NCBI GenBank assembly: GCA_014879945.1 | Contig: JACSRE010000148.1 | Location: 1 to 64,000, forward strand | Reading direction: 5' to 3' | Length of the DNA stretch: 64,000 nt | Source of the DNA: Myxococcus sp. | GTDB lineage: Bacteria; Myxococcota; Myxococcia; Myxococcales; Myxococcaceae | In this document: in pieces, positions 1 to 64,000 of the stretch | Numbering within the stretch: the first letter of the stretch is position 1 | Layout: every line of letters starts with the position of its first letter | Position numbers and translations under genes: made by a program | The notes under the pieces: model-generated | The model's input: the letters and a program-made list of their open reading frames with translations, nothing else | What the model was told of the DNA's origin: nothing | The model's database searches: none

Positions 1-1527
<1,527 letters not shown>

Positions 1528-1585
1528 TTCACCGCTGACCGGTCGGCGCGAACGGCGCTGACGGGTTGGGTCGAGGCCTCCGAGA

Positions 1586-1613
1586 CCCCCGGGTTTCGGG
1601 GGCCTTCGTCTTT
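1586..1613 (+). terminator. Probable intrinsic terminator after groEL
   Basis: A 6-bp GC stem CCCCCG / CGGGGG (1586-1591 and 1597-1602) with a 5-nt loop is followed by a T-rich stretch (CCTTCGTCTTT). It lies between the groEL stop and the next start codon on the same strand, so it probably ends groEL transcription. Confidence 0.6.
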
Positions 1614-1632
1614 CGAGGCCGAGGGAGCTCCC

Positions 1633-2010
1633 ATGCCGAAGGTGACGACCAGCCGCGCGAGAACCGTGTCCGCCCCGAAGAAGCCTGCCGCCAAGCCGAA
1701 GACGGCCGCGAAGCCGAAGGCGAAGGCGCCCGCGAAGCCGAAGACGACCGGCTGGTCGGCCACGGGCAAGAGCACGGGCCGGGGGAGCGCCGTCGGCGGG
1801 CGCGGCAGTGATCGATCGACGCGCGAGTCACGCGAGACGATTCGCAACTCGTACGTCGGCGGCCGTGGCAGCGACCGCTCGACGGCCGACTCACGCGAGC
1901 GCATCGCGAACATGTACTCGGGCGGCCGTGGCAGCGACCGCTCGACCGTCAGCTCCCGCGAGACGGTTCGCGAGTGGTTCGGCGGCGGCGGGGGCGGTCG
2001 CGGCTCCTGA
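1633..2010 (+). CDS. Small basic protein with three 21-residue GGRGSDRST repeats
   Basis: Predicted 125-residue protein of unknown function. Residues about 15-42 are a Lys/Pro/Ala-rich stretch (KPK and AKPK repeats) like the disordered tails of DNA- or RNA-binding proteins. Residues 54-116 are three tandem 21-residue units, each beginning (V/S)GGRGSDRST and continuing with an SRE...Ile/Val pattern, encoded by three 63-bp DNA repeats (1792-1854, 1855-1917, 1918-1980). A Gly-rich end (GGGGGGRGS) follows. The start is ATG 1633, preceded by GAGGGAG about 6 bp upstream. The start of the next gene overlaps its 3' end. I do not recognise the family; a nucleic-acid-binding role is only a guess from composition. 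Confidence 0.7.
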   Translation: MPKVTTSRARTVSAPKKPAAKPKTAAKPKAKAPAKPKTTGWSATGKSTGRGSAVGGRGSDRSTRESRETIRNSYVGGRGSDRSTADSRERIANMYSGGRGSDRSTVSSRETVREWFGGGGGGRGS

Positions 2011-2960
2011 CGACGAGACGATCGCTCGAGCTCCGCGCGCTGGCGCGGCGGCTGCTGCCAACGCTCACCGCCCCTGACGACGCTGTCGCCCTCACCGGCT
2101 CTGCCGCGCGAGGTAACGCCCGCGCCGACGCCGATCTCGACCTCTGGGTCCTGGGAGCGCGGACCGGTCGGGCAATCGTGAGCCGGGCTGGCGTCTCGGT
2201 GACCCTCCTCGCCCAGCGCCCGACCGAGGCGCGCGCGTTGGACAACCTCTGCTTCTATGAGGTCGAGGACCTCATCGTCCTACAGGACCCGCGCGGCGAC
2301 TTCGAGCGGCTGGTCAGGACCTGGCGCGCGAACAGGCGTCGGTTGCGCGCGCGCATCATCGCCGCGACCGAGGCCCAGCTGGCGTGGGAGCTCGAGCGCA
2401 GCAGCCGCGGCAGCCCGCTCCACCGCGCGGCCTTCCTGAGGCTCTCGGCGTGGCGCATGGCCTGCCTCTTCGTCTTCCTCGAGACGGGCTGGCGGGTGCC
2501 CCGGCTGCACCTGCTCGACGAGGTGCTGCCCGTGCGCGAAGGCCGGCGGCTGAGGCGAGCGCTGGCGCTGCCACCGGCCGAGCGCTGTCGTCGCGTCGTG
2601 CGGCGGGTCCCCAGGGCCATCAGGGAGCTGGAGGCGATGCTCGCGCGCGACGGCGCGCCGACCCGCCTCGACGTGCCCGAGTCGATCGCCGCGAAGGCCA
2701 GCACCAACCCACGGGAGTCCGCCTTCCTGGCGCGGCGCGAGCTGGTGCTGGAGTGGCTGCCGGCGGTGTTCGCCCGCTACGGCGTCACCGACCTCAAGGG
2801 GGTCGAGCTGCTCGAGCACGCTCCGACGGCGCGGGCCCTGCTCCTGGCGCTCGAGCCCCGCGCGACGGCGGCCTCCGTGACGGCGCTCTCTCGTGAGGTG
2901 CGCGCGCTCGGACGCGGGCTGGGGCTCGCGAGTCGTCGCGCGGTCTCGTGGTTCTTCTGA
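1974..2960 (+). CDS. Nucleotidyltransferase-fold protein
   Basis: 328 residues from a GTG start. Residues 41-58 (TGSAARGNARADADLDLW) carry the signature of the DNA polymerase beta-type nucleotidyltransferase superfamily: a GS motif, then Asp residues 52, 54 and 56 placed to bind metal. The rest is Arg/Leu/Ala-rich and helical, with no second domain I recognise. The only non-CTG start before the GS motif is GTG 1974, which overlaps the previous gene by 37 bp, so the exact N-terminus is uncertain. The substrate (protein, tRNA or antibiotic) cannot be told from sequence. It is probably co-transcribed with the upstream small basic protein. Confidence 0.7.
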   Translation: MVRRRRGRSRLLTTRRSLELRALARRLLPTLTAPDDAVALTGSAARGNARADADLDLWVLGARTGRAIVSRAGVSVTLLAQRPTEARALDNLCFYEVEDLIVLQDPRGDFERLVRTWRANRRRLRARIIAATEAQLAWELERSSRGSPLHRAAFLRLSAWRMACLFVFLETGWRVPRLHLLDEVLPVREGRRLRRALALPPAERCRRVVRRVPRAIRELEAMLARDGAPTRLDVPESIAAKASTNPRESAFLARRELVLEWLPAVFARYGVTDLKGVELLEHAPTARALLLALEPRATAASVTALSREVRALGRGLGLASRRAVSWFF

Positions 2961-3021
2961 CGCCCTCGCCCTCGATCGGGTGGAGCCCCGTCGCTGAGGC
3001 CGCGCGCGCGGTGACTCTCGA

Positions 3022-3330
3022 CCCATCGGGAGGACGCCCGCGACCCGCCAACCCGAGGCGCGCGCGGCGCCCCCTGACTCGCTGGCGTCTCGCCCCATCG
3101 GGAGGACGCCCGCGACCCGCGAACCCGAGGCGCGCACGGCGACGCCTGACTCGCTGCAGTCTCGCCCCATCGGGGGGACGCCCGCGACCCGCGAACCCGA
3201 GGCGCGCACGGCGACACCTGACTCGCGGCCGTCTCGCCCCATCGGGAGGACGCCCGCGACCCGCGAGGCCGAGCCGCGCGGCGACGCCCGACTCGCTCCC
3301 CGCTCGCCCGACTCGCCCCGTCGGGAGCCA
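3022..3330. repeat. 72-bp tandem repeat, four copies plus a degenerate fifth
   Basis: This fills most of the 455-bp gap between two convergent genes (2961-3415). The block CCCATCGGG(A/G)GGACGCCCG recurs at exactly 72-bp steps beginning at 3022, 3094, 3166 and 3238, with a diverged copy near 3317 (CCCGTCGGGAG). Adjacent units differ at only a few bases. Because 72 is a multiple of 3, long frames stay open on both strands, but these run into clearly coding neighbours, so I treat the array as non-coding. No gene is seen elsewhere in this gap. Confidence 0.85.
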
Positions 3331-3415
3331 GCCTTCTGCTCGACCACGATCCTCGTTGCCGATGCGGCCGGCCGGTCAGCTCCGCCCGGCTCAGGGACGG
3401 CTGGCCGCGGTTGCG

Positions 3416-4528
3416 TCAGTCAGGGGCCGGTGCCCGGCGCTTCTTCGGAACCACCAGCCCACGGGACAGGCGCTTGAGCACCACGTCGCGCTGCCGTTGC
3501 TTGTAGCGGTCGTGCGAGTTCTCTCCCCGCTCGTTCTCTGCGGCCTGCTTCTCGTCGGCGATCTGGAACTCGCAGGTGGCCAGGGTGATGCGGCCGCGGC
3601 GGCTGCGATCGTCGTACTCGGGCGGCGGGAGGTAGGCGTCGAGCCGAATCGGCACGTCGGCCACGAAGTTCAAGATGCGGTAGGTCGACCCCGAGAAGGC
3701 GTTGCCGCGCTTGCCCTCTTCGCGCTCCTCGTAGTCCACGTCGAGGTGCAGCTGCTTGGCGTACTTGCGGAAGTTCGGGTACTGCACCAGCAGGTCCTTG
3801 AACCGCAGCAACGTGTTCTCGGTCTGCGCCGGCACCAGGAAGTTGAAGGGAATCAGGCGCTGCATCAAGAAGTAGAGCGTCGGCAGCACGTCGTCACGCT
3901 CCTTCACGATGACCCGGAAGCGCGTGCGGTCGTAGACGGCGGCCGCGGTCGAGTCCTTCTTGGCGATGAGCTTGGTGATCACCGACTGCCGGCCCTTGAT
4001 CGAGTCCGAGAACTCCACGATCGGGAGCCCCTTGACCCGCGCCTCCTCGATGACGGCCTTCACGCGCTCCGACACCATCTCGGCCAGCCCGGCCTCGGAG
4101 ACGGCCGTCTTGAACATCAGGTCGCGCGCCTCGATGTGCTGAATGACGTGCATCACCTTGAGCACCACGCAGGCGATCTTCCGGTACTTCTTGTCGATCT
4201 GGCCTGACGCATACAGGAACAGATCGTGGATCATGTTGGGGTTCGCGACGGCGTCGGCCACCTTGTAGTCGAAGGTTCGGCGCAGGTACTCGACCGCGTC
4301 ATGGAGCACCACCCGCACCCACGCCTCGTCGTGCGCCTGGGTGGGGTCGATCTGGCAGAGCCGCAAGAAGCGGTCGACCTCGTCCCAGGTGGTGAAGTGC
4401 ATGCGCCGCCACTCGATGATCGAGCCCCCGCGCAGGAGCAGGCGCAGGCGCTCCAGCTCCTTGAGCCCCATCTCTTCGACGCGCCTGACGGGCATGTCAG
4501 GGAACGTCGGCTGGTGTTTGAGCGCCAC
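3416..4528 (-). CDS. Conserved hypothetical protein, TIGR04552-like
   Basis: 370 residues from a GTG start. The protein is soluble and charged, with a Lys/Arg-rich C-terminus (KKRRAP). It resembles the delta-proteobacterial family I know as TIGR04552, whose function is not established. The centre (about residues 180-245), with IKGRQSVITKLIAKK followed by DRTRFRVIV, loosely resembles the substrate-binding strands of RelA/SpoT nucleotidyltransferases. That similarity is by eye and could be superficial. An internal Met at residue 12 is an alternative start. It converges on the nucleotidyltransferase-fold gene across the 72-bp repeats. Confidence 0.75.
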   Translation of the reverse strand: MALKHQPTFPDMPVRRVEEMGLKELERLRLLLRGGSIIEWRRMHFTTWDEVDRFLRLCQIDPTQAHDEAWVRVVLHDAVEYLRRTFDYKVADAVANPNMIHDLFLYASGQIDKKYRKIACVVLKVMHVIQHIEARDLMFKTAVSEAGLAEMVSERVKAVIEEARVKGLPIVEFSDSIKGRQSVITKLIAKKDSTAAAVYDRTRFRVIVKERDDVLPTLYFLMQRLIPFNFLVPAQTENTLLRFKDLLVQYPNFRKYAKQLHLDVDYEEREEGKRGNAFSGSTYRILNFVADVPIRLDAYLPPPEYDDRSRRGRITLATCEFQIADEKQAAENERGENSHDRYKQRQRDVVLKRLSRGLVVPKKRRAPAPD

Positions 4529-4572
4529 GCGGGCGAGTTACCGGAAGCCTCGAGGCGCCTCCAGCCGATTCC

Positions 4573-5385
4573 TCACGGCGGGAAGCGGACGCACACCCCG
4601 TTGCCGTTCTCGAACGCGTACCCGAGCGTCAGCGTGGTGACCGCCTCGGGGCCGCACTGCGAGATCAGCAGCGTGGCGTTGGCGCCCTGCGCCGAGGGGG
4701 TGACGGTGACGCCGCTCGAGATCGTGCCGAGCGTCTGCCCCTCGCGATAGACGAACAACCGGGGGAAGCCGCCGTCAGCGAAGCGCGTGTTGAAGTCGTA
4801 GGCCTCGAGCTCGGTCACCGAGCGCCTGGTCGCGCCCGCCGGGCAGACCGTGGCGTCCACCGCGAACGAGACGGCGCGCCCGGCGGTGATCACCGGCCCG
4901 AACTGAACGGCCGGGTTCCACCTCAGGGGCGCAGCCGTCGCCGCGAAGTTCATGCACGCGGGACGGGGGACGTCGCGGCAGGTGCCAGAGACGCAGAGGT
5001 GGCCCGAGCCGCAGCCGGCGGGCTGGGGGCTCCCGACGTCACAGCTCCCGCCCGGCTCGCACTGGCCCGAGCTGGTGTTGCACAGCTCCGCGCCACAGAG
5101 GCCGACCACGCAGCCGCCGTCCGCCGGGCCGACGAGGCCCCCGTCGCTCGTGCGCCCCGCGTCGGCGGCAGCCACACACACCTGGCGGGTGCACCTGCCA
5201 GCGCCACAGTCCGCGCACGCCGCGGCGCCTCGGCCGCACGCAGAGACCTCTGCGCCGGTCTGGCAGACGCCACGGGCATCACAGCACCCGCCGCAGGTCT
5301 CCTGGTCACAGGGCTCCTGCCCCTGACAAGAGGCGATCGAGAGACCCAACAGCAGACCAATCGCGAGGACGAGGCGCTTCGACAT
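4573..5385 (-). CDS. Cys-rich lipoprotein
   Basis: 270 residues. The signal peptide MSKRLVLAIGLLLGLSIASC has a type II lipobox (IASC), so it is probably a lipidated envelope protein. The lipobox is followed by a compact module of about 10 cysteines (CDQETCGGCCDARGVC, then SACG and CADC) that recurs twice in the lipoprotein at 41632-42873. A linker rich in Asp, Gly and Ala follows, then a second small Cys cluster and a C-terminal domain of about 130 residues that looks beta-rich. A TTG codon 12 bases upstream would add four residues; ATG 5385 is preferred because it places the signal peptide first. Function unknown. Confidence 0.7.
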   Translation of the reverse strand: MSKRLVLAIGLLLGLSIASCQGQEPCDQETCGGCCDARGVCQTGAEVSACGRGAAACADCGAGRCTRQVCVAAADAGRTSDGGLVGPADGGCVVGLCGAELCNTSSGQCEPGGSCDVGSPQPAGCGSGHLCVSGTCRDVPRPACMNFAATAAPLRWNPAVQFGPVITAGRAVSFAVDATVCPAGATRRSVTELEAYDFNTRFADGGFPRLFVYREGQTLGTISSGVTVTPSAQGANATLLISQCGPEAVTTLTLGYAFENGNGVCVRFPP

Positions 5386-5403
5386 GGCCGTCACCAAAGC
5401 ACA

Positions 5404-5435
5404 CGCCCCGCCGGTCGAGGTGACCGAGCGGGGCG
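5404..5435 (-). terminator. Hairpin downstream of rplQ
   Basis: CGCCCCG (5404-5410) pairs with CGGGGCG (5429-5435) and an inner GGTC/GACC pair extends the stem. It lies between the stop of rplQ and the next gene on the same strand. There is no good T-run, so it may be a weak or Rho-assisted end of the ribosomal operon. Confidence 0.4.
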
Positions 5436-5462
5436 CGGGCCTGCAGCGACCGTCAGAGACGG

Positions 5463-5870
5463 TTAGTCCTTCTTCTCGCCTTCAGCCGCAGCAGGGGCCT
5501 CGAAGGCCTTCTGCTTGCGATCGACCAGCTCGAGGATCGCGATGTCGGCCGCGTCGCCCTTCCGGAAGTGGCCCTTGAGCAGGCGGGTGTAGCCGCCGGC
5601 GCGCTTGGAGTAGCGCTCCTTCAGCTCGCCGAAGACCTTCTGCAGCACTTCGCGGTTCTTCACGTGGCGGGCGGCCAGGCGGGCGTTGTGCACCCCACCC
5701 TTCTTGCCCAGGGTGATGATCCGCTCAGCCATGCGGCGGGCCTCTTTGGCCTTGGGGAGCGTGGTCTCGATGCGCTCGTGCTCGAGCAGCGAGGTGACCA
5801 TGTTGCGCAGCATCGCGATGCGGTGCGAGGTGGTGCGCTGCAGCTTTCGGTATCCGACTCGGTGTTCCAT
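5463..5870 (-). CDS. rplQ: 50S ribosomal protein L17 (bL17)
   Basis: 135 residues, near the usual 120-130. The N-terminus MEHRVGYRKLQRTTSHRIAM and the ARRMAERIITLGKKG segment are typical of bL17. The C-terminal tail ends in Ala/Glu/Lys (AAAEGEKKD). It is the last gene of the alpha-operon block, directly downstream of rpoA as in most proteobacteria. Confidence 0.97.
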   Translation of the reverse strand: MEHRVGYRKLQRTTSHRIAMLRNMVTSLLEHERIETTLPKAKEARRMAERIITLGKKGGVHNARLAARHVKNREVLQKVFGELKERYSKRAGGYTRLLKGHFRKGDAADIAILELVDRKQKAFEAPAAAEGEKKD

Positions 5871-6006
5871 GACGCCTTCTTTCGAACCCCACCGGCCGTG
5901 TCAGGTACCGGGAGGAGGTAATCGCGGCGAAGCGCCGCGGTTTTGTGAATCAACCCGGCGACCACCGCCGGGCTGAGGGCCGCTCCAGGGTTGGAGCGGC
6001 GACGAC

Positions 6007-7047
<1,041 letters not shown>

Positions 7048-7201
7048 GGGAACGACTCCTGTGAACGACCGAGCCACCAACGTACCCGCACGATGCGGGA
7101 GGACTCGAGCGGTGAGAGACCCGGAGCCTTCGCGCCGGGAGAAAATGAAGAACGCCGACAGGCTCGACCCCAGGGGGCGCGCCCGGCGGCGTCGGTTCGA
7201 C

Positions 7202-7828
7202 TTACTTCGAGTACAACTCGACGATCAGCTGCTCCTGGATCGGCATCGTCAGGTCCTCACGGTTCGGAGGCGTCTTGACGGTGCCCTTGAGCAGCTTCTT
7301 GTCGACGTCGAGCCACTGGGGAATTCCCCGGCGGTCGACCGTCTCGATGGCCTCCTGAATGCGGAGGATCTTCTTCGACTTGTCGTGGACCTCGACGACC
7401 GAGCCCGGCTTCACCGAGAAGGCCGGCATGTTCACGCGCTTGGCGTTCACCGTGAAGTGGCCGTGGCGCACCAACTGGCGGGCCTCGGCGCGCGTGTCGG
7501 CGAAGCCCATGCGGAAGACCACGTTGTCGAGGCGCAGCTCGAGCATCTGCAGCAGCATCTCGCCCGTCTTGCCCTTCGACGAGGCGGCGCGCGCGAAGTA
7601 GCCGCGGAACTGGCTCTCGAGCAGGCCGTACATGCGCTTGACCTTCTGCTTCTCGCGCAGCTGCACGCCGTAGTTCGAGAACTTCACGCGCCCCTGGCCG
7701 TGCTGGCCGGGAGGGTACGGGCGACGCTCGATGGCGCACTTGTCCGTGTAGCAACGGTCGCCCTTCAGGTACATCTTCAGGTTCTCGCGTCGGCAGATTC
7801 GGCAGACGCTGGCGGTGTAACGAGCCAT
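7202..7828 (-). CDS. rpsD: 30S ribosomal protein S4 (uS4), zinc-type
   Basis: 208 residues. S4 is a primary 16S rRNA binder and assembly initiator. The N-terminus keeps four cysteines at positions 9, 12, 26 and 31 (CRIC...CYTDKC), the spacing of the zinc-binding S4 form found in Thermus and others. The S4 RNA-binding domain follows ([20 protein letters not shown]). It sits between rpsK and rpoA as in the alpha operon. Confidence 0.98.
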
Positions 7829-7865
7829 GGAAGTGGGTGTCCTTGGTGTTGGAAGGGGGAAAGGG

Positions 7866-8309
7866 TCAGACGCGGCGGCGCTTGGCCTGACGGCAGCCGT
7901 TGTGCGGAATCGGCGTCACGTCGCGGATGAGGGAGATCTTGAGGCCGGCGGCGGCGATCGCCCGCAGCGCCGACTCGCGGCCCGCGCCCGGGCCCTTCAC
8001 CAGCACCTGAACGTTCTTCAGGCCGTGCTCCATCGCCTTCGCGGCGGCGTCGCCAGCGGCGACCTGCGCGGCGAACGGCGTCGACTTGCGCGAGCCCTTG
8101 AAGCCGCGGGCGCCCGCCGTCGACCACGAGATCACGTTCCCCGAGACGTCCGTGATGGTGATCATCGTGTTGTTGAAGGTGGACTGAATGTGAACGATCC
8201 CGTTGAGGATGTTCTTCTTGCCCTTCTTCGCCTTGCTGACCTTCTTGACCTCGCCTTCCGCTGCGGGGGCAGCAGGAGCGGCGGCCGGTGCTGCAATCTC
8301 TTCAGCCAT
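7866..8309 (-). CDS. rpsK: 30S ribosomal protein S11 (uS11)
   Basis: 147 residues, about 18 longer than E. coli S11 because of an Ala/Pro/Lys-rich N-terminal extension ([16 protein letters not shown]). The conserved core includes [27 protein letters not shown] and [11 protein letters not shown]. It forms part of the platform of the small subunit, near the mRNA exit. Alpha-operon gene order is retained. Confidence 0.98.
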
Positions 8310-8374
8310 GGTGTTCTCGCTTCGTGGAGGTGATCAGCCTCGCGTCCGCACGGGCCCGCGAAGCCAGGGGTGAG

Positions 8375-8761
8375 TTACTTCGCGGCAGGAGCGGCAGGCT
8401 TCACGCGCTGAACGCCACGCTTCGGGCCCTTGCGGGTGCGAGCGTTGGTGTGCGTGCGCTGACCACGAACGGGCAGGCCACGGCGGTGACGGAGGCCACG
8501 GTAGCAGCCCAGGTCCATCAGGCGCTTGATGTTCATCGTGATCTCGCGACGGAGGTCGCCTTCCACGGTGAAGTCAGCCTCGATGATCTCGCGGATCTTC
8601 CGGGCCTGCTCATCGGTCAGGTCCTTCGTGCGGGTGGTCATGTCGATGCCAGCCTTCGTCACGATCTCGGCCGCCGACTTCTTGCCGATGCCGTAAATGT
8701 ACTGGAGCGAGATGACGACGCGCTTCGCAACTGGGAGGTCAACGCCTGCAATACGAGCCAT
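8375..8761 (-). CDS. rpsM: 30S ribosomal protein S13 (uS13)
   Basis: 128 residues. [19 protein letters not shown] and the basic C-terminal tail [19 protein letters not shown] are diagnostic. It is located in the 30S head, contacting P-site tRNA and the 50S bridges. It follows rpmJ, as expected in the alpha block. Confidence 0.98.
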
Positions 8762-8801
8762 GTGTTCTTCTTCCTAACGGGAGGTGATCAGCTGAGGTGA
8801 A

Positions 8802-8918
8802 TCAGCCCTGACGCTGCTTGTGACGGGGGTTGGCCGGGCAGATGATGCGAACGACGCCGGCGCGGCGAACCACCTTGCACTTGTCGCAAATCTTCTTCAC
8901 TGACGGACGGACCTTCAT
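8802..8918 (-). CDS. rpmJ: 50S ribosomal protein L36 (bL36), zinc-type
   Basis: A 38-residue protein found by reading the minus strand between infA and rps[20 protein letters not shown] at the start and [11 protein letters not shown] at the end. Cys 11, Cys 14, Cys 27 and His 33 give the Cys3-His zinc knuckle of the standard bL36. The length is exactly that of E. coli L36. Confidence 0.97.
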
Positions 8919-8954
8919 GACAACCCTCGTGATGCGTGATGCGTTAGATGTGAG

Positions 8955-9173
8955 TTACTTCGCGCGGTAGGTGATGCGCCCGCGGGTCAGGTCGTACGGC
9001 GACAGCTCGACCTTCACCTTGTCGCCGGGAAGAATGCGGATGAAGTGCATGCGCATTTTGCCCGAGATGTGCGCCAACACCTCGTGACCGTTCTCGAGCT
9101 GCACCTTGAACATGGCGTTCGGGAGCGGCTCCTTCACGGTACCTTCCACTTCGATGGAGTCTTCCTTCGCCAA
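8955..9173 (-). CDS. infA: Translation initiation factor IF-1
   Basis: A 72-residue OB-fold factor that binds the ribosomal A site during initiation. It reads (M)[19 protein letters not shown]... and ends GRITYRAK. The start must be TTG 9173: it gives the canonical 72-residue length and has AGAGG 8 nt upstream, whereas longer in-frame versions add a non-homologous N-terminus. It lies between adk and rpmJ. The map gene often found between adk and infA is absent. Confidence 0.95.
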
Positions 9174-9296
9174 ACGCCGCAACCTCTCTTCAAGGAGTAC
9201 CGCTAACCCCGACAGGAGCGCGGCCCGTACCACTTCTACTCACCAGGCGCAAGCGGGGCTGCCCGCGACCGGCAGAAACGTTGATCTTCGGCCCGT

Positions 9297-11237
<1,941 letters not shown>

Positions 11238-11320
11238 GGGTCCGTCCTTCGGTGCACGACGATTTCGGGTACGGCAGAAACCAAACGCCCCACGGGCCTT
11301 TAGGCGGTCCGAGGGGCGAG

Positions 11321-11343
11321 GTTCAACACCTGTTTGAACAGGT
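11321..11343 (-). other. Mutually exclusive hairpins between rplO and secY
   Basis: GTTCAA (11321-11326) pairs with TTGAAC (11334-11339). The overlapping ACCTGTT (11328-11334) pairs with AACAGGT (11337-11343). Only one can form at a time. A further stem CGCCCC/GGGGCG (11286-11291/11313-11318) lies closer to secY. This could be a processing or expression-control element in the polycistronic mRNA; no function is demonstrated. Confidence 0.4.
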
Positions 11344-11357
11344 CAGCACGGGCTGCT

Positions 11358-11864
11358 TCAGGCCTTGACGCCCTTGCCGGCGTGGGCGCGGGCTGCCGCC
11401 TCAGGCTTGTGGTCCATCAGCGGGAGCTCTTCGACGGAACCGCCGAGCTTGGTGATGGCCTCTTTGGCGGTGCCCGAGAACTTGTTGGCCTTGACGGTGA
11501 GCTTCTTCTTCAGCTCGCCGTTGCCCAACACCTTGATGCCGTCGAAGCGGCCCTTCACCAGGCCGGCCTTCGCGAGCGCCTTGCCGTCCACCGTCGAACC
11601 GTCGGCGAACTGCTGCAGGTCGCTCAGGTTGATGATGGCCCAGTCGAGCCGGTTGGGCGCGGTGAAGCCGAACTTCGGCAACCGGCGCTGCAGCGGGCTC
11701 TGGCCGCCTTCGAAGCCCTCGAACCGCATGTTGCCGGTGCGCGCCTTCTGGCCTTTGCCACCGCGGCCGGCCGTCTTGCCGAGGCCGGAGCCCTGGCCGC
11801 GACCAACGCGCTTCTTGCGGTGCGTCGAGCGGTGCGGCGCCTTCAGTGTGTGGAGCGTCGTCAT
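11358..11864 (-). CDS. rplO: 50S ribosomal protein L15 (uL15)
   Basis: 168 residues. The Gly-rich N-terminal region [20 protein letters not shown] is diagnostic; the C-terminus is somewhat longer than usual (E. coli 144). The start is ATG 11864 with GAGGAAG upstream; a longer frame to 11924 would overlap rpmD and is not homologous. Order rpmD-rplO-secY is conserved. Confidence 0.97.
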
Positions 11865-11874
11865 GGGGTCTTCC

Positions 11875-12144
11875 TCACTTCGCCTGAGATTTGGCAGCAG
11901 CGGCCCGCGCGGCGTCACGCACACGCACGGCGCGCGGCTTCTGACGCGCGCGCACCTTGGGCTCGTCCTTCACGATCTCGTGGTGCACGAGGTGACGGAC
12001 CTTGTTGATCATGCCCCGGATCGCCGGGGTGTCTTTCAGCAGCTTCTCGGAGCCGAACTTCTTGAGCCCCAGGCCGACGATCGTCGCGACCTGACGCTCC
12101 GAAGCGCCCGAGTGGCTCTTCACCAGCTTGACCTTGATACCCAT
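11875..12144 (-). CDS. rpmD: 50S ribosomal protein L30 (uL30)
   Basis: 89 residues against the usual 59-60. The core [20 protein letters not shown] to [10 protein letters not shown] matches L30, and the extra length is a basic Ala/Arg/Lys C-terminal tail ([20 protein letters not shown]). It starts two bases downstream of the rpsE stop, suggesting translational coupling. Confidence 0.96.
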
Positions 12145-12146
12145 TG

Positions 12147-12662
12147 TCAGGCCTGCGCCTTTTTCCCAAAGTGAATCTCCTTACCGCGCAGGCGGGACAC
12201 CTGCTCGGGGGAGCGCATCTGCTTGAGCCCGTCGACGACGGCCTTGAGCACGTTGTGCGGGTTTCGGCTGCCCTGGCTCTTGGTCAGGATGTTGCGAATG
12301 CCAGCCGCCTCGAGGACCGCGCGCACAGCGCCGCCCGCGATGACGCCCGTACCTTCCGAGGCCGGGCGCAAGAAGACGCGGCCGGCGCCGAAGTGACCGA
12401 GCGCCTCGTGCGGAATGGTGCTGCCCATCAGCGGCACGCGGAACAGGTTCTTCTTGGCGTTCTCGCCGCCCTTGCGGATGGCCTCGGGCACTTCGTTCGC
12501 CTTGCCCAGGCCCACGCCGACGTGGCCGTTGCCGTCGCCCACGACGACGAGCGCCGCGAAGCTGAAGCGCCGGCCGCCCTTCACCACTTTGGCGACGCGG
12601 TTGATGCTGACGACCCGGTCATTGAGGTCGAGGTCGTTCGGATTGATAGGAGTGTTGCTCAT
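12147..12662 (-). CDS. rpsE: 30S ribosomal protein S5 (uS5)
   Basis: 171 residues. The double-stranded-RNA-binding-like N-terminal domain ([20 protein letters not shown]) and the C-terminal domain ([19 protein letters not shown]) are both intact. It helps decoding accuracy and helicase activity at mRNA entry. It lies between rplR and rpmD as in the spc operon. Confidence 0.98.
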
Positions 12663-12685
12663 GAGTCGTTGTCCTCGTTCCTCGG

Positions 12686-13042
12686 TCAGAACTGCAGGCC
12701 GGCGGCGCGCGCGCTATCAGCCAGCGCCGCGATGCGTCCGTGGTACGGAAAGCCGTTACGGTCGAAGACGACCTTCTCGATCTTCGCGGCCTTGCAGCGC
12801 TCCGCGACGAGGGTCCCGACCAGCTTGGCGGCTCCGGTCTTGTCCTCTTCCTTCAGCTTGGCCTTGAGGTCCTTCGAGAGCGACGAGGCAGAGGCCAGGG
12901 TGCGGCCCGTGCTGTCGTCGATGACCTGGGCGACGATGTGCTTCAGCGACTTGTAGACCGTGAGGCGCGGGCGCTCGGTGGTCCCCGAGACCTTCTTGCG
13001 GATGCGCTCTTTGCGGTTGAGACGTGGCGTGTTCTTGCTCAT
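12686..13042 (-). CDS. rplR: 50S ribosomal protein L18 (uL18)
   Basis: 118 residues, the usual size. Recognised by [20 protein letters not shown] and the C-terminal [20 protein letters not shown]. It binds 5S rRNA in the central protuberance together with L5. It lies between rplF and rpsE. Confidence 0.98.
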
Positions 13043-13104
13043 GTGTGGTTCCTTTCCTTCCGCCAGCGATCAGGACGTCCGCCGGCGGATGAGGGGGTAG
13101 TGGC

Positions 13105-13671
13105 TTACGCCGTACCCGTCTTGCCTTCCTTGCGACGCACCGTCTCGTCGTGCAGCTTGATGCCCTTGCCCTTGTACGGCTCAGGGGGGCGGAGGTTGCG
13201 AATGCGCACCGCCGTCTCGCCGAGCACCTGGCGGTCAGCCGACCGGAGGGTGACGTCGATGGTGGGCAGCTGCTCTTCCGTGCGCGGCGTCTTGGCGACC
13301 TCTGCCGTGACCCCCTCGGGAAGATCGAACACCACCGGGTGCGAGAAGCCCAGGGACAGGTGAATCTGCTTGCCCTTGACCTCGGCGCGGTAACCGACGC
13401 CGCGAATCGCGAGCGCCCGCTCCCAGCCGGTCGAGACGCCCTTCATGGCGTTCGCCAGAATGGCGCGCGTCAGGCCGTGCAGCGCGCGGTGCTTGGCCGC
13501 GTCAGAGGGGCGGCTCACCAGCAGCGCGCCGTCCTTCAGCTCGACCTTCACCTCGGGGTGCAGCGCGACCGTCAACTTGCCCTTGGGCCCGTCGAAGCTC
13601 GCCTTGCCACCCGCGATCGAGACCTTCACCTTGTCGGCAACCGTGATCGGCAGTTTTCCAATGCGGCTCAT
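13105..13671 (-). CDS. rplF: 50S ribosomal protein L6 (uL6)
   Basis: 188 residues (E. coli 177). It begins MSRIGKLPITV and has the second-domain motif LRPPEPYKGKGIKLHDE, characteristic of L6 near the factor-binding site. It lies 10 bp downstream of rpsH. Confidence 0.98.
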   Translation of the reverse strand: MSRIGKLPITVADKVKVSIAGGKASFDGPKGKLTVALHPEVKVELKDGALLVSRPSDAAKHRALHGLTRAILANAMKGVSTGWERALAIRGVGYRAEVKGKQIHLSLGFSHPVVFDLPEGVTAEVAKTPRTEEQLPTIDVTLRSADRQVLGETAVRIRNLRPPEPYKGKGIKLHDETVRRKEGKTGTA

Positions 13672-13681
13672 GGTCGTGTCC

Positions 13682-14080
13682 TCAGTACACCGTGCACATG
13701 AGCTCGCCGCCCACGTTCTGCTTGCGGGCTTCGCCGTCGCTCATGATGCCGCGGGAAGTGGAGAGAATGGAGATGCCGGTGCCGCCGCGCACGCGCGGGA
13801 GCTTGCCGACGCTGAAGTAGCGACGCAGACCCGGCTTCGAGACGCGCTTGATGCCGGTGATCACGGGCTCGCGGTTGGGGCCGTACTTCAGCATGACCGT
13901 GACTTCGTTCTGGGGCTTCTTCTCGTGAACGACGAAGTCGGCCACGAAGCCCTCGTCCTTGAGGACCTTGATGACCTCGACCTTGAGGTTCGACGACGGG
14001 AGCGTCAGCTTGTCGTGCTTCGCCAGCGTCGCGTTGCGAAGCCGCGTGACGAGGTCACCGACGGGATCATTGACCGGCAT
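13682..14080 (-). CDS. rpsH: 30S ribosomal protein S8 (uS8)
   Basis: 132 residues. [17 protein letters not shown] and the C-terminal [20 protein letters not shown] are diagnostic. S8 binds helix 21 of 16S rRNA and represses the spc operon in E. coli. Upstream there is no rpsN; only a 124-bp gap with a strong hairpin separates it from rplE. Confidence 0.98.
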
Positions 14081-14170
14081 GAGTCACTTCTTCCTGCAGG
14101 CTGGGTGTCCCCCAACCACGGAGCTCCTGGCGCCTTCCGGGACCATCCCGGTGGTTCGTCAGGAACGTTG

Positions 14171-14191
14171 CCGCGCCGTATTTCGGCGCGG
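14171..14191 (-). other. Strong hairpin in the gap where rpsN usually lies
   Basis: CCGCGCCG (14171-14178) and CGGCGCGG (14184-14191) form a perfect 8-bp stem with a 5-nt loop, between the rplE stop and the rpsH start. No T-run follows on the minus strand, so it is not a standard terminator. It may stabilise or process the message, or be a protein-binding site. Confidence 0.5.
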
Positions 14192-14204
14192 GGTGCCCGC
14201 CCTA

Positions 14205-14864
14205 TCAGGCTCGGAACGGAACGCCAATGGCCTTGAGGAGGGCGAGCGCGCGCTCGTCGTTTCCGGCCGAGGTGACGATGCTGACGTTGAGGCCCTTCAC
14301 CTTCTCGATCTGGTCGTAGTTGATCTCAGGGAAGATGATCTGCTCGCGGAGCCCCAGGGTGTAGTTGCCGCGGCCGTCGAAGGCCTTGGGCGAGACGCCC
14401 TTGAAGTCACGCACGCGAGGCAGCGCGACGTTGATGAGGCGGTCGAGGAACTCGAACATGCGGTCGCCGCGCAGCGTCACCATGGCGCCGATGGCCTGGC
14501 CCTCACGGAGCTTGAAGTTCGCGATGGCCTTGCGCGACCTGGTGATGACCGGCTTCTGGCCGGTGATCGCGCCGAGCTGGTCGACCGCCGACTCGAGGAT
14601 CTTGTTGTTCGCCAGGGCCTCGCCGAGGCCCATGTTGACGACGACCTTGTTGATCTTCGGCACTTCCATCGGGTTCTTCAGGTTCAGCGTCTTCATCAGC
14701 TCGGGCACCACTTCCTTGCGGTAGCGGAGCTTGAGCCGAGCTGGCTGAACCTGCAGGCCCTCTTCGATGTTGGCGGCAAAGCCCGCCTTCTTGACGTCTT
14801 CCTTCTTGCGCTTCGACGCCTTTTCCTTCTTGGGGGCTTCGGCCTTCTTGTCGTCTTCAGCCAT
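14205..14864 (-). CDS. rplE: 50S ribosomal protein L5 (uL5)
   Basis: 219 residues, about 40 more than E. coli. The extra part is a Lys-rich N-terminal extension ([19 protein letters not shown]). The L5 core follows: [34 protein letters not shown] and the C-terminal [20 protein letters not shown]. It binds 5S rRNA and contacts P-site tRNA. The extension starts at a good ATG with an upstream purine stretch, so it is probably real. Confidence 0.97.
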
Positions 14865-14956
14865 CGTCGTGCTTCCTTGTCTTCATGGACGGGGTGTTCT
14901 CCAGGTCCGCGGTCTTTCTCCGCGCTCCGGAGCCCGGGTTCACTGCACTCTCAACT

Positions 14957-15283
14957 TCACTCGATGGTGGCGTCGCACTTCTTGCAGAAGCGCTTCTTCT
15001 TGCCGTCCACCGTGCGCGCGCCGATGCGGGTCGGCTTGTCGCACTTCGGGCACACCAGCGACACGCTCGACAGCGCGATCGAGCCCGGCTTCTCGACGAT
15101 GCCGCCGTCAGGGTTGGCGCGGTCGCGGCCCTTCTTGACGTGGCGCTTGACCACGCGGAGCCCCTCGACGCGAACGCGCAGGGCCTCGCGGTCGATGGCG
15201 ATGATCTTGCCGCGATTGACGCTCGCCGAGCGCTCGGCGCCCGACGTGACTTGAACCGTGTCTCCGACTTTCAGCTTCTGCAT
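14957..15283 (-). CDS. rplX: 50S ribosomal protein L24 (uL24) with zinc-ribbon-like C-terminus
   Basis: 108 residues. The N-terminal KOW motif ([13 protein letters not shown]...[11 protein letters not shown]) initiates 50S assembly. The C-terminal part carries CPKC (78-81) and CKKC (100-103), a possible zinc ribbon that is present in some L24 proteins and absent from E. coli. It starts 4 bp after the rplN stop. Confidence 0.97.
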
Positions 15284-15286
15284 GAC

Positions 15287-15655
15287 TCAGAGCACCTCAG
15301 GCGCGAGAGAGATGATCTTCATGAACTTCTTGGCTCGCAGCTCACGCGCGACGGGCCCGAAGATGCGAGTCCCGATGGGCTCGAGATCCTTGTTGATCAG
15401 CACGGCCGAGTTGACGTCGAACTTGATGTACGAGCCGTCGACGCGACGAATCTCTTTGGCGGTCCGAACGATGACGGCCTTCGCCACATCGCCCTTCTTC
15501 ACCTTGGAGCCCGGCAGCGCCTCACGAATCGAGACCGTGACGACGTCGCCGATCGACCCGTAGAAGCGCGTCGAACCTCCGGCGATGTTGATGAGAAACA
15601 CCCTCTTGGCGCCCGAGTTGTCGGCCACCTCGAACTGACTGGTCTGCTGAAGCAT
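15287..15655 (-). CDS. rplN: 50S ribosomal protein L14 (uL14)
   Basis: 122 residues, the standard length. [20 protein letters not shown] and the C-terminal [20 protein letters not shown] are diagnostic. It sits at the 50S interface near L19 and is a ribosome-silencing-factor target in other bacteria. Operon order rpsQ-rplN-rplX is normal. Confidence 0.98.
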
Positions 15656-15688
15656 GGTCGTTTTCCTTTACGCCGGTGAGGCGTGACT

Positions 15689-16000
15689 TCAGGCCTGGCC
15701 AGCCTTCGAGATGACCTTCACCACGCGCCAGCGCTTGTCCTTCGAGAACGGGCGCGTCTCGGCGATGAGCACCTTGTCGCCCTCGTTCACCGTGATCTTC
15801 TTGGGGTAGTCGTGGTCTTCGGCGTGCGCCTTGTACTTCACGCGCAGCGTCTGGATCTTGCCGTACTGGGCGTGCGCCGCGCGGCGACGAACGGTGACGA
15901 CGACCGTCTTCTGCATCTTGTTCGACGTGACGACGCCGATGCGGGTCTTGGGGCGCCCGCGGGAAGCATCAGCCGCTTCAGTGGTGGTGGTCTCAGCCAT
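15689..16000 (-). CDS. rpsQ: 30S ribosomal protein S17 (uS17)
   Basis: 103 residues, about 19 more than E. coli because of a Thr/Ala/Glu-rich N-terminus ([17 protein letters not shown]). The core matches S17: [16 protein letters not shown] and [19 protein letters not shown] primary 16S rRNA-binding OB-fold protein. Confidence 0.97.
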
Positions 16001-16013
16001 GGTGGTTCGTCCC

Positions 16014-16223
16014 TTACTTCTTCGCCGAAGCAGACTTCTGCTTCTGGGTAAGCACGGTCAGCACGCGCGCGAGGTCGCGCTTGTGGGTGGTGCGCTCGGC
16101 CGGGTTGTCGAGAGCGCCGGTGCGCAGCTTGAGCTGGTCCTGGAAGAGCGTCGCCTTGAGCTCGTCGGCGCGGCGCTTCAGGTCATCGGTGGACAGTTCG
16201 TTGAGTTCCTTGGCGGTTGCCAT
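16014..16223 (-). CDS. rpmC: 50S ribosomal protein L29 (uL29)
   Basis: 69 residues. A two-helix protein with [20 protein letters not shown] and [15 protein letters not shown] typical of L29. It lies at the peptide exit tunnel near the trigger-factor and SRP docking site. Flanked by rplP and rpsQ as usual. Confidence 0.97.
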
Positions 16224-16233
16224 GGTCGTTCCT

Positions 16234-16653
16234 TTACAGGCTCTGCTCGCTGCGGTGGACGATGCGGGTCATCACGGGCAGCTTCGCAGCAGCCAGCGCG
16301 AAGGCCTCTTTCGCGAGGGTTTCATCCATGCCGCCCATCTCGTACAGCACGCGGCCCGGCTTCACGACGGCCACGTAGTACTCGACGCCGCCCTTCCCGG
16401 TACCCTGGCGGGTCTCGGCCGGCTTCTTGGTGATGGGCTTGTCCGGGAAGATGCGGATCCAGATCTTGCCGCCGCGCTTGATCTTGCGGCTGATGGCGAT
16501 ACGCGCCGCCTCGATCTGGCGCGAGGTGATCCACCCCGGCTGGAGCGTCATCAGCCCGTACTCGCCGAAAGCGAGCGTCGAGCCACGGTAGGCGAGGCCG
16601 GGGTTGCGGCCCTTTTGCATCTTGCGGTGCTTGGTTCGTGCAGGCTGAAGCAT
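16234..16653 (-). CDS. rplP: 50S ribosomal protein L16 (uL16)
   Basis: 139 residues. [20 protein letters not shown], then [20 protein letters not shown] and [10 protein letters not shown], are diagnostic. It supports the A-site tRNA elbow on the large subunit. It lies 15 bp downstream of rpsC. Confidence 0.98.
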
Positions 16654-16668
16654 GACGGTCTCGTGTCC

Positions 16669-17343
16669 TTACCGGTTCGCGTTGGCGTTGGGGTTCTCGC
16701 CGCGCGGGCCGCCCTTGGTGGGCAGCACTTCGCCGCGACACACCCACACCTTGCAGCCAATGGTGCCGTAGGTGGTGCGGCCGATCGCGTAGCCGTAGTC
16801 GATGTCTGCGCGGAGCGTGTGGAGGGGCACGCGGCCTTCGCGGTACCACTCGTAGCGCGCCATCTCGGCGCCGCCCAGGCGGCCCGAGCACGCGACGCGA
16901 ATGCCCTTGGCGCCGAACTTCATGGCGGTCTGAATGGCCTTCTTCATCGCGCGGCGGAAGGCGATGCGGCGCTCGAGCTGGGTCGCGATGTTCTCGGCCA
17001 CCAGCTGCGCGTCGATCTCGGCCTTACGGACCTCGACGATGTTGAGGAAGACCTCGTTCTTGGTGAAGCGCTGCAGCTCCTTCTTCACCGTCTCGATGCC
17101 CGCGCCGCGCTTGCCGATCACGATGCCGGGACGCGCGGTGTGCACGTTCACCTTCACCTTGTTGGCGGCGCGCTCGATCTCGACCTTCGAGACCCCGGCG
17201 TGGTTGAGCGACTTCTTGACGTGCGCGCGGATCTTGATGTCCTCGTGCAGCCACTGCGCGTAGTTGCGCTCCTCGAACCACTTCGAGTCCCACGTGCGAA
17301 TGACGCCGAGGCGAAAACCAACTGGATGAACTTTCTGTCCCAC
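16669..17343 (-). CDS. rpsC: 30S ribosomal protein S3 (uS3)
   Basis: 224 residues. N-terminal [20 protein letters not shown], a KH domain with the GxxG loop ([17 protein letters not shown]) and a C-terminal domain with [15 protein letters not shown]. With S4 and S5 it forms the mRNA entry channel. The C-terminus is short, ending soon after [10 protein letters not shown]. Confidence 0.98.
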
Positions 17344-17368
17344 GATCTCTCCTGGATTCCGGTTGGTG

Positions 17369-17728
17369 TTACTTCTTCGCCTTCTTCACGGCGACGTCGC
17401 TCAGCACGACGTGGAGGTGGCTCGACTTCTTCTGAACGGGGGTCGCGCGACCCATGGCGCGCGGCAGGTACCGGCGCTGGGTGGGGCCCTGGTCGACGTG
17501 GATCGACTTGACGTACAGCTTGTCGATGTCGACCGCGCCCTTCGAGAGGTCCGTGGCGTTGGCCATGGCGCTCTCGATGAGCTTCTTGATGGGCAGCGCA
17601 GCGGCGCGCTTGGTCCACGTGAGGGTGTTGATGGCCGCCTCGACGGGCATGCCGCGAACGATGGCCGCGACCACCGAGATCTTGCGCGGCGCCATCCTGA
17701 AGAAACGAAGGTGTGCAGTCGCTTCCAT
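17369..17728 (-). CDS. rplV: 50S ribosomal protein L22 (uL22)
   Basis: 119 residues. Recognised by [20 protein letters not shown] and the beta-hairpin loop with [20 protein letters not shown], which lines the exit tunnel. Order rpsS-rplV-rpsC is conserved. Confidence 0.97.
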
Positions 17729-17733
17729 GTGAA

Positions 17734-18024
17734 TCAGCCCTTCTTGCCCGCAGGGGCGACCTTCTTCTCAGCCGAGTGGCCCGAGAAGGTGCGCGTTGGG
17801 GCGAACTCGCCCAGCTTGTGACCGACCATGTTCTCGGTGACGTACACGGGAATGAACTTGCGCCCGTTGTGCACCGCGAACGTGTGACCAACCATGTCGG
17901 GGATGATGGTCGAACGACGCGACCAGGTCTTGATGACCGTCTTCTTGTTGGCCTTGTTCATCGAATCGAGCTTCTTCTGAAGGCTCAGATCGATGAACGG
18001 GCCCTTCCAGGTTGAGCGAGCCAT
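17734..18024 (-). CDS. rpsS: 30S ribosomal protein S19 (uS19)
   Basis: 96 residues. [20 protein letters not shown] and the [20 protein letters not shown] segment are typical. Forms the 30S head with S13. It ends in a Lys-rich tail, and its stop lies 5 bp before the rplV start. Confidence 0.98.
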
Positions 18025-18036
18025 GAGTCAGTCTCC

Positions 18037-18882
18037 TTACGTGCTTCGGGGGCCCTGACGGCGCCCGGTGACGATGAACTTGTCGGTGCGCTTGTTCACG
18101 CGCGTGGTGAGACCCTTCGTCTTCTTGCCCCAGGGCGAGACCGGGTGGGGGTTACCCTGACCGGACTTGCCTTCACCACCACCGTGCGGGTGGTCGACGG
18201 GGTTCATCGCGAGACCACGAACGGTCGGGCGAATGCCGAGCCAGCGGCTCTTGCCAGCCTTGCCGATGCGGATGATCTCGTGGTCGATGTTGCCCAGCTG
18301 CCCGATGACCGCGCGGCAGTTGATGAGCACCCGGCGAACCGTGCCAGAAGGCATGCGCACCTGCGCGTAGTCGCCCTCTTTCGCCATCAGCTGGCCCCAC
18401 GAGCCGGCCGACCGGATCATCTGCGCGCCGCGCCCAGGCTTGAGCTCGACGTTGTGAATGACGGTGCCGACGGGGATGTTCTGGAGCGGCAGGCTGTTGC
18501 CGGGGCGGATGTCGACGTTGGCGCCCGAGTACAGGGTGTCGCCCACGTTGATGCCCGTCGGGGCGAGGATGTACCGCTTCTCACCGTCGGCGTAGTGCAG
18601 CAGCGCGATGTTCGCGGTGCGGTTCGGGTCGTACTCGACCGAGAACACCTTGGCCGGCACGCCGTCCTTGTCGCGGCGCACGAAGTCGATCACGCGGTAG
18701 CGGCGCTTGTGACCGCCACCCTGGTGCCGGCGGGTGATGTGGCCATCACCGTTGCGGCCGCCCGAGCGTTTCATCGCCTGCGTGAGGCTCTTCTCAGGGC
18801 GCGCGCGGGTGATGTCGGCGAAGTCCGCCACCGTGGTGTGTCGGCGCGCGGCCGACGTCGGCTTGAATTTCTTGATACCCAT
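18037..18882 (-). CDS. rplB: 50S ribosomal protein L2 (uL2)
   Basis: 281 residues. The hallmark C-terminal region [20 protein letters not shown] carries the conserved His important for peptidyl transferase assembly; the N-terminal [15 protein letters not shown] region is also present. The stop of rplW overlaps the rplB start by one base (TAATG), indicating coupled translation. Confidence 0.99.
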
Positions 18883-19175
18883 TAGGCCGCCCCTCCCTCG
18901 AAGAGCTCGATCTTGTCGCCCTCTTTCAGGGTGACGAAGGCCTTCTTGAAGTTCGAGCGCTGGCCCATAGTGGCGCCGACGCGCTTGATCTTGCCGCGCA
19001 TGATGAGCGTGCGAACACCGGTCACGGTGACCTTGAACTGCGAGGTCACGGCGTTGGCGATGTCGTGTTTGGTGGCCTTCTTGTCGACCACGAACGAGTA
19101 CTGGCGGTGCTTCTCACGAGCCAGGTCGAGCTTCTCGGTGATGATCGGGCCCTTGATGACGTCGTAGAATTTCAT
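18882..19175 (-). CDS. rplW: 50S ribosomal protein L23 (uL23)
   Basis: 97 residues. [20 protein letters not shown] and the [20 protein letters not shown] hairpin are diagnostic. A tunnel-exit protein that docks trigger factor and SRP. It lies 2 bp after the rplD stop. Confidence 0.98.
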
Positions 19176-19177
19176 GT

Positions 19178-19825
19178 TCAGGCCTCCGCTTTCGAGCCGC
19201 GAGCGCGCGACAGCGCCTCGTTGATGGCCTTGGCCGCGGCGACGGTCAGCACCAGCGTCTTGCGACGGAGCACCGACTCGACGTTCACGCCCTCGGGCGC
19301 GAGCACGTCGAACTTCTCGAGGTTGCGCATGGAGCGGTGCAGGCCGACGTTCGCCTTCGCGTCGATGACGAGCGCGTTGGCGAGCTTGAGGCCCTTGACC
19401 AGCTTCTCAGCGGTCGCCTTCGACTTCCCGTCCGAGGGGAACTCGCTGACGATGATGAGCGCCTTCTCGCCGGCGCGCAGGCTGATCGCCGAAGCGACGG
19501 CGTTGCGACGCACGGTGCGGGGTGGGCGGTAGGAGTAGTCACGAGCCTTGGGGCCCATGGCCTTGCCACCGCCGACCCAGTGCGACGCGCGGGTCGACCC
19601 CTGGCGCGCACGGCCGGTGCCCTTCTGCTTCCAGGGCTTCTTGCCACCACCCGACACGAGCGAGCTGTTCTTCACGCCCAGCGTGCCGCGGCGGCGGTTG
19701 ATCTGCTGCATCTTCGCCGCCTCGTACAAGAGGTGCTTGTTGGGCGAGGCAGCGAAGATCTCGTCCGAGAGTTCAATCTCGGAGACCTTCTTCATCGACA
19801 AATCGACGACGTCGAACTTGGCCAT
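19178..19825 (-). CDS. rplD: 50S ribosomal protein L4 (uL4)
   Basis: 215 residues. [20 protein letters not shown] begins the protein; the tunnel loop ([20 protein letters not shown]) is intact. L4 is the autogenous repressor of the S10 operon in E. coli. The start is ATG 19825, with GAGG upstream, 7 bp after the rpsJ stop. There is therefore no room for rplC, which normally sits between rpsJ and rplD. Confidence 0.97.
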
Positions 19826-19832
19826 GGCGTCC

Positions 19833-20141
19833 TCAGCTCTTGATCTCGACGTCGACACCAGCCGACAAGTCGAGCTTCATGAGTGCGTCGAGCGTTTGCT
19901 GCGTGGGCTCGAGAATGTCGAGGAGCCGCTTGTGCGTGCGGATCTCGAACTGTTCGCGGCTCTTCTTGTCCACGTGCGGCGAGCGCAGCACGGTGAACCG
20001 GTTGATCCGCGTGGGAAGAGGAATCGGACCAGACACTCGCGCGCCGGTACGACGTGCCGTTTCAACGATCTCCGTAGCGCTCTGGTCCAAGAGCTTGGAG
20101 TCGTACGCCTTCAGTCGAATGCGAATTTTCTGTGTTGCCAT
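19833..20141 (-). CDS. rpsJ: 30S ribosomal protein S10 (uS10)
   Basis: 102 residues, the usual size. [20 protein letters not shown] and the conserved loop [20 protein letters not shown] are diagnostic. It is also a NusB partner in antitermination. It is the first gene of the whole ribosomal cluster; its upstream leader of about 100 nt follows a clear promoter. The usual upstream neighbours (tuf, fusA, rpsG, rpsL) are not here. Confidence 0.98.
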
Positions 20142-20247
20142 TCTCGGTCAACCCCGTTTCGCGACTATCTGACCAACGCTGACGGATGGGACCGTCCCAG
20201 GGAGAAAACCGAGGGCTGTCACAGAGCCGAACAACGAAGGGGCGCCG

Positions 20248-20277
20248 CGTATACCCGCACCTTCGTCAGGGTGTCAA
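20248..20277 (-). promoter_or_regulatory. Sigma-70-type promoter of the S10/ribosomal cluster
   Basis: On the minus strand a perfect -35 TTGACA (20272-20277) is followed after 18 bp by TATACG (20248-20253). The start of transcription would be near 20241, giving a leader of about 100 nt before rpsJ. The leader could hold an L4-type control structure; only a short GGGAC/GTCCC stem is seen. Confidence 0.75.
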
Positions 20278-20498
20278 GCGACTGAATGCGAAGATCGTGA
20301 ATTGGGTGTTTCCGGTGTGATTTCCGGTCGATTCGCTTCAGGGCGACGACCTCGTGGAGTGCCTCAAGGCGCGCCGGCGCCGCGCTCGAGAACAAGGTCA
20401 CCCACCTGAGCGGTGTGCGAAGTTGTTCCTGGGCGCCGCCCGCACCGAAACGATGTCAGCCCCCGCAGATAGAAGGCCGACGATCGGGAGGGGGCTGG
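20278..20498. other. Divergent intergenic region, no gene seen
   Basis: Together with the rpsJ leader this makes a 357-bp gene-free stretch between rpsJ (minus) and the AbiEi-like gene (plus). Apart from the S10 promoter it shows only a short direct repeat (TTTCCGGT twice, near 20310-20328) and the strong GGGAGGGGG ribosome-binding site just before 20499. No open frame with gene-like features was found. Confidence 0.5.
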
Positions 20499-21419
20499 AT
20501 GGACGATCGAGAATATCGGGTGCTGCGACTTGCAGCCCGTCAGCAGGGGGTGATCTCGCGGGCGCAGGCGCTCGCCGAGGGCATGACCGAGCGCATGATC
20601 GACGGTCGCCTCGGTCGCGGCGCGTGGAGCAGGCTCTTCCCGGGCGTCTATCGACTCGAGGGCGCGCCGCGGAGCTGGCTCCAGACCGTCACGGCGGCGG
20701 CCAGCTGGGCTGGGCGCGGCGCCGCGCTGTCGCACCAGACCGCCGCCGCGCTCTGGGGGCTGGCTCGCTTTGGAGAGGCAGAGCCCATTCACGTCACGGT
20801 CGGCTGCTTCCTCCCGCCACCGAAGGGGCTCATCACGCACCAGTCAAAGCTCACCTCGAGAGACGTCGTCGTGCGGCGTGGGTTCCGCGTCACGTCGGTG
20901 TTCCGTACGGTGCTCGACCTCGCCGCGACGGAGCCAGAGGCCGCGGTCGAAGCGGCCGTCGACTCTGCGCTCGCCAAGAAGCTCATGAGGACCGAGGAGC
21001 TTCGGAGGTTCGTCGACCGCCACCGCGGACATCGGGGCGTCAGGCTCCTCAAGAGACTCCTGGAGCGGTACGAAGGAGGCGACGGCCCCACTGAGAGCGA
21101 GCTCGAGTCGAGGGTGCTCGAGACGATCGACGCCGCGGGCCTTCCCCGGCCCGAGCGACAGCGCACCGTCAGCCTCGGGGGCCGCAAGCGTCGGCTCGAC
21201 TTCCGCTTCCCGGGAACCAGGGTGGTCATCGAGGCCGACGGCTTCGCCTGGCACGCCAACCCGATCAGCTTCGAGAAGGACCGTCAGCGAACGAACGCAC
21301 TCGCCGCCAGAGGGTACGTCGTCCTCCACTGGACCTGGGCCGCGCTCGAGGAACGTCCGGGTGAGCTCATCTCGGAGTTGCGCCGCTCGCTCGGCATCCA
21401 CGAGCGCCGCGCCGCCTGA
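20499..21419 (+). CDS. AbiEi-antitoxin-like / DUF559 endonuclease-fold protein
   Basis: 306 residues. The N-terminal part (about 1-60, AARQQGVISRAQALAEGMTE then GVYRLEGAP) matches the winged-helix N-terminal domain of AbiEi-type type IV antitoxins. The C-terminal part (about 225-300) with RRLDFRFPGTRVVIEADGF, WHANPISFEKDRQRTN and YVVLHWTW matches DUF559, a Vsr-like endonuclease fold. ATG 20499 is chosen because GGGAGGGGG lies just upstream. No AbiEii toxin is adjacent, so it is an orphan of the kind common in Actinobacteria and myxobacteria. Its function, defence or otherwise, is unknown. Confidence 0.8.
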   Translation: MDDREYRVLRLAARQQGVISRAQALAEGMTERMIDGRLGRGAWSRLFPGVYRLEGAPRSWLQTVTAAASWAGRGAALSHQTAAALWGLARFGEAEPIHVTVGCFLPPPKGLITHQSKLTSRDVVVRRGFRVTSVFRTVLDLAATEPEAAVEAAVDSALAKKLMRTEELRRFVDRHRGHRGVRLLKRLLERYEGGDGPTESELESRVLETIDAAGLPRPERQRTVSLGGRKRRLDFRFPGTRVVIEADGFAWHANPISFEKDRQRTNALAARGYVVLHWTWAALEERPGELISELRRSLGIHERRAA

Positions 21420-21539
21420 ACCAGGCGGATCTCTGGGAGCGCAGGCGAGCTGAACCGCTCCACGGCTCGAGAGGACCTCGTCGGCGCCAGGCCTTCACCG
21501 TGCCTCCCGCCGCGTCGGATGAAGGACGGACGGCGTGGG

Positions 21540-21574
21540 TCACCACGGTCGCCGTAGCCTCACCGTGGGTGACG
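21540..21574. terminator. Inverted repeat between convergent genes
   Basis: GTCACCACGGT (21540-21550) pairs with ACCGTGGGTGAC (21563-21574) with one bulged base, loop of 12 nt. It lies in the roughly 200-bp gap between two convergent genes, so it could act as a bidirectional terminator. No T-run is present on either side. Confidence 0.35.
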
Positions 21575-21626
21575 CACACGCCGCGAGCGCGGCTCACCCG
21601 ATTCCCGAAGGGCTGCGCGACCTGCG

Positions 21627-22172
21627 TCAGAGCTGCGCGGCGAGCACCGCCAGCTCCTCGGGAGCGAGAGCGGGCATGTTGGCCTTGATCTTCTCGATGA
21701 GGCCCTCGTCGCCCGTGTACTCGGCAGCACAGCCAGGGTGAAGATAGCCGGGCCCCGTCGCCGCGAAGGAGCCGGTGTCGACCTCGCGCTCGACGGCGAC
21801 GCGCATGGAGTCCTTCTCGATCGCGCTCCCGCAGTGCAGGCACTTCGACCGGCTCGTCGAGGCGCGCTCTGCGTACGGGTACGCAGCCCTGGGGGCCCCC
21901 TTCCCGCTCGCCCTGGGTGGGGCCGCAAGAATGGCCTCGAGCTTCTCTCGGTCGGGGATCGGGCCGCCGAAGTTCACCATCGCCGCCCTCACCTTCGCCG
22001 GAACCTTGCCGGCAGCGCACGCGAGGTGGTGCCAGAAGTAGCTGCTGCCGCCGTCCGAGCTGAACGTGTTCGGCGTCTCTTCCCCGAACCGGAGCACCGC
22101 CTTGTCGATCTTCTGCTTGCAGGTTCGACACGTCGCTCGGTTCGACTTCGACTCCTCAATGAGATCGGGCAT
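21627..22172 (-). CDS. Protein with two PARP-type zinc fingers
   Basis: 181 residues. Two fingers of the zf-PARP pattern are visible: C15-x2-C18 ... H49-x2-C52 ([22 protein letters not shown]) and C111-x2-C114 ... H145-x2-C148 ([21 protein letters not shown]). In eukaryotic PARP1 and DNA ligase III such fingers recognise DNA breaks. No ADP-ribosyltransferase domain is present here. About 60 residues with an Ala/Pro-rich linker separate the fingers. Starts at ATG 22172. A DNA-nick-sensing role is inference from the fold only. Confidence 0.75.
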
Positions 22173-22495
22173 ACGGCCGCGAGCCTAGTCGATTCGCGCT
22201 GAGAACAACGCGCCCCACCCGCAGCGTCGTCAGCGTTGTTTTCGGCATGGGCGGGCGCTCGAGCGAAGGGAGGTCAGTGACCCGGGCGCGCTTCGCGCTT
22301 GCGCTCGGTGTGCTGCGCGCACCGCCTCGCGGGGCGGAAGGCCACGGGGCTCCTGGCGGGGGCCTGCTGGGTGCGGGGGCGCGGGCGGGAGTCGACTGCC
22401 ATCGACAGATCTCGACCCGTCGCGGGGGCGTCATCGCGCTGGTGCCTGGGTTGCTGGATGCCTTGCGCCAGCTCGCCGGCGATTCGGCCAGGCGG
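22173..22495. other. Intergenic region without a recognised gene
   Basis: Leads from the PARP-finger gene start to the repeat array. Very GC-rich. Open frames exist on both strands but have no recognisable protein features and continue into the repeats in several frames. I see no RNA gene or promoter I would defend. Confidence 0.4.
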
Positions 22496-23430
22496 CGGCG
22501 CGTGGGCGCCCACCTTGTCCGCGCGAGGCGCTTCATCGCAGAAGCCAGCCTCGCCTCGTCGGCCTGCAGCAGCTCCACCGAAGAGACGCGCACGCGACCT
22601 CGAGACGGAGCTCCCGACGCGGACGCGGCGATCAGGCCACGCCCGGCCGGCGGCGCGTGGGCGCCCACCTCTCCGCGCGAGGCGCTTCATCTCAGTCGCC
22701 ACCTCGCCTCGTCGGCCTGCGCAGCTCCACGAAGCCGCGCACCGCGCCCCCGAGACGGAGCTCACCGAGCCGGACGCGGCGGTCAGGCCACTGCCGGGCG
22801 GCGGCGCCTGGGCGCCAACCTTGTCCGCGCGAGGCGCTTCATCTCAGACGCCAGCCTCGGCTCTCGGCCTGCGCAGCTCCTCCGAAGACGCGCCCCGCGA
22901 CTCGAGACGGAGCTCACCGAGCCGGACGCGGCGGTCAGGCCACGGCCGGGCGGCGGCGCGTGGGCGCCCACCTCTCCGCGCGAGGCAGTGCATCGCAGAA
23001 GCCAGCCTCGCCTCGTCGGCCTGCGCAGCTCCACGAAGCCGCGCACCGCGACCTCGAGACGGAGCTCACCGAGCCGGACGCGGCGAGCGCCAACCTGTCT
23101 GCGCGAGGCGCTTTATCGCAGACTCCAGCCTCGCTTCGTCGGCCTGCGCAGCTCCACCTCGAGACGGAGCTCACCGAGCCGGACGCGTCAGTCAGGCCAC
23201 GGCCGGGAGGCGATTGGTGGATTGGGCCGGGCGGCGGAGCGTGAGCGCCCACCTGGCCGCGCGAGCGCTTCGTCGCAGAAGCCAGCCTCGCCTCGCCGGC
23301 CTGCGCAGCTCCACGAAGCCGCGCTCCTCGAGAAGGAGCTCGGCGAGCTCGCCGCGCCGGACACCTCGCTCAGGCCACGGCTGGGAGGCGATCGGTCGAT
23401 TCGGCCGGGCGGCGGAGCGTGAGCGCCCAC
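22496..23430. repeat. Array of about six 150-bp degenerate tandem repeats
   Basis: A block containing the palindrome TGGGCGCCCA, then CCGCGCGAGGCGCTTCATC, a GAAGCCAGCCTCGCCTCGTC segment, CTGCGCAGCTCCACGAAGC, and GACGGAGCTCACCGAGCCGG recurs. Anchors lie at about 22501, 22656, 22807, 22959, 23087 and 23240, with a final partial anchor at 23419. Spacings are 155, 151 and 152 bp, then a shorter unit with about 28 bp deleted, then about 150-180. The spacings are not multiples of 3, so the repeat is not preserved as protein. The last partial copy forms the 3' end of the desaturase gene. Confidence 0.85.
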
Positions 23431-24617
23431 AAGACCGACGCGACGGCGAGCACATCGCCCGCGACCACCCCGCTCATCGGCAGCACCTGCGTGGCGCCGA
23501 GCGCGCTCAGCACCACCGCGGTGGCGAGCAACCGGCCCACTTCGAGCCTCACCGCCCACGACTTCGACTCCAGCACGGCGCTCCACGCCGTCGCGGTCGC
23601 CCAGATCACCAACGAGACGATGACCTTCTGCCACCACGAAAGCGGCGACTGCCCGTGAATCACCAGGAGCATGATCGGGAACCCCAGCAGCACCTGCACC
23701 ACGAGGTACGGCTTGCTCCCCGGGAGCGCCACCGACTGAAACTTGATCTCTTTCCCGTCGACCGTCTTCCAGCCAGCGCCCTTCTTCCGCTCCGGCACCC
23801 CGGCAGGCCGCCACCCGGTCGGCATGAACCACACCCGCAGCTTGTCGAAGTACGACGGCGCATCCCACGCGTCGCGAATCACCTCACGCCACACCTGGAA
23901 GTTGATGAACGTCGGGTCCCACGTGTTGGGCGGGCTGGTGACGCCGTAGGAGCACTCCTCGGTCTCGTCTTCGTACGACCCGAAGAGCTTGTCCCAGATG
24001 ATGAGGAAGCCACCGTAGTTCTTGTCCAGGTAGATCTCGTTGCGGGCGTGGTGCACGCGGTGGTGGCTGGGCGTGTTCATCCACGACTCGATCCACGCCG
24101 GCAACTTCGGCACCACCCGCGTGTGGGGAATGAGCTGGAGCACCAGGTGGAAGGCCACCATCGCGATCACCCACTGGGCCTCGAAGCCGATGAAGGCGAG
24201 CGGCCAGTAGAAGAAGAACGAGAAGAAGCGCTGGGTCACCGAGGCGCGCAGGCCGACGGCGTAGTTGAGCTCCTCGGTGGAGTGGTGCGGCATGTGCGCG
24301 GCCCAGCCGATGTTGGTGCGGTGCCCGAACCGGTGAAACCAGTAGAAGAGGAAGTCGACCCCGAGGAAGAGCGCCAGGCCCGTCCACACGTTGGCTTCGA
24401 CCTTGAAGAGGCCGTGCTCCGACAGCCACCCCAGCACGGGGTACCACAGCACCGCGACCAGCACGTTGACGCACTGGTTGATGATGGCGGTGCCCAGGCT
24501 CGAGACCGAGTCCTGGAACTCGTAGTACCCGTTGTCGCGCTTGAGACAGAAGAAGACCTCGAGCGCGATGAGCACGAGCACGAACGGGGTGGCGACGGCG
24601 TAGATGTTGATCGGCAT
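23370..24617 (-). CDS. Sterol desaturase / fatty acid hydroxylase family membrane protein
   Basis: 415 residues. Di-iron membrane oxygenase fold with the three His clusters HRFGH (95-99), HMPHH (108-112) and HHRVHH (185-190). The layout is close to alkylglycerol monooxygenase-like (TMEM195-type) members. At least six hydrophobic segments are seen, including a C-terminal set at about 300-395. The final 19 residues (WALTLRRPAESTDRLPAVA) and the stop codon are encoded by the repeat array, so the original C-terminus may have been replaced. It is divergent from a Crp/Fnr-type regulator, a pairing that suggests control by that regulator. The substrate is unknown. Confidence 0.88.
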   Translation of the reverse strand: MPINIYAVATPFVLVLIALEVFFCLKRDNGYYEFQDSVSSLGTAIINQCVNVLVAVLWYPVLGWLSEHGLFKVEANVWTGLALFLGVDFLFYWFHRFGHRTNIGWAAHMPHHSTEELNYAVGLRASVTQRFFSFFFYWPLAFIGFEAQWVIAMVAFHLVLQLIPHTRVVPKLPAWIESWMNTPSHHRVHHARNEIYLDKNYGGFLIIWDKLFGSYEDETEECSYGVTSPPNTWDPTFINFQVWREVIRDAWDAPSYFDKLRVWFMPTGWRPAGVPERKKGAGWKTVDGKEIKFQSVALPGSKPYLVVQVLLGFPIMLLVIHGQSPLSWWQKVIVSLVIWATATAWSAVLESKSWAVRLEVGRLLATAVVLSALGATQVLPMSGVVAGDVLAVASVLWALTLRRPAESTDRLPAVA

Positions 24618-24652
24618 GGGCGCCCTCGTAGCGGCAGCGCCCCACCCTTTGC

Positions 24653-24668
24653 CTTAACCCGGGTTAAG
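24653..24668. promoter_or_regulatory. 16-bp perfect palindrome between divergent genes, operator candidate
   Basis: CTTAACCCGGGTTAAG is a perfect 16-bp palindrome, AT-rich at its edges in an otherwise GC-rich context. It is 35 bp upstream of the desaturase start and 11 bp upstream of the regulator start, where it could repress or activate both. It does not match the Crp (TGTGA-N6-TCACA) or Fnr (TTGAT-N4-ATCAA) consensus. Confidence 0.65.
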
Positions 24669-24679
24669 AACGACGGCCG

Positions 24680-25291
24680 ATGCTGACCGCGATGGAAGAG
24701 CGCGCGCTCCACGAGCGCTTTGGAGCGCTGGCGCCGCTCTCACCAAAGACCTGGAAGGCGATCGTCGCGCTCGGGTCACGGGAGTCGCTGGCCGAGGGCG
24801 CCTTCTTCTCGCAGCCGGGCAAGCCCGCGACGCGCTTCGCGGTGGTGATCTCGGGGCTGTTGCGTCACTACTACCTCGACGCGAAGGGCAAGGAGTCGGT
24901 GAAGGCCTTTCGCGGGCCGATGGAGCTCAGCGGGCCGTACGCCGAGATCGTCCAGCGCCGCCCCTCGCGCACCTTCATCGAGGCGCTCACCGACGCCGAG
25001 CTGTTCGTCTTCGAGGTGGCGGCGATCGACGAGGCGGCAGAGACGTCGCTCGAGCTCCAGCGGCTGGTGCGGCGCTTCGTCGAGGTGCAGTTCGTCGCGA
25101 AGGAGCAGCGCGAGTACGAGTTCCTGCTGCTGTCGGCCGAGGAGCGCTACCGCCAGTTCTGCGCGAGCCTGCCGGAGCTCGTGCAGCACATCCCCCAGCA
25201 CCAGATCGCCTCGTACATCGGCATCACCCCGGTGGCGCTCAGCCGCATTCGGGCACGCGGGCGGAAGCGCGCAGAAAAACGAAGGCCCTGA
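24680..25291 (+). CDS. Crp/Fnr-family transcriptional regulator
   Basis: 203 residues. A cyclic-nucleotide-binding-type beta-barrel (about 20-115, with [20 protein letters not shown]) and a C-terminal helix-turn-helix (about 160-195, [20 protein letters not shown]). The sensor domain lacks a convincing cAMP phosphate-binding motif and the four-Cys Fe-S motif of Fnr, so the ligand is unknown. It is divergent from the desaturase gene with a palindrome between. No ribosome-binding site precedes either ATG (24680 or 24692). The stop codon lies inside the stem of the downstream terminator. Confidence 0.85.
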
Positions 25292-25326
25292 CCCCCGTGG
25301 ATTTCTCCTTGGGGATCAGGGCCTTC
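25275..25326 (-). terminator. Strong intrinsic terminator of tRNA-Pro(GGG)
   Basis: GAAGGCCCTGACCCCC (25281-25296) pairs over 15 of 16 positions with GGGGATCAGGGCCTTC (25311-25326), loop 14 nt. On the minus strand the stem is followed by CGTTTTT (A-run at 25275-25279). It begins 4 nt after the tRNA 3' end. The 5' arm overlaps the last codons of the convergent Crp/Fnr-type gene. Confidence 0.88.
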
Positions 25327-25329
25327 AAA

Positions 25330-25406
<77 letters not shown>

Positions 25407-25489
25407 GAAATAGCTGACGACTTCGGTGAGACGCGCGCCTTCTGCCAGTCTGACTCGAGACCGTCAAGCAAGCATCGCTCACCACGACA

Positions 25490-25843
25490 TCATTCGTCGT
25501 CTTCGTCGACGTCGGCGTCGGGGTTGTCGTCGAGGTCTTCTGCCGAGAGCTCGCCCTCGGGCACGAAGCCGTCGTTCAAGTCCGACTTGAGCCCCGTGGA
25601 GGGCACGAACACCACCACGCGACGGGCCGTGATCTCGATGGGCTGGCCCGACTGCGGGTTGCGGCCGGGGCGCGAGCGCTTGAAGCGCGGCTGGAAGATG
25701 CCGAAGCCGACGATCTTCACCTTGTCGCCGCGCTCGAGCGTCTCTTTCACCGTGTCGAAGACCATCTCGACCAGCTCTGCCGAGTCCTTCTTCGAGAAGC
25801 CCACCCGTTCGTAGACGTTCTCGATGATGTCCGCCTTGGTCAT
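25490..25843 (-). CDS. ihfA: Integration host factor alpha subunit
   Basis: 117 residues. A DNA-bending HU/IHF-fold protein: MTKADIIENVYERVGFSKKD, GDKVKIVGFGIFQPRFKRSR and the intercalating-proline arm GRNPQSGQPIEI. A C-terminal tail of about 25 residues is strongly acidic (DLDDNPDADVDEDDE); E. coli IhfA has none. ATG 25843 is chosen as the standard N-terminus. It lies directly downstream of pheST, the classic pheST-ihfA arrangement. Confidence 0.93.
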   Translation of the reverse strand: MTKADIIENVYERVGFSKKDSAELVEMVFDTVKETLERGDKVKIVGFGIFQPRFKRSRPGRNPQSGQPIEITARRVVVFVPSTGLKSDLNDGFVPEGELSAEDLDDNPDADVDEDDE

Positions 25844-25972
25844 GGCCTGAATCGTACCCGCCACCAGAGGCGTGTCAACATGGCGACTTTGCTGAGTTTT
25901 CTGGCACCCTGCGTCAGAGGCCTCGCCGAGGCGGCAAATCGGCCTCGAACGCCCCTGGCAAAGCCCCCGAAA

Positions 25973-28384
25973 TCAGGTGCGAAGCGCGCCTCCGAGGCGG
26001 CGGGTGACCTCGGCGACGATCTTCTCGTGGGCCTGCGAGACCTCGACGTCGGTGAGGGTGCGGTCGGGCGAGCGATAGCGCAGCCCGTAGGCGAGGTTCT
26101 TGCGCCCGCCCCCGACCTGGTGGCCCGAGTAGACGTCGAAGACCTGCGCGTCCTCGACGAGCGGCTGGCCGACCTCGAGGATCACCGCGCGCACCGCTTC
26201 GCTCTGCATCTCGACTGGCACCACCACCGCGAGATCGCGCAACACCGCGGGGAACTTCGAGAGCGGGCGGGCCTGCGGAACCAGCTGGGCGACCGACTGG
26301 AGCGCGGCCACGTCGAGCTGGAACAAGACGACGCCCGCCGGGGCGTCGAGCTTCTTCATCACGCGCGGGTGGAGCTCGCCCAGCGTGCCCAGCACCGTCT
26401 TCCCCTTGCGCAGCACGGTGGCGGAGCGCGGGTGGTACCAGGGCGACTCGAAGCGCTCGGCCGTCACACCCTCGACGTGGAGCGCCTTGAGCGTGGCCTC
26501 GACGATCGCGCGGGCGTCGAAGTAGTCGGCCTCGGCGTCCTTCGCGGTCCAGGTGCGCTGCCCATGCCGCAGGCCCCACACCACGCCGGCCACCTCGAGG
26601 GTCTCCCTGGCGACCGGCACCGCGCCCTGCCCGCCCGACTGCTCGGGCCGGTAGGAGCGCGCCCACTCGTAGAAGCGAACACCCTCGGTCTGGTGGCGCG
26701 ACGCGCGGCTGACGTTCTGGACCAGCGAAGGGAAGAGCGTGGTGCGCATCACCGACTGCTCGACCGAGAGTGGGTTGGCGACCGCGATGGCGCCCTCCTC
26801 GGCGCTGAACGCCGCCAGCTCTCCGGGCGAGACGAACGAGTAGTTCACCACCTCGTCGACGCCCTGCCCGGCCATGGCCGCGCGAATGAGGCGCTCGACC
26901 CGCTGCGCCGGGCGCTCGGGCTCCAGCACCGACAGGCCGCGCGGCAGCGCCTCGGGGATCGCGTCGAACCCACGCACCCGCGCGATCTCTTCGATCAGGT
27001 CCTCCTCGATGCTCACGTCGACGCGCACCGAGGGCACCTCGAAGGTCGCCGCCGTGTCGTCTCCGGCGAGCTTCTTGAACCCCAGGCTGGTGAGGACGCG
27101 GTGGCACTCGACCGCCGGCACCACGACGCCGAGCAGCGCGGCCACCTTCTGCGTGCGCAGCGTCACCTGGCGGTTGGGCTTCGGCGAGGGGAACACGTCG
27201 ACCCGGCCCTGAAGCACCGTGCCGCCGCCCAGCTCGGCGATCAACGCCGCCGCGCGGTCGAGCACCTCGGGCACCACGTTCAGATCGGTGCCGCGCTCGA
27301 AGCGATGCGACGACTCGGTGTGGAGCGCGTGCCGTTTGGACGACCGGCGCACGGTGGTGGGCTGAAACGTCGCGCACTCCAGCAGCACGCGGGAGGTCTT
27401 CTCGGTCACCTCGCTCGACGCCCCGCCCATCACCCCGGCCAGCACCAGCGGCGCGTCGCGATCGCAGATCAGCAGATCGTCGGCGTGCAGCGGGCGCTCC
27501 TTGCCGTCGAGGGTGGTCAGCTTCTCGCCGCCCTTCGCGGTGCGCACCACGATCTGCGCGCCCCCGATGCGATCGAGATCGAACGCGTGGAGCGGCTGCC
27601 CGTACTCGAGCAACACGTAGTTGGTGATGTCGACGAGGTTGTTGATGCCGCGCATGCCCGCCGCCTTGAGGCGGTCCTGCATCCACTGCGGCGAGGCCTT
27701 CACCGTCACGCCCTCGATCACCCGGGCGGCGTAGCGCCAGCAGCGCGCGGCGTCGTCGATGCGGATGGCCACCTTCGACGAGGCCGCGACCGCCGACTCC
27801 GCCAGCTTCGGGTCGGGCTTCTTCAAGGGCACGTCGAAGAGCGTCGCCACCTCGCGGGCGATGCCCAGGTGCGAGAGCGCGTCGGCGCGGTTGGGCGTCA
27901 CGTTCACGCTGAACACCACGTCGTCGAGCCCCAGCGCCTCGGCGATCGGCTGGCCGAGCTTCGCGTTCGGGTCGAGGATCAAGAGGCCCGCGGAGTCTTC
28001 GGTGATGCCGAGCTCCTTCGAGCTGCACAGCATGCCGGAGCTGTCGACGCCCCGGAGCGCCGCCTGCTTGATCTCGACGCCGTTGGGCAGCCTCGTGCCC
28101 ACCGTCGCCAGGGGCACCTTGTCGCCGACCTGGTAGTTCTTCGCGCCGCAGACCACCTGCAGCGGCGCGCCGCCACCGAGGTCGATCTTCGTCACCGAGA
28201 GCTTGTCGGCGTTGGGGTGTTTGTCGCTGGCGACGATCTGCGCCACCACGACGCCCTTGAGCGCCTCGGCGGGCCGCTCGATGCCTTCGATCTCGAGCCC
28301 CGCCATGGTGAGCCGGCGCGCGAGTTCATCGACCGACGCAGGGAGCGCGACGTAGTCCTTCAGCCACTTGAGCGAGATGCGCAT
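25973..28384 (-). CDS. pheT: Phenylalanyl-tRNA synthetase beta subunit
   Basis: 803 residues (E. coli 795). Domains in order: the N-terminal module MRISLKWLKDYV; an EMAP-like tRNA-binding domain (VVVAQIVASDKHPNADKLSV); B3/B4 editing region; B5; catalytic-like core; and a C-terminal ferredoxin-fold anticodon-binding domain (LSKFPAVLRDLAVVVPVEM to the end). It forms the alpha2-beta2 enzyme with PheS. The start is ATG 28384, 17 bp after the pheS stop; the frame upstream of it overlaps pheS. Confidence 0.98.
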   Translation of the reverse strand: MRISLKWLKDYVALPASVDELARRLTMAGLEIEGIERPAEALKGVVVAQIVASDKHPNADKLSVTKIDLGGGAPLQVVCGAKNYQVGDKVPLATVGTRLPNGVEIKQAALRGVDSSGMLCSSKELGITEDSAGLLILDPNAKLGQPIAEALGLDDVVFSVNVTPNRADALSHLGIAREVATLFDVPLKKPDPKLAESAVAASSKVAIRIDDAARCWRYAARVIEGVTVKASPQWMQDRLKAAGMRGINNLVDITNYVLLEYGQPLHAFDLDRIGGAQIVVRTAKGGEKLTTLDGKERPLHADDLLICDRDAPLVLAGVMGGASSEVTEKTSRVLLECATFQPTTVRRSSKRHALHTESSHRFERGTDLNVVPEVLDRAAALIAELGGGTVLQGRVDVFPSPKPNRQVTLRTQKVAALLGVVVPAVECHRVLTSLGFKKLAGDDTAATFEVPSVRVDVSIEEDLIEEIARVRGFDAIPEALPRGLSVLEPERPAQRVERLIRAAMAGQGVDEVVNYSFVSPGELAAFSAEEGAIAVANPLSVEQSVMRTTLFPSLVQNVSRASRHQTEGVRFYEWARSYRPEQSGGQGAVPVARETLEVAGVVWGLRHGQRTWTAKDAEADYFDARAIVEATLKALHVEGVTAERFESPWYHPRSATVLRKGKTVLGTLGELHPRVMKKLDAPAGVVLFQLDVAALQSVAQLVPQARPLSKFPAVLRDLAVVVPVEMQSEAVRAVILEVGQPLVEDAQVFDVYSGHQVGGGRKNLAYGLRYRSPDRTLTDVEVSQAHEKIVAEVTRRLGGALRT

Positions 28385-28401
28385 GTCGTTGTTGGCCTTT
28401 T

Positions 28402-29454
28402 TCAGAACTGCGCGAGGAAGCGCGCGTCGTTCTCGAACATCGTGCGGAGATCGTCGATGCCGTAGCGGAGCATCGCCAGACGCTCGACCCCCATGCCGAA
28501 GGCGAAGCCCGTCACCTTCGAGGCGTCGTAGCCGGCGTGCGTGAAGACGTTGGGGTGCACCATGCCGCTGCCCAGCACCTCGAGCCAGCCGGTCTGCTTG
28601 CACACCCGACAGCCCTTGCCGCCGCAGAAGACACACGAGACATCGACCTCGGCCGAGGGCTCGGTGAAGGGGAAGAAGCTGGGCCGAAAGCGCGTCTTCG
28701 TCGAGGCGCCGAAGAAGGCGGTGGCGAACGCGGCCAGCGTGCCCTTGAGCTCGGCGAAGGTGACCTGCTCGTCGACGAGCAGCCCTTCGACCTGGTGGAA
28801 CATGGGCGTGTGCGTCTGGTCGCTGTCCTTGCGGTAGACGCGCCCTGGCATCACGCCCCGCAGCGGCGGCTTGTGCGCGAGCATGGTGCGAATCTGAACG
28901 GGAGACGTGTGCGTGCGCAGCACCACCGGCCCCACGCCCTTCGGCAGCCAGGGGGCGTCGACATAGAACGTGTCCTGCATGTCGCGCGCGGGGTGATCGG
29001 CCGGCACGTTGAGGGCCTCGAAGTTGTACCAGTCGAGCTCGATCTCGGGCCCGGCGAAGACCTCGAAGCCCAGGCGCGAGAACACCCGCACGATGTCTTC
29101 GAGCGTCTGCGAGACGGGGTGGCGGCGGCCGAACGCGGTGGCGCGGCCAGGCAGCGTGATGTCGAGCCGCTCGCCCTTGAGCTCCTGCTCGAGCGCGGCG
29201 TCCTCGAGGCGGCGCTGCGCGCTGGCGAGCAGGCCCTCGACCTCGCCCTTCACCTTGTTGGCGATCTCACCGACGGCCTTGCGCTCCTCGGGCGCCAGCT
29301 TGCCCATGGCGCCGAGCACCGCCGACAGCTCACCCTTCTTGCCCAGGAAGCGGCCCTTGAGCGCCTCGAGGTCTTGCGCGGTCTGGGCCCTGGAGATCTC
29401 GTTGCGCGCGGCCTCGGCCAGCGCCTTCAAGCGGTCTTGCATGACGCTGGGCAT
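28402..29454 (-). CDS. pheS: Phenylalanyl-tRNA synthetase alpha subunit
   Basis: 350 residues. Class II catalytic subunit with the N-terminal coiled coil (about 1-90), motif 2 region (RVYRKDSDQTHTPMFHQVEG) and motif 3 (GFAFGMGVERLAMLRYGIDD). A Cys cluster CVFCGGKGCRVC sits before motif 3, as in many bacterial PheS. It is upstream of pheT and downstream of rplT; a long hairpin lies in the leader. Confidence 0.98.
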   Translation of the reverse strand: MPSVMQDRLKALAEAARNEISRAQTAQDLEALKGRFLGKKGELSAVLGAMGKLAPEERKAVGEIANKVKGEVEGLLASAQRRLEDAALEQELKGERLDITLPGRATAFGRRHPVSQTLEDIVRVFSRLGFEVFAGPEIELDWYNFEALNVPADHPARDMQDTFYVDAPWLPKGVGPVVLRTHTSPVQIRTMLAHKPPLRGVMPGRVYRKDSDQTHTPMFHQVEGLLVDEQVTFAELKGTLAAFATAFFGASTKTRFRPSFFPFTEPSAEVDVSCVFCGGKGCRVCKQTGWLEVLGSGMVHPNVFTHAGYDASKVTGFAFGMGVERLAMLRYGIDDLRTMFENDARFLAQF

Positions 29455-29518
29455 TACCCGAAACGACGCTGCGGCTCTACGTCACTGACAGGCTGTGCGT
29501 CAGGCGCCGGACACGACT

Positions 29519-29552
29519 CGGGGCCGCCCCTCCGAGTGGAGAAGCAGCCCCG
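29519..29552 (-). other. Long GC hairpin between rplT and pheS
   Basis: CGGGGC (29519-29524) pairs with GCCCCG (29547-29552), and the inner CCCCTCC (29527-29533) pairs with GGAGAAG (29538-29544) using G-U pairs. It lies 22 bp after the rplT stop and about 65 bp before pheS. It could attenuate or process the message before pheST; there is no T-run on the minus strand. Confidence 0.45.
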
Positions 29553-29574
29553 GTCGACGAGCCGTGACGCTGGC

Positions 29575-29919
29575 TCAGGCCTTCGCGAGCGCGGCGACGG
29601 CGTTGAAGCCGGCCGGATCGTGCACCGCGAGGTCCGCGAGGATCTTGCGATCGATGGCGACCTTCGCCTTGTTGAGGCCCGCGATCAGCCGCGAGTACGA
29701 CAGGCCCACGAGGCGCGCCGCGGCGTTGATGCGAACGATCCACAGGCTGCGGAAGTCGCGCTTCTTGCGAGCACGGTCACGCGAGGCGTAGTCGAGCGCG
29801 CGCTCGACGGCCTGGTTCGCGCGCTTGTAGCAGTTCTTCCGGCGGCCCCGGTAGCCCTTGGCGAGCTTGAGGATTGAGTTGCGGCGACGACGCGCCTTGA
29901 CGCCCTTCTTGACGCGCAT
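29575..29919 (-). CDS. rplT: 50S ribosomal protein L20 (bL20)
   Basis: 114 residues. [20 protein letters not shown], the [20 protein letters not shown] segment and [20 protein letters not shown] are diagnostic. It initiates 50S assembly and in E. coli represses the rpmI-rplT genes. It follows rpmI by 3 bp. Confidence 0.98.
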
Positions 29920-29922
29920 GAC

Positions 29923-30132
29923 TTAGTTCGCTCCGTACGGAAAGAGTTCCTTGACGACCTTCTTCGCGTCCATGTCGCGAAGGAGGCCGGTGCCGCGGTT
30001 CCGGCGGCGCTGATCCATCGACTTGGCGTGCGTGAACAGGTGCTTACCGAAGGCCTTGGCGTGCTTCACCTTGCCAGACTTCTTCACCTGGAGCCGCTTC
30101 TTCGCCCCACTGCGGGTCTTCAACTTGGGCAT
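29923..30132 (-). CDS. rpmI: 50S ribosomal protein L35 (bL35)
   Basis: 69 residues. MPKLKTRSGAKKRLQVKKSG and SMDQRRRNRGTGLLRDMDAK are typical of bL35. ATG 30132 matches the family start; a longer frame to 30171 adds non-homologous residues. Order infC-rpmI-rplT is conserved. Confidence 0.97.
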   Translation of the reverse strand: MPKLKTRSGAKKRLQVKKSGKVKHAKAFGKHLFTHAKSMDQRRRNRGTGLLRDMDAKKVVKELFPYGAN

Positions 30133-30209
30133 GACGAATTCCTTGAAAACTTCGGAAAAGGACGGCGGCACTACCGCCTCGCCCCGAGCGTGTCAACTGC
30201 CGTAGCAGC

Positions 30210-30911
30210 TCAGGCCTTGGGGGCCTCGGGCGCGGCTTCAGCCGGAGGCGCGGGCGCGGGCGCGGGGGGCGGCGCAGAGACATCGGCGCTGACCGGGGCG
30301 CGAGGCGAAGACGGCGCGACCCCCTTGCGGGCGGCCTTCTCTTTCTCGGCCTCGAGCACGGCCTGGCGGTGCAGATCGCGCGCGCGCTGGGCCACCTTCG
30401 GGTTCGGCCCGAGGATGATGAACATCGTCTTGCCTTCGAGGCGCACCTGCTGGTCGACGACCGCGATGTCCTTGGTGTCCTTCATCACGTCGTCGAGGAT
30501 CGCCGTGCCGAGCTCGCGGTGGGTGATCTCGCGGCCGCGGAACATGATGGTGATCTTGGCCTTGTTGCCCTCTTCGATGAACTCTTTGACGTGGCGGAGC
30601 TTGGTCTCGTAGTCGTGCTCCTCCGTCTTCGGGCGGAGCTTGACTTCCTTCACCTTGACCACGACCTGCTTCTTCTTCGCCTCGTTCGTCTTCTTCTTCT
30701 CTTCGTACTTGAACCGGCCGTAGTCCATGATCTTGCAGACCGGTGGACGGGCCATGGGGTTGACTTCGACGAGGTTGAGCCCCTCGGCCTGCGCGCGCGC
30801 CAACGCCTGGTCAGTGGGCATCACGCCCAGCTGTTCACCGTTCGCCCCGACGACACGGACTTCACGGGCTTTGATGCGGCGGTCTGTTCTCTGGTCGCGT
30901 GCGGTAGCGAT
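30210..30911 (-). CDS. infC: Translation initiation factor IF-3 with C-terminal extension, AUC start
   Basis: 233 residues. The IF-3 N-domain (TARDQRTDRRIKAREVRVVG, then MPTDQALARAQAEGLNLVEV) and C-domain (DYETKLRHVKEFIEEGNKAK) are complete. The true start is ATC 30911: it opens the conserved N-terminus and has GGAG 8 nt upstream. An AUU/AUC start is known for infC genes, where IF-3 itself discriminates against them. After the standard end there is an Ala/Pro-rich tail of about 50 residues (ends APAPAPPAEAAPEAPKA), like the extension of M. xanthus IF-3 (Dsg). First gene of infC-rpmI-rplT-pheST-ihfA. Confidence 0.95.
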   Translation of the reverse strand: MATARDQRTDRRIKAREVRVVGANGEQLGVMPTDQALARAQAEGLNLVEVNPMARPPVCKIMDYGRFKYEEKKKTNEAKKKQVVVKVKEVKLRPKTEEHDYETKLRHVKEFIEEGNKAKITIMFRGREITHRELGTAILDDVMKDTKDIAVVDQQVRLEGKTMFIILGPNPKVAQRARDLHRQAVLEAEKEKAARKGVAPSSPRAPVSADVSAPPPAPAPAPPAEAAPEAPKA

Positions 30912-30946
30912 GGCAAATTCTCCAAAAGGAAGTGAAAGAGGCGCGC

Positions 30947-30974
30947 TTCTTAGCGATCGGCACCCTCAAGTCAA
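30947..30974 (-). promoter_or_regulatory. Promoter of the infC operon
   Basis: Minus strand: -35 TTGACT (30969-30974), 16-bp spacer, -10 TAAGAA (30947-30952). The transcript would start near 30940, about 30 nt before the infC ATC. Confidence 0.55.
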
Positions 30975-31078
30975 GGTGAGCCGGACATCGCCGTGACGCC
31001 GTGGGGGGCCTTGTGGCGGCGCAAGCGTCGGAGCGATGGTCGCTTTGCAGCGCAGCGCAGACCAGCACCGGGGGCCGA

Positions 31079-31348
31079 ATGGACATCACCGACGTCAAGA
31101 TCTTCCCGATCGAAGAGGACAAGCTTCGCGCGTACGTCACCATCACGCTCGACAATTGTTTCGTGGTGCGTGACCTCAAGGTGATCAGCGGCGCGGCAGG
31201 GCTGTTCCTGGCGATGCCCGCCAAGAAGCGAAAAGACGGCTCGTACAAAGACGTCGCCCACCCGCTCAACGCCGAGACGCGGGACCGGTTCGAGAAGATC
31301 GTGCTGGCCGAATACGAGAAGGTGGCGGCGGTGGTAGGCCCACATTGA
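31079..31348 (+). CDS. spoVG: SpoVG family protein
   Basis: 89 residues. MDITDVKIFPIEEDKLRAYV and GLFLAMPAKKRKDGSYKDVAHPL-type residues are diagnostic of SpoVG, a small DNA/RNA-binding regulator first found in Bacillus sporulation. Starts at ATG 31079, preceded by GGGGG. It lies 32 bp upstream of prs on the same strand, the same neighbourhood as in many Firmicutes. Confidence 0.93.
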   Translation: MDITDVKIFPIEEDKLRAYVTITLDNCFVVRDLKVISGAAGLFLAMPAKKRKDGSYKDVAHPLNAETRDRFEKIVLAEYEKVAAVVGPH

Positions 31349-31380
31349 AGCTGTGGGATTGATCAGGTACGCCGCAGGCC

Positions 31381-32334
31381 ATGCCCGTCAGCCACGACTA
31401 CAAGGTCTTCTCAGGCAACTCGAACCGTGGCCTCGCCGAGCGAATCTCGGAGTACCTGAAGCGGCCGCTCTCGAAGTGCGACGTGGCGCGCTTCAGCGAC
31501 GGTGAGATCCAGGTCGAGATCGGCGAGAACGTTCGCGGCTTCGACGTCTTCGTCATTCAGTCGACCTGCCCGCCGGTGAACGACCACATCATGGAGCTGC
31601 TGATCATGTGCGACGCGCTCAAGCGCGCGAGCGCGGCGTCGATCACGGCGGTGGTGCCCTACTACGGCTACGCCCGACAGGACCGGAAGGTGGCGGCGCG
31701 CACCCCCATCACCGCCAAGCTGGTGGCCGATCTGTTCGAGACGGCGGGCGTGACGCGGGTGGTGTCCATGGACATGCACGCCGGGCAGATCCAGGGGTTC
31801 TTCAACATCCCCACCGATCACCTCTACGCCTCGCCGGTCTTCCTCGACGATCTGCGCAAGAAGTTCCCCACCACCGACGACCTGGTGATCGTCTCGCCCG
31901 ACGCCGGCGGCGTGGAGCGGGCGCGCGCGTACTCGAAGCGGCTGAACTGCCCGCTGGCGATCATCGACAAGCGGCGCCCGCGCCCCAACTCGTCCGAGGT
32001 GATGAACCTCATCGGAGACGTGAAGGGCCGCGACGCGATCATCATCGACGACATCATCGACACCGGCGGCACGCTGACCCAGGGCGCGGTGGCGCTGAAA
32101 GAGAAGGGCGCGCGCAGCGTCTACGCGTACATCGTGCACCCCATCCTCTCGGGGCCGGCCATCTCGCGCGTGAACGAGTCGGTGCTGGAAGAGCTGGTGG
32201 TGGCTGACACGGTGCCGCTGAGCAAGTCGGCGCAGTCGTGCGCGAAGATTCGCGCGGTCGGCTCGGAGCGCCTCTTCGGCGAGGCGATCGCCCGCATCTA
32301 CCGCGCCGAGTCGTTGTCGAGCCTCTTCGTATGA
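31381..32334 (+). CDS. prs: Ribose-phosphate pyrophosphokinase
   Basis: 317 residues. Makes PRPP from ribose-5-phosphate and ATP for nucleotide, His and Trp synthesis. FSGNSNRGLAERISEYL at the N-terminus, YGYARQDRKVAARTPITAKL (flexible loop region), MDMHAGQIQGFF, and the PRPP loop DAIIIDDIIDTGGTL are all intact. Its stop overlaps the next start (ATGA). Confidence 0.98.
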   Translation: MPVSHDYKVFSGNSNRGLAERISEYLKRPLSKCDVARFSDGEIQVEIGENVRGFDVFVIQSTCPPVNDHIMELLIMCDALKRASAASITAVVPYYGYARQDRKVAARTPITAKLVADLFETAGVTRVVSMDMHAGQIQGFFNIPTDHLYASPVFLDDLRKKFPTTDDLVIVSPDAGGVERARAYSKRLNCPLAIIDKRRPRPNSSEVMNLIGDVKGRDAIIIDDIIDTGGTLTQGAVALKEKGARSVYAYIVHPILSGPAISRVNESVLEELVVADTVPLSKSAQSCAKIRAVGSERLFGEAIARIYRAESLSSLFV

Positions 32335-33680
32335 AGCCGGCCCAGGTCGCGGCGCGGCTCTCGGCCGAGGTGGCGGGAGACGTGCTGCAGCCTGGCGACG
32401 CGGCCTTTCTCGACGCCGCCGCGGTCTTCAACCGCGAGTTCCAGCACCAGCCGGCGCTCATCGCGCGCTGCACGACGACCCGCGACGTGGTGAGCACGGT
32501 GCGGGCCGCCACCGAGGCCGGGCTCCCGCTGACCGTCCGCAGCGGGGGGCACTCGCACGGGGGCTCGTCGGTCGGCGCTGGCGCGCTCGTCGCCGATCTG
32601 CGCGGCCTCGACTCGATCGAGGTCGACGAGGCCGCCATGACGGTCACGGTGGGAGGCGGCATCGGCGCGGGCCCCCTGGTCGAACACCTGCATGCTCGCG
32701 GGCTGGCGGCGGTGACGGGCTTCGAGCCGCGGGTGGGCCTGAGCGGCCTGGCGCTGGGCGGCGGCTATGGGCTGCTCTCGCGCATGCACGGGCTGGTCTG
32801 CGACGGGCTGCGCGCGGCCGAGGTGGTGCTCGCCGACGGCTCGGTCGTCACCGCGAGCGCGCACGAGCACCCCGAGCTGCTCTGGGCGCTCCGAGGCGCG
32901 GGCGCGAACTTCGGCGCGGTGACCCGCATGACGCTCGACGTGCGCCCCCTGCCGCCCATCTACGGAGGCGTGATCTCGTACCACGCCGGCCGCAGCGACG
33001 AGCTGTTGCCGCGCTACGCGGAGTTCGTCTCGGCCGGCGTGCCCGACGCGACGACGGTCTACGTCGGCATCGACACCGTGCCGAACGGGCTCTCGACGTT
33101 GTCGCTGCTCGCCTTCCACCTCGGCGACCTCGCCGAAGGCGCGCGGGCGATCGCGCCGCTGACCCGGTGGGGCCGCCCGGTGGCCAGCGAGGTCGGCGAG
33201 GTCGATCTGCTCGCGCTCCACGCGCCGGGGCGCGACACCTTCCCCGAGGGCTTCAGGCATGCGTGGCGCAGTCACTTCGTGCCGACCTTCGAGGCCGCGA
33301 CCGCCGCCGCCCTGGTGCCGGCGATCGAAGAGGCCCGGGCGTTCAGCAGCTGGACGGTGATCGAACACCTGGGCGGAGCGATCGGCGCCATCGACGGGGC
33401 CGCGACGGCCTTTCCGCACCGCCGGGCCGGGTTCGGGCTGGTCAGCGCCTTGAAATGGGAAGGCGACGCGCCCGCGGGGCCGCTGGCCTGGCAGGAGCGG
33501 CTCTGGCGCGAGCTCTCGCCCGGCTCGCTCGGCTCGTACGTCAACTACGTGTCACCGAAGCACGGGCCCGAGGCCGTCGCCGCGGCCTTTGGGGCCAACC
33601 TGCCCCGGCTCGTCGAGCTCAAGCGCCGCTTCGACCCACACCGGGTCTTCTGCGGCAACGTCACGATCCCGCCGGCGTGA
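32331..33680 (+). CDS. FAD-linked oxidoreductase, BBE family
   Basis: 449 residues. The FAD-binding type 4 (PP-loop) domain has TVRSGGHSHGGSSVG at about 68-82, where the His of the GGHS motif normally carries covalent FAD; LSGLALGGGYGLLSR follows. A C-terminal berberine-bridge-enzyme domain (SYVNYVSPKHGPEA to RFDPHRVF) is present. Such enzymes oxidise alcohols, sugars or secondary metabolites; the substrate here is unknown. No secretion signal is seen. The start overlaps the prs stop (ATGA), so it may be translated with prs, an unusual partner. The 3' end overlaps the convergent dehydrogenase gene by 20 bp. Confidence 0.9.
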   Translation: MKPAQVAARLSAEVAGDVLQPGDAAFLDAAAVFNREFQHQPALIARCTTTRDVVSTVRAATEAGLPLTVRSGGHSHGGSSVGAGALVADLRGLDSIEVDEAAMTVTVGGGIGAGPLVEHLHARGLAAVTGFEPRVGLSGLALGGGYGLLSRMHGLVCDGLRAAEVVLADGSVVTASAHEHPELLWALRGAGANFGAVTRMTLDVRPLPPIYGGVISYHAGRSDELLPRYAEFVSAGVPDATTVYVGIDTVPNGLSTLSLLAFHLGDLAEGARAIAPLTRWGRPVASEVGEVDLLALHAPGRDTFPEGFRHAWRSHFVPTFEAATAAALVPAIEEARAFSSWTVIEHLGGAIGAIDGAATAFPHRRAGFGLVSALKWEGDAPAGPLAWQERLWRELSPGSLGSYVNYVSPKHGPEAVAAAFGANLPRLVELKRRFDPHRVFCGNVTIPPA

Positions 33681-34524
33681 GGCCCCAGGCCAGGAGCGTC
33701 TGGCGGTCGCGCTCCGCGTCGTCCATCGCGTAGGCGGCCACCAGCTCGGCCTTCGGCGTCTCGCTGTAGCGCGCGCGGGGCCGCTCGGCGGTCAGGGCCT
33801 CCACCACCAGGTCGGCGACCGCGCTGGCCGGGGCCGCGAGGGCGCGCGCCTGGGCGAGCCGCGCCCGCACCTGCGCCCACGGCTCCTTCCAGGCGGCGCG
33901 CGACGAGGGCGAGGCGGCGCGCTCGGCGCGGAGCATCTGCGCCTCGAGGCGTGTCCAGAGCGGCGTCGCCACGGGGCCGGGCTCGATCAGCGAGACGTGG
34001 ACCCCCGCGCTCGAGAGCTCCATGCGCAGCCCGTCCGAGAGGCTCTCGAGGGCGAACTTCGACGCCGAGTACGCCGCCGTCCCCGGCGCGGTGAGCTGGC
34101 CGGCGCCCGAGCTCACGTTGACGACTCGGCCGCGGTCGGCGCGCAGCCGCGGGAGCGCCGCGCGGGTGACCCGAAAGACGCCGGTGACGTTCACCTCGAG
34201 CAGCCGCGCGAGGTCGGCGGGTTGGGTCCACTCCAGGGGCGCGGCGAAGGCGAGGCCCGCGGCGTTCACCAGCCCGTGAAGCCGGCGCGCCCGAAGACCG
34301 CGCCGCAGCCGCTCGACGAGCCCGAGCACGTCGCCTTCCTTCGTCACGTCGAGGCGCACGGGCACCACCCGGCGGCCGTAGGCGGCGAGCAGCGCACCGG
34401 CGGCGCGGTCGCGTCGAACTCCAGCGAACACCCCGAACCCCCGCTGCACCAGGGCGTCGAGGGAGGCCGCGCCGATGCCCGACGAGGCGCCCGTCACCAC
34501 CACCCAGTCGCTCGGTGTCTTCAT
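33661..34524 (-). CDS. Short-chain dehydrogenase/reductase
   Basis: 287 residues. Classical SDR: cofactor motif TGASSGIG (11-18), NAAG (87-90), catalytic Ser near 138-139, Tyr 152 and Lys 156 (YSASK). The EPGPVATPLW segment is typical of classical SDRs. The cofactor is probably NADP(H), judging from Arg residues after the second strand (GVRRDR). Substrate unknown. Convergent with and overlapping the FAD oxidoreductase gene by 20 bp. Confidence 0.93.
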   Translation of the reverse strand: MKTPSDWVVVTGASSGIGAASLDALVQRGFGVFAGVRRDRAAGALLAAYGRRVVPVRLDVTKEGDVLGLVERLRRGLRARRLHGLVNAAGLAFAAPLEWTQPADLARLLEVNVTGVFRVTRAALPRLRADRGRVVNVSSGAGQLTAPGTAAYSASKFALESLSDGLRMELSSAGVHVSLIEPGPVATPLWTRLEAQMLRAERAASPSSRAAWKEPWAQVRARLAQARALAAPASAVADLVVEALTAERPRARYSETPKAELVAAYAMDDAERDRQTLLAWGLTPAGS

Positions 34525-34581
34525 GGCGCGGGAGTGTGGCGCGCCCTCTCATCGCTGCCCAGTCTGGTGTACGAGCTCCCC

Positions 34582-36099
34582 ATGCGCCTTCGAGTGCTCG
34601 TGCTCACGGTCTCGTGCCTGGCCTGCAGCCCCGCGGTGAAGCCCTTCCCCGACGGCTTCCTCTTCGGCGCGTCGATCGCGGGCTTCCAGGTGGACATGGG
34701 CTGTCCGACGCTCCCGGCGGCGCAGTGTGAAGACCGCCGCAGCGACTGGTACCAGCTCCTCACCAACCGCGCGCAGGTCAGCCCCGCGGTCGCCGCGCAC
34801 TTCACCTGGGACCCGCCGTCGTCGGCGCCGGGGCACTGGGAGCTGTACGAGCAGGACTTCGCCCGCGCCAAAGACGAGCTCGGGCTTGGCGCGCTGCGGC
34901 TGTCGATCGAGTGGAGCCGCGTCTTCCCCAACGCGACCGACGGCCTCGAGGGCGCGGCGCTGGAGGCGGCCGCCAGCCGCGAGGCGCTCGATCGGTACCA
35001 CGCGATGTTCGCCTCGCTGAGGGCCAGGGGCCTGACGCCGATGGTGACGCTCAACCACTACACGCTCCCGGTGTGGATCCACGACGGCCTGGCCTGCCAC
35101 CAGGACCTGGCGACGTGCACCAACCGCGGCTGGCTCGACCCGGCGCGCCTCCACCGCGAGATCGCGAAGTACGCCGGCTTCGTCGCGAAGGAGTTCGGCG
35201 CCGAGGTCGATCTCTGGGCGACGCTCAACGAGCCCTTCGCCGTGGTGATCCCCGGGTACCTCCAGCCGGGGAAGGACCGCGTGAACCCGCCCGCGGTGTC
35301 GCTGCGCTTCGACGAGGCGCGCCAGGTGGCCATCGCCATGATCGAGGGCCACGCGCGCATGTACGACGCCGTGCGGGCCAACGATCTCGTCGACGCCGAC
35401 GGCAACGGCAAGCCGGCCGAGATCGGCATCGTGTACCCCATCGCGCCTGCGCTGCCGAAGAACCCCGAGCGCGCCATCGACCGGCGCGGCGCCGAGAACG
35501 TCTTCTACCTGAACAACCAGCTTTTCCTCGACGGCGTCATCAACGGAACGATGGACGCGAACATCGACGGCAAGCCCGACGGCCCGCCGCGCGACGACCT
35601 GGTCGGCCGCTGCGACTGGCTGGGCATCAACTACTACTCTCGGGTGAAGGTGGTGGGCACCGAGACGCCCAGCTTCCCGCAGTTCTCGGCGCTCTCGACC
35701 TTCGACCCCTTCTCGCTCGAGCTCTGGGATGACACGCCGCAGGGCCTCTTCGACGCCATCTCGTGGGCGAAGGGCCGCTACGCCAGGCCGATGTACATCA
35801 GCGAGACGGGCGTCGACGCGGCCCCCGACGCCGAGCGCACCGCGAGCTGGTTGGTGCGGTACCTGACGGTGACGCAGAGGGCGATTCACGCGGGCGCCGA
35901 CGTGCGCGGGTTCTTCTTCTGGTCGCTGCTCGACAACTACGAGTGGAACCACGGCATGGCGATGAAGTTCGGGCTCTACGCCGTCGGCGCCGACGCGCAG
36001 AAGACGCGCACGCCCCGCTCGGCCGTGGGCGCCTACCGGCAGATCACCCGCGCGAAGGACGTGCCGCTCGAGCTGAAGCAGCGGTACCCGGTCGAGTGA
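34582..36099 (+). CDS. Secreted family 1 glycoside hydrolase (beta-glucosidase-like)
   Basis: 505 residues. The N-terminus MRLRVLVLTVSCLACSP looks like a lipoprotein or Sec signal. GH1 features: FPDGFLFGASIAGFQ, acid/base Glu 217 in TLNEPF, nucleophile Glu 408 in YISETGVD (the usual ITENG is altered), and FFFWSLLDNYEW near the end. Two Asp/Asn loops resemble calcium loops: DADGNGKPAE (271-280) and DANIDGKPDG (325-334). Predicted to hydrolyse beta-glucosides outside the cytoplasm. It is divergent from the SDR gene. Confidence 0.9.
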   Translation: MRLRVLVLTVSCLACSPAVKPFPDGFLFGASIAGFQVDMGCPTLPAAQCEDRRSDWYQLLTNRAQVSPAVAAHFTWDPPSSAPGHWELYEQDFARAKDELGLGALRLSIEWSRVFPNATDGLEGAALEAAASREALDRYHAMFASLRARGLTPMVTLNHYTLPVWIHDGLACHQDLATCTNRGWLDPARLHREIAKYAGFVAKEFGAEVDLWATLNEPFAVVIPGYLQPGKDRVNPPAVSLRFDEARQVAIAMIEGHARMYDAVRANDLVDADGNGKPAEIGIVYPIAPALPKNPERAIDRRGAENVFYLNNQLFLDGVINGTMDANIDGKPDGPPRDDLVGRCDWLGINYYSRVKVVGTETPSFPQFSALSTFDPFSLELWDDTPQGLFDAISWAKGRYARPMYISETGVDAAPDAERTASWLVRYLTVTQRAIHAGADVRGFFFWSLLDNYEWNHGMAMKFGLYAVGADAQKTRTPRSAVGAYRQITRAKDVPLELKQRYPVE

Positions 36100-36306
36100 G
36101 GGTAGCGCGGGCAGGCCGGCCCCCGCCGGGCCCCCCCCGCTGCTCCCTTGAGCGAGGCACCTGGCGGCCGATGGGCAGCCCGGGTCCACCAGGCTGCAGG
36201 CGCCCTGCGACAGGCTCCGGCAGTGCTCATCAGGTCGTGCAACAGACGCTCGCGGCCCGAGGGACAGGTGGGCGACTCCGTTCGGCCGGTGCGCTACGGA
36301 GCCTCC

Positions 36307-37260
36307 ATGCGCCGAATCGCCGCCGTGACCCTGACGTTCGCCGTCGCAGCCTGCCGCTCGGCGTCGGGGGTCGACGCGGGCCCGCAGGTGGCGGCCCCGC
36401 TGCCGGCCGCGCTCGCTGAGATCGACGCCGCCCTCGCCAAGCGCCAACAGGGCGACTCCGCCACGGCGACCACCATGCTGCTCGACGCGGCGGCGCACGC
36501 GAAGGACGCGAACGACCTCCCCGGTCAGGCCTGGGCCCTGCACCGTGCAGGAGACACGCTCCTGGATCAAGACCGCTGCGGCCCCTCTCGCGCGCGCTAC
36601 CTCGAGGCGCTCGAGCTGCACCAGCAGCTCCACGATCGCGCGAAGGTGGGCCTCGCCGCCAACGATCTCGGGCTGTGGGCCAGGCGCTGCGAGTTCGACG
36701 AGGCGCTGGGCTGGTTCTCGCTGGCGACGCTCTCGAGGCGCGACGACCCGAAGGGCCTGGCCACCAGCGCCAACAACCTGGGCCAGACCTTCTGGAACCT
36801 CAATCGCCCTGACGAGGCGCAGGTCGCCTGGGATGAGGCCCTCGGAGCCGCCGAGCGGGCGAAGGAGCCGGTGCTCGAGCGCAAGGTGCTCGCCAACCTC
36901 GCCCTCCTCTGGGTGCTGCGCGCCGAGGGCCGATACGACACCGACCCGCTCGAGCAAGAGCGCTCGATCGAGGCGCTGCTGGCGCGGGCCGAGGCCTCGC
37001 TCGCAGGCGACGCGGGCCCCGACGCCATGACGGCCGATGACGTCATCGCCGAGCTCGAGCGCCGCAGGACCCGCTTCGAGGAGCGCGATCCCGCCATGCA
37101 GCCCATCGCCGAGGGCTCCCCTGCCCTGGCCCGGGCCCGCGACTACTTCCGCCGGTCGATCGAGGCCGCCAGGCGCGCTGGCGAAGACCCCCTCGTGGTG
37201 TGCAACGCCTTCGGCGTCTACGACGATCGCTGCGAGCTCCTCAGCCCGAAGAGGCCGTAG
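36307..37260 (+). CDS. TPR-type lipoprotein
   Basis: 317 residues. The signal peptide MRRIAAVTLTFAVAAC has a perfect lipobox (VAAC). Helical repeats resembling tetratricopeptide units follow (about 60-240: DLPGQAWALHRAGDTLLDQD, AANDLGLWARRCEFDEALGW, SANNLGQTFWNLNRPDEAQV). TPR proteins serve as scaffolds; no partner is evident. Convergent with trmD, 9 bp apart. ATG 36307 is chosen to give the signal peptide. Confidence 0.82.
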   Translation: MRRIAAVTLTFAVAACRSASGVDAGPQVAAPLPAALAEIDAALAKRQQGDSATATTMLLDAAAHAKDANDLPGQAWALHRAGDTLLDQDRCGPSRARYLEALELHQQLHDRAKVGLAANDLGLWARRCEFDEALGWFSLATLSRRDDPKGLATSANNLGQTFWNLNRPDEAQVAWDEALGAAERAKEPVLERKVLANLALLWVLRAEGRYDTDPLEQERSIEALLARAEASLAGDAGPDAMTADDVIAELERRRTRFEERDPAMQPIAEGSPALARARDYFRRSIEAARRAGEDPLVVCNAFGVYDDRCELLSPKRP

Positions 37261-37269
37261 CGCGAACCG

Positions 37270-37998
37270 TCAGAGCCGCTCGAGCGGGGTCTCGAGCAGC
37301 TTCCGATCGGCCTTGCTGAGCTCGAGCTTCGCGAAGAGATCGGGCCTGCGCGCCTTCGTCAGGTGCAGCGCGTGCCACCGCCGCCAGCGCTCGATGCGCG
37401 CGTGATCGCCGCCTTGCAGCACCTCGGGCACCACCATGCCGCGGAACTCGACGGGCCGGGTGTAGTGCGGGTGCTCGAGCAGGTTGGCCTCGAAGCTCTC
37501 GGTGGTCGCCGACGTCGCGTTGCCCAGCACGCCTGGCACCAGCCGCGCCACCGCGTCGATCACGCACAGCGCCGCCAGCTCGCCGCCGGTGAGCACGAAG
37601 TCGCCCAGCGACAGCTCCTCGTCCACCCACGCCAGGGCGCGCTCGTCGACCCCCTCGTAGCGGCCGCACACCAGCACCGCCGAGCCCTGGGCCGCCAGCG
37701 CGCGCGCCTTCTGTTGATCGAAGGTCGCCCCGCGGGGGCTCATCAGAATGACCCTCGCCCCGGGCAGCCGCGCCTTCGCCGCCTCGATCGCCCCCACCAG
37801 CGACTCGACCTTCATCACCATGCCCGCGCCGCCGCCGTAGGGCGTGTCATCGGTGTTGCGGTGCTTGTTGTGCGCGAAGTCGCGCACGTCGGTGACGGTG
37901 AGCTCGAGCAGCCCCTTGTCGCGCGCCTTGCCGAGGATCGACTCCGACGTGTAGCCGCCGATCATCGTCGGAAACAGCGTGAGGACCTCGAAGCGCAT
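37270..37998 (-). CDS. trmD: tRNA (guanine-N1)-methyltransferase TrmD
   Basis: 242 residues. A SPOUT-fold enzyme that methylates G37 of tRNAs to prevent frameshifting. [34 protein letters not shown], the knot region [12 protein letters not shown] and [13 protein letters not shown], and [10 protein letters not shown] are all present. ATG 37998 is the family start, 2 bp after the rimM stop. The usual downstream rplS is absent. Confidence 0.98.
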
Positions 37999-38000
37999 GG

Positions 38001-38531
38001 TCACTTCGTGTCGTCGAACACCAGCGGCTTCAACACGATGGTGCGCGCCGCGAGGTCGACCTTCACCACGAAGTCCTCCGCGAACGGGATCATCTCTTCG
38101 CGGCCCTCGTGGGTAAGCACCAGGTTCGGCACCGGCCCTGAGCTCCACACCTCGGACACCACGCCGAGCGGGCGCCCGTCTTCGGTGCTGGCGACCAGCC
38201 CCACCAGATCGCCCTGGAAGAACTCACCCGCTTCCGGAGCGTCGACCTCGTCTCGGTGCACGAACACCGTCGACCCCACGAGCGCGTCGGCCGCCTCGCG
38301 GCGCGACAGCCCGTCGAGCTCGATCAGCACGTCACCGCCGGGGCCGTCTCGCACCGTCGATAGCTCGAACTGGCTCGCCACGCCGTCCTTCGAGGTCAGC
38401 TGAATCCGGTCGACGGTCCCCAGCGCAGACGACGCGGGGTCGAACGTCTTGATCACCAGCGCGCCCTTGAGGCCATGCGCGCGAGAGACGTAGCCCACCT
38501 TCAGCCACTCGTTGACCGAGGGCGAGCTCAC
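38001..38531 (-). CDS. rimM: Ribosome maturation factor RimM
   Basis: 176 residues. The N-terminal RimM barrel begins [20 protein letters not shown]; a C-terminal PRC-barrel follows ([38 protein letters not shown]). It assists 30S head assembly through S19. A GTG start overlaps the khpA stop (GTGA), indicating coupling. Confidence 0.96.
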
Positions 38532-38809
38532 GGCTGGGGTGCGGCGAGGTTTCCGTTGGCGTGCTGCCCGGCGCGGCGGTCGTCGACCAGCTCGAGCCTC
38601 ACCTTCTCACCCTTCTTCTGCGCGGCGTGGGTGACGACGGTTCTCAGCGCGTTGATGGTACGGCCGTCGCGGCCGATCACCTTGCCGACGTCGTCTGGCG
38701 CCACCTTGAGCTCGTAGAGCGAGTGATCGGCCGCCGGGGTCACCGTCAGCTCGACCACCTCAGGCTTGTCGACGAGCGCCTTCGCGAGAAAGACGATCAG
38801 GTCTTTCAC
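38528..38809 (-). CDS. khpA: KH-domain RNA-binding protein KhpA
   Basis: 93 residues. A single KH domain with the GxxG loop (DVGKVIGRDGRTINALRTVV). In other bacteria KhpA pairs with KhpB/Jag to bind RNA and affects cell elongation. Its place between rpsP and rimM is conserved. A short Ala/Pro/Gln tail follows the domain. Confidence 0.93.
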   Translation of the reverse strand: MKDLIVFLAKALVDKPEVVELTVTPAADHSLYELKVAPDDVGKVIGRDGRTINALRTVVTHAAQKKGEKVRLELVDDRRAGQHANGNLAAPQP

Positions 38810-38817
38810 GGCGAGGC

Positions 38818-39072
38818 TCAGGCCTTGGCGACAGGCTTCTTGGCCTTCTTGTACAGGTTGCCCACCGTCTCAGAGGGCTGCGCGCCCATCTTGGTCCAGT
38901 GCGCCCAGCGGTCCTCGTTCACCGCGAAGCGGGCGGGGCTCTCGTTGGGGTCGTACATGCCGATGTTCTCGATGAACCGGCCATCGCGGGGCATGCGCGA
39001 ATCAGCAGCAACCACGTGGTAATAGGGGCGCTTCTTGGCGCCAGCGCGGGCGAGACGGAGGACGACGCTCAT
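38818..39072 (-). CDS. rpsP: 30S ribosomal protein S16 (bS16)
   Basis: 84 residues. SVVLRLARAGAKKRPYYHVV and RDGRFIENIGMYDPNESPAR are diagnostic. ATG 39072 has AGGAG 9 nt upstream. First gene of rpsP-khpA-rimM-trmD, with a promoter just upstream. Confidence 0.98.
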   Translation of the reverse strand: MSVVLRLARAGAKKRPYYHVVAADSRMPRDGRFIENIGMYDPNESPARFAVNEDRWAHWTKMGAQPSETVGNLYKKAKKPVAKA

Positions 39073-39108
39073 CTGACAAACTCCTGAAAAGACGTTGGGG
39101 ATGCTTGC

Positions 39109-39136
39109 CCTACACGGTTTGGGCCCAATGAGTCAA
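39109..39136 (-). promoter_or_regulatory. Promoter of rpsP-khpA-rimM-trmD
   Basis: Minus strand: -35 TTGACT (39131-39136), 16-bp spacer, -10 TGTAGG (39109-39114), about 37 bp before the rpsP start. Confidence 0.5.
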
Positions 39137-39170
39137 GCAGAGGCCCTCGCGGTTTCCGTAGACTGCCTGG

Positions 39171-41591
39171 GTGATTGCGCTCCTCTTGACGTCGGCGCTG
39201 GCCGGCGTGCCCTTCGACCTCCCCACGACGAGGGCCGAGGCGGTGATGCCCGGCGATGCGCCTGCCGTCGCCAACACGAACGCTCACGTCGTCGTCGTCT
39301 GGAGAGACCGCAGGAAAGACGCCCTGCGCGGCACCGTCGAGCGCGCGGTCGTCGACCAGCCTGAGCTGTGGTGGAACCGGGTGCTGCCCAGCGGGCTCCC
39401 GCAGGCTCGAGCCGGGTGGCCAGGCTGTGTCACCGAGGCGGGGTTCTCGTTGGCTGTCACCGCCACTCCTTCGACGGGGAGGGCGTACGCCGGGTGGATC
39501 GAGGGCGGCGCCGGGAACGCTCGCATCAACCTCGCGCTCCTGGACACCGACGGCGGCGCTTCGTGCGTGGGCGCCAGGTTCCCGACCAGCTCCAACGACG
39601 CGAGCGAGTTGACCCTGGGGTGGCTGGGGAGCTCGGTGCTGACGGCGTGGCGATCCTCTTTCAGCGCCCGCTACGGGTGGTGTAGCTCGGCCGGGGTCTG
39701 CGCGGCGAACGCCGACACGCTGCCGGGCTCGGCCGGTGAGGGCTCATTTGGCGCGGGGGTTGGCGCGAGCGCCGCGACCCTGGTCGCGGTCAGCGGGGGA
39801 ACGAGGACGACCTCTTTCCTGGTAGAGAACGCCGCGTCGGGCTCCCTGATGCTCACCCCCGACACGAGCACCTCGGTGGTCGTCGACAGCTTCGCTCAGG
39901 CGATCGCCCTCAAGACCCCGGCGGGGGCATGGGAGCTCGAGGGCCCTTTCGGCACGCTCCCCGCGATGACCGCCCGGCCGCTCGCGCTCGTCTCGACCCA
40001 GGGCGGCACCACCCTCGTCGTCGTCGAGAGCGCCACGGCCGCCGGCCTGGCCGTCTTCCCCGACGGGGGGCGAGTGACGAGCGCGATCTTCGGGGCCGCC
40101 GCTGACGTCGCGTTGACCCGGGAGGGACCGGCCGCGCGGCTGGCCCTCGTCGACAACGGCGCCGTGTGGACTCGCTTCGTCGAACCGAATGCGAACGCGC
40201 TCAACGTGGGCCCGGCGCACGCCGTCGCGATCGCGCCTCCACTCCAGCGCAACCCCTCGCTCGGCTGGGTGCGCGACCGCTGGGTGGTGATCTCCGAAGA
40301 GCTGGGCGACGCAGGGTGGACCGCGCGGCTGACGCCGTTCTTCGCCGACGCGGGGCTGTTGCAGCCGCAGACAGAGCTGTTCGCCCCGACCCTCGCCACG
40401 GGCGCCGGAGCGCCGGTGCTCGTCACGGGGACCGACGGCGGCGCCTTCGTTCGCCTCAAGACCCGCAACGACACCACCACACACACGCTCCTGGTCGACG
40501 GCGGCGCCTACGCCCTCGGCGCTACCCTGTTCGCGAGTCCGCCGGTCGACTACGGCACGGTGACGCACGCGAACGTGGTGCATTGGAGCCCGAACTCGAT
40601 GCACACCTCCATGGGCGCGAGCTCGTTCGCCCTGGGGCAGCTCGCCGCCGCTTCGGCGGTGGTCTCGGACGGCGTGTGGATTCCCTTCCGCAGCGCGATG
40701 GGCGAGGTCGGCCTCGCGTTCCTCGGCGACCAATCGACGACCGCGACGGTGCGCCCCCTGACGCTGGGGCCGGCCGAGCCGTCAGCCCCCATCTCGATCG
40801 CGTCGACCTTCGACGGGCGAGGCTGGGTGCTCCTGGTCTCGTGGCTCACCGACACCAAGCTCGAGCTGCAGACGATGGCGGCCGACGGCGGGCTGCTGAC
40901 GCGGAGCTTCCAGATGGTCAGCGGCGGCCCCAACCGGGGCCTGGCGAGCACCGGGTGGAGTGGCGACTTCGCGGTGGTGACCACCATCGGCGGCGACGTG
41001 ACCGTGTGGCGCGTTGGCGCGAGCGCAGACGTGCAGGGCGCGCTGCTGGCGGTGAACCCGTCTGGAGATCAGGCCGGCGACCCCGCCATCGCCTCCGCCC
41101 CGTCGGGACAGCTCGCCGTCGCGTGGCCGGCCTACGATCCGGTGGTCCGCTCCGTCGTGACCCGGGTGACCTTGATCGATCGACGGGCCCCCGACGCGGG
41201 GCCGTCAGTCGACGCCGGAGTCACCGACGGTGGCGCCAGCCGAGACGCGGGCTCTTCGACGGACGGGGGGCCAGCGATGGACGGCGGGCACGACCCCGAC
41301 GCGGGCTCGGTGCCGGACGCAGGCGCAGCGCCTGACGCGGGAGACGCCGACGCCGGTGCGGCCAACGACGCGGGCCGGCCCAACGACGCAGGAGCGGATG
41401 TCGACGCCGGCCTGCCGGCAGACGCGGGCAGCGGCGACGCCGGTGCGCCGTCCGACGGGGGCTCCGAGGGGCCAGGATCGCTGGTGTTCGTCCCCGTCTG
41501 CGGTTGCGCCGGAGCCCCCTCGGCCACGTCTTTGATCGGCGTCGCGCTGCTCCTCGTCGTCGCGAGCCGACGGCGCTTGAAGAAGCCGTGA
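39171..41591 (+). CDS. Large secreted protein with Asp/Gly/Ala linker and MYXO-CTERM-like tail
   Basis: 806 residues from a GTG start. A short Sec signal (MIALLLTSALAGVPF) is followed by about 650 residues with repeating beta-strand-like segments, perhaps a beta-propeller (several blocks end in W-V-x-x-x-E or similar). Then comes a low-complexity linker of about 90 residues built on Asp-Ala-Gly and Asp-Gly-Gly. The end is VCGCAGAPSA, a hydrophobic helix (LIGVALLLVVA) and SRRRLKKP: the Cys motif, helix and Arg cluster expected of MYXO-CTERM sorting signals handled by myxosortase. Predicted to be surface-anchored. Function unknown. Confidence 0.75.
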   Translation: MIALLLTSALAGVPFDLPTTRAEAVMPGDAPAVANTNAHVVVVWRDRRKDALRGTVERAVVDQPELWWNRVLPSGLPQARAGWPGCVTEAGFSLAVTATPSTGRAYAGWIEGGAGNARINLALLDTDGGASCVGARFPTSSNDASELTLGWLGSSVLTAWRSSFSARYGWCSSAGVCAANADTLPGSAGEGSFGAGVGASAATLVAVSGGTRTTSFLVENAASGSLMLTPDTSTSVVVDSFAQAIALKTPAGAWELEGPFGTLPAMTARPLALVSTQGGTTLVVVESATAAGLAVFPDGGRVTSAIFGAAADVALTREGPAARLALVDNGAVWTRFVEPNANALNVGPAHAVAIAPPLQRNPSLGWVRDRWVVISEELGDAGWTARLTPFFADAGLLQPQTELFAPTLATGAGAPVLVTGTDGGAFVRLKTRNDTTTHTLLVDGGAYALGATLFASPPVDYGTVTHANVVHWSPNSMHTSMGASSFALGQLAAASAVVSDGVWIPFRSAMGEVGLAFLGDQSTTATVRPLTLGPAEPSAPISIASTFDGRGWVLLVSWLTDTKLELQTMAADGGLLTRSFQMVSGGPNRGLASTGWSGDFAVVTTIGGDVTVWRVGASADVQGALLAVNPSGDQAGDPAIASAPSGQLAVAWPAYDPVVRSVVTRVTLIDRRAPDAGPSVDAGVTDGGASRDAGSSTDGGPAMDGGHDPDAGSVPDAGAAPDAGDADAGAANDAGRPNDAGADVDAGLPADAGSGDAGAPSDGGSEGPGSLVFVPVCGCAGAPSATSLIGVALLLVVASRRRLKKP

Positions 41592-41631
41592 GTCGCTTCC
41601 ACCGCCGAGGCGTTCCTCCTATGGAGTCGGG

Positions 41632-42873
41632 ATGATCACTCGTGCGCTCTTCGTCTTCATGGTCGCCTGCGGGGTGAGCGTTGGGCTCGCCGGCTGCGGC
41701 GTGTCGCAGTCACGCTGCTCGCAAGCCACCTGCACCGTCGGGTGCTGCGACTCGAGCGGGGCCTGCGCTTCGGGCAATACCCAGTCGGCCTGCGGAGCTC
41801 GTGGTGCGGCCTGTGTCGGCTGCACGTTCGGGTTCCAGTGCCTCGGCGGAGCCTGCATCGCGACCGGCAACGGCACCGGTGGAGGCTTCGCGACGGGCGG
41901 CGGCAACAACACCGCGGGCGGCTCAGCGACGGGCGGCGGCAACACCGCGGGCGGCTCCGCGACCGGCGGCGGCAACACCGCGGGCGGCTCAGCGACGGGC
42001 GGCGGCAACACCGCGGGCGGCTCCGCGACCGGCGGCGGCGACACCGCGGGCGGCTCCGCGACCGGCGGCGGCAACACCGCGGGCGGCTCGGCGACGGGCG
42101 GCGGCAACGCCGCGGGCGGCTCGGCGACGGGTGGCGGCAACACCGCGGGCGGCTCCGCGACGGGTGGCGGCAACGCCGCGGGCGGCTCCGCGACGGGTGG
42201 CGGCAACGCCGCGGGCGGCTCGGCGACGGGCGGCGGCAACACCGCGGGCGGCTCGGCGACGGGTGGCGGCAACGCCGCGGGCGGCTCGGCGACGGGCGGC
42301 GGCAACACCGCAGGCGGCTCCGCGACCGGCGGCGGGACGGCGGGCTGCGCCGCCTCGTGCGCGGGCTGCTGCCTCAACGGCGTTTGCCAGCCTGGCAACA
42401 CCACCGGCGCGTGCGGCGCCCGGGGCGTCGCGTGCTTCGCCTGCTCCACCAACCAGTTCTGCTCGGCGGGCGCCTGCACCGGCGCGAACACCGGCGACAC
42501 CGGCGCGACGTGCACCGTCAACGCCGACTGCAAGCAGGCCCTGCTCGGAGGCGCGACGCGCGAGTGCCTGGCGCCGTACCGGCCCGATGGTGGCCCGTCG
42601 GGGTGGCCGGGCGGGTACTGCAGCAACGCGGGCTGCAGCTCGTTCCTCGACTGCCCCGGCACCACCGGCTCCTGCGGCCGCGACGGCTTCTGCTACAACA
42701 CCTGCTTCCCCTCGAACCTGGGCCAGGGCAACTGCCGACCCGGCTACGTCTGCTCCGATGCCCTCACCGTCGACGGCGGCACCTTCGCCCTCTGCGTGCC
42801 CGACTGCAGAAACCCCGGCAGCATCTGGTGCGGCCCCGGAGGCGTCTGCAACAGCAGCGGCTACTGCCAATGA
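41632..42873 (+). CDS. Cys-rich lipoprotein with GGSATGGGNTA repeats
   Basis: 413 residues. The signal peptide ends in the lipobox LAGC (Cys 22). Next are a Cys-rich module (CSQATCTVGCCDSSGAC ... CGARGAACVGC), then 13 tandem 11-residue repeats (GGSATGGGNTA and variants NAA, DTA), a second copy of the Cys-rich module (CAASCAGCCLNGVC ... CGARGVACFAC), and a C-terminal region of about 130 residues with many paired cysteines. The Gly-rich repeat looks like a flexible spacer between two disulphide-knotted domains on the cell surface. The first module also occurs in the lipoprotein at 4573-5385. No enzymatic motif is seen. Confidence 0.8.
   Translation: MITRALFVFMVACGVSVGLAGCGVSQSRCSQATCTVGCCDSSGACASGNTQSACGARGAACVGCTFGFQCLGGACIATGNGTGGGFATGGGNNTAGGSATGGGNTAGGSATGGGNTAGGSATGGGNTAGGSATGGGDTAGGSATGGGNTAGGSATGGGNAAGGSATGGGNTAGGSATGGGNAAGGSATGGGNAAGGSATGGGNTAGGSATGGGNAAGGSATGGGNTAGGSATGGGTAGCAASCAGCCLNGVCQPGNTTGACGARGVACFACSTNQFCSAGACTGANTGDTGATCTVNADCKQALLGGATRECLAPYRPDGGPSGWPGGYCSNAGCSSFLDCPGTTGSCGRDGFCYNTCFPSNLGQGNCRPGYVCSDALTVDGGTFALCVPDCRNPGSIWCGPGGVCNSSGYCQ
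41917..42345 (+). repeat. 33-bp in-frame tandem repeat, 13 copies
   Basis: 13 copies of a 33-bp unit (GGCGGCTCCGCGACGGGCGG and 13 more bases) encode GGSATGGGNTA-type repeats inside the Cys-rich lipoprotein. One more degenerate unit precedes it. Copies differ mostly at synonymous sites and at one Thr/Ala position, so slippage or recombination could change copy number. Confidence 0.95.
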
Positions 42874-42890
42874 AACCTTGAACGAAGTGC

Positions 42891-42919
42891 TTGACGGCCC
42901 GTCAGGCGCTCGGTATTTC
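42891..42919 (+). promoter_or_regulatory. Promoter of tRNA-Gly
   Basis: -35 TTGACG (42891-42896), 17-bp spacer, -10 TATTTC (42914-42919), 44 bp before the tRNA 5' end. It is placed immediately after the upstream lipoprotein gene. Confidence 0.65.
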
Positions 42920-42963
42920 GCGCGTCCACTTCGTCGCCGAACGGACGCAGTGAACAACGGAAT

Positions 42964-43038
42964 GCGGGAATAGCTCAGCGGTAGAGCATCGCCTTGCCAA
43001 GGCGGGGGTCGAGGGTTCAAATCCCTTTTCCCGCTCCA
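42964..43038 (+). tRNA. tRNA-Gly(GCC), CCA encoded
   Basis: 75 nt. Acceptor GCGGGAA/TTCCCGC, D-arm TAGCTCAGCGGTAGAGCA, anticodon loop TTGCCAA (anticodon GCC), T-arm GAGGGTTCAAATCCCTT, encoded CCA. It has its own promoter and terminator. Confidence 0.97.
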
Positions 43039-43048
43039 TGATGAATCG

Positions 43049-43082
43049 AAAAGCCCCGGTACCCCCGGGGCTTTTTGTTTTT
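43049..43082 (+). terminator. Intrinsic terminator of tRNA-Gly
   Basis: AAAAGCCCCGG (43049-43059) and CCGGGGCTTTT (43065-43075) form an 11-bp stem with a 5-nt loop, followed by TGTTTTT. It starts 10 nt after the tRNA 3' end. The AT-rich base of the stem makes it partly bidirectional. Confidence 0.93.
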
Positions 43083-43175
43083 CGGCCTCCCCTTCACTCC
43101 CCCTGCTCGCTCGAGGAACCTCTGCTCATGTCCTGTACTTGAGAATGGTTCGCAGTTGCGACTAGAGATCGCCGC

Positions 43176-43628
43176 ATGGCTCCCACCTATGGCGTCGTGC
43201 ACCTCGTTCACCTGCTCTGCGGGATCAGCTTCATCGGCGTCGTCTTCTTCGAGGTGATCATCCTCGAGGGCATTCGAAAGCCGCTGGGCCCCGAGCCCAT
43301 GGCCGCGCTGGAGCTGGCGGTGATCAACCGCGCCCGATCGATCATGCCGTGGGTGGTGGCGGTGCTGTTCGCCAGCGGGGTGTTCATGGCCTGGGCCCAC
43401 CGCGGGGCCCTGCTGCTGGCGTTCACCGCGCCCTCGGCGTTCGGGGTGTTGCTCTGGGTGAAGATCGTCGCGGCGCTCAGCGTGGCCTGCCACTTCGTCT
43501 ACGCGCTCAAGACCGCGTCCGATGGCTGCATGAACTCGCGCAAGTTCAAGCTGCTCCACCTGAGCGTCGCCTCGCACATGGCCGTCATCGTGGTGATGGC
43601 CAAGGCGATGTTCTACGTCTCGTGGTGA
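43176..43628 (+). CDS. Small four-helix membrane protein, CopD/HemJ-like topology
   Basis: 150 residues with four hydrophobic segments (about 5-28, 55-75, 80-105 and 125-148). His 9 and His 12 sit in the first helix (VVHLVHLLCGISFIGVVFFE) and His 105 in the third, a layout seen in CopD- and HemJ-like haem-binding membrane proteins. The family assignment is by topology only. Starts at ATG 43176. It converges on treS-mak, 4 bp apart. Confidence 0.6.
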   Translation: MAPTYGVVHLVHLLCGISFIGVVFFEVIILEGIRKPLGPEPMAALELAVINRARSIMPWVVAVLFASGVFMAWAHRGALLLAFTAPSAFGVLLWVKIVAALSVACHFVYALKTASDGCMNSRKFKLLHLSVASHMAVIVVMAKAMFYVSW

Positions 43629-43632
43629 GCGC

Positions 43633-46980
<3,348 letters not shown>

Positions 46981-47020
46981 GCGGGGCTCCGGGGGAAGGC
47001 AGGTCAGGGGAAGCGTAGGG

Positions 47021-47643
47021 TCAGCGTTTCGCGCTCAGGGCTGCAGCGCCACCGTGGAGCAGACGCGCGAGGGCGCCGGCGCGGGGCGTCTGCCCGGCCG
47101 CTCTCGAGAACGAGCGGTAGCCCGAGATGGTGCCCGCCACGGCGGCGGCGGCGTCGAGCTCCGCGCGGCCGATGCTGCGGCGAGCGGGGAAGAGGAAGCG
47201 GCCCAGCACCAGCAGGTAGGCGTTGAAGGCCTCGCTGAGCTGCGCCGAGCCCGACTCCTTGCCCTGCTCGAGCAACCCGCGCGCCTGGTGCAGCAACAGC
47301 TCGCGCGACGGCCACGCGCCGAAGAAGCCCTCGTGGGCCACGGCCACCGCCGAGAGCCGCTGCGCCAGCTCGGGCCCGGGCGTCGCCACCCGCAGGTAGT
47401 CGAGATCGAGCGCGTCAACCGAGTCGCGCACCAGCGCGGCCACCAGCGAGGCCTTGGAGTCGAAGTAGTTGTAGAAGGCGCCCTTGGCGACGTCGGCCCG
47501 CTCGGTGACGTCTTCGATGCGCATCAGGTAGACGCCGCGGTCGCCGATCAGCTCGAGGCCCGCGTCGAGCAGCGCCTGGCGCGTGGCGCGCTTGCGGCGT
47601 TCGCGACGACCGGGCGCCTGCTCCTCGCGGGGCGCCGGGGCCG

Positions 47644-47647
<4 letters not shown>
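47021..47647 (-). CDS. TetR-family transcriptional regulator
   Basis: 208 residues from a GTG start. The N-terminal TetR DNA-binding domain is clear: RRERRKRATRQALLDAGLEL, then IEDVTERADVAKGAFYNYFD (helix-turn-helix) and SKASLVAALV. The C-terminal ligand-binding part is helical and not assignable to a ligand. The start overlaps the glgB stop (GTGA), so it is translated with the pathway it probably controls. It sits between glgB and treS-mak. Confidence 0.9.
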
Positions 47648-49527
<1,880 letters not shown>

Positions 49528-49552
49528 GGCGGCTCGTTTCAAGGGGTGCTCG

Positions 49553-51583
49553 TCACAGGAAATACTCGAAGGTCTTCTCCGAGCGGCGCTTGCGGCGAAG
49601 GGTGAAGAGGTGGGCGGGCACCTCGCGTGGGTCGAGCTCGACGTAGCTGCGCCGCCCGCGCCAGAGGAACCGCTGGCCGCTCAGCGCGTCGTGCGCCTGG
49701 AAGGGCTCGTCGGCACCGACGCCGAGCGCGGCGAGATCGAGCTCGAGCCAGCCGCCCTGGGTGTGGTGCGGGTCGAGGTTCACCACGCACAGCACCGCGC
49801 TGCGCTGGTCGGCCGACGTCTTGCTGTAGGCGAGCAGCTGCTCGTTCGCGATGGAGTGAAAGGTGAGGCCTTCGTTGCGCCAGAGCGCGGGCTCGGCGCG
49901 GCGCACCTCGTTCACGCGGGCGATGAGGTACCGAAGCGAGGTGGGGTCGTCGAGGTTCCAGGCGCGCAGCTGGAACTTCTCGTTGTCGAGGTACTCCTCG
50001 GCGCCCTCCCGAGCCTGCCGCTGCATCAGCTCGTAGGTGGGCCCGTAGATGCCGTAGCTGGCCGAGAGGGTGGCCGCCATCACCAGGCGCGAGACGAAGG
50101 TGGCCCGCGTGCCGAACTGCAGGTGCTCGGGGAGGATGTCGGGCGTGTTCGGCCAGAGGTTCGGCCGCAGGTACTCCGACAGCGGCGCCGCCACCAGGCC
50201 GCTCAGGTACTCGGTCAGCTCCTGCTTCGTCGTGCGCCAGGTGAAGTACGTATAGGACTGCGAGAAGCCGGCCTTGGCGAGCCCCTGAAGCAGCCGGGGC
50301 CGCGTGAAGGCCTCGGCGAGGAAGATCGCGTCGGGGTAGCGCTCCTTCACCTCGGCCAGGCACCACCTCCAGAACGTCAGCGGCTTGGTGTGCGGGTTGT
50401 CCACGCGGAAGACGCGCACGCCCTGCTCCGCCCAGAAGAGGAAGACGCTGGCCAGCTCGGCCCACAGCGCCTTCCAGTCCTTCGAGGCGAAGTCGAACGG
50501 GTAGACGTCCTGGTACTGCTTGGGCGGGTTCTCGGCGTACTGAATCGAGCCATCGGCGCGGTGCACGAACCACTCGGGGTGCGCCTTGACGTACGGGTGA
50601 TCGGGCGACGCCTGGAAGGCGATGTCCATCGCCACCTCGATGCCGCGCGCCCGGGCCTGCTCGACCAGCCGGCGAAAGTCTTCGAGCGTGCCCAGCTGCG
50701 GGTGCACGGCCTTGTGGCCACCCTCAGCCGCGCCGATGGCCCACGGGCTGCCGACGTCGTCGGGGCCGGCGGTGAGCGTGTTGTTGGGGCCTTTGCGGTG
50801 CGTGCGGCCGATGGGGTGAATGGGCGGCAGATAGAGCGTGTCGCAGCCCAGCTCGGCGACGTAGGCGAGGTGCCGCTCGACGTCCTTGAAGGTGCCGTGA
50901 CGCCCCCCCTCTCCGAGCGAGCGCGGGAAGACCTCGTACCAGCTCGACCGGAGCGCGCGCACCGGGTCCACCATCACCTCGCGCGGGGCCTCGAGCCTCG
51001 TGGCGGCGCTGGTGTCGGCCCATCGCCGCACCACCTCGCGCAGGGGCGACGCCAGCGCGATCGCCACCCGCTCGGCCTGGGGCGCGGTGGAGCGCAGCGC
51101 CTTCGCGGCGTCTCGCAGCACCCCATGCGCGGTGGGCTCGCGCGTCGCGCGCTCGGCGGCCGCCTCGAGCAGCCCCGCCGCGCCCAGCAACTCGAGCGAC
51201 ACGTCCTTGCCTGCCTTCGCCTTTCGCCCGAGCCCCCAGCCGTGGCTGGCCCACTCGTCGAGCCACGCCTCGAGCGTGAACTGCCAGACGCCCGGCGCGT
51301 CGACGGGAAACGAGGCCGAGAACTGGTCGTTCCCCAGGGGCTCGAGCGGCACCTCGTGAAAGGGCCCGCCCCGACCGCGGCGAAACCGCACCACGCCGTC
51401 GATCAGATCGTGCCCGTCGATCAGGAGATCGGCGGTCACCACCACCTGGTCACCCACCACGCGCTTGGCGGGGAAGGCGCCGCACTCAACGCTGGGCATG
51501 ACCGAGTCGATCACGACGCGGCCCCGCGCCTGGGCCGGTGGCTCGCCCAGGGGACGACCTTCTTGCTGGCTTGGACGACCCAT
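49553..51583 (-). CDS. glgE: Maltosyltransferase GlgE
   Basis: 676 residues. GH13_3 enzyme that uses maltose-1-phosphate to extend alpha-1,4-glucan. Catalytic Asp 395 (FRVDNPHTKP) and Glu 424 (FLAEAFTRP), with the downstream Asp in PNTPDILPEHL. The N-terminal beta-domain with the acceptor site is present, and EVFPRSLGEGGRHGTFKDVE and DTLYLPPIHPIGRTHRKGPN are characteristic. ATG 51583 has GAGGT upstream. Between treZ and glgB. The catalytic numbering is almost the same as in the Streptomyces enzyme. Confidence 0.97.
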   Translation of the reverse strand: MGRPSQQEGRPLGEPPAQARGRVVIDSVMPSVECGAFPAKRVVGDQVVVTADLLIDGHDLIDGVVRFRRGRGGPFHEVPLEPLGNDQFSASFPVDAPGVWQFTLEAWLDEWASHGWGLGRKAKAGKDVSLELLGAAGLLEAAAERATREPTAHGVLRDAAKALRSTAPQAERVAIALASPLREVVRRWADTSAATRLEAPREVMVDPVRALRSSWYEVFPRSLGEGGRHGTFKDVERHLAYVAELGCDTLYLPPIHPIGRTHRKGPNNTLTAGPDDVGSPWAIGAAEGGHKAVHPQLGTLEDFRRLVEQARARGIEVAMDIAFQASPDHPYVKAHPEWFVHRADGSIQYAENPPKQYQDVYPFDFASKDWKALWAELASVFLFWAEQGVRVFRVDNPHTKPLTFWRWCLAEVKERYPDAIFLAEAFTRPRLLQGLAKAGFSQSYTYFTWRTTKQELTEYLSGLVAAPLSEYLRPNLWPNTPDILPEHLQFGTRATFVSRLVMAATLSASYGIYGPTYELMQRQAREGAEEYLDNEKFQLRAWNLDDPTSLRYLIARVNEVRRAEPALWRNEGLTFHSIANEQLLAYSKTSADQRSAVLCVVNLDPHHTQGGWLELDLAALGVGADEPFQAHDALSGQRFLWRGRRSYVELDPREVPAHLFTLRRKRRSEKTFEYFL

Positions 51584-51656
51584 GCGCTGACCTCAGACAG
51601 GAGAACCGGGAGCGACAAAGACCGCTCCTCAAACTTGACTGCGGGTCACTGTTTTG

Positions 51657-51679
51657 GCCGACGCGCCCCGACCTGTCAA
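51657..51679 (-). promoter_or_regulatory. Possible promoter upstream of glgE
   Basis: A perfect -35 TTGACA (51674-51679) lies on the minus strand in the 190-bp gap between treZ and glgE. No good -10 follows at 16-18 bp (CAAAAC is the best), so this may be an internal promoter of the cluster or chance. Confidence 0.3.
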
Positions 51680-51773
51680 GCCGAAGCGGTGAGCTCACGC
51701 ACCACCCGGCAGATGTCTCCGCTCGTTGGACCCACCGGCCGAGCCCGACGCTCGAGCTGAAGATGACTCATGG

Positions 51774-53591
51774 TCATGCCGCCGCGGAGAAGAGCGCAGC
51801 GCACGACGCCGGAAGATGCAGGCCCGCCTCGCCGACGACCGGCCGCCCCCCGGGGCCGCCGAACCGCGCGTCGCTCGAACACCACAACAGCTGCAGGCCG
51901 CCAACGCCGCGCGGGCGAGGAACGGTCGCGGGCTCACGCCGGAAGTTGAAGACGCCGTACATCGAGGGCGCCCCGAGGCGGGTGAGGATCAGCCAGCGTT
52001 CCGCTTCGTGCACCTCGACTCGAGCCAGGTCCTTCCGGCAGTTGCGCAGGGCCTCGATCGCGCGCCGCAGCGCCAGCAAGTCCCTCGTGCACGCCAGCAG
52101 CTCGGCGTGTGGCCGCCGCCCTGGCGCCCCCCAATCGAGCTTGCACGCCTCGAACGTCGTCACGGCCTGTGGGTCGGCCAGCGGGCCCTTCGCGCCCAGT
52201 GCGACCAGCTCACGAGCCCGCCCCTCGCGCACGGCGCGAGCCAGCGAGGCGTCCTCGTGACTGGTGAAGTAGTAAAACGGCGCGACCTCGCCCCACTCCT
52301 GGCCCATGAAGAGCATCGGCAGGTTGGGCGCCCAGCACAGCAGCGCAAGCTCGAGCTTCTGCTCCTCGAGCGACAGGCGGTGTGCGCTTCGGGCGCCGAA
52401 CGCGCCGTTGGCGACCTGATCGTGGTTCTGGGTGAAGATCACCAGCTGCTCGCCCGGTCGGTCGGCCGAGCTCGAGCCGTGCACCCCGCCGCGGTACGTC
52501 GACCACCTCCCGTCGAGCACGAAGCCGTGGGTGAGCGCCTGCGCGACGTCGGCCATGCTCCCGAAGTCCACCGCGTGGCCGGCCCGCTCGCCGGTGAGCG
52601 CGGCGCGCAGCGCGAGGTGGAAGTCGTCGTTCCACTGCGCGTGCACCGAAAGGCCCCCCTCGCTCGTGGGCTCGAGCAGGCGCACGTCGTTGCGGTTGGT
52701 CTCGGCGATCACGAAGGCCTGCTTGTGGTGGCGGGCCGCGTGCCCGTCGACGGCGCTCACCAGCGCCCCCACCACCCGCGCGTCGAGGTGTTGCGCCGCG
52801 TCGAGCCGGAGCGCGTCGACGTGAAACTCCTCGAGCCAGGCGCGCGCGCCGGCCACCACGTGCCGCACGACCGCGGGGTTGTCGAAGTCGAGCCCGTCAC
52901 CCCAGGGCGTTCGTCGCTGCTCGCTGAAGTAGGGCCCGAACTCGGGCAGCCGATTGCCCTCGGGGCCGAGGTGGTTGAACACCACGTCGAGCACGACCGC
53001 GAGCCCCGCGCCGTGGCAGGCGTCGATCAGCCGCCGCAGCGCCTCGGGGCCGCCGTAGCTGCTCTGAGGCGCGAACCAGAAGACGCCGTCGTAGCCCCAG
53101 TTGCGCGCTCCGGGGAACTCGGCCACCGGCATCAGCTCGACCGCCGTGACGCCGAGCGCCTTCAGGTGCCCCAGCTTCGAGATCGCCGCGTCGAAGGTGC
53201 CCTCGGGGGTGAAGGTGCCGACGTGGAGCTCATAGAACACGTACTCCGTCTGCGGCAGGCCGGCCCAGGCGCCGTCTCGCCAGGCGAAGGCTCGCGGGTC
53301 GACCACGCGCGACGGGCCGTGCACCCCCTGCGGCTGCCAGCGTGAGGCCGGGTCAGGGCGCAGCGCCCCGCCGTCGAGCCGGAAGCCGTAGTCGTCGCCT
53401 GGCGCGGCGTGGGGGGCGAAGGCCGCGAAGACGTCGCCCTCACCCCTCGTCAGCTCGACGCTGCGCGACGCCTGCCCCAGCAACACCGCCTCGACCCGCT
53501 GGGCACGCGGAGCCCAGACCGCGAAGCGCACGCCTCCCGGCTCCACCTGCGCGCCCAACCCGAGCCCCTCGGTGGGCGTTGAGAGCGGCAT
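51774..53591 (-). CDS. treZ: Malto-oligosyltrehalose trehalohydrolase (TreZ)
   Basis: 605 residues. GH13_10 enzyme that releases trehalose from maltooligosyltrehalose. N-terminal beta-domain (RFAVWAPRAQRVEAVLL), YELHVGTFTPEGTFDAAI, catalytic Asp 264 (VDALRLDAAQHLD) and Glu 297 (FVIAETNRNDVRL), and the third Asp in FTQNHDQVANG. Normally partnered with TreY, which is not in the cluster. It starts 3 bp after the malQ stop. Confidence 0.95.
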   Translation of the reverse strand: MPLSTPTEGLGLGAQVEPGGVRFAVWAPRAQRVEAVLLGQASRSVELTRGEGDVFAAFAPHAAPGDDYGFRLDGGALRPDPASRWQPQGVHGPSRVVDPRAFAWRDGAWAGLPQTEYVFYELHVGTFTPEGTFDAAISKLGHLKALGVTAVELMPVAEFPGARNWGYDGVFWFAPQSSYGGPEALRRLIDACHGAGLAVVLDVVFNHLGPEGNRLPEFGPYFSEQRRTPWGDGLDFDNPAVVRHVVAGARAWLEEFHVDALRLDAAQHLDARVVGALVSAVDGHAARHHKQAFVIAETNRNDVRLLEPTSEGGLSVHAQWNDDFHLALRAALTGERAGHAVDFGSMADVAQALTHGFVLDGRWSTYRGGVHGSSSADRPGEQLVIFTQNHDQVANGAFGARSAHRLSLEEQKLELALLCWAPNLPMLFMGQEWGEVAPFYYFTSHEDASLARAVREGRARELVALGAKGPLADPQAVTTFEACKLDWGAPGRRPHAELLACTRDLLALRRAIEALRNCRKDLARVEVHEAERWLILTRLGAPSMYGVFNFRREPATVPRPRGVGGLQLLWCSSDARFGGPGGRPVVGEAGLHLPASCAALFSAAA

Positions 53592-53594
53592 GGG

Positions 53595-55493
53595 CTACCC
53601 GGCCAGCCGCGCGTCGAGCGCGGGCACCAGCGACGACGCGCGGGCCGCCAGCGCGCGAATGAGGCCCGCCTGGCTCGAGCGCTCCTCTCGCGGGCGCGCC
53701 GCGAGGGCCAGGGCCAACGCGAAGCAGGGGTCGAACGCCGCGCACGTCTTCGCGCGCGCGACGTGCTCGGCCCGGAAGCCGGGGGGGACCCGCAGTGTCC
53801 AGTTGTCAGGGTGCACCACCCCGGCGCGGTTATAGAGCTCGTGGCTCCCCAGCAGATCGAACACCCACAGCATGACGTGGCGCGCCCGCGTCGTGAACAA
53901 CACCGCGAGCTCGCCACCGGCCAGGTGGTCGCGAGACCGGGCGAAGTGCAGGCCAAGCTCCGCGCGGCCGACGCCATCGGGGGCAAGGCACGCCACCACG
54001 TGCTCGCGCCGCGCCGCCGCGACCTCGTCACTCCAGCGCTCCGCCGTTCGCCAGATCGTCGGCGTGTCGTGGGTGCCCACCATCACCCAGTCTTCGGGGG
54101 CCGCGTTGGCGGGCAGGTAGACGTCTGACGGGTCGACCACGTTCGCCTTCTGCGTCACGCGGAAGCGCCCAAGCCCGTGGCGCGCGATGACGCGGCCCAG
54201 CGGCGCCGGCATGGTCGAGAGCACCTCGCAGGCCACCGAGTCGCTGCCGCGGCCGGCGGCGCGCGCGGCGTCGAGCAGCTGGTCGAACGTCTGGGCGTAG
54301 CGGGCCACCTGCGCTTCCCGCAGGTCCGTGACGAAGGCGTCGGTCCACGGCTCGACCCGGCGGTCGAGCTGGCCTGGCTCGACGAGGTCGAAGGCCGCCA
54401 CCTCATCGTGGCCAACGCCCTCGCCGACCGAGAACAGCCGCGCGCCCTCGCGCACCGCCTGGTGCTCGTCGCGCGCGCCCTCGCGGTAGATCCAGGGGCA
54501 GACCAGGCCGTGCGGGTGATCGACGCGCAGCCCGTCGTAGTCGCGGAAGAGCCGGTAGAAGCGCTCCTTGCGAAACGCCGACGCGCCCGGCTCCTGCGCG
54601 GGGGACAAGACGGGGTAGCCCCACGGCTGGCCCTCGGGGTTGGTGCGGCTGGGGGGCGCGCCCATCGCGTAGCCCTCGAGCATCAACGACGCGTTGGCCC
54701 AGCGATCGGCGTGCGAGAGCCCCACCTGCAGATCGGCCCACACGCGCAGGCCGACGTCGTGGGCTCTCTCGGTGAAGCGGCGGTGCTGGTCGGCGAGCAG
54801 GTATTGCTCGCGGGCGTAGCGCACGAGCTCGAGGTGGTGCTCGCGCAAGAGCGCCTCGAGGCGGTGGCGGCGGACCGTCGCTGGCGCCCGCGCGTCGAAG
54901 AGCTGGGCGTCGGTGCGGTCGGGCCACGCGCCCGGATCGGTGTCGCCGTGCCGCGTCGAGAGCACCCGGTGGAGCGCGTCGGTCTCGAGCCAGCGGCCCT
55001 CGCGTTCCCGAAAGCGCGACAGCCCTGCCTCGAGCGCCTCGAGCCTCGGGTCCCCTGCCCTCGCGAGGCGCTCCCACCGCGCATGCAGCGCGGCCCACCG
55101 CCGGTCGCTCGTCGAGAAGGCGCGCGCGTAGTCGCTGCGGTCTCCGGCGATGGCCGGCGCGGGCTCGTCGTCGACCGAGAGCGGCCCCTCGTCGAGCACG
55201 GCCCAGGACAGCTGGAGCCGGGAGCGAGAGAACGCGGTGCCGTCGTAGGGTGAGAGGTTGTGCCGCGAGATCTCGCCTGCTGGCCCCAGCTGAACGGCGT
55301 TGAACCCCAGCGCCGAGAGGAACTCGAGGAACGCCTCGGCGCCCGCGCCGCCGATCGCGCCAGCGCCCACGTCGAGCGGCCCATCGCTCGGCAGGCAGCG
55401 GTCGTGCACCGCGCAGGAGAGCCGATCGATCCCCAACACCTTCAGCGCTTCGGTGACGAGCTCCCGCACCGGCCGGAAGGTACGGAGAACCAC
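53595..55493 (-). CDS. malQ: 4-alpha-glucanotransferase (MalQ-type, GH77)
   Basis: 632 residues. It matches the GH77 layout: catalytic Asp in YDGLRVDHPHGL, Glu in ACEVLSTMPAPLGRV and the third Asp in VMVGTHDTPTIWR. The usual MalQ sequences AEDLG and GTHDNDT are altered, so it is a diverged member. It transfers alpha-1,4-glucan segments between chains. First gene of the alpha-glucan cluster. GTG 55493 is a provisional start without a clear ribosome-binding site. Confidence 0.85.
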   Translation of the reverse strand: MVLRTFRPVRELVTEALKVLGIDRLSCAVHDRCLPSDGPLDVGAGAIGGAGAEAFLEFLSALGFNAVQLGPAGEISRHNLSPYDGTAFSRSRLQLSWAVLDEGPLSVDDEPAPAIAGDRSDYARAFSTSDRRWAALHARWERLARAGDPRLEALEAGLSRFREREGRWLETDALHRVLSTRHGDTDPGAWPDRTDAQLFDARAPATVRRHRLEALLREHHLELVRYAREQYLLADQHRRFTERAHDVGLRVWADLQVGLSHADRWANASLMLEGYAMGAPPSRTNPEGQPWGYPVLSPAQEPGASAFRKERFYRLFRDYDGLRVDHPHGLVCPWIYREGARDEHQAVREGARLFSVGEGVGHDEVAAFDLVEPGQLDRRVEPWTDAFVTDLREAQVARYAQTFDQLLDAARAAGRGSDSVACEVLSTMPAPLGRVIARHGLGRFRVTQKANVVDPSDVYLPANAAPEDWVMVGTHDTPTIWRTAERWSDEVAAARREHVVACLAPDGVGRAELGLHFARSRDHLAGGELAVLFTTRARHVMLWVFDLLGSHELYNRAGVVHPDNWTLRVPPGFRAEHVARAKTCAAFDPCFALALALAARPREERSSQAGLIRALAARASSLVPALDARLAG

Positions 55494-55523
55494 CCGCCGA
55501 GTCGAGCACGCGAGGCCGCCTGG

Positions 55524-55907
55524 TCAGCGGCGCAGCAGTGACGCGATCGCCTCGCCCAGCTGGGCGCGACTGAACGGCTTCTGCAGGTGCGCCACCTGGG
55601 GCTCGCTCAGCAGCCGCGTCGCGACCTCTTCAGGGGCGTAGCCCGAGCAGATGATCACCGGAATGCCGGGCCTCACGCGCCGCAGCGCCGCGAACGTCTC
55701 GGCCGCGGGCCGCCCTGGCATCATCACGTCGAGGAGCACCACCTCGGCCGCGCCCCAGGCGCTCAGCTGCGCCTCGGCGTCGAGGCCGTCTTCGGCCACG
55801 CGCACCTCGAAGCCCAGCGCCTCGAGCAGGCGACTGGTCGCGCGACGCATGAGCGGGTCGTCGTCGACGAGCAAGACGGAGCCCGCGCTCGTGCTGGACT
55901 GCACCAT
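55524..55907 (-). CDS. Stand-alone response regulator receiver
   Basis: 127 residues, a receiver domain only. Acidic pair Asp 15/16, phosphoacceptor Asp 60 (VVLLDVMMPG), Ser 88 and Lys 110 (LQKPF) are present, so phosphorylation should be possible. There is no output domain; it likely signals through protein contact as CheY-like proteins do. ATG 55907 has GGAAGG 9 nt upstream. No histidine kinase is adjacent. Confidence 0.93.
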   Translation of the reverse strand: MVQSSTSAGSVLLVDDDPLMRRATSRLLEALGFEVRVAEDGLDAEAQLSAWGAAEVVLLDVMMPGRPAAETFAALRRVRPGIPVIICSGYAPEEVATRLLSEPQVAHLQKPFSRAQLGEAIASLLRR

Positions 55908-55927
55908 GTCGTCGCCTTCCCCGCTTG

Positions 55928-56001
55928 CGCGCCCGGCGGGACTCGAACCCACGACCCTCGGCTTAGAAGGCCGATGCTCTATCCAGCTGAGCTACGGGCG
56001 C
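55928..56001 (-). tRNA. tRNA-Arg(TCT)
   Basis: 74 nt, CCA not encoded. Acceptor GCGCCCG/CGGGCGC, D-arm TAGCTCAGCTGGATAGAGC, anticodon stem TCGGC/GCCGA with loop CTTCTAA (anticodon TCT), T-arm GTGGGTTCGAGTCCCGC. It lies 20 bp downstream of tRNA-Pro(TGG), probably co-transcribed. Confidence 0.96.
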
Positions 56002-56021
56002 CTGCACTGCTGCCCTTCAAG

Positions 56022-56095
56022 TCGGGGTGGCCGGATTCGAACCGACGACCTTCTGCGCCCAAGGCAGACGCGCTACCAAACTGCGCTACACCCCG
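56022..56095 (-). tRNA. tRNA-Pro(TGG)
   Basis: 74 nt, CCA not encoded. Acceptor CGGGGTG/CACCCCG, D-arm TAGCGCAGTTTGGTAGCGC, anticodon stem TCTGC/GCAGA with loop CTTGGGC (anticodon TGG), T-arm GTCGGTTCGAATCCGGC. Second proline isoacceptor in the window. Confidence 0.96.
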
Positions 56096-56251
56096 TGTTG
56101 TGAGCGCGCCTTCTGGCCCACATGGCGGTGACGCGCAAGCACGGGGATCACTGACATCGGGGGCTTGTGCGAAGGGCTGACTTTGACCACATTCCCGCAA
56201 GTCCGCATTGCGGCCGGGCCGGCCCCCTTGCAACGTAGACCGGTGACTTTG

Positions 56252-57883
56252 ATGCCCTTTTGGCGACGTGGCCTGACGGCGCTGGTGGTGCTGGCGCTCG
56301 CAGGTTGCCCGAAGAACGAGCCTCCCCCCGAGGTGCCGCCTCCGCTCGCCGAGTGCGACGGGGTGGCCGAGCGCACGCCGATGCGCCTGCTGACGCGCGC
56401 GGAGTACGACAACACCATCGCCGACCTGCTCGGTGACGTCAGCAATCCCTCGAAGGACTTCCCGCGCGAGCCCATCGTTCACGGCTTCGACAACGACGCC
56501 AGGTCGCTGCTGGTGAGCGACGAGTCGGTGACCCGCTACCTCGAGAGCGCCGAGGCGATCGCCGCGGGCGTGATGGCCACCCGGAAGGAGCGGGTGCTGC
56601 CGTGCCAGAGCCGCGACACCGCCTGCGCCGACGCCTTCATCTCGACCACCGGCCGGCGGCTGTTCCGCCGCGCCCTGACGGTCGAGGAGCGCGCCGCCTT
56701 CAAGGTCTTCTTCCAGCAGGTCTTCGCGTCGCAGAACGGCAACTTCGAGGTGGCCATCGAGTGGACGCTGCAGGTGATGCTGCAGTCGCCGCAGTTCCTC
56801 TACCGGTTCGAAGAGGGCGAGGTGCCGCCCAGCAAGTGGGACATGCGCACGCCGCTGCTGGGCGTCGAGCTCGCCAGCCGCCTCTCGTACCTCCTCTGGG
56901 CGTCGGCGCCCGACGACACCCTGCTCGACCTCGCCGAGGCCGGCCAGCTCGACGACCCCTCCGTGCTCGAGGCCCAGGCCCGCCGGCTGCTGGGCGACGC
57001 GCGCGCCATGCGCGGCCGCATGCGCTTCGTCTCGTTGTGGCTGCGCGCCGACGACATCGCGCGGCTGAGCAAGGACCCGGTCAACTACCCGAACTTCTCG
57101 CCGCAGCTCGCCGCGTCGTGGCAGCGATCGTTCGAGCTGTTCCTGCGTGACTCGCTCTCGCGCGAGGGCAGCCTCAAGGCGCTGCTCACCAGCGACCGCC
57201 TGTACGTCAACGATCTGATGCAGGCGTACGCGAACCGCAGCGGGCTCGACGCCGAGTTCACCCCCGTCGCCATGCCCGACTCCCAGCGCCTGGGCGTGCT
57301 GACGCAGCCGGGGTTCCTGGCGCGCCTGTCGTCACCCGATCAGTCGTCTCCGATTCGGCGCGGCATCTTCGTGCTCGAGCACCTGCTGTGCCAGCCGCCG
57401 CCGTCGCCGCCGCCCGGGTTCAACCCCGTGCCGCCGATGGCCAACACCGGCGCGACCACCCGCGAGCGCTTCAAGCAGCACTCGGTCGACCCGAACTGCT
57501 CGGGCTGCCACGCGCTGATCGACCCGGTGGGCTTCGGCTTCGAGCACTACGACGCCGTGGGCGCCTTCCGCGTCAGCGAGAACGGCCTGCCCATCGACGC
57601 CAGCGGCTCGGTCTTCGCGGCGCACGACGAGAAGCTCTCGGGGCCCTTCAACGGCATCGGCGAGCTGGCCCGCCGCCTCGCCGACTCGCGGCAGGTGCAC
57701 GACTGCGTCGCCTCGGAGTGGATGCGCTTCGCCATGGGCCGCGGGCTCGGGGCCGGCGACCAGTGCAGCCTCACCCAGGTGCAGGACAAGTTCACCGCGT
57801 CGCAGGGCCGGTTCGACGATCTGCTGGTGGCCATCGTGATGAGTGACACGTTCCGGACGCGTCCGGCAGGAGTCGCGCGATGA
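56252..57883 (+). CDS. DUF1592/DUF1588-type cytochrome-like lipoprotein
   Basis: 543 residues. The signal peptide has a lipobox (LAGC). The layout is that of the Planctomycete/myxobacterial secreted family with DUF1587 (RLLTRAEYDNTIADLLGDVS), DUF1595, DUF1592 (RLSYLLWASAPDDTLLDLAE), DUF1588 (SPIRRGIFVLEHLLCQPPPS) and DUF1585. A CxxCH motif at 416-420 (CSGCHALIDPVGFGFEHYD) could bind haem. Reaction unknown; it is usually encoded with a DUF1552 partner, as here, with ATGA overlap. Confidence 0.93.
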   Translation: MPFWRRGLTALVVLALAGCPKNEPPPEVPPPLAECDGVAERTPMRLLTRAEYDNTIADLLGDVSNPSKDFPREPIVHGFDNDARSLLVSDESVTRYLESAEAIAAGVMATRKERVLPCQSRDTACADAFISTTGRRLFRRALTVEERAAFKVFFQQVFASQNGNFEVAIEWTLQVMLQSPQFLYRFEEGEVPPSKWDMRTPLLGVELASRLSYLLWASAPDDTLLDLAEAGQLDDPSVLEAQARRLLGDARAMRGRMRFVSLWLRADDIARLSKDPVNYPNFSPQLAASWQRSFELFLRDSLSREGSLKALLTSDRLYVNDLMQAYANRSGLDAEFTPVAMPDSQRLGVLTQPGFLARLSSPDQSSPIRRGIFVLEHLLCQPPPSPPPGFNPVPPMANTGATTRERFKQHSVDPNCSGCHALIDPVGFGFEHYDAVGAFRVSENGLPIDASGSVFAAHDEKLSGPFNGIGELARRLADSRQVHDCVASEWMRFAMGRGLGAGDQCSLTQVQDKFTASQGRFDDLLVAIVMSDTFRTRPAGVAR

Positions 57884-59187
57884 AGCGCCTGAGCCGACGA
57901 AACGTCTTGCGCGGGGCCGGCGGCGTCGCCGTCGCCCTGCCCCTGCTCGCCGACTGGGCGCGCGCCGACGGGCCGCCGCCGAAGCGGTTCATCGCCTCGT
58001 ACGTGCCCAACGGGGTGTTCACCCCGCAGTGGTTCCCCACCGCGGGCGCCGACGAGCGCACCTTCACCCTCGGCGCGATCCACCAGCCGCTGGTGCCCTA
58101 CAAAGACAGGTGCCTCTTCGTGCAGGGCATCGACATGAACGTGGCCATTCAGGGCACGGGCGAGATGCACCAGCGGGGCCTGGGCGCGCTGCTCACCGGC
58201 GCCAAGCTCAACAGCGGCACCTTCATCGGCAACGACGGCAGCTCGGCCGGCTGGGCGAAGGGCAAGTCGATCGATCAGGAGGTGGCGCTGATGATCGGCC
58301 AGACGACCCGGCTCTCGAGCCTGCAGCTGGGCGTCAACGCCCAGGAGCGCGACGTCTCGGGCGTGATGAGCTACGGCGGCGACGCGGTGCCGCTGCTCCC
58401 GCAGAACGATCCGCGGGTGACCTTCCGCAACCTCTTCATGGACGGCGCGCCGGGCCCGATGCTCGACGCGGTGCAGGCCAGGCGGAAGTCGGTGCTCGAC
58501 GCGGTGCTCGATCAGGTCGCGGTGGTGAAGCGGCGCATGGGCGCGGTCGATCAACAGCGCCTCGACGCCCACTTCACCAAGGTGCGCGAGCTCGAGCGAC
58601 GGGTGACGGCGCTGCCTCCCGGCACCTGCCCCGCCCCCATGGCGCCCGGCGAGCTGAACCCGCTCACCGAGGCCGCGATGCCCGAGGTGGCGAAGCTCCA
58701 GCTCGACTTCGTGCTGCTGGCCTTCCAGTGCGATCTGACCCGCGTCGCCACCATCATGTGGAGCGACGCCAAGAACCACCGGGGCATGCCCTTCCTCGGC
58801 ATCAACTCCTCGATCCACAACATCACCCACTACGGCGACTCCGACATGGGGCGCCTGAAGCTGATCGATCGTGATCGGTGGCAGATGCAGCAGTTCGCCT
58901 ACATCCTCGAGGGGCTCAAGAACGTCGCCGACCCCAACGGGGGCACGCTGCTCGACAACACGCTCGTCTTCCAGGGCAGCGACGTCTCGCGCGGCAACGT
59001 GCACTCGCACGACGACATGCCGCACCTGCTGGCCGGCGGCGCGGCGGGCTGGCAGATGGGCCGCTTCGTGAGGTTCGGCGGCCAGCAGCACAACAACCTG
59101 CTGGTCTCGATCCTCAACGCCTTCGGCGGCACCCACACCACCTGGGGCGACCCGGCCTTCTGCACCGGGCCCCTGCGCGGGCTGTGA
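57880..59187 (+). CDS. DUF1552 protein, Tat substrate
   Basis: 435 residues. The N-terminus KRLSRRNVLRGAGGVAVALP is a twin-arginine signal, so it is exported folded. FIASYVPNGVFTPQWFP, FQCDLTRVATIMWSDAKNH, NITHYGDS and GNVHSHDDMPHLLAGG are typical of DUF1552; the family looks related to alkaline-phosphatase-type DUF1501 proteins. Substrate unknown. The start overlaps the stop of the DUF1592 gene, so the two are made together in the envelope. Confidence 0.93.
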   Translation: MKRLSRRNVLRGAGGVAVALPLLADWARADGPPPKRFIASYVPNGVFTPQWFPTAGADERTFTLGAIHQPLVPYKDRCLFVQGIDMNVAIQGTGEMHQRGLGALLTGAKLNSGTFIGNDGSSAGWAKGKSIDQEVALMIGQTTRLSSLQLGVNAQERDVSGVMSYGGDAVPLLPQNDPRVTFRNLFMDGAPGPMLDAVQARRKSVLDAVLDQVAVVKRRMGAVDQQRLDAHFTKVRELERRVTALPPGTCPAPMAPGELNPLTEAAMPEVAKLQLDFVLLAFQCDLTRVATIMWSDAKNHRGMPFLGINSSIHNITHYGDSDMGRLKLIDRDRWQMQQFAYILEGLKNVADPNGGTLLDNTLVFQGSDVSRGNVHSHDDMPHLLAGGAAGWQMGRFVRFGGQQHNNLLVSILNAFGGTHTTWGDPAFCTGPLRGL

Positions 59188-59203
59188 GCGCCGGCGCCGC
59201 GCG

Positions 59204-59842
59204 TCAGTAGGGCACGTACTCGGGGCGCGGGTGCTGGCTCCACTTCTGAATCGAGGGGCGCTTCCAGTTCGCCTCGACGTAGGCCCGCACCTTGGCCGGC
59301 AGCGGGTCGGCGTTGGCGTTGAGGCGCTGCAGCATCATGGCGAGATCGGCGTCGGCGATGCACCACTGGCCAAAGAGCGTGGTGCGCTGATCCGAGAGGA
59401 GCCGCTCGCAGGCCGCCAGCAGGCGCGCGACGGCGTGCTGGCCGCCCTGGCTCAGCGGCCGGGTGGTGGTCTCGTACCAGACGGTGGCGGTCGAGCGCTC
59501 CTCGCGAATGGGGCCCAGATCGCTGCGCACCCACGCCATGATCTCACGGCAGATCCCCCGCTCCTTCAGGTCTTCGGGGAACAGCCGCGGGTACTTCGGG
59601 AAGGGGAAGGTCTCGGCGAGGTACTCGATGATCGCCTGCGACTCGGCGAGCCAGTAGTCGCCGTGCTGCAGCGCCGGCACCCGGCCGGTGTGGGCGAGGT
59701 ACTGCGGCGCGCGGTGCTCCTGCTTCGGCAGCGACACCTCCTTCACCGTGTACGGCAACCCCTTCTCCTCCAGCGCGACGAAGGCCGACATCGCGTACGG
59801 CGAGATCCAGTGGTGGTCGATGTAGAGGGTGAGCGGTTCCAT
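59204..59842 (-). CDS. yfcF: Glutathione S-transferase, YfcF-like
   Basis: 212 residues. Thioredoxin-fold N-domain (LYIDHHWISPYAMSAFVALE with the cis-Pro segment RVPALQ, and ESQAIIEYLAETF) and helical C-domain. WVRSDLGPIREERSTATVW and FGQWCIADADLAMMLQRLN are strikingly close to E. coli YfcF, a GST with peroxidase activity linked to oxidative stress. ATG 59842 is preferred over ATG 59860. Confidence 0.9.
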   Translation of the reverse strand: MEPLTLYIDHHWISPYAMSAFVALEEKGLPYTVKEVSLPKQEHRAPQYLAHTGRVPALQHGDYWLAESQAIIEYLAETFPFPKYPRLFPEDLKERGICREIMAWVRSDLGPIREERSTATVWYETTTRPLSQGGQHAVARLLAACERLLSDQRTTLFGQWCIADADLAMMLQRLNANADPLPAKVRAYVEANWKRPSIQKWSQHPRPEYVPY

Positions 59843-59869
59843 GCGCCCGTCGTAGCGCATCGCGCGCGG

Positions 59870-61234
59870 TCAGGGTGAGGGCGCGGCGGCGGCGAGCCAC
59901 TGACGATAGGCAGCGCTCAGGTTCGCGCGCTGGAGGAAGACGAAGCGGCGGCCGGCGTCGCGCACCAGCTCGCCAGAGGCGAACAGCGCGAGGCCGTCAG
60001 GCGTCGTCCACCCGTCGGCGAAGGGCACGATCGCCAGGCCCCAGGCGAACCCCGGGCGCGCGCGCGACAGGGGCAGCACCGCGCCGGTGTCGAGCTCGAC
60101 CAGCAGCGCGTCGTGATCGTCGCCGGCCCAGTCGACGTTCGGCCGATCGATCGCGCGGGCGAGCGGCGCCGGCAGCGAGGTGCCGCCCAGCATGAAGCGC
60201 GTCGTCGGGTGGCGCTCGAGGAGCCCGCGCAGCTCGTCGGCGCGCTCGGCCAGGCGGGTGCCTTCGAGCGAGATCGTCGCCCACCCGCTCCCGACGAGCG
60301 CGTCGATCGACGGCCCCAGCGGCCCCAGCGGCGCAGCGAGGTGCAGCCGAAGGGTGTGCGCACGCGGCGGGCGGGCGCCCAGCGCCAGCAGCGCGCTCAT
60401 CGGGACGGCGGCGCTGAACTGCAGGCCCACCACGCGCACCGTAGAGGGCAGCGCGGCGAGCACCGACTCGAGGCGCGCGCGCGACTCGGTGCCGTTGCAC
60501 AGCAGCGTCACCCGCGAGAGCGCTCCGAAGACGGGGCCGGCGAAGGCGCGGCCCAGGCGCTGCGGCTCCAGCCGGTCGCGGGGCCCCAGCCAGAGGCTGC
60601 ACGCCACCACGTAGCCGCACTTCCACGAGACGTGATCGAAGCGCAGCTCACTCAAGACGTGGCGCTCGCGGCGCGTCGAGGCGTACTCGCCCAGCAGCTC
60701 GGGGTCGCTGGTGCCGTCGCGCAGCTTCAGCTCGTACGCCGCCATCAACGCGTGCGGCGCCTGGTGCTCGATCAGCCAATCCGCGAGCACGTGCCAGCGC
60801 CCCTCGTCACCAGGCCGCGCGGCGACCGCGTCGAGGAGCGCCTCGGGAGGCTCCCCGCGGGCCACCACCCGCTCGAGATCGACGACCTCGAAGACGAGCC
60901 CCAGCGACGGCTCCACCCGATCGCCGGGGAAGAGGTCGCGGCGCCGCTCGACCAGCGCCTCGCCGTTGACCCGCAGCGCGCCGCCGTGGCCCGGGTGCGC
61001 CACCGTCCACCGGCCAGCGGGGTCGATGGTCAGCCCGGCGTTGGTGCGGCCACCCCACCCGTCGCGACAGAACGCGCTCCAGGCCTGCGGGTCGACCGAG
61101 ACCACCACGTCGCAGCTGGGGTCGAGGCCGAGGGTGTAGTGGCCCGAGCGCCCTTCGAGCAGCTCGCCGCCGCCGGGGAACGAGACGGCCACCCCGGCCG
61201 GGACCTGCAGCAGCTTGAGCCCGAGGCGCGGCAC
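59870..61234 (-). CDS. FHA-domain protein with TIGR02996-type module
   Basis: 454 residues from a GTG start. An FHA-like domain spans about residues 25-115 (GHYTLGLDPSCDVVVSVDPQ, WTVAHPGHGGALRVNGEALV, GDRVEPSLGLVFEV), which would bind phosphothreonine. Next is a segment LLDAVAARPGDEGRWHVLADWLIEHQ, matching the repeat-companion module TIGR02996 found widely in myxobacteria and Planctomycetes. The C-terminal 250 residues resemble leucine-rich-like alternating strands. No kinase is adjacent. It lies 25 bp downstream of parE. Confidence 0.78.
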   Translation of the reverse strand: MPRLGLKLLQVPAGVAVSFPGGGELLEGRSGHYTLGLDPSCDVVVSVDPQAWSAFCRDGWGGRTNAGLTIDPAGRWTVAHPGHGGALRVNGEALVERRRDLFPGDRVEPSLGLVFEVVDLERVVARGEPPEALLDAVAARPGDEGRWHVLADWLIEHQAPHALMAAYELKLRDGTSDPELLGEYASTRRERHVLSELRFDHVSWKCGYVVACSLWLGPRDRLEPQRLGRAFAGPVFGALSRVTLLCNGTESRARLESVLAALPSTVRVVGLQFSAAVPMSALLALGARPPRAHTLRLHLAAPLGPLGPSIDALVGSGWATISLEGTRLAERADELRGLLERHPTTRFMLGGTSLPAPLARAIDRPNVDWAGDDHDALLVELDTGAVLPLSRARPGFAWGLAIVPFADGWTTPDGLALFASGELVRDAGRRFVFLQRANLSAAYRQWLAAAAPSP

Positions 61235-61259
61235 CAGGCCTTCGTACCGCGTGGGCGGC

Positions 61260-63185
<1,926 letters not shown>

Positions 63186-63188
63186 CGG

Positions 63189-64000
<812 letters not shown>

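Follow-up and report, generated by a model that had tools for sequence, protein, structure and literature searches.

A 72-bp tandem array between two convergent genes of a Myxococcus genome, probably a young intergenic minisatellite private to one locus

In a stretch of 64,000 nucleotides from a Myxococcus sp. genome (the window; G000:C60:1-64000, in a draft assembly of 7.72 Mb and 448 contigs), units of 72 bp are repeated in the spacer between two neighbouring genes. The question raised by this locus is whether the repeat is a protein-binding array, a decaying coding repeat or a hypervariable locus, the three possibilities named in a preliminary description of the same DNA. From the sequence comparisons described here the last, in the sense of a fast-changing locus, appears to fit best, because the array was not found in six other genomes of the genus and two of the four relatives in which the right-hand neighbouring gene was found carry an unrelated repeat near its end. 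Our reading, to which we assign a probability of about 0.85, is that the array is a young, locus-private, non-coding and probably neutral intergenic minisatellite that arose through duplication and slippage or unequal exchange. The features of the locus are as follows.

1974-2960, plus strand: nucleotidyltransferase-like gene, left neighbour, start codon uncertain (PF01909; homologue in G006)
About 2965-3015, no strand: degenerate partial copy left of the array (gapped match to the unit, score 41)
3016-3087, no strand: repeat copy 1 (TRF, unit comparison)
3088-3159, no strand: repeat copy 2 (TRF, unit comparison)
3160-3231, no strand: repeat copy 3 (TRF, unit comparison)
3232-3303, no strand: repeat copy 4 (first 35 bases as in copy 2, remainder diverged with small gaps)
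About 3304-3327, no strand: degenerate partial fifth copy right of the array (match to the unit, score 31)
3416-4528, minus strand: TIGR04552 family gene, right neighbour (TIGR04552 profile match)

The tandem array was reported by TRF at 3016-3309 with a period of 72, 4.1 copies, 89% matches, 0% indels and a score of 455. Among 20 first-order Markov surrogates of the window the highest score was 75; the array is genuine and lies far outside the range of chance. It had been described as four near-identical units followed by a degenerate fifth. Copies 1-3 are indeed near-identical (64, 65 and 68 of 72 bases in pairwise comparison), but the fourth is half-degenerate, with only 51-52 of 72 bases identical to copies 1-3 in the ungapped comparison. 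On alignment, bases 1-35 of copy 4 are identical to those of copy 2, and substitutions and small gaps follow. Beyond this copy the degenerate right fragment is present; it retains 15 of the 16 bases of the unit start, and its score was reached by 2 of 1621 window 32-mers. The whole 115-bp right flank is not significant against the unit, its score being reached by 0.206 of 500 shuffles. On the left side, the score of the partial copy was reached by 1 of 500 shuffles and by none of 1619 window 55-mers. The outer copies are thus the decayed ones. The G+C content is 79% in the array and 78% in the spacer DNA. The units are contiguous, head to tail and longer than about 10 bp, as in a minisatellite. 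A CRISPR array was considered and rejected, since the units abut without unique spacers.

The search for the unit elsewhere in its own genome, which had been proposed earlier, was run at E <= 0.001 and gave four matches, all inside the array, which therefore occupies a single locus. The genus comparison covered six other genomes, one per species; G002-G006 are drafts, and G004, G005 and G006 are 85-89% complete. In these the array gave three matches of 25-40 bp with a best E of 5.3e-4; G001, G003 and G005 each had one. The same search with the array reversed, which has no biological meaning and served as a control, gave two matches, both in G001, with a best E of 1.3e-5. The genus matches are therefore at chance level and were rejected as remote traces; above the control level, the array was found in none of the six. 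A 31-bp antisense match between the array and an 18-bp array of G003 (81%, E 0.007) was also taken as chance. When the unit was aligned with sequence past the TIGR04552 gene (G002-G005) or past the nucleotidyltransferase gene (G006), scores remained at shuffle level (reached by 0.115 to 0.85 of 200 shuffles). The spacer had no match in plasmids or phages at E <= 1e-5, and hence no sign of a mobile origin.

The TIGR04552 gene was found in five of the seven genus genomes, the source genome counted, and the end of this gene was inspected in the four relatives that have it. In G002 an 88-bp array of 3.1 copies (L040 2923-3191) lies about 100 bp from the end of the gene match. In G005 a 125-bp stretch occurs twice, at 93% identity and an offset of 133 bp, about 150 bp from the match end; it was seen by self-comparison and was not listed by TRF. 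Neither repeat resembles the 72-bp unit. No array was found near the gene end in G004. In G003 two 18-bp arrays, the first of about 74 copies and the second of 5.3, follow one another at L041 3654-5088, a little over 1 kb past the gene end. In two of the four relatives, G002 and G005, the gene thus ends close to a tandem repeat of unrelated sequence, which suggests turnover of arrays at this place. Since arrays are common in the genus, these two cases do not establish a hot spot. We consider it unlikely that the sequence directly past the TIGR04552 gene is a hot spot at which new, unrelated arrays repeatedly arise, with tandem duplication unusually active across the genus.

The genes on either side differ in how firmly they are assigned and how widely they occur. 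As described earlier, they are convergent, the nucleotidyltransferase-like gene on the left reading in the plus direction and the TIGR04552 gene on the right in the minus direction. The right neighbour matches its profile with 359.4 bits (cut-off 125); the left neighbour reaches 21.7 bits against PF01909, barely over the cut-off of 21. A homologue of the left gene, 69% identical, was found in G006 and was absent from the searches of G001-G005; its small partner ORF was found only in G006 among 59 other genomes, and the pair is adjacent there. With this patchy distribution of the gene and its partner, the left side of the spacer would itself be a patchy arrangement. The partner, ORF 1633-2010, lies directly before the nucleotidyltransferase-like gene and is small; its head is basic and AKPK-rich, and it contains three GGRGSDRST repeats of 21 residues. 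Its repeat part had a match in 1 of the 59 other genomes (G006), again beside the nucleotidyltransferase-like gene, and the two may form a moving two-gene unit. Both sides align with G004, at groEL (93%) and at the TIGR04552 gene (87%), but the spacer gives no alignment at E <= 1e-3.

Could the array be, or have been, part of a protein, either through the minus-strand frame, which gives 24-residue repeats with PMGRD, or through a plus-strand frame? The preliminary description had drawn attention to a period that is a multiple of 3 and to frames open on both strands, the PMGRD frame included. Both observations are correct. The open stretch of the minus-strand frame is 355 codons long (3347 to 2280), that of a plus-strand frame 419 codons (2948 to 4207), and five of the six frames are open within the array. 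They carry little information, however. Shuffled units repeated four times were open on each strand in 2000 of 2000 cases, with a mean of 5.18 open frames, so that open frames are expected from composition alone; both long frames overlap a neighbouring gene in antisense; and of the 21 arrays that the genus survey placed in intergenic gaps, 14 likewise have a period divisible by 3 (7 do not). This last count hints that some of the genus arrays called intergenic may lie in missed genes. Of the six frames the PMGRD frame does have the highest codon score, 0.076 per codon. This is below the values of 97.3% of the 595 windows taken from called genes; for 36 intergenic windows, the best-frame scores had a median of 0.011 and a maximum of 0.272. 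The codon test is weak. ORFs 1633-2010 and 4576-5397, which have homologues in relatives, reach just 0.065 and 0.056 when read in their own frames, and for real genes the antisense and the true frame have about equal scores. In the PMGRD frame, copies 1 and 2 and copies 2 and 3 together differ by 3 synonymous and 7 non-synonymous codons; codon positions 1, 2 and 3 are changed 3, 5 and 3 times, without a third-position excess. A single frame from each strand (minus, 110 residues; plus, 150 residues) was searched against 60 genomes; each found only itself, with no relative in the 59 others, and there was no Pfam or NCBIfam match at E <= 0.01. The suggestion of a decaying coding repeat is left without support by these results, and a coding origin is very unlikely.

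Another explanation is that the array binds a protein or forms a barrier between the convergent transcripts, each copy being a binding site or a weak terminator. The position between convergent genes would suit such a role, and so would the unchanged bases 1-35 shared by copies 2 and 4 and the conserved unit start in the right fragment. Against it, the array contains no terminator-like site (a G+C-rich hairpin with a T run), the only one within 1400-4700 being at 1586, and folding of the 455-nt spacer is like that of shuffles (z 0.06), as are the eight single-copy folds (z -1.20 to 2.05). The inverted repeats listed are of 9-16 bases and mostly imperfect, which appears unremarkable for DNA of 78% G+C. 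A preference of arrays for convergent gaps was rejected for the three genus members surveyed, where 3 of 73 convergent gaps and 18 of 467 other gaps hold an array (Fisher p 1.0). The unit is moreover confined to its locus, and relatives have it at control level only. The protein-binding array proposed earlier has therefore gained no positive evidence, and binding or barrier function is quite improbable. An RNA element was rejected as well, since there is no Rfam match at the array and the folds are average; at gathering thresholds the window has only four tRNAs and an L17 ribosomal protein leader, all outside the array. The leader (RF03132, 5887-5939, minus strand, 37.2 against a gathering threshold of 34.9) precedes ORF 5463-5870, which we take to be the L17 gene. 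Folds of one 88-bp G002 unit and of the first 150 bases of the 152-bp array of the window (described below), on both strands, were also average (z -0.54 to 1.09). The remaining alternative is that the unit belongs to a dispersed family of the REP/BIME or MIRU type and happens to be in tandem here. The unit length is within the MIRU range of about 40-100 bp, but the unit has one locus in the draft genome, its genus matches are no stronger than the control, the spacer is without plasmid or phage matches at the threshold given above, and single copies fold no better than shuffles, so that neither a MIRU-like dispersed unit nor a REP/BIME element is recognized. There is next to no probability left for this alternative.

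The frequency of comparable arrays was surveyed in stretches of the source genome, G002 and G004 and of two other genera of the family (G012 and G028). Genes were called with a simple codon-usage caller and not with a standard program. Periods of at least 20, scores of at least 100 and gaps of at least 30 bp were kept, and overlapping TRF rows were merged first; an earlier pass had dropped rows with a period under 10. Called intergenic gaps with an array numbered 5 of 168 in the source genome, 12 of 184 in G002 and 4 of 188 in G004; the caller left most of the repetitive ORF 1633-2010 intergenic, so that one of the five arrays of the source genome lies in a likely gene. In the other genera, the counts were 0 of 99 (G012) and 2 of 111 (G028). 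Comparison of 25 arrays with the fetched sequence (E <= 1e-4) gave 17 whose only match was their own source; the other eight cross-match, seven of them with periods of 24-60. Arrays were also counted at contig starts, under a separate filter (score 55 or more, any period). Contig starts touching an array were 4 of 18 in the source genome, 6 of 20 in G002 and 12 of 20 in G004, in total 22 of 58, in genus samples made of low-numbered contigs and mostly of their first 20 kb, so that contig ends are over-represented. The background array rates (1.8%, 3.6% and 1.3%, respectively) are far under these contig-start rates. Arrays thus probably break or collapse assemblies of the genus, and the true copy number at the 72-bp array may differ from that in the assembly.

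Two other arrays of the window are recorded here. One, at 22485-23085 with a degenerate match up to 23390, has a 152-bp unit in 3.9 copies, a period that is not a multiple of 3, and was called intergenic; it matches elsewhere over 105 bp at 93% (G000:C246:46995-47099) and over 51 bp at 88% on contig C192. The other, at 41884-42335, consists of 13.6 copies of a 33-bp unit with 92% matches and lies within a called gene or at its edge.

From the pattern of copies we infer how an intergenic minisatellite of this kind could have arisen. A local stretch of the very G+C-rich spacer would have been duplicated and then multiplied by replication slippage or unequal recombination. The inner copies would be kept alike by repeated exchange, and the outer copies would decay. 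The array would be close to neutral, and its location past both gene ends would explain why it is tolerated. Its youth and neutrality, like the slippage or exchange mechanism, are inferred. The array seems to have no function of its own, and to be an ordinary kind of repeat that comes and goes quickly. Taken alone it matters little, being one more private minisatellite. Together with the sampled relatives, it suggests that this myxobacterial genus often makes and loses intergenic arrays, and such arrays are probably one reason why assemblies of the genus break.

Among known systems, the array is closest in form to the bacterial intergenic minisatellites and the loci used in VNTR typing, where units of some tens of bases likewise follow one another head to tail, without gaps, at a single locus. 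The VNTR label requires a difference in copy number between strains, and the comparison covered one genome per species, so only the name minisatellite is applied. Among literature titles on tandem repeats, minisatellites and MIRU, no study of intergenic minisatellites in myxobacteria was found. MIRU are tandem, largely intergenic units of about 40-100 bp dispersed over many loci. The array resembles them in unit length, tandem arrangement and intergenic position and differs in having its unit at one locus. In E. coli, minisatellites are a small class of variable segments, 18 of 1,037 loci in one comparison (PMC2884548). In Myxococcus xanthus, a mutation study gives 27 of 39 indels as single-unit changes in simple tandem repeats, including a 16-nt motif (PMC11069108). 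The tandem repeats of Borgs are reported to evolve rapidly, to arise independently, to be often flanked by partial repeats and to be both intergenic and genic, and duplication-, slippage- and exchange-type processes are discussed for them (PMC9879509). Borg units are described as perfect and enriched in A, whereas the units of the present array are imperfect, 79% G+C and on a bacterial contig; partial flanking repeats and an intergenic site are common to both (PMC9879509).

Follow-up and report, generated by a model that had tools for sequence, protein, structure and literature searches.

A species-specific, minisatellite-like tandem array behind a fatty-acid hydroxylase gene of Myxococcus sp., probably born by duplication of the gene's own 3′ end

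The window analyzed here, a stretch of 64,000 nucleotides from Myxococcus sp., is part of contig C60 of a 7.7 Mb assembly in 448 contigs; the nearest named relatives of this genome are Archangium-like and Myxococcaceae MAGs. Between a minus-strand gene of the fatty-acid hydroxylase / sterol desaturase family and a minus-strand zf-PARP gene lies a tandem array of six units and a partial seventh, each of approximately 155 bp (22480-23431; Table 1). TRF reported a period of 152 with 3.9 copies (score 926) for 22485-23085, and the best off-diagonal self-match of 22496-23430 scored 617 bits, compared with a maximum of 34.6 bits in 60 Markov shuffles. Read on the minus strand from the gene outwards, the units measure 178, 158, 123, 152, 151 and 155 bp, and the seventh is truncated. 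An array of about 0.9 kb of degenerate repeats, with spacings of 155, 151 and 152 bp that do not preserve a frame, is what the initial annotation had described, and these data confirm it in all these respects; its one unit with an internal deletion corresponds to unit 3, from which approximately 29 bp are missing. It had overlooked that the well-supported hydroxylase gene on the minus strand runs with its 3′ end into the array and that the units contain copies of this gene end.

Table 1. Features at and around the array, units being numbered from the hydroxylase gene outwards.
Feature	Position	Strand	Remarks
Fatty-acid hydroxylase / sterol desaturase family gene	23370-24617	minus	Pfam FA_hydroxylase, E 1.4e-25
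Head of unit 1, the gene's own final 20 codons + TGA (TGTGGGCGCTCACG...GTGGCCTGA)	23370-23431	minus	ortholog C-terminus alignment
Spacer X1	23254-23369	minus	retains 9-nt stretch common to C192 gene, missing from X2-X6
Unit 2 gene-end copy	23192-23253	minus	57/62 identical to native end
Spacer X2	23096-23191	minus	21-bp internal deletion
Unit 3 gene-end vestige (9 bp)	23087-23095	minus	123-bp unit; internal deletion of the initial annotation
Spacer X3	22973-23086	minus	nearest to ectopic copy, contig C246 (93%, 105 bp)
Unit 4 gene-end copy	22935-22972	minus	24-bp deletion; perfect palindrome TGGGCGCCCA
Spacer X4	22821-22934	minus	
Unit 5 gene-end copy	22783-22820	minus	24-bp deletion as in unit 4
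Spacer X5	22670-22782	minus	
Unit 6 gene-end copy	22632-22669	minus	24-bp deletion as in unit 4; perfect palindrome
Spacer X6	22515-22631	minus	
Unit 7, truncated gene-end copy	22480-22514	minus	stops at GGCCGAATCG (distal array end); palindrome perfect
43-bp dyad copy	22201-22243		one mismatch
zf-PARP gene	21627-22172	minus	
43-bp dyad copy	20388-20430		three arm mismatches
Further dyad copies	L189, L191, L192-L196, L200, L209-L221		

In the minus-strand reading, each unit consists of a copy of the hydroxylase gene's 3′ end (the last 20 codons and the TGA) followed by a spacer of approximately 115 bp, termed X. The head of unit 1, TGTGGGCGCTCACGCTCCGCC...GTGGCCTGA, is translated ...WALTLRRPAESTDRLPAVA*. 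Hydroxylase orthologs were found in five congeners (80-89%), and most of them end in a similar ...WA(L/V)xLRR...xPxxA*; the endings in G002, G004, G005 and G006 are alike (...WAVSLRRAVSAAQVPELA*, ...WALSLRRADERLPEPA*) and lie at approximately the same place, that of G003 being more divergent, and the nucleotide alignment of the gene to its relatives reaches about 23395-23425. Because the ortholog endings match at approximately the same place, it is the native end of the gene, and not a repeat that the gene has captured, that forms the head of unit 1. The whole 62-bp gene end is repeated in unit 2, and in units 4 to 6 the gene-end stretch carries one common 24-bp deletion between CCCGGCCG and CCCAGCCG, a kind of deletion typical of slippage; the order of the units can be read from such shared deletions. 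Contrary to the earlier judgement that the element cannot be assigned, its unit can be traced to the 3′ end of a gene, duplicated together with a spacer, and the palindrome is a by-product of Trp-Ala-Leu codons.

This palindromic core had been described as common to all six units. A palindrome of 10 bp is indeed present, but it is perfect in only three of the seven units: TGGGCGCCCA occurs within the array at 22503, 22658 and 22961, and a fourth match in the window (52325) lies outside it. The corresponding position reads TGGGCGCTCA in the two gene-proximal units, and two other units start with GTTGGCGC. Given the gene-end origin of the unit heads, TGGGCGCCCA represents the Trp-Ala-Leu codons TGGGCGCTCA (TGG-GCG-CTC-A) after one T-to-C change inside the array. 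With the palindrome as a codon relic, a seemingly unassignable repeat finds its explanation as an amplified gene end, and such a locus is a trap for automated calling of repeats and non-coding RNAs.

Folding of single units, which the initial annotation had proposed, gave z-scores of -0.81 to +0.93 over both strands, none of them above shuffles. In a consensus fold, a two-sided change was seen in 1 of 39 predicted pairs and the covariation term was unfavourable, and at the gathering threshold Rfam had no match between 5940 and 25332. On these fold scores, the Rfam result and the covariation term, a structured RNA was rejected. A consensus scan revealed no terminator and no sigma-70-like promoter in the array, and a nucleoid-protein or small-RNA role of the array found no support here. 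The same data bear on the idea of a functional regulatory or binding-site array, be it for a nucleoid protein, for a transcription factor at TGGGCGCCCA, or as a 3′-UTR or terminator element of the hydroxylase gene. Regular spacing, the perfect 10-bp palindrome of three units and the position directly behind a gene would fit such a role; with no structure beyond shuffles, a palindrome that is missing from the gene-proximal units and lies one change away from codons, and no counterpart in any relative examined, we regard it as very unlikely.

Long GC-rich open reading frames traverse the array on the plus strand (22247-23422 and 22299-24686) and X is in part similar to coding DNA, which could suggest a degenerate protein-repeat gene. 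Units differ in length by 1, 2, 20 and 29 bp, however, so that every frame is disrupted, GC content by codon position is nearly flat (73.6/72.5/78.4 compared with 58/41/96 in the neighbouring gene), and the reading frames have no Pfam match and the unit no homologs in relatives. A protein-repeat gene, hardly credible on this evidence, was rejected; the protein repeat frame conserved in relatives that the initial annotation had set against its own non-coding reading was not found.

Next we considered the distribution of the array. At the orthologous site of five congeners (G002-G006), nucleotide homology ends with the hydroxylase gene and no unit lies beyond it. BLAST found no match to the array at 33 named ortholog loci, the X sequence profile detected nothing comparable in 58 other genomes of the family, and no contig of GTDB or IMG/VR, among which this genome's own records are possibly absent, matched an exact pattern; the literature search yielded no description of this repeat. 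A dispersed family in the genome or genus was also rejected as a candidate, the many matches at E 0.001-0.1 in other high-GC genomes looking like compositional background. By sequence comparison, the array appears species-specific among the genomes searched.

Within this genome, the X profile found the six copies and C246:46995-47112 alone at E<1e-20, and in profile R1 the array, C246 and a gene in contig C192 alone stood clearly above background. The search for the unit in the genome and its relatives, likewise proposed before, thus revealed one ectopic copy in C246 and none in congeners: of the earlier wording "dispersed or amplified non-coding", the amplified and non-coding part holds, while dispersal is minimal, with one other copy in 7.7 Mb. 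The genome search aligned 105 bp of the C246 copy to window 22964-23068 at 93%. It is intergenic, between RNase R and dus genes, in a spacer of approximately 370 bp compared with roughly 50-120 bp in G002 and G004, and is nearest to X3 (92%, compared with 84-90% for the other X copies). The X copies are 84-93% identical to one another, a similarity that may reflect recent spread, gene conversion or weak constraint.

The second intergenic site, with its RNase R-dus spacer longer than in G002 and G004, and the nearly identical ends of the copies at both loci raise the question whether X (about 105-115 bp) could be a small non-coding mobile element of MITE or REP type, inserted both downstream of the hydroxylase gene and into C246, the gene end being co-amplified by accident. 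We consider this improbable. A single extra copy is found in 7.7 Mb and none in congeners, and inspection by eye of C246 and the array, two loci being all there is to compare, revealed no terminal inverted repeats or target duplications. Moreover, the C246 copy looks copied out of the array, since it is nearest to X3 and starts and ends within gene-end-like letters (GGCCTGA...GTGGGCGC).

In its first half, X matches the conserved coiled-coil gene in C192 in reverse orientation (51 nt, 88%, E 8.7e-11; alignment score 39, maximum 26 in 300 Markov shuffles). A second stretch of X matches the same gene at 24 of 25 nt, in the orientation opposite to the first match, and the two matches overlap by 2 nt at the joint; the 25-nt match is short and may be a coincidence of codon usage. 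Nine nucleotides of the C192 gene are kept by X1 alone, and X3 keeps six that X1 lost. As X1 and X3 retain different nucleotides of the gene, the common ancestor of the X copies was nearer to it than any survivor, and unit 1 is distinct from the amplified rest because the 9-nt stretch is absent from X2 to X6. Taken alone, a chimaeric origin of X from this gene is conceivable. The gene itself (L003 735-2120) encodes a 461-aa coiled-coil, membrane-like protein that is conserved in the genus and has no Pfam match.

Together, these data argue, with a probability of roughly 0.84, for a species-specific, non-coding, minisatellite-like array that was born by tandem duplication of the gene end and X and most likely lacks a function of its own. 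A spacer X of approximately 115 bp would have been newly acquired, perhaps by capture, downstream of the hydroxylase gene, and the gene end of approximately 62 bp would then have been duplicated head to tail together with X. Later units would have been amplified from a derived copy by unequal recombination or replication slippage, the copies would since have decayed by point mutations and by slippage deletions at short direct repeats, and one X copy would have been transferred to the second intergenic site. That copy counts against this explanation to the extent that X has moved at least once, and so does the identity of 84-93% that the X copies still share. Since the intact stop codon of the gene stays in unit 1, the copies beyond it would be neutral passengers; neutrality is the most economical account of the array as seen in one draft genome. 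If so, the locus presents an unusually readable birth of a tandem array in a bacterium, in which seed, intermediate and derived units all survive.

Among known repeat classes, bacterial minisatellites or VNTR loci are tandem repeats whose unit measures 20 bp or more, of which a working definition counts only those at least 90% identical (PMC2884548). The array is likewise head to tail (TRF period 152, score 926; six full units aligned), non-coding, composed of units above 20 bp, species-restricted and marked by slippage-type indels. It differs in its long unit (about 152 bp), in its diverged copies (84-93% in X) and in a seed that can be traced to a gene end and possibly a captured fragment. 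Because this older, degenerate array falls short of 90% identity, "minisatellite-like" is the safer word. Minisatellites are also expected to vary in copy number between strains; the analysis covered one genome of this species. With REP/PU elements and BIME mosaics it shares a short palindrome and an extragenic site just behind a gene, but there is no conserved stem-loop or hairpin (z -0.81 to +0.93), the palindrome is perfect in three of seven units, and copies reside at two loci only instead of forming a genome-wide family. Mycobacterial interspersed repetitive units (MIRU) are tandem and dispersed intergenic repeats found at many loci; the array is similarly tandem and dispersed between genes, but at two loci only.

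The array occupies the gap next to one end of an inversion. Compared with G002 and G004, window 20378-22245, which carries an AbiEi_4-DUF559 gene (20499-21419) and the zf-PARP gene, is inverted, and the zf-PARP gene has the non-inverted orientation in G005 too. Each end of the inversion falls on a copy of a 43-bp dyad, GAGAACAAC-n25-GTTGTTCTC, and recombination between the two palindromes would give the inversion. For the 230 bp that separate the array from the dyad (22246-22470), no homology was found elsewhere in the genome. The array might have formed within this rearrangement, whose inverted segment the two dyads bound, with X as a chimaera that joins two fragments of the C192 gene in opposite orientations (51-63 nt reversed plus 25 nt forward, 2 nt common at the joint); we consider this combined scenario rather unlikely. 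If it were true, the locus would record the joint birth of a palindrome prone to recombination, a repair of a break by filler DNA, and a minisatellite.

The dyad has a fixed length of 43 bp with an inner CCACC/GGTGG. A pattern search located it in G000, G002, G004 and G006, a reversed-pattern control giving no matches, and a model detected it in five of seven genomes of the genus and in 0 of 33 others. It is dispersed genome-wide, and clustered in G006, including five copies at 87-bp spacing. In G000, G002, G004 and G006, the closest AbiEi_4-DUF559 genes have it 63-68 bp ahead of their likely start codon, and a degenerate dyad lies 73 bp upstream of the closest such gene in G005; the other AbiEi_4-DUF559 paralogs examined have no dyad at that position. 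The dyad-free genomes are G001, which has no AbiEi_4-DUF559 gene, and G003, which has a distant one only (51%). Approximately 4 independent loci had dyad clusters within 2 kb of AbiEi_4-DUF559 genes, compared with approximately 0.09 expected by a rough Poisson estimate with clusters counted by hand. Dyad pair counts were not above the shuffle control, and the dyad is therefore better read as DNA-binding than as an RNA hairpin. AbiEi antitoxins autoregulate by binding inverted repeats (PMC7319586), which makes an operator the likeliest role of the dyad near these genes; it is likely the operator of an orphan AbiEi_4-DUF559 antitoxin-nuclease fusion. Dyad and gene may possibly also form a REP/RAYT-like partnership. 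Tied to these genes, the dyad is a better lead for new biology than the array. Roughly 20-60 bp upstream of the AbiEi_4-DUF559 start codon, 12 of 12 homologs examined (L197-L208), including homologs without dyad, carry TGTCAGnCC, a promoter-like motif after which CTGCTA often follows.

Two further tandem repeats occur in the window, both with a unit that is a multiple of three: a 72-bp repeat at 3016-3309 (4.1 copies, 89%) and a strong 33-bp repeat at 41884-42335 (13.6 copies, 92% matches; GGCTCCGCGACGGGCGGCGGCAACACCGCGGGC), the latter perhaps a low-complexity protein repeat.
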